Assembly: GCA_007125415.1 (NCBI GenBank)
Contig: SLDH01000248.1
Location: 1-12,775, forward strand
Direction of reading: 5' to 3'
DNA: 12,775 nucleotides
Source: Roseovarius sp.
GTDB taxonomy: Bacteria; Pseudomonadota; Alphaproteobacteria; Rhodobacterales; Rhodobacteraceae
Shown: positions 1 to 12,775 of the stretch, piece by piece
Position numbering within the stretch: position 1 is the stretch's first letter
How the letters are laid out: the number at the start of each line of letters is the position of its first letter
Translations under genes and position numbers: made by a program
The notes under the pieces: generated by a model
Told to the model about the DNA's origin: nothing
Seen by the model: the letters and a program-made list of their open reading frames with translations, nothing else
The model's database searches: none

Positions 1-27
1 CAGCAGAAATCCTGTGGCAGTTGTGGA

Positions 28-93
28 ACCATAAAGCGCCCGACACACAGCCTGGCGCGCCATCCCGAGGTCGGGCGCGGCCCTGTGTCGTGC
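28..93 (+). repeat. Left copy of flanking repeat A (inverted relative to right copy)
   Basis: A short block starting ACCATAAAGC (28-37) and containing TCGGGCGCGGCCCT (71-84) recurs in reverse complement near the right edge (12651-12710). Spacing between the two identical words is similar: 43 bases here and 46 on the right. In both copies the TAA inside ACCATAAAGC closes a short open frame running in from the window edge (CCA TAA), so the block could be the 3' end and downstream region of a gene or transposase. The identity of the element is not recognised. Confidence 0.5.
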
Positions 94-150
94 ACAAGAT
101 CAAAGGCCGCTCCGTCCCGCATCCCTGCCTCTCGCCTCGGATTGCAGAAC

Positions 151-240
151 CTTTTGTCAGGTGGCGAACACTAACAGGTTGCGGAAATAGGAAATCGACT
201 GGAACCTTGCACGGAAACTGCTCTTCTCCCATGCCCGGGC
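151..240 (+). repeat. Left copy of flanking direct repeat B
   Basis: Bases 171-240 align without gaps to 12571-12640 at about 55 of 70 positions. The core 191-220 matches at 28 of 30 and includes CGACTGGAACCTTGCA. A further shared CTTTTGT lies just upstream at 151-157 here and 12556-12562 on the right. The repeat lies 28 bases beyond the lysR stop, outside the gene cluster. It could be a dispersed intergenic repeat, an attachment-like site or a remnant of a mobile element. Confidence 0.65.
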
Positions 241-249
241 GGGGAAGAG
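221..249 (-). terminator. Hairpin downstream of the LysR gene
   Basis: CTCTTC (221-226) pairs with GAAGAG (244-249). After one bulged T (227), CCC (228-230) pairs with GGG (241-243), closing a loop that holds the palindrome GCCCGGGC. It lies 19 bases past the lysR stop on the minus strand. Only a short T run (TTT) follows in that direction, so termination is likely but not certain. The hairpin overlaps the end of flanking repeat B, and its arms are not conserved in the right copy. Confidence 0.45.
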
Positions 250-267
250 TGCCGAGTGCCCTGCGGA

Positions 268-1185
268 TCACGCGGAAAATGTTTCAAGCGTATCGGCGAC
301 CATGTCGATGAACCAGTCGCGGAAATGCAGCGCAAGCTTGTTCTTCAGGCTGCGCGCGGGAAGGATGATCCGCGCGGGCTGTGGCGCCGGAACAGAATAT
401 GGCAGCGGCCGGATCAGGGTGCCCGCCGACAATTCGGTATGGACCATCAACTCATCGGCGATGGCGAGCCCGCAGCCATTCTTGGCGGCCCGGTTCGACA
501 GCAGATAGTTGCCCAGATACATGTTCGCACGCGGCATGATCTGCCGCTGGCCGAGAATGTTCAGAAACCGCTTCCATTCCGCGCCATCGTAGTCACCATG
601 GATGAAGACATGGTCGTTCAGTTCGCTTAAGGTGCCGGGCGGCGCACTGTTCTCGAGCAGCAGAGGTGTGCACACGACGAAGTAATTGAGCGACAGGTAG
701 GTGATATCCGCTTCGCCCACATCGGGGATCTCGGTATAGGCAATGATCACGTCGACTGTCTCGTCAATCTCCTCCAGCGGCATCCAGGTGAAATCCACCA
801 ACTGGTTTTCGATTATGAACTGGCTGGAATAGGCCGGGATCGAGGAACTGGCAATGGCGGTCGACGCGGCGACCTTCAGGTGCCTGGGATTGATGATCTC
901 GTTGGTTTCGATGATGCGCCGCTCGATACTGTCGAACGAGCCTTTCAGGGTCTCGAGCAGACGCTGCCCGTGGCGGCTGAGCTGCATCTTGCGGCCCTTC
1001 GCGGTGAAGAGCGGCACATCGAAATGGGCTTCGAGCGTGCGCATCTGGTGGCTGACCGCACTGTAGGTCACGCCAAGCTCTTCCGCGGCCTGGCTCATGT
1101 TGAGATGCCTGCCCACCGCCTCGAACGCGAAGAGGCTGTTGAGGGGCGGCAGGCGCCTGCGCCGCAGAGGTGCGCTTTCGGTCAT
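268..1185 (-). CDS. LysR-family transcriptional regulator (GcvA-like)
   Basis: This 305-residue protein has the standard LysR length. An N-terminal winged helix-turn-helix occupies about residues 13-72, with the family pattern LNSLFAFEAVGRHLNMSQAA followed by a recognition helix around YSAVSHQMRTLE and VPLF. The opening RRRLPPLNSL is characteristic of the GcvA-like subgroup. The remainder, about 95-300, is the effector-binding domain. The start gives the usual short N-terminal arm before the helix-turn-helix. It is transcribed divergently from the substrate-binding protein gene across a 285-base gap, the classical arrangement for a LysR regulator controlling the neighbouring catabolic operon. 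Its ligand is unknown; a substrate or intermediate of the amide/CoA pathway encoded here is the natural guess. Assignment to the family is firm, the regulatory target is inferred. Confidence 0.93.
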   Translation of the reverse strand: MTESAPLRRRRLPPLNSLFAFEAVGRHLNMSQAAEELGVTYSAVSHQMRTLEAHFDVPLFTAKGRKMQLSRHGQRLLETLKGSFDSIERRIIETNEIINPRHLKVAASTAIASSSIPAYSSQFIIENQLVDFTWMPLEEIDETVDVIIAYTEIPDVGEADITYLSLNYFVVCTPLLLENSAPPGTLSELNDHVFIHGDYDGAEWKRFLNILGQRQIMPRANMYLGNYLLSNRAAKNGCGLAIADELMVHTELSAGTLIRPLPYSVPAPQPARIILPARSLKNKLALHFRDWFIDMVADTLETFSA

Positions 1186-1470
1186 CCGGTTGCCTTCATT
1201 CTAGTGCCGACGTCTACCCGCCGAGCCAGGCCATACCCATCCGAGTTTGAAGAAGTCGGCCCCGCAACGGCACCTAAACCAAAAATATTCGCGAAGCATA
1301 CAAAAATTATACTCAATACGGCAAGATTAATTTGTGCTAGTGTCACAGAAAGTAAAAAGTGCTGCCCTCCGGCAAAACCCGAAGCCATGTGATGCGATCA
1401 CGCGACATCTGGAAACGGGTTCTTTCGAGTGGCAAATTAATCAAAAATATCAACAGGAAGGAAAAGAGAG
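1186..1470. promoter_or_regulatory. Divergent control region between lysR and the transporter/catabolic operon
   Basis: This 285-base region is noticeably AT-rich in its middle (about 1278-1360) compared with the GC-rich genes, as expected for promoters. Two LysR-type operator candidates are visible. One is TTCGCGAA (1288-1295), an 8-bp palindrome inside a T-N11-A arrangement (T1288 to A1300). The other is TGTG-N7-CACA (1333-1347), a dyad. No convincing -35/-10 pair could be fixed by eye. A strong Shine-Dalgarno, AGGAAGGA at 1455-1462, precedes the ATG at 1471. Short frames in the region have no visible support as genes. Confidence 0.5.
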
Positions 1471-2517
1471 ATGCAAGGAATGACCAGATTTCCACGTCAC
1501 ATGAGGACCATCCTTTCAGCCGGGATGATCACGGCCGCCGGTGCGGCGCAGGCGTCTGATTCGATCACCGCCGTGTCATGGGGTGGCAATTATCAGGAAG
1601 CCATGCGCCATTCGTTCTTCACGCCAGCCGCCGAACAGTTGGGTATCGAGATACGCGAAGACACGCTTTCAGGCATTGCCGATGTCAGGCTTCAGGTGCT
1701 CTCCCGCGCCGTGAGCTGGGATATCGTCGAACTGGCCAGCTCGTCCTGCGTTGCCGGGGCGCAGGAAGGGCTTTTCGAGCCGCTGGATTACGATGTGATC
1801 GACGTGACGGGCTTTCCCGAGGGCACCTATGGCGAGCATTGGATCGCGTCGATGTTCTACTCGACCGTTCTTGCCTGGAACACCGAGAAATACGCCGATA
1901 ATCCACCCACGGGCTGGGCCGATTTCTTTGATACCGAAAACTTCCCCGGCACGCGCTCGCTCTACAACAGCACCAACGGAACCCTGGAGTTCGCTTTGCT
2001 GGCCGATGGGGTAAGCGCCGAAGACCTCTATCCGCTTGATGTGGAGCGCGGCTTCGACAAGCTGCGCGAGATCCGGGATGATGTGGCCATCTGGTGGACC
2101 TCGGGGGCCCAGACCACGCAGCTTGCCAAGGATGGTGAGGTCGACATGATCGCCGCCTGGAGCAGCCGGATCGATCAGGCGATGGCTGACGGGGCGGCGT
2201 ACGATTATACCTTCAACGAAGGCATGATGGATTTCGGTTGCTTTGCCATTCCGAAGGGATCGGAAAACGTCGATGCCGCGATGCAGGCGCTGGCGCTCTT
2301 CGCCACTGCCGAATTGCAGGCCAATGTGCCCTCGCATATCAATTATGGCCCGATCAATGTTGCCGCTTTCGACACCGGCAAGATCGATCCTGACGTGGCC
2401 GCGGGGCTGAATTCCGCACCTGCCAACCTGCCATTGCAATTCGTGGCCGGTGTGGACTGGATCGCGGAAAACCAGCAGCGTATGCAGGAGCGCTGGGACG
2501 AGTTTCTCACCGAATAG
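1471..2517 (+). CDS. Periplasmic ABC transporter substrate-binding protein (spermidine/putrescine type)
   Basis: The protein has 348 residues. The N-terminus has basic residues (R6, R9, R12), a hydrophobic stretch and an AQA-S site, so signal peptidase I cleavage is expected after A28, releasing a mature protein of about 320 residues to the periplasm. ITAVSWGGNYQEAMR, GWADFFDTENFPGTRSLY (148-165) and TTQLAKDGEVDMIAAW (215-230) are typical of PotD-like family 1/8 solute receptors for polyamines, opines and related cationic or amide-containing compounds. Two cysteines (C93, C257) remain in the mature protein. The ATG at 1471 is chosen for AGGAAGGA eight bases upstream; later methionines would shorten the signal peptide. 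It is the first gene of the plus-strand series and is separated from its permeases by two metabolic genes. The exact ligand cannot be read from the sequence. Confidence 0.9.
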   Translation: MQGMTRFPRHMRTILSAGMITAAGAAQASDSITAVSWGGNYQEAMRHSFFTPAAEQLGIEIREDTLSGIADVRLQVLSRAVSWDIVELASSSCVAGAQEGLFEPLDYDVIDVTGFPEGTYGEHWIASMFYSTVLAWNTEKYADNPPTGWADFFDTENFPGTRSLYNSTNGTLEFALLADGVSAEDLYPLDVERGFDKLREIRDDVAIWWTSGAQTTQLAKDGEVDMIAAWSSRIDQAMADGAAYDYTFNEGMMDFGCFAIPKGSENVDAAMQALALFATAELQANVPSHINYGPINVAAFDTGKIDPDVAAGLNSAPANLPLQFVAGVDWIAENQQRMQERWDEFLTE

Positions 2518-2526
2518 ACAAGGCAT

Positions 2527-2584
2527 ATCGCCCCATGCCGCGCCCGGTCTGACCGGCTGGGTCGGCTTGGCGGCATGGGGCGAT
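2527..2584 (+). terminator. Perfect 15-bp stem-loop after the substrate-binding protein gene
   Basis: ATCGCCCCATGCCGC (2527-2541) is exactly complementary to GCGGCATGGGGCGAT (2570-2584), with a 28-base loop that contains a second small hairpin (CCGGT 2544-2548 with ACCGG 2552-2556). It begins 10 bases after the stop codon at 2517. No T-tract follows directly; a TTTT occurs about 13 bases later. This makes it more likely an mRNA-stabilising or partial-termination element, which would keep the binding protein transcript more abundant than the downstream genes, than a full terminator. Confidence 0.75.
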
Positions 2585-2622
2585 GGCATCCTGCTGTTTT
2601 CTGAATTCCTGATCGAGGCATC

Positions 2623-4731
2623 ATGACCAATCCTCTTGATCCCCTGCTGCGTGCCCGCTCGCTCGCCCTTGTCGGCGCATCTCCCAGACCGGGCAGCTAT
2701 GGCCAGGGCATGATCCGCGCCAGCCTCGATGCGGGCTATGAAGGCCGGGTCTATTTCGTGAATCCCGGTTATGACGAGATCGAGGGACAGCCCTGCTATC
2801 CTTCGCTGGCCGATCTTCCGGAGGTGCCCGAGCATGCGGTGCTGATGATCGCCAATTCGCGGATCGAACAGATCCTTGCCGAAGCGATTGCCAAGGGCGT
2901 GAAGGCCGCGACGATTTTCGCCAGCCTGCAACTGGATGATGGCAACCCGGTGCCGCTGGCCGAGCGCGTGAAGCGCATGGCGACCGAGGCCGGGATGCTC
3001 ATCTGTGGCGGCAACGGTTCGGGGTTCTACAACCGCGTCCACAAGCTGCGCTGCCGGATGGGTGCGCGCGAGGCCGAGGAGCCGGGGCCGGTGACGCTCA
3101 TCTCGCAATCGGGCTCGCTGGGCGCTGCGGTGGAAGACAATGATGGGCGGCTGCGCTTCAACATCACCGTCTCCTCCGGGCAGGAACTGACCACGGACGC
3201 CTCCGATTACATGCATTTCGCTCTGGATGAGCCGAGCACCAAGGCCATCGGCCTTTGCATCGAAACGATCCGCAAACCCGGGAATTTCGTGGCCGCTCTC
3301 GCACGGGCGCAGGAAATGGGCATTCCCGTGGTCATGCTTAAAGTGGCCAAGAGCGAGCAGGGAAAGCGCTTTGCCGTCAGCCATTCGGGCGCGCTGGCCG
3401 GTGACAGCGCGGTTTATGAGGCGATCATGCGGCGCTATGGCGGGCTTTGCGTGGATGATCTCGATGAGATGGTGGCAACCCTGCAATTGCTGACCTCTGG
3501 CCGCAGGGCGACAACGAACGAGATCGTCGCGATCACCGATTCGGGGGGCGAGCGTGAGCTTCTGGCGGATTTAGCCTCGGAGACGGGGGTGGGCTTTACG
3601 CAGATCACCGAAACGACCCGCCAGCGCCTGTCGGAGATCGTGGAATACGGGCTCGATGCGGAAAACCCGCTGGACGCCTGGGGCACGGGCCACGGCTATC
3701 AGCAGATATTCGGCAATTCCATCGAGACCCTGCTGCAGGATCCCGGCGCGGGCATGGGCATCTGGGTCGCTGATCTCAGGGAACATCTGGGCTACTACGT
3801 TGGCTTTGCCGAGGCCGCGATGGACGTGGCCACCCGAACAGAAAAGCCGCTGGCCTTCGCCACCTGCTACTCGAAATGCAACAACGCAAACCTGGCCCAA
3901 AGACTTGCCGCAGCCGGTGTGCCCGTGCTGGAAGGCATTCGCCCCGCCATGGTTGCCACGCGCCACATGCTCGCCTTCTCGACCCGGAAGCCGGAGCCTG
4001 TGGGCGCCACCTCGGCGGCGCTGCCCGACGAGATGCTGAGCCGCTGGCGCACGCGCCTCGCGCAGCCCGAGGCGCTGGGTGAAAGCGAGGGGCTCGCTCT
4101 TCTGGCGGATTTCGGCATCCCCGTGGCACGGCACGCGCGGGCATCGGCCCTCGAGGAGGCGCTGCGCGCGGCAGAGGAGATCGGCTATCCGGTCGTTCTC
4201 AAGAGCGCGCAGCCGGGGCTTTTGCACAAATCCGATCAGGGGGGCGTCGTGCTGGGGCTCAAGGATCGCGATGCGCTCTCGCATGCCTATGAGCGGATGC
4301 AGCGCGCGTTGGGGCCGGACGTTCTGATTGCAGCCGAGGTGGCGCCGGGCGTGGAATTCACGCTCGGGTTCTTTCAGGATGCGCAATTCGGCCCGATGAT
4401 GCTGATCGGCGCGGGTGGCGTGCTGGTCGAGGTCTTGCGCGACACGGCCGTTGCCGTGCCGCCCATCGGCCCGAACGGGGCGCGGGATCTGATCGAAGGG
4501 CTGCAGATGCGCCCGCTTCTGGACGGGTATCGCGGGTCCGAGCCATGCGATATCGGCGCTCTGGTCGAGACGGTGCAGCGTTTTTCCGAACTGGCGCACA
4601 GCCTTGGCGATCTGCTGGGCGAGGCGGATGTCAATCCGCTCATCGTCTCGGCGGGCGGTGTTGTCGCGGTCGATGCGCTTTTCGTGCCGCGCGCCACACA
4701 ATCACAACTTGGAAAGGTCGAACATGTCTGA
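2623..4731 (+). CDS. Acyl-CoA ligase, NDP-forming (acetate--CoA ligase family, fused subunits)
   Basis: The 702-residue protein resembles ADP-forming acyl-CoA synthetases that make a CoA thioester from a carboxylate, ATP and CoA through phosphohistidine intermediates. Domain order: CoA-binding Rossmann domain (about 8-130, LALVGASPRPGSYG), succinyl-CoA ligase-like domains (about 155-460, SQSGSLG at 161-167), then an ATP-grasp domain (about 485-690). The expected active-site His is present in SHSGALAG (H254), and the second His of the ATP-grasp segment in HKSDQGGV (H535). The length fits the fused alpha-beta form. The start has a weak GAGG four bases upstream (2615-2618). The last bases overlap the enoyl-CoA hydratase start by 8 bases, so the two are translationally coupled and probably act in sequence. 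The acid substrate is unknown; it is presumably the carboxylate freed by the amidohydrolase genes downstream. Protein acetyltransferases share this architecture but carry an extra GNAT domain, which is absent here. Confidence 0.9.
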   Translation: MTNPLDPLLRARSLALVGASPRPGSYGQGMIRASLDAGYEGRVYFVNPGYDEIEGQPCYPSLADLPEVPEHAVLMIANSRIEQILAEAIAKGVKAATIFASLQLDDGNPVPLAERVKRMATEAGMLICGGNGSGFYNRVHKLRCRMGAREAEEPGPVTLISQSGSLGAAVEDNDGRLRFNITVSSGQELTTDASDYMHFALDEPSTKAIGLCIETIRKPGNFVAALARAQEMGIPVVMLKVAKSEQGKRFAVSHSGALAGDSAVYEAIMRRYGGLCVDDLDEMVATLQLLTSGRRATTNEIVAITDSGGERELLADLASETGVGFTQITETTRQRLSEIVEYGLDAENPLDAWGTGHGYQQIFGNSIETLLQDPGAGMGIWVADLREHLGYYVGFAEAAMDVATRTEKPLAFATCYSKCNNANLAQRLAAAGVPVLEGIRPAMVATRHMLAFSTRKPEPVGATSAALPDEMLSRWRTRLAQPEALGESEGLALLADFGIPVARHARASALEEALRAAEEIGYPVVLKSAQPGLLHKSDQGGVVLGLKDRDALSHAYERMQRALGPDVLIAAEVAPGVEFTLGFFQDAQFGPMMLIGAGGVLVEVLRDTAVAVPPIGPNGARDLIEGLQMRPLLDGYRGSEPCDIGALVETVQRFSELAHSLGDLLGEADVNPLIVSAGGVVAVDALFVPRATQSQLGKVEHV
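4711..4717 (+). promoter_or_regulatory. Ribosome binding site fixing the hydratase start
   Basis: GGAAAGG lies inside the 3' end of the CoA ligase gene, six bases before the ATG at 4724. It supports that start over the longer frame opening at 4604, whose extra 40 codons would lie entirely within the ligase gene. Confidence 0.7.
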
Positions 4732-5542
4732 CAGTGACGACACGCTCAAAATCGAAATCGCCGACAAGATCGCGCATCTTCGCATAAACCGCACGCGACA
4801 GATGAACGTCATCGACCCCCCGATGATGGAGCGCATCAAGAAAATCTTTGCAGAGCTCGACGCCGATGACAGCGTCTCGGTGATCATCCTGTCGGGCGAG
4901 GGCAAGCATTTCGGCGCGGGCTATGATCTTACCTTCGCATGGGGTGACACCTATGGCCGCGATATCTTCGGGCAGCGCAAGATGTTGCAGGACTGCGTGA
5001 ATTTCGAGTATGCGCCCTGGGATTGCAGCAAGCCGGTGATCGCCATGGTGCGCGGTTACTGCCTTGCGGGAAGCTGCGAGCTGGCGATGATGTGTTGCGT
5101 CACCATGGCCAGCGACAACGCCATGTTCGGCGAGCCGGAAATCAGGTTCTCGACCTCGCCGCCGGCCATGATCATGCCCTGGGTTGTGGGCCTGAAGAAG
5201 GCGCGCGAACTGCTCTACACGGGCGACATGATTCCGGCCGAAGAGGCGCTTGCCTGTGGTATGATCAACCGCGTGGTGCCGGATGACAAGCTGGAGGACG
5301 AGACGATGCGCCTTGCCCGCCGGATGGCGGCCATCTCCATCGAGGGGCTGCGCACCACCAAGGCGGCGATCAACAAGGGTGCCGAAATCGCCGGGCTTCG
5401 CCAGGCTATCGATTACGGGATCGAACAGGGTGCCATGCTCGATTCCACCGAGACGGAAGCCCTCAAGACCTTCTCCGAAATCCGCAAGGCCGAAGGGCTG
5501 AAAGCGGCGATCCGCTGGCGCGAAAGCCAGTTTCCGGACTAG
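4724..5542 (+). CDS. Enoyl-CoA hydratase/isomerase family protein
   Basis: This 272-residue crotonase-fold enzyme is of normal family length. Both acidic residues used by true enoyl-CoA hydratases are in place: E119 in GSCELAMMC and E139 in FGEPEI, exactly 20 residues apart as in the rat mitochondrial enzyme (E144/E164). The oxyanion-hole segments KHFGAGYDL (61-69) and YCLAGSCEL (112-120) are also present. Hydration of a trans-2-enoyl-CoA, or the reverse dehydration, is therefore chemically plausible. The gene overlaps the upstream CoA ligase by 8 bases, so the ligase product is the likely substrate. A 46-base gap separates it from the first permease. Exact acyl specificity, or a carnitinyl-CoA dehydratase-like or isomerase role, cannot be decided from the sequence. 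Confidence 0.9.
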   Translation: MSDSDDTLKIEIADKIAHLRINRTRQMNVIDPPMMERIKKIFAELDADDSVSVIILSGEGKHFGAGYDLTFAWGDTYGRDIFGQRKMLQDCVNFEYAPWDCSKPVIAMVRGYCLAGSCELAMMCCVTMASDNAMFGEPEIRFSTSPPAMIMPWVVGLKKARELLYTGDMIPAEEALACGMINRVVPDDKLEDETMRLARRMAAISIEGLRTTKAAINKGAEIAGLRQAIDYGIEQGAMLDSTETEALKTFSEIRKAEGLKAAIRWRESQFPD

Positions 5543-5588
5543 GATCAGATAGCCGGACGGCAGACCAAAGGGGAGAGACAGACGAAAA

Positions 5589-6536
5589 ATGGCCCAAACA
5601 GCTCCTCCTTCTCCGAATCCGCATAGCGCCGAGGCTTTCGCTCAGGGTGCCGCCTCGGAGCAGGAGCGACCCAACCGCGACCGGCTCAAGCGGGCCGCCC
5701 TGCGTGAGGGCGTTTCGGTCAGCGTTCTGTCTGTGCCGGCGCTGTTGCTGGTTTTCTTCGGGCTCATCCTGCCCTGCGGCTGGCTGCTTTTGCTCTCCTT
5801 TGTGGGAGCAGACGGTTCGCTTTCCTGGGAAAATTACCAGAGGATGATCGACAGCCCGTCCTACTATCGGATCTTCGTCACCACTTTCCAGATCTCGCTC
5901 CTCACGACGCTGATCTGCGTGGCTCTGGGCTATCCGCTGGCCTATGTGATCACCCTTCTGCCCAAGTCGCTCGTGGCATTGGCCCTGCTGGCGGTGCTGT
6001 TGCCCTTCTGGACGTCGATGCTGGTGCGCACCTACGCCTGGCTGGTGATCCTGCAGAATAATGGTGTGATCAACTCGATGCTGATCCGCAACGGCATCAT
6101 CGATGCGCCCATTGCGCTGGTGCATAATTTCACCGGAACGCTTATCGGGACGGCGCATATCATGCTGCCCTTCCTCGTGCTGCCGCTTTACAACGCCATG
6201 CGCTCGATCGACCGTGGCCTGATCCTCGCGGCGGCCAATCTCGGCGCGAGCCCGACTGTGCGCTTCTGGACGGTCTATTTCCCGCTCACTCTGCCGGGGC
6301 TGATTGCCGGTGCGTTGCTGGTCTTCGTGCTTTCGCTCGGTTTCTACATCACACCCGCCATTCTGGGTGGCGGCAGGGTCATCATGGCGGCCATGCGCAT
6401 TCAAAGCTCTGTGGCCCTCTATGCGAACTGGGGGGCGGCGAGCGCCATTGCAGCGGTCCTGCTGCTGGCCACGATCGTCTTTCTGCTGATCAGCCTCTGG
6501 CTCAGCCGTCATGTTTTCGGATCGAGAGGTCGCTGA
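5589..6536 (+). CDS. ABC transporter permease (PotB-like)
   Basis: The 315-residue inner-membrane protein has about six membrane segments, near residues 45-71, 101-124, 128-155, 180-202, 234-258 and 285-306. Between the fourth and fifth lies the ATPase-contact 'EAA' loop, here ANLGASPTVRFWTVYFPLTLPG (216-237) with the conserved Gly and Pro-Leu-x-x-Pro-Gly ending, typical of PotB-like permeases. A hydrophilic N-terminal tail of about 40 residues precedes the first helix and is longer than usual. The purine-rich GGGGAG (5570-5575) is 13 bases from the ATG, a wide spacing, so translation may be modest or the start slightly different. The stop abuts the next permease start directly, so the two permeases are co-translated as a heterodimeric channel. 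Confidence 0.92.
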   Translation: MAQTAPPSPNPHSAEAFAQGAASEQERPNRDRLKRAALREGVSVSVLSVPALLLVFFGLILPCGWLLLLSFVGADGSLSWENYQRMIDSPSYYRIFVTTFQISLLTTLICVALGYPLAYVITLLPKSLVALALLAVLLPFWTSMLVRTYAWLVILQNNGVINSMLIRNGIIDAPIALVHNFTGTLIGTAHIMLPFLVLPLYNAMRSIDRGLILAAANLGASPTVRFWTVYFPLTLPGLIAGALLVFVLSLGFYITPAILGGGRVIMAAMRIQSSVALYANWGAASAIAAVLLLATIVFLLISLWLSRHVFGSRGR

Positions 6537-7370
6537 GTGATGCTGAGGTGGTTGCAAGGCTCTGCATGGGATCAGGTGCCGCATCTTCGGCGGCTGTGGC
6601 TCTATCTGGTGGCCTTTCTGGTCATGTTCGTCCTCGTGGTGCCGAGCCTTGTCGTGATTCCCATGTCCTTCTCGGCCTCGCGCTATCTCGAGTTTCCGCC
6701 AAGCGGCTATTCGCTCGACTGGTACCGGGCCCTCTTCGGGTCCTCCACATGGATGTCGGCGATCCGCACCTCGCTGACCGTGGCCGCGCTCACGGTTCTT
6801 GTGGCCACGCCGGCGGGGACGCTTGCCGCCTATGTGATCATCCTTGCCCGGCCGCGCGCCGCCACGCTGATGCAGGGCGCGCTCCTGGGCCCCATCCTCG
6901 TGCCCATCATCATGATCGGGGTTGGCCTATTCTACGTCTATGCCCGGATGGGGCTGCTCAACAGTGTGACAGGGCTCGTGCTGGCGCATTCCATGCTGGC
7001 CTTGCCGCTGGTGATGGTCACGGTGCTGGCAGGCTTCCGGACCTGTGACATGAACCAGGAGATGGTGGCCCGCAGCCTCGGCGCGTCGCGCCCTGTTGCC
7101 TTCCTGACCGTGACTGTCCCGCAGATCAAGCGCTCGATCCTGACAGCGATGTTGCTGTCGTTTCTCGTCTCGCTCGACGAGGTGATCATCGCCCTCTTCA
7201 TCTCGGGCGGTGACAGATCGACCATCACGCGGCTGATGTTCAATTCGCTGCGCGACGAGATCGACCCGGTGATCGCGGCCATTTCGACCCTGCTGATCCT
7301 GATCTCGATAATCAGCGTCCTGATTATTCACCTGCTATCGACCGCCCGCAGCGCAAGGGAGAAGACATGA
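6537..7370 (+). CDS. ABC transporter permease (PotC-like)
   Basis: This 277-residue partner permease has about six membrane helices, near 21-42, 78-104, 112-135, 143-167, 200-222 and 245-268. The EAA loop is EMVARSLGASRPVAFLTV (175-192), and a PotC-type SLDEVIIALFISGG (212-225) follows. The chosen GTG at 6537 follows the previous stop without a gap; an ATG at 6540 is an equally good start and changes the product by one residue. Its stop overlaps ATG 7367 in an ATGA. Together with the preceding permease and the ATPase it forms the importer for the compound bound by the 1471-2517 protein. Confidence 0.92.
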   Translation: MMLRWLQGSAWDQVPHLRRLWLYLVAFLVMFVLVVPSLVVIPMSFSASRYLEFPPSGYSLDWYRALFGSSTWMSAIRTSLTVAALTVLVATPAGTLAAYVIILARPRAATLMQGALLGPILVPIIMIGVGLFYVYARMGLLNSVTGLVLAHSMLALPLVMVTVLAGFRTCDMNQEMVARSLGASRPVAFLTVTVPQIKRSILTAMLLSFLVSLDEVIIALFISGGDRSTITRLMFNSLRDEIDPVIAAISTLLILISIISVLIIHLLSTARSAREKT

Positions 7371-7444
7371 GCCTGCTGACCCTCCGCCGCTTACTGCCCA
7401 TGGCCGGAAGTGATGCCCGCAAGGGCGGAAAGGCCCGGCAATGA
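7367..7444 (+). CDS. Possible 25-residue basic peptide ORF between permease and ATPase
   Basis: An ATG at 7367 overlaps the permease stop (ATGA, 7367-7370). The frame ends in a TGA (7442-7444) that overlaps the ATPase start (ATGA, 7441-7444). A good Shine-Dalgarno, AAGGGAG (7355-7361), lies five bases upstream. The peptide starts MSLLTLRRLLP and ends GGKARQ. It is rich in Leu and Arg/Lys and matches no family known to me. The ORF precisely bridges the 70-base gap so that ribosomes could pass from permease to ATPase without a break. It may be a coupling leader rather than a functional protein, or a chance frame. Confidence 0.4.
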   Translation: MSLLTLRRLLPMAGSDARKGGKARQ

Positions 7445-8559
7445 GCAAGGATGAGCCAAAATTCACGAATTCCGAGGGCGGCCTGCGCGCCCCTGCGCTG
7501 CCCATAGACCTGCGCAATGTCACCAAGACCTATGGCAAGCTGACCGCACTGGACAATGTGAGCCTCGAGATCGGTGCGGGCGAATTCCTCAGCCTTTTGG
7601 GGCCTTCTGGCTCGGGCAAGACGACCCTCCTGATGGTCATCGCAGGGTTCATTCGCCCCGATCATGGCGCGCTTGTGGTGGGCGGGCGGGACATGGTGGT
7701 GCAGCCGCCGCACAAGCGCGACCTCGGCATGGTTTTTCAGAACTACGCGCTCTTTCCCAACATGAGTGTTGCGGGCAATGTCGGCTATCCGCTCAGGCTG
7801 CGCCGGGTGCCCGCCCGCGAGGCGGCCGAGCGTACCGAAAAGGCGCTCGAGATGGTGCGGCTCGGCGGCTATGGCGAACGGAGCATCGATGCGCTTTCGG
7901 GCGGGCAGCGTCAGCGCGTCGCTCTGGCGCGCGCCATCGTCTTCGAGCCACGCATCCTGTTGATGGACGAGCCTCTCTCGGCGCTCGACAAGCAGCTTCG
8001 CGAACAGATGCAGATCGAGATCCGGCGCATTCATGATGAGCTGGGGATCACCACGATCTACGTGACCCACGACCAGCGCGAGGCGCTGACCATGTCAGAC
8101 CGGATCGCGGTGATCGATCACGGACGTTTCATGCAGGTCGATACCCCGCGCGCACTTTATGATCAGCCGCTCAATCGTTTCGTGGCGAGCTTCATCGGCG
8201 AATCGAACTTCCTGCCCGCTACCCTTTCTTCCGGCAAGCCGTATTTTGGCGATATGCCGCTGCGCATGACACGGCCCGTGCCCGAGGGGGCCTCGCATCA
8301 GTTGATGGTCCGCCCGGAAAAGCTGCGCATCGTGCAGGATGGCGCGCCGGAGGGTGACTTTCACAACCGTTTCCCGGCCACGACCCGGCAGGTGGTTTTT
8401 CAGGGGGACAGCGCGTTGGTTTACGCCATCCTCGCCGATGGCAGCGAAGTTTCCATGCGGTTGCCAAGCCGGGCCGGATCAGGCACCGCGCTGCCCGAGC
8501 CGGGCCAGAGCGTGACCTTGGGTTTGCATGAGGATGATACCGTGCTGGTGGCGGAATGA
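7441..8559 (+). CDS. ABC transporter ATP-binding protein (PotA-like)
   Basis: The 372-residue cytoplasmic ATPase has every nucleotide-binding motif intact: Walker A GPSGSGKT (54-61), Q-loop Gln100 in MVFQNYALFP, signature LSGGQRQR (152-159), Walker B RILLMDEP (171-178) with catalytic Glu177, D-loop SALD (180-183) and H-loop His210 in VTHDQ. Residues beyond about 240 form the regulatory TOBE domain found in PotA/MalK-type importers. GGAAAGG (7427-7433) sits seven bases before the ATG. It energises the two upstream permeases. A 57-base gap follows before the amidase genes. Family and role are clear; substrate specificity is set by the binding protein. Confidence 0.95.
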   Translation: MSKDEPKFTNSEGGLRAPALPIDLRNVTKTYGKLTALDNVSLEIGAGEFLSLLGPSGSGKTTLLMVIAGFIRPDHGALVVGGRDMVVQPPHKRDLGMVFQNYALFPNMSVAGNVGYPLRLRRVPAREAAERTEKALEMVRLGGYGERSIDALSGGQRQRVALARAIVFEPRILLMDEPLSALDKQLREQMQIEIRRIHDELGITTIYVTHDQREALTMSDRIAVIDHGRFMQVDTPRALYDQPLNRFVASFIGESNFLPATLSSGKPYFGDMPLRMTRPVPEGASHQLMVRPEKLRIVQDGAPEGDFHNRFPATTRQVVFQGDSALVYAILADGSEVSMRLPSRAGSGTALPEPGQSVTLGLHEDDTVLVAE

Positions 8560-8616
8560 GACCTGCCATGGGCACCCTCGCCGGCATTTGCCGAAATGAC
8601 ATGAAAGGAGCGTCGG

Positions 8617-8934
8617 ATGTATGAGATCGATCCCGCGAGAGCGGATCTGGTGCGCGAGTTCGAGGCGAACCCGAATGGCCCCTACAGCCCCGAATTGACG
8701 CTGGTGGTCAATCGACTGCGGCTCATGCCGATCGAGGACCGGCATGTGCTGGTTTGCACCAGACAGGGCCGGGAATGGGCCATGGTCAGGATGCCCGCCC
8801 GGGGCGGCGCGCCGATAGAGCCGGGTGATGCGCCGCGCTTTCACGATGCCGAAGAGGCGGCGCGCGCGGTCTTTCGGGCGCGCTGGAAAACCGTGACCGG
8901 GCAGGACCCGGAATTTCAGCAGGCGAAAGGGTGA
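8617..8934 (+). CDS. dmfA1: N,N-dimethylformamidase-type small (alpha) subunit
   Basis: This 105-residue protein lies three bases upstream of the large subunit. The segment GPYSPELTLVVNRLRLMP (21-38) and the late DAEEAARAVFRARW (77-90) resemble the small subunit of bacterial dimethylformamidase, which packs on the catalytic large subunit in an alpha2beta2-type complex. It seems shorter than the Paracoccus DMF-degrader subunit (about 15 kDa). A strong AAGGAG (8605-8610) lies six bases before the ATG. No catalytic residues are expected in this subunit. The call rests on resemblance plus pairing with the large subunit. The symbol marks the family and does not mean DMF is the substrate. Confidence 0.8.
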   Translation: MYEIDPARADLVREFEANPNGPYSPELTLVVNRLRLMPIEDRHVLVCTRQGREWAMVRMPARGGAPIEPGDAPRFHDAEEAARAVFRARWKTVTGQDPEFQQAKG

Positions 8935-8937
8935 CCG

Positions 8938-11160
8938 ATGAAAAAGGTTATTGGATATTGTGATGACTGGAGCGCGGTCGCGGGCGGCAAGATCGACTTC
9001 AAGGTGAGCACCTATGGCCCCGAGCGTTTCGAGGCGCAACTGGTGCGGGTCATCTGCGGGGACGCACATCCCGATCATGGCATCTTCAAGGAGGAAGAAA
9101 TCGAGGCGCCCTTCAACGGGACGCATGACGGCTGGACCCAACCTGTGAATGCCGGATCGCGGGCGGTCGTGCCCGCATCGCCCGTGCTGGCAGGGCTTGA
9201 GAGCTTCACCGTGCAGGCCTGGGTCTTTGCCACCACGCCCGGAAGAGGCGAGCAGGGGATCGTCACCCAATGGCAGGAGAACCCGGCCAGGGGCTTTGCG
9301 CTGATGCTCGACAAGGATGGCGCGGCGATGCTGCGGGTGGGCGATGGCGCGGGGCAGGTGGCGGAGGTCTCCACCGGTTTGCCGCTGGCGGCGCGGCGCT
9401 GGTATCTGCTCACGGCGTCTCATGACGCGCAAAGCGGGCAGATCACCATCCGCCAGACACCCGGCCCTACCGCGTTGGAGAAGTTTTCGAGCGGTGAGGC
9501 CACCGCCACGGGCGCTTTCTCCGCCGCCGATGCGCCGCTGCATTTCGCCGCCTTTCCCGCGAGCGCCGGAGACGGCCACGACCGCCATTTCAACGGCAGG
9601 ATCGACCGCCCCCGCCTGAGCAAAGTCGTGCAGAGCGCGGCCGAGAGTTCCGCCATCGGCGCGCATACCGATCCTGCACAGGATCATGATGATGTTGTGG
9701 CAGCCTGGGATTTCTCGCAGGCCATCGGCACCCAGGAGATCCGCGATACCGGGCCCAACGCCCTGCACGGGCGCACGGAAAACCTGCCATCGCGAGGCTG
9801 CAAGGGGCATAACTGGACCGGGCAGGAGCAGAACTTCGCCCACGCCCCGCAGGAATACGGCGCGATCCATTTTCACGAGGATGACCTTCATGACGCGGGC
9901 TGGCAAACCAGCTTCAGCTACGCCATTCCCTCCACATTGCGCAGCGGGGTTTACGCTGTGCGCCTGCGCGCGGGAGAAGACCAGAGCTACATCACCTTTT
10001 TCGTGCGCCCCGCGAAGGGGCAACCCACCGAGAAGCTGGCGTTTCTCGCCTCCACCGTCACCTATATGGCCTATGCAAACTACCAGTGGCACCAGCACCA
10101 GCATTTTGCCGAGGTGACCGAAGACTTCTGGACGGTGCTGCAGCCTGTGGATGTCTTCATGCAGAAGCATCCCGAGTTCGGCCTTTCGACCTATGACACG
10201 CATTTCGATGGCAGCGGCGTGCGCTTTTCATCGCGATTGCGGCCGATCTTCAACGCAGCGCCCGGCACACCCTACTGGAGCTTCAATGCCGATACGCATA
10301 TTCTGGGGTGGCTCGACAGTCAGGGCATCGCCTATGACGTGATCACCGATGAGGACCTGCATCGCGAGGGGGCGGCGGCGCTTGCGCCCTATCGGGCAGT
10401 GCTTACCGGCGCGCATCCTGAATATTACACCACCCCGATGATGGAGGGGCTGCACGAGTATATCGCGGGGGCGGGCCGTCTGATCTATCTGGGAGGAAAC
10501 GGCTTCATCTGGCGCTGCGCCATGTCCGAGGCCGCGCCGGGGGTGATCGAGCTGCGCCGCGCCGAGGATGGCATCCGCTATCGCGATGAGGAGCCGGGCG
10601 AATACTATCTGGAACTCACCGGAGAATATGGCGGCCTGTGGCGGCGGCTGGGCCTGCCGCCACAGGCGCTTGTCGGCGTGGGCACGGTGGCAGTGGGCTT
10701 TGATGTGTCGGGCCATTATCTGCGCACGCCTCAGGGCGATGACCCGCGCGCGGCCTTCATCTTCGAGGGGATCGGGCGCGATGAGATCATCGGTGATTTC
10801 GGCTATCTCGGCGGGGGCGCGAGCGGCTCGGAGATCGATGCGGTCGATCCGCTCCTGGGCACGCCCACCCATGCGCTGGTGGTGGCAAGCTCGGTCGGGC
10901 ATTCGCCCAATACGCTGCTTTGCCCTGATGAGATCGGCTTTACCAATAATGTGATGGATGGCGTGCAGAACCCGAAGGTGCGCGCCGACATGACTTTTTT
11001 CGAAACGCCGGGGGGTGGCGCTGTCTTTTCGGTGGGCTCGATCGCCTGGGCGGGCAGCCTGCCGCATGAGGGCTATGACAACAACATCTCTCGGCTGACC
11101 GGCAATGTGCTGCGCCGCTTTCTCGATGAGACACCCTTCGAGATGCCAGTCAGCTCATAA
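8938..11160 (+). CDS. dmfA2: N,N-dimethylformamidase-type large (beta) subunit, iron amidohydrolase
   Basis: The 740-residue catalytic subunit begins KKVIGYCDDWSAVAGGKIDF, as in dimethylformamidases. Apparent domains: N-terminal beta domain (1-75), LamG/concanavalin-like domain (about 80-230, FTVQAWVFATTP and W-LLTASHDAQSG), and a large C-terminal Rossmann-like catalytic domain (about 300-735). The family hydrolyses an amide bond with a mononuclear Fe(III) held by two Tyr and one Glu. Matching conserved segments here are TYMAYANY (375-382; Tyr376/379/382 candidates), STYDTHFDGSG (417-427; Tyr419) and AHPEYYT (492-498; Glu495), so the metal site looks complete. No signal peptide is seen, so it is cytoplasmic. 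It is co-translated with the small subunit. Known members release formate and dimethylamine from DMF; the CoA ligase and hydratase in this operon point to a different amide. Family call is firm, substrate open. Confidence 0.9.
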   Translation: MKKVIGYCDDWSAVAGGKIDFKVSTYGPERFEAQLVRVICGDAHPDHGIFKEEEIEAPFNGTHDGWTQPVNAGSRAVVPASPVLAGLESFTVQAWVFATTPGRGEQGIVTQWQENPARGFALMLDKDGAAMLRVGDGAGQVAEVSTGLPLAARRWYLLTASHDAQSGQITIRQTPGPTALEKFSSGEATATGAFSAADAPLHFAAFPASAGDGHDRHFNGRIDRPRLSKVVQSAAESSAIGAHTDPAQDHDDVVAAWDFSQAIGTQEIRDTGPNALHGRTENLPSRGCKGHNWTGQEQNFAHAPQEYGAIHFHEDDLHDAGWQTSFSYAIPSTLRSGVYAVRLRAGEDQSYITFFVRPAKGQPTEKLAFLASTVTYMAYANYQWHQHQHFAEVTEDFWTVLQPVDVFMQKHPEFGLSTYDTHFDGSGVRFSSRLRPIFNAAPGTPYWSFNADTHILGWLDSQGIAYDVITDEDLHREGAAALAPYRAVLTGAHPEYYTTPMMEGLHEYIAGAGRLIYLGGNGFIWRCAMSEAAPGVIELRRAEDGIRYRDEEPGEYYLELTGEYGGLWRRLGLPPQALVGVGTVAVGFDVSGHYLRTPQGDDPRAAFIFEGIGRDEIIGDFGYLGGGASGSEIDAVDPLLGTPTHALVVASSVGHSPNTLLCPDEIGFTNNVMDGVQNPKVRADMTFFETPGGGAVFSVGSIAWAGSLPHEGYDNNISRLTGNVLRRFLDETPFEMPVSS

Positions 11161-11217
11161 CCACCCGTCACCACATTTTTCCGTTATTCAATACTCCCAC
11201 AAGAAGGAAATCAAACC

Positions 11218-12462
11218 ATGGGAAAAAACCGCGATCTGGTCTTCGAATCCTGCCAGCCGGAAATGGACCTCCCGTTCAGCCAGGCCGAATATGACGAGCG
11301 GCTGAAGCGCATCCGCGCCTGCATGGAGCGCGATGGCATCGAGCTGCTCTGGCTGATGTCACCCGAAGCGCTCTTTTATGTCAGCGGCTACAAATGCATC
11401 TGGTATCAGGCGCAAAGCCCGCGCTCATGGCCTGCCACCAGCGGCATCGCGATTCATCGCGACCATGATGATTTCATCATGTTCGACACGCCGAGCGAGG
11501 AGATCATGTGCCGCTTTGTGACCTGCGCGAAGGATGTGCGCATCTTTCCCATGACCGGGCGACGCGACGGGCTGAGCTTCATCATCGACGAGTTGAAGGC
11601 CGAGGGCTGGCTCACGTCGGGCAAGGTGGGGCTGGAATTGCACAGCTACCGGCCCAATCCGCTGATCAGCGGGCGCTTCGAGGAGGCGTTCAGCGGCGCC
11701 GGCATGTCCGTCGTGGACGGCACCGACATCATTCGCGAGTTGCGCTGGATCAAATCCCCGGCCGAGATCGCGTATCTCGAGGAGGCTTCGCGCATTACCG
11801 ATATCGGCCTGGAGGCGGCAAAGAACGCGATCCGCCCCGGTGCGACCGAACTCGATGTCATGGCTGAGATGAACTATGCCATGGGCAAGGCCGGTGGCGA
11901 GCCGGCCGGGCTGATCCTGCCGGTCAATTCGGGCGCCAAGGCCAATTGCGGCCATGCCATGGCCGGGCGCCGGGTGATTCAGGCAGGCGAGCAGGTCAAC
12001 ATTGATGTCGCCGGTGTCTATAATCGCTACCATTCCGATGCCGCGCGATCCTTCTATGTGGGCGAGCCACCCAAGGATGTGCTGGATTATCATGCGCTGT
12101 CCTCGGGTGTATTCGACGTGATCGACAGCATCATCCGGCCGGGGCTGCCGGTCTCCGAGCTTATCAACACGACCCGCGCCTATTACGATGAGGTGGGCAT
12201 CTGGTCGGACAGGGGCTGGGTCGGTGGTTATGAGCTTGGCCTTGCCTTCCCGCCAGACTGGGTGGGCAACTATGTGTATGAGATGACCGACACCGACAGC
12301 GACAAGGTTTTCGAGCCCGGCACGATCGTCAATTTCGAAAGCCAGTTCTATGCGCCGCGCATGGCGGGCATGACCTATTACATCGACACGTTGCTTTTCA
12401 AGGAAGACACGGCGCTTCGGCCGCTGACTTTCCAGCCGAAGCTGGTTATCGTCGACGCTTGA
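11218..12462 (+). CDS. M24 'pita-bread' hydrolase, creatinase/aminopeptidase P-like, atypical metal site
   Basis: The 414-residue protein has the two-domain M24 layout: a creatinase-type N-terminal domain (about 22-165) and a pita-bread domain (about 175-400). Catalytic His246 (CGHAMAGRRV) and two metal-ligand Asp, D263 (NIDVAG) and D274 (HSDAARSF), are conserved, as is E374 (NFESQFY). The usual GHGIG His is Tyr338 (GYELG), followed by a PPDW motif, and the last metal-binding Glu is replaced by Ile389 (YYIDTLL). With two of five ligands missing, a standard dimetal peptidase is unlikely. Creatinase and ectoine hydrolase are M24 relatives that cleave C-N bonds without the dimetal centre, so a small-molecule amide/amidine hydrolase is the better guess. 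AAGAAGGA (11201-11208) lies nine bases before the ATG. It is the last gene of the series, after a 57-base gap. The annotated family may include DddP-like DMSP lyases, but those keep the metal ligands. Confidence 0.85.
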   Translation: MGKNRDLVFESCQPEMDLPFSQAEYDERLKRIRACMERDGIELLWLMSPEALFYVSGYKCIWYQAQSPRSWPATSGIAIHRDHDDFIMFDTPSEEIMCRFVTCAKDVRIFPMTGRRDGLSFIIDELKAEGWLTSGKVGLELHSYRPNPLISGRFEEAFSGAGMSVVDGTDIIRELRWIKSPAEIAYLEEASRITDIGLEAAKNAIRPGATELDVMAEMNYAMGKAGGEPAGLILPVNSGAKANCGHAMAGRRVIQAGEQVNIDVAGVYNRYHSDAARSFYVGEPPKDVLDYHALSSGVFDVIDSIIRPGLPVSELINTTRAYYDEVGIWSDRGWVGGYELGLAFPPDWVGNYVYEMTDTDSDKVFEPGTIVNFESQFYAPRMAGMTYYIDTLLFKEDTALRPLTFQPKLVIVDA

Positions 12463-12474
12463 ACGGCGCGCCGC

Positions 12475-12503
12475 CGGGGGGCAAGATCTGGCCCCCCGCG
12501 TTT
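12475..12503 (+). terminator. Intrinsic terminator after the M24 gene
   Basis: CGGGGGGC (12475-12482) pairs perfectly with GCCCCCCG (12491-12498) across an 8-base loop (AAGATCTG), followed after CG by a short TTT. It begins 12 bases past the M24 stop and probably ends the operon. The T run is short, so efficiency is uncertain. Confidence 0.7.
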
Positions 12504-12555
12504 GACCTGTGCGTCACAACAGGCGAGGTGAAAGAGAGAATGGCCGCTAGTGAGT

Positions 12556-12640
12556 CTTTTGTGCTTATCCCTGACAGGTTGCCAAGGGGGGGAATCGACT
12601 GGAACCTTGCAGGGAAACTGTTCTGTTGCCATGGCCGGGT
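12556..12640 (+). repeat. Right copy of flanking direct repeat B
   Basis: 12571-12640 aligns to 171-240 in the same orientation at about 55 of 70 bases, with the core 12591-12620 at 28 of 30. The shared CTTTTGT lies upstream at 12556-12562. It is outside the terminator that closes the gene cluster, so the two copies bracket everything from lysR to the M24 gene. Confidence 0.65.
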
Positions 12641-12650
12641 CGAAGCGCAG

Positions 12651-12710
12651 AGGGCCGCGCCCGATCCTGGGTGGGCGCTTCCCCGCGCCGGGGCTGCGGT
12701 GCTTTATGGT
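12651..12710 (-). repeat. Right copy of flanking repeat A, inverted
   Basis: On the minus strand this reads ACCATAAAGC (12710-12701), then 46 bases from its start TCGGGCGCGGCCCT (12664-12651), matching 28-84 at the left edge. Here it directly follows repeat B, whereas at the left about 80 bases separate A and B, so the two edges are related but rearranged. Confidence 0.5.
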
Positions 12711-12775
12711 CGCCAGATACTTCCGAACATTGAGCTTGTTGCAACGTCGCAATGCGCCCTCCCCGTTTTGCCGAA

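What the first reader, a model, noticed from the sequence alone, without database searches (positions are those of the whole stretch)
2623..12462. DMFase-type amidohydrolase combined with CoA ligase, enoyl-CoA hydratase, M24 hydrolase and a polyamine-type importer: candidate new amide-catabolism system
Seen: one co-directional series encodes importer, DMFase-type alpha/beta subunits, creatinase-like M24 protein, NDP-forming acyl-CoA ligase and an active-site-intact enoyl-CoA hydratase, with a divergent LysR. Known: dimethylformamidase releases formate and an amine from DMF; formate needs no CoA ligase or hydratase, and amine-oxidising genes are absent here. Inference: the enzyme cleaves an N-substituted amide of a C3 or larger acid, whose carboxylate is activated and hydrated (an acrylic- or crotonic-type acid would fit). 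This would widen the DMFase family beyond DMF.
Basis: partly seen in the sequence, partly recalled or inferred. Interest (0 to 1): 0.75.

Follow-up and report, generated by a model that had tools for sequence, protein, structure and literature searches.

The report
Operon for importing and splitting amides
A bacterium carries one operon that seems to import an organic amide, split it with an iron enzyme related to solvent-degrading dimethylformamidase, and pass the acid half on as a CoA ester; the parts are known, the combination and the substrate are not.

Summary
In detail: ten intact genes, nine co-directional with gaps of at most 105 bases (binding protein, CoA ligase, enoyl-CoA hydratase, two permeases, ATPase, small and large DMFase-type subunits, M24 protein), and a divergent LysR. 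The operon starts at 1471, not 2623. All 159 aligned large subunits, the window's included, keep the iron ligands and the catalytic His. The window lacks two DMFase motifs and shares those of N-acetyl-(R)-beta-phenylalanine acylase, a solved family member, so the family already reaches beyond DMF. The CoA genes lie near the enzyme in 1 of 26 close relatives (11 with 7 kb visible on both sides), but the hydratase ortholog exists somewhere in 10 of 17 of their genomes. The steadiest partner is the M24 protein (7 of 8 relatives in the window's subclade); its usual metal site is degenerate and it shares a motif with ectoine hydrolase. The binding protein resembles opine- and GABA-binding proteins more than PotD. 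The same genome holds amine-dehydrogenase-like genes. Best reading: an imported N-acyl amide is split and its acid activated. The substrate is unknown. New variant of a known kind.

The parts
268..1185 (-). LysR-type regulator, divergent (GcvA-like, below that family's cut-off)
1471..2517 (+). ABC importer solute-binding protein, opine/GABA-like
2623..4731 (+). NDP-forming acyl-CoA ligase (ACD superfamily), phospho-His kept (H254)
4724..5542 (+). enoyl-CoA hydratase with both active-site Glu positions (E119, E139), overlaps the ligase gene by 8 bases
5589..6536 (+). importer permease (PotB/PotH type, below cut-offs)
6537..7370 (+). importer permease (PotC/PotI type, below cut-offs)
7441..8559 (+). 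importer ATPase (over the potA subfamily cut-off)
8617..8934 (+). DMFase-type small subunit (weak sequence match, strong gene adjacency)
8938..11160 (+). DMFase-family large subunit; iron ligands Y379, Y419, E495 and catalytic H493 kept; motifs NGFIWR and GEYGGLWR
11218..12462 (+). M24 (creatinase/ectoine-hydrolase-like) protein with degenerate metal site
171..239 (+). copy of a dispersed 69-base repeat, left of the cluster
12571..12639 (+). second copy of the dispersed repeat, right of the cluster

Best explanation
One operon, patchily distributed and probably acquired by horizontal transfer, takes up an N-acyl amide that bears a carboxylate (an N-acylated amino acid or a similar conjugate). 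The Fe(III) 2-Tyr-1-Glu amidohydrolase splits it into an amine or amino acid and a carboxylic acid of three or more carbons. The ligase turns the acid into a CoA ester, and the hydratase adds water to its (already present or later formed) double bond. The M24 protein is a non-peptidase C-N hydrolase that acts one step before or after the amidase. Shown: the genes, their order, the conserved catalytic residues, the degenerate M24 metal site. Inferred: transfer, substrate class, direction of the steps, the carboxylate on the ligand.
For: Iron ligands and catalytic His identical in 159 of 159 aligned large subunits (roles from PMC7686228). The window shares NGFxWR and GEYGGLWR with N-acetyl-(R)-beta-phenylalanine acylase; DMFase has NGMYWI and GRRGGRFR, found in 2 of 159 rows. 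The ligase gene adjoins the hydratase ortholog in 10 of 12 loci where the place can be read. In samples of the window's family, mostly one genome a genus, the hydratase ortholog is in 0 of 383 others and the enzyme's clade (60% or more) in 0 of 393 others, which fits joint arrival. The binding protein keeps five of eight GABA-site residues (W37, Y130, W230, R233, Y292) but has Gly for D228, which contacts the GABA amino group (residues named in PMC12999171): this fits a ligand whose amine is masked. Of 11 named plasmid records viewed, 6 show a full ABC importer beside the DMFase-type gene, of four kinds (the other five are).
Against: CoA genes are not usual neighbours in the clade (1 of 26; 1 of the 11 with full flanks). 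No acyl-CoA dehydrogenase in the operon, so a saturated acid would need one from elsewhere. The binding-site inference rests on one pairwise alignment, and a solved chain named spermidine/putrescine-binding also matches at 6e-38, so a polyamine-like ligand is not excluded. The clade does occur in relatives that my family samples missed: L002 (76%) and a record named Roseovarius sp. (70%, P0016), so transfer is not proven. The hydratase's spread follows a few families (f34, f114), so shared ancestry may explain part of the genome-level link. F693, said to narrow the DMFase pocket, is kept as F668 in the window, which does not favour a larger substrate; that position varies in the family (F in 34 of 159). 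The R and W of the shared motifs are the family majority (133 and 157 of 159), so they say 'not DMFase' more than 'acylase'.
Confidence: 0.44

Rival explanations
1. The amine half is what matters: the amidase and M24 protein release an amine that is oxidised by histamine/trimethylamine-dehydrogenase-like enzymes encoded elsewhere; the CoA pair is a local add-on.
For: Nearest relative L002 has amine oxidase (PF01593) and dehydrogenase-like genes directly upstream of small-large-M24 (best solved match histamine dehydrogenase). Dehydrogenase-like genes (200 bits or more) within 7 kb in 5 of 26 relatives and PotD-like binding proteins in 6 of 26. Own genome has importer plus dehydrogenase-like clusters (L187, L188). 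L025 has an N-carbamoylputrescine amidase over its cut-off and an agmatine-deiminase-like gene under its cut-off.
Against: No amine-oxidising gene in this operon, while the CoA pair is inside it; the binding protein is further from PotD than from opine- and GABA-type proteins.
Confidence: 0.28
2. The CoA pair is an unrelated passenger that was recombined into an importer operon.
For: The pair is a free-standing module in most fetched loci, next to other genes.
Against: It lies between the binding-protein and permease genes with short gaps, and a hydratase and ligase of the same type are near the enzyme in L009.
Confidence: 0.15
3. A true dimethylformamidase or small-formamide hydrolase.
For: 38.5% identity to 6lvb and the same iron site; F693 kept.
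Against: Lacks both DMFase motifs; different tree branch; for DMF, a CoA ligase and hydratase would have no use.
Confidence: 0.07
4. A DMSP/acrylate system (ligase like DddX, M24 like DddP).
For: Nearest solved ligase is DddX.
Against: Glu432, the most probable base of DddX (PMC8163506 passages), is Tyr in the window; M24 scores DddP 36.7 bits against 140 for DoeA.
Confidence: 0.02

Closest known systems
N,N-dimethylformamidase of Paracoccus (6lvb)
   Same: domain family, iron ligands, His, small plus large subunit
   Different: motifs NGMYWI/GRRGGRFR absent from the window; separate branch; importer, CoA and M24 genes in the window
N-acetyl-(R)-beta-phenylalanine acylase (8huy)
   Same: iron ligands, NGFxWR and GEYGGLWR motifs; 40.1% identity
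   Different: not on the same branch of the tree; Ser at the F668 position; its genomic context was not seen
Ectoine hydrolase DoeA/EutD with deacetylase DoeB/EutE
   Same: logic of an M24-type hydrolase paired with a de-acylating enzyme (PMC5924519 passages); GYxxG...PPDW motif
   Different: DoeA scores far under the cut-offs (140 of 575 and 99 of 613 bits); that DoeB is of an unrelated family is recalled
Aminobacter niigataensis DMFA1 plasmid locus
   Same: DMFase-type gene with an ABC importer
   Different: importer of the branched-chain amino acid type; no CoA or M24 genes listed in the 20-kb stretch

Membership tests
DMFase family (DMFA2_C, iron amidohydrolase) | DMFA2_C domain over cut-off | tested here: met
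   300 bits against 27
DMFase family (DMFA2_C, iron amidohydrolase) | iron ligands Tyr, Tyr, Glu and catalytic His | tested here: met
   Y379, Y419, E495, H493
DMFase family (DMFA2_C, iron amidohydrolase) | small subunit encoded next to it | tested here: met
   8617-8934; sequence match weak, E 0.0036
True dimethylformamidase | motifs NGMYWI and GRRGGRFR of 6lvb | tested here: not met
True dimethylformamidase | hydrolysis of DMF | not testable with these tools
   needs the enzyme
N-acyl-beta-amino-acid acylase | motifs NGFxWR, GEYGGLWR | tested here: inconclusive
   present, but R is in 133 and W in 157 of 159 rows, so they do not single out acylases
N-acyl-beta-amino-acid acylase | same branch as 8huy | tested here: not met
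   (quick tree; the 8huy branch is long)
M24 metallopeptidase | metal ligands D, D, H, E, E (recalled; places taken from prolidase 3q6d in the alignment) | tested here: not met
   window D, D, Y, E, Y; D, N, Y, E, Y in 117 of the best 120 homologs, the window's own protein being one of the 120
Ectoine hydrolase DoeA | NCBIfam cut-off | tested here: not met
   140 of 575 bits and 99 of 613
Crotonase-type hydratase | both Glu of the active site | tested here: met
   E119, E139 (role recalled)
NDP-forming acyl-CoA ligase | domains and phospho-His | tested here: met
DddX | Glu432 | tested here: not met
   Tyr at that place
Polyamine importer PotABCD | PotD-type binding protein | tested here: inconclusive
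   PotD model 34.5 of 582 bits and chains such as 1pot at about 4e-07, but 8jv1, named spermidine/putrescine-binding, at 6e-38

The most novel reading that the evidence does not exclude
The DMFase-type amidase and the metal-site-degenerate M24 protein form a new two-step pair, analogous to ectoine hydrolase plus deacetylase but built on an iron amidase: the M24 enzyme opens a cyclic or amidine-type solute to an N-acyl compound, and the iron enzyme removes the acyl group, which in this strain is a C3 or larger acid that the operon's own ligase and hydratase carry towards beta-oxidation. None of the paper listings that I saw names such a pathway.
Probability: 0.22. Interest if true: 0.68.

Novelty: new variant of a known kind. 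Interest (0 to 1): 0.44.

Why it matters
Large-subunit homologs are widespread (49 of 371 other genomes of a class sample at 1e-150), yet the word dimethylformamidase occurs in only 13 papers of the held library. In my alignment 157 of 159 rows lack the DMFase motifs, so the common label is probably wrong for most. The M24 partner and the importer make the natural substrate testable.

Tried and rejected
Hydroxycinnamoyl amides (ligase plus hydratase/lyase of the ferulate type): the hydratase is closer to a plain enoyl-CoA hydratase/isomerase entry (4k29, E 5e-53) than to hydratase/lyases (E about 3e-23) and keeps both Glu; that the lyases lack the first Glu is recalled. DMSP reading: rejected on Glu432 and on the DddP score. 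Peptidase reading of M24: the metal ligands are not kept. Structure prediction, planned for the pocket and the M24 protein, is switched off. Searches for a paper on the acylase found nothing. A homarine search gave no useful lead in its listing. No plasmid record holds a large-subunit relative of 60% or more (74 records matched, all under 60%) or an M24 relative at 1e-40. Rfam: nothing. Promoter-like sites 6 against 2.6 (sd 1.7) in shuffles, terminator-like 10 against 7.4 (sd 2.2): not used. The Fisher table was entered wrongly (3:368 for 3:365) and repeated.
Full report
WHAT IS THERE. The window is contig C88 of a draft genome of 3.09 Mb in 410 contigs, 87% complete; no call names the organism. 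It holds ten intact genes. Nine run in one direction with gaps of -8, 0, 3, 46, 57, 57, 70 and 105 bases; a LysR-type gene diverges from them. The order is: binding protein, CoA ligase, enoyl-CoA hydratase, permease, permease, ATPase, small subunit, large subunit, M24. The CoA pair thus sits inside the importer operon.

IS THE CONTIG REALLY IN THIS GENOME? A 69-base repeat flanks the cluster (171-239 and 12571-12639, 80% alike). The genome has 13 copies on 12 contigs, two of them on C88. This argues against a stray contig, but does not prove it.

THE AMIDASE. Solved relatives are DMFase (E 6e-148) and N-acetyl-(R)-beta-phenylalanine acylase (E 1e-144). Roles of residues come from PMC7686228 (parts 1 and 2 of 3 of the text read): Y399, Y440 and E521 bind iron, H519 is needed for activity. 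Their counterparts Y379, Y419, E495 and H493 are identical in 159 of 159 aligned large subunits, some of them near-copies, and N521 in 155 of 159. W568, in GEYGGLWR, is W in 157 of 159; the two with F are, by their motifs, DMFase itself and L230 of Methylobacterium sp. DM1. R526 is R in 133 of 159 and I in DMFase. The window and the acylase share the majority state, so it is DMFase that is odd. In a quick tree of 132 rows (after dropping rows 92% or more alike) the window falls in a 22-row clade with full support, away from both DMFase and the acylase, whose branches are long.

NEIGHBOURS IN RELATIVES. One scan kept the best 80 of 337 confirmed matches: 26 at 60% identity or more, called close here, and 54 at 44-50%. 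By contig names the 26 come from 22 genomes. Only 11 of the 26 show 7 kb on both sides of the enzyme, so the counts are lower bounds. Within 7 kb in the 26: small subunit 23, cupin 10, M24 that matches the window's 8 (five orthologs at 72-79%, three paralogs at about 30%; two more loci, L021 and L024, match only the paralog), PotD-like binding protein 6, histamine/trimethylamine-dehydrogenase-like 5, Rieske 5, CoA ligase 1, hydratase 1. Names rest on Pfam or NCBIfam for the examples scanned and on similarity to these for the rest. In the window's own subclade M24 is beside the enzyme in 7 of 8 relatives, in three arrangements; the eighth, L004, has none in 10 kb upstream and ends 0.9 kb downstream. 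In the sister subclade it is 1 of 13, at 1.4 kb and on the other strand, some of these loci being short. This link was surveyed from the amidase side only. Eight longest-contig lengths in the list of best M24 homologs (120 of 1,034) recur in the list of best large subunits (120 of 4,315), which I take to mean shared contigs. M24 relatives at about 50% in two loci that I fetched at length (L191, L192) have no DMFase-type gene in view. Among the 54 more distant loci, co-directional PotA-type ATPase and PotB-type permease genes lie within 7 kb in 10; both permeases upstream of the enzyme in L045, L054, L055, L056, L062, L067, L070 and L072.

THE COA PAIR. The hydratase ortholog (62-80%) is in 10 of 17 genomes of close relatives that I searched (17 of the 22), and in 3 of 368 genomes of a class-wide sample that lack the enzyme's clade; Fisher p 3e-13, but the genomes are related by descent and not independent. 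Of 14 fetched loci around it, two are cut at the contig end (L185, L186); of the other 12 the ligase gene adjoins in 10, not in L180 (the L009 locus) or L183. In L178 and L179 a gene that looks to me, from its first 50 residues, like a 3-hydroxyacyl-CoA dehydrogenase follows. In samples of the window's family, mostly one genome a genus, neither the hydratase ortholog (0 of 383 others, one match at 45%) nor the enzyme's clade (0 of 393 others, best 46%) was found; in the own genus 59 others were searched for the enzyme, best 45% over a part of its length and 44% over nearly all of it. Two relatives that may be of the same group lie outside these samples: L002, titled Rhodobacteraceae (76%), and P0016, titled Roseovarius sp. 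(70%). The distribution is patchy, which fits transfer as a unit without proving it. M24 was not tested on the family sample.

THE M24 PROTEIN. Against a prolidase fragment, the His is Tyr and the last Glu is Tyr in the window; in most homologs the second Asp is Asn too: D, N, Y, E, Y in 117 of the best 120 homologs, D, D, Y, E, Y in the window, which is one of the 120. PPDW, shared with DoeA, is intact in 118 of 120. That creatinase and DoeA work without metal is recalled. I read it as a C-N hydrolase and not a peptidase.

THE IMPORTER. The binding protein's nearest solved relatives are 4i1d, MotA and a GABA sensor; that MotA binds an opine is recalled. Of eight GABA-site residues named in PMC12999171 (passages), five are kept: W9, Y102 (an engineered F102Y), W202, R205, Y264. 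T13 is Y, F100 is M, D228 is G. D228 touches the GABA amino group; that R205 takes the carboxylate is recalled. A carboxylate ligand with a masked amine would fit. Against this stands 8jv1, named spermidine/putrescine-binding, at 6e-38.

AMINES. The own genome has ten matches to L002's dehydrogenase: three nearly full length at 51-55% (C248, C120, C82), one at 72% cut by the contig end (C248), a 63% piece on C391, and five at 28-33%. C248 and C120 also carry a PotD-like importer.

WIDER FAMILY. Of 11 named plasmid records viewed, six show a full importer beside the DMFase-type gene: peptide-type (Agrobacterium larrymoorei, and by its gene make-up Variovorax), amino-acid type with D-amino-acid enzymes further on (Burkholderia vietnamiensis), branched-chain type (A. 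tumefaciens, Aminobacter DMFA1) and spermidine/putrescine type (Rhodobacteraceae M382). Of the other five, Sulfitobacter SK012 has an importer set 3 kb upstream behind a gene on the other strand; P. aminophilus pAMI5, A. niigataensis MD1, Methylobacterium DM1 and Halalkalicoccus show no full set in the stretch listed; the plasmid gene tables are incomplete. A link with uptake is common; the link with CoA genes was seen only in this operon and L009.

VERDICT. A real, probably functional operon of known parts in a combination that I did not see elsewhere. The substrate class is an inference, and I put it at somewhat under even odds.

Noticed in passing
171-239 and 12571-12639: A dispersed 69-base repeat flanks the cluster; 13 copies in the genome on 12 contigs, several near the start of a contig.
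   Followed up: partly
L187 (G000:C248) and L188 (G000:C120): Own-genome clusters of PotD-like importer plus histamine/trimethylamine-dehydrogenase-like genes, one with two such genes in tandem.
   Followed up: partly
L025:1839-9908: Amine oxidase, Rieske oxygenase, agmatine-deiminase-like, N-carbamoylputrescine amidase, cupin, then DMFase-type small and large subunits, in one direction apart from one doubtful short frame.
   Followed up: partly
L191:7749-10092: An M24 relative (49%) follows pieces of a Rieske oxygenase 67-69% identical to that in L009: a second M24 context, without the amidase in view.
   Followed up: no
L230 (Methylobacterium sp. DM1 plasmid pLVM1): The only other row with the DMFase motifs; annotated as hypothetical protein.
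   Followed up: no
PMC10308929 passages; L229: A DMFase-named gene is reported in flotillin-associated rhodopsin clusters; in L229 a flotillin-domain gene also precedes a DMFase-type pair.
   Followed up: no
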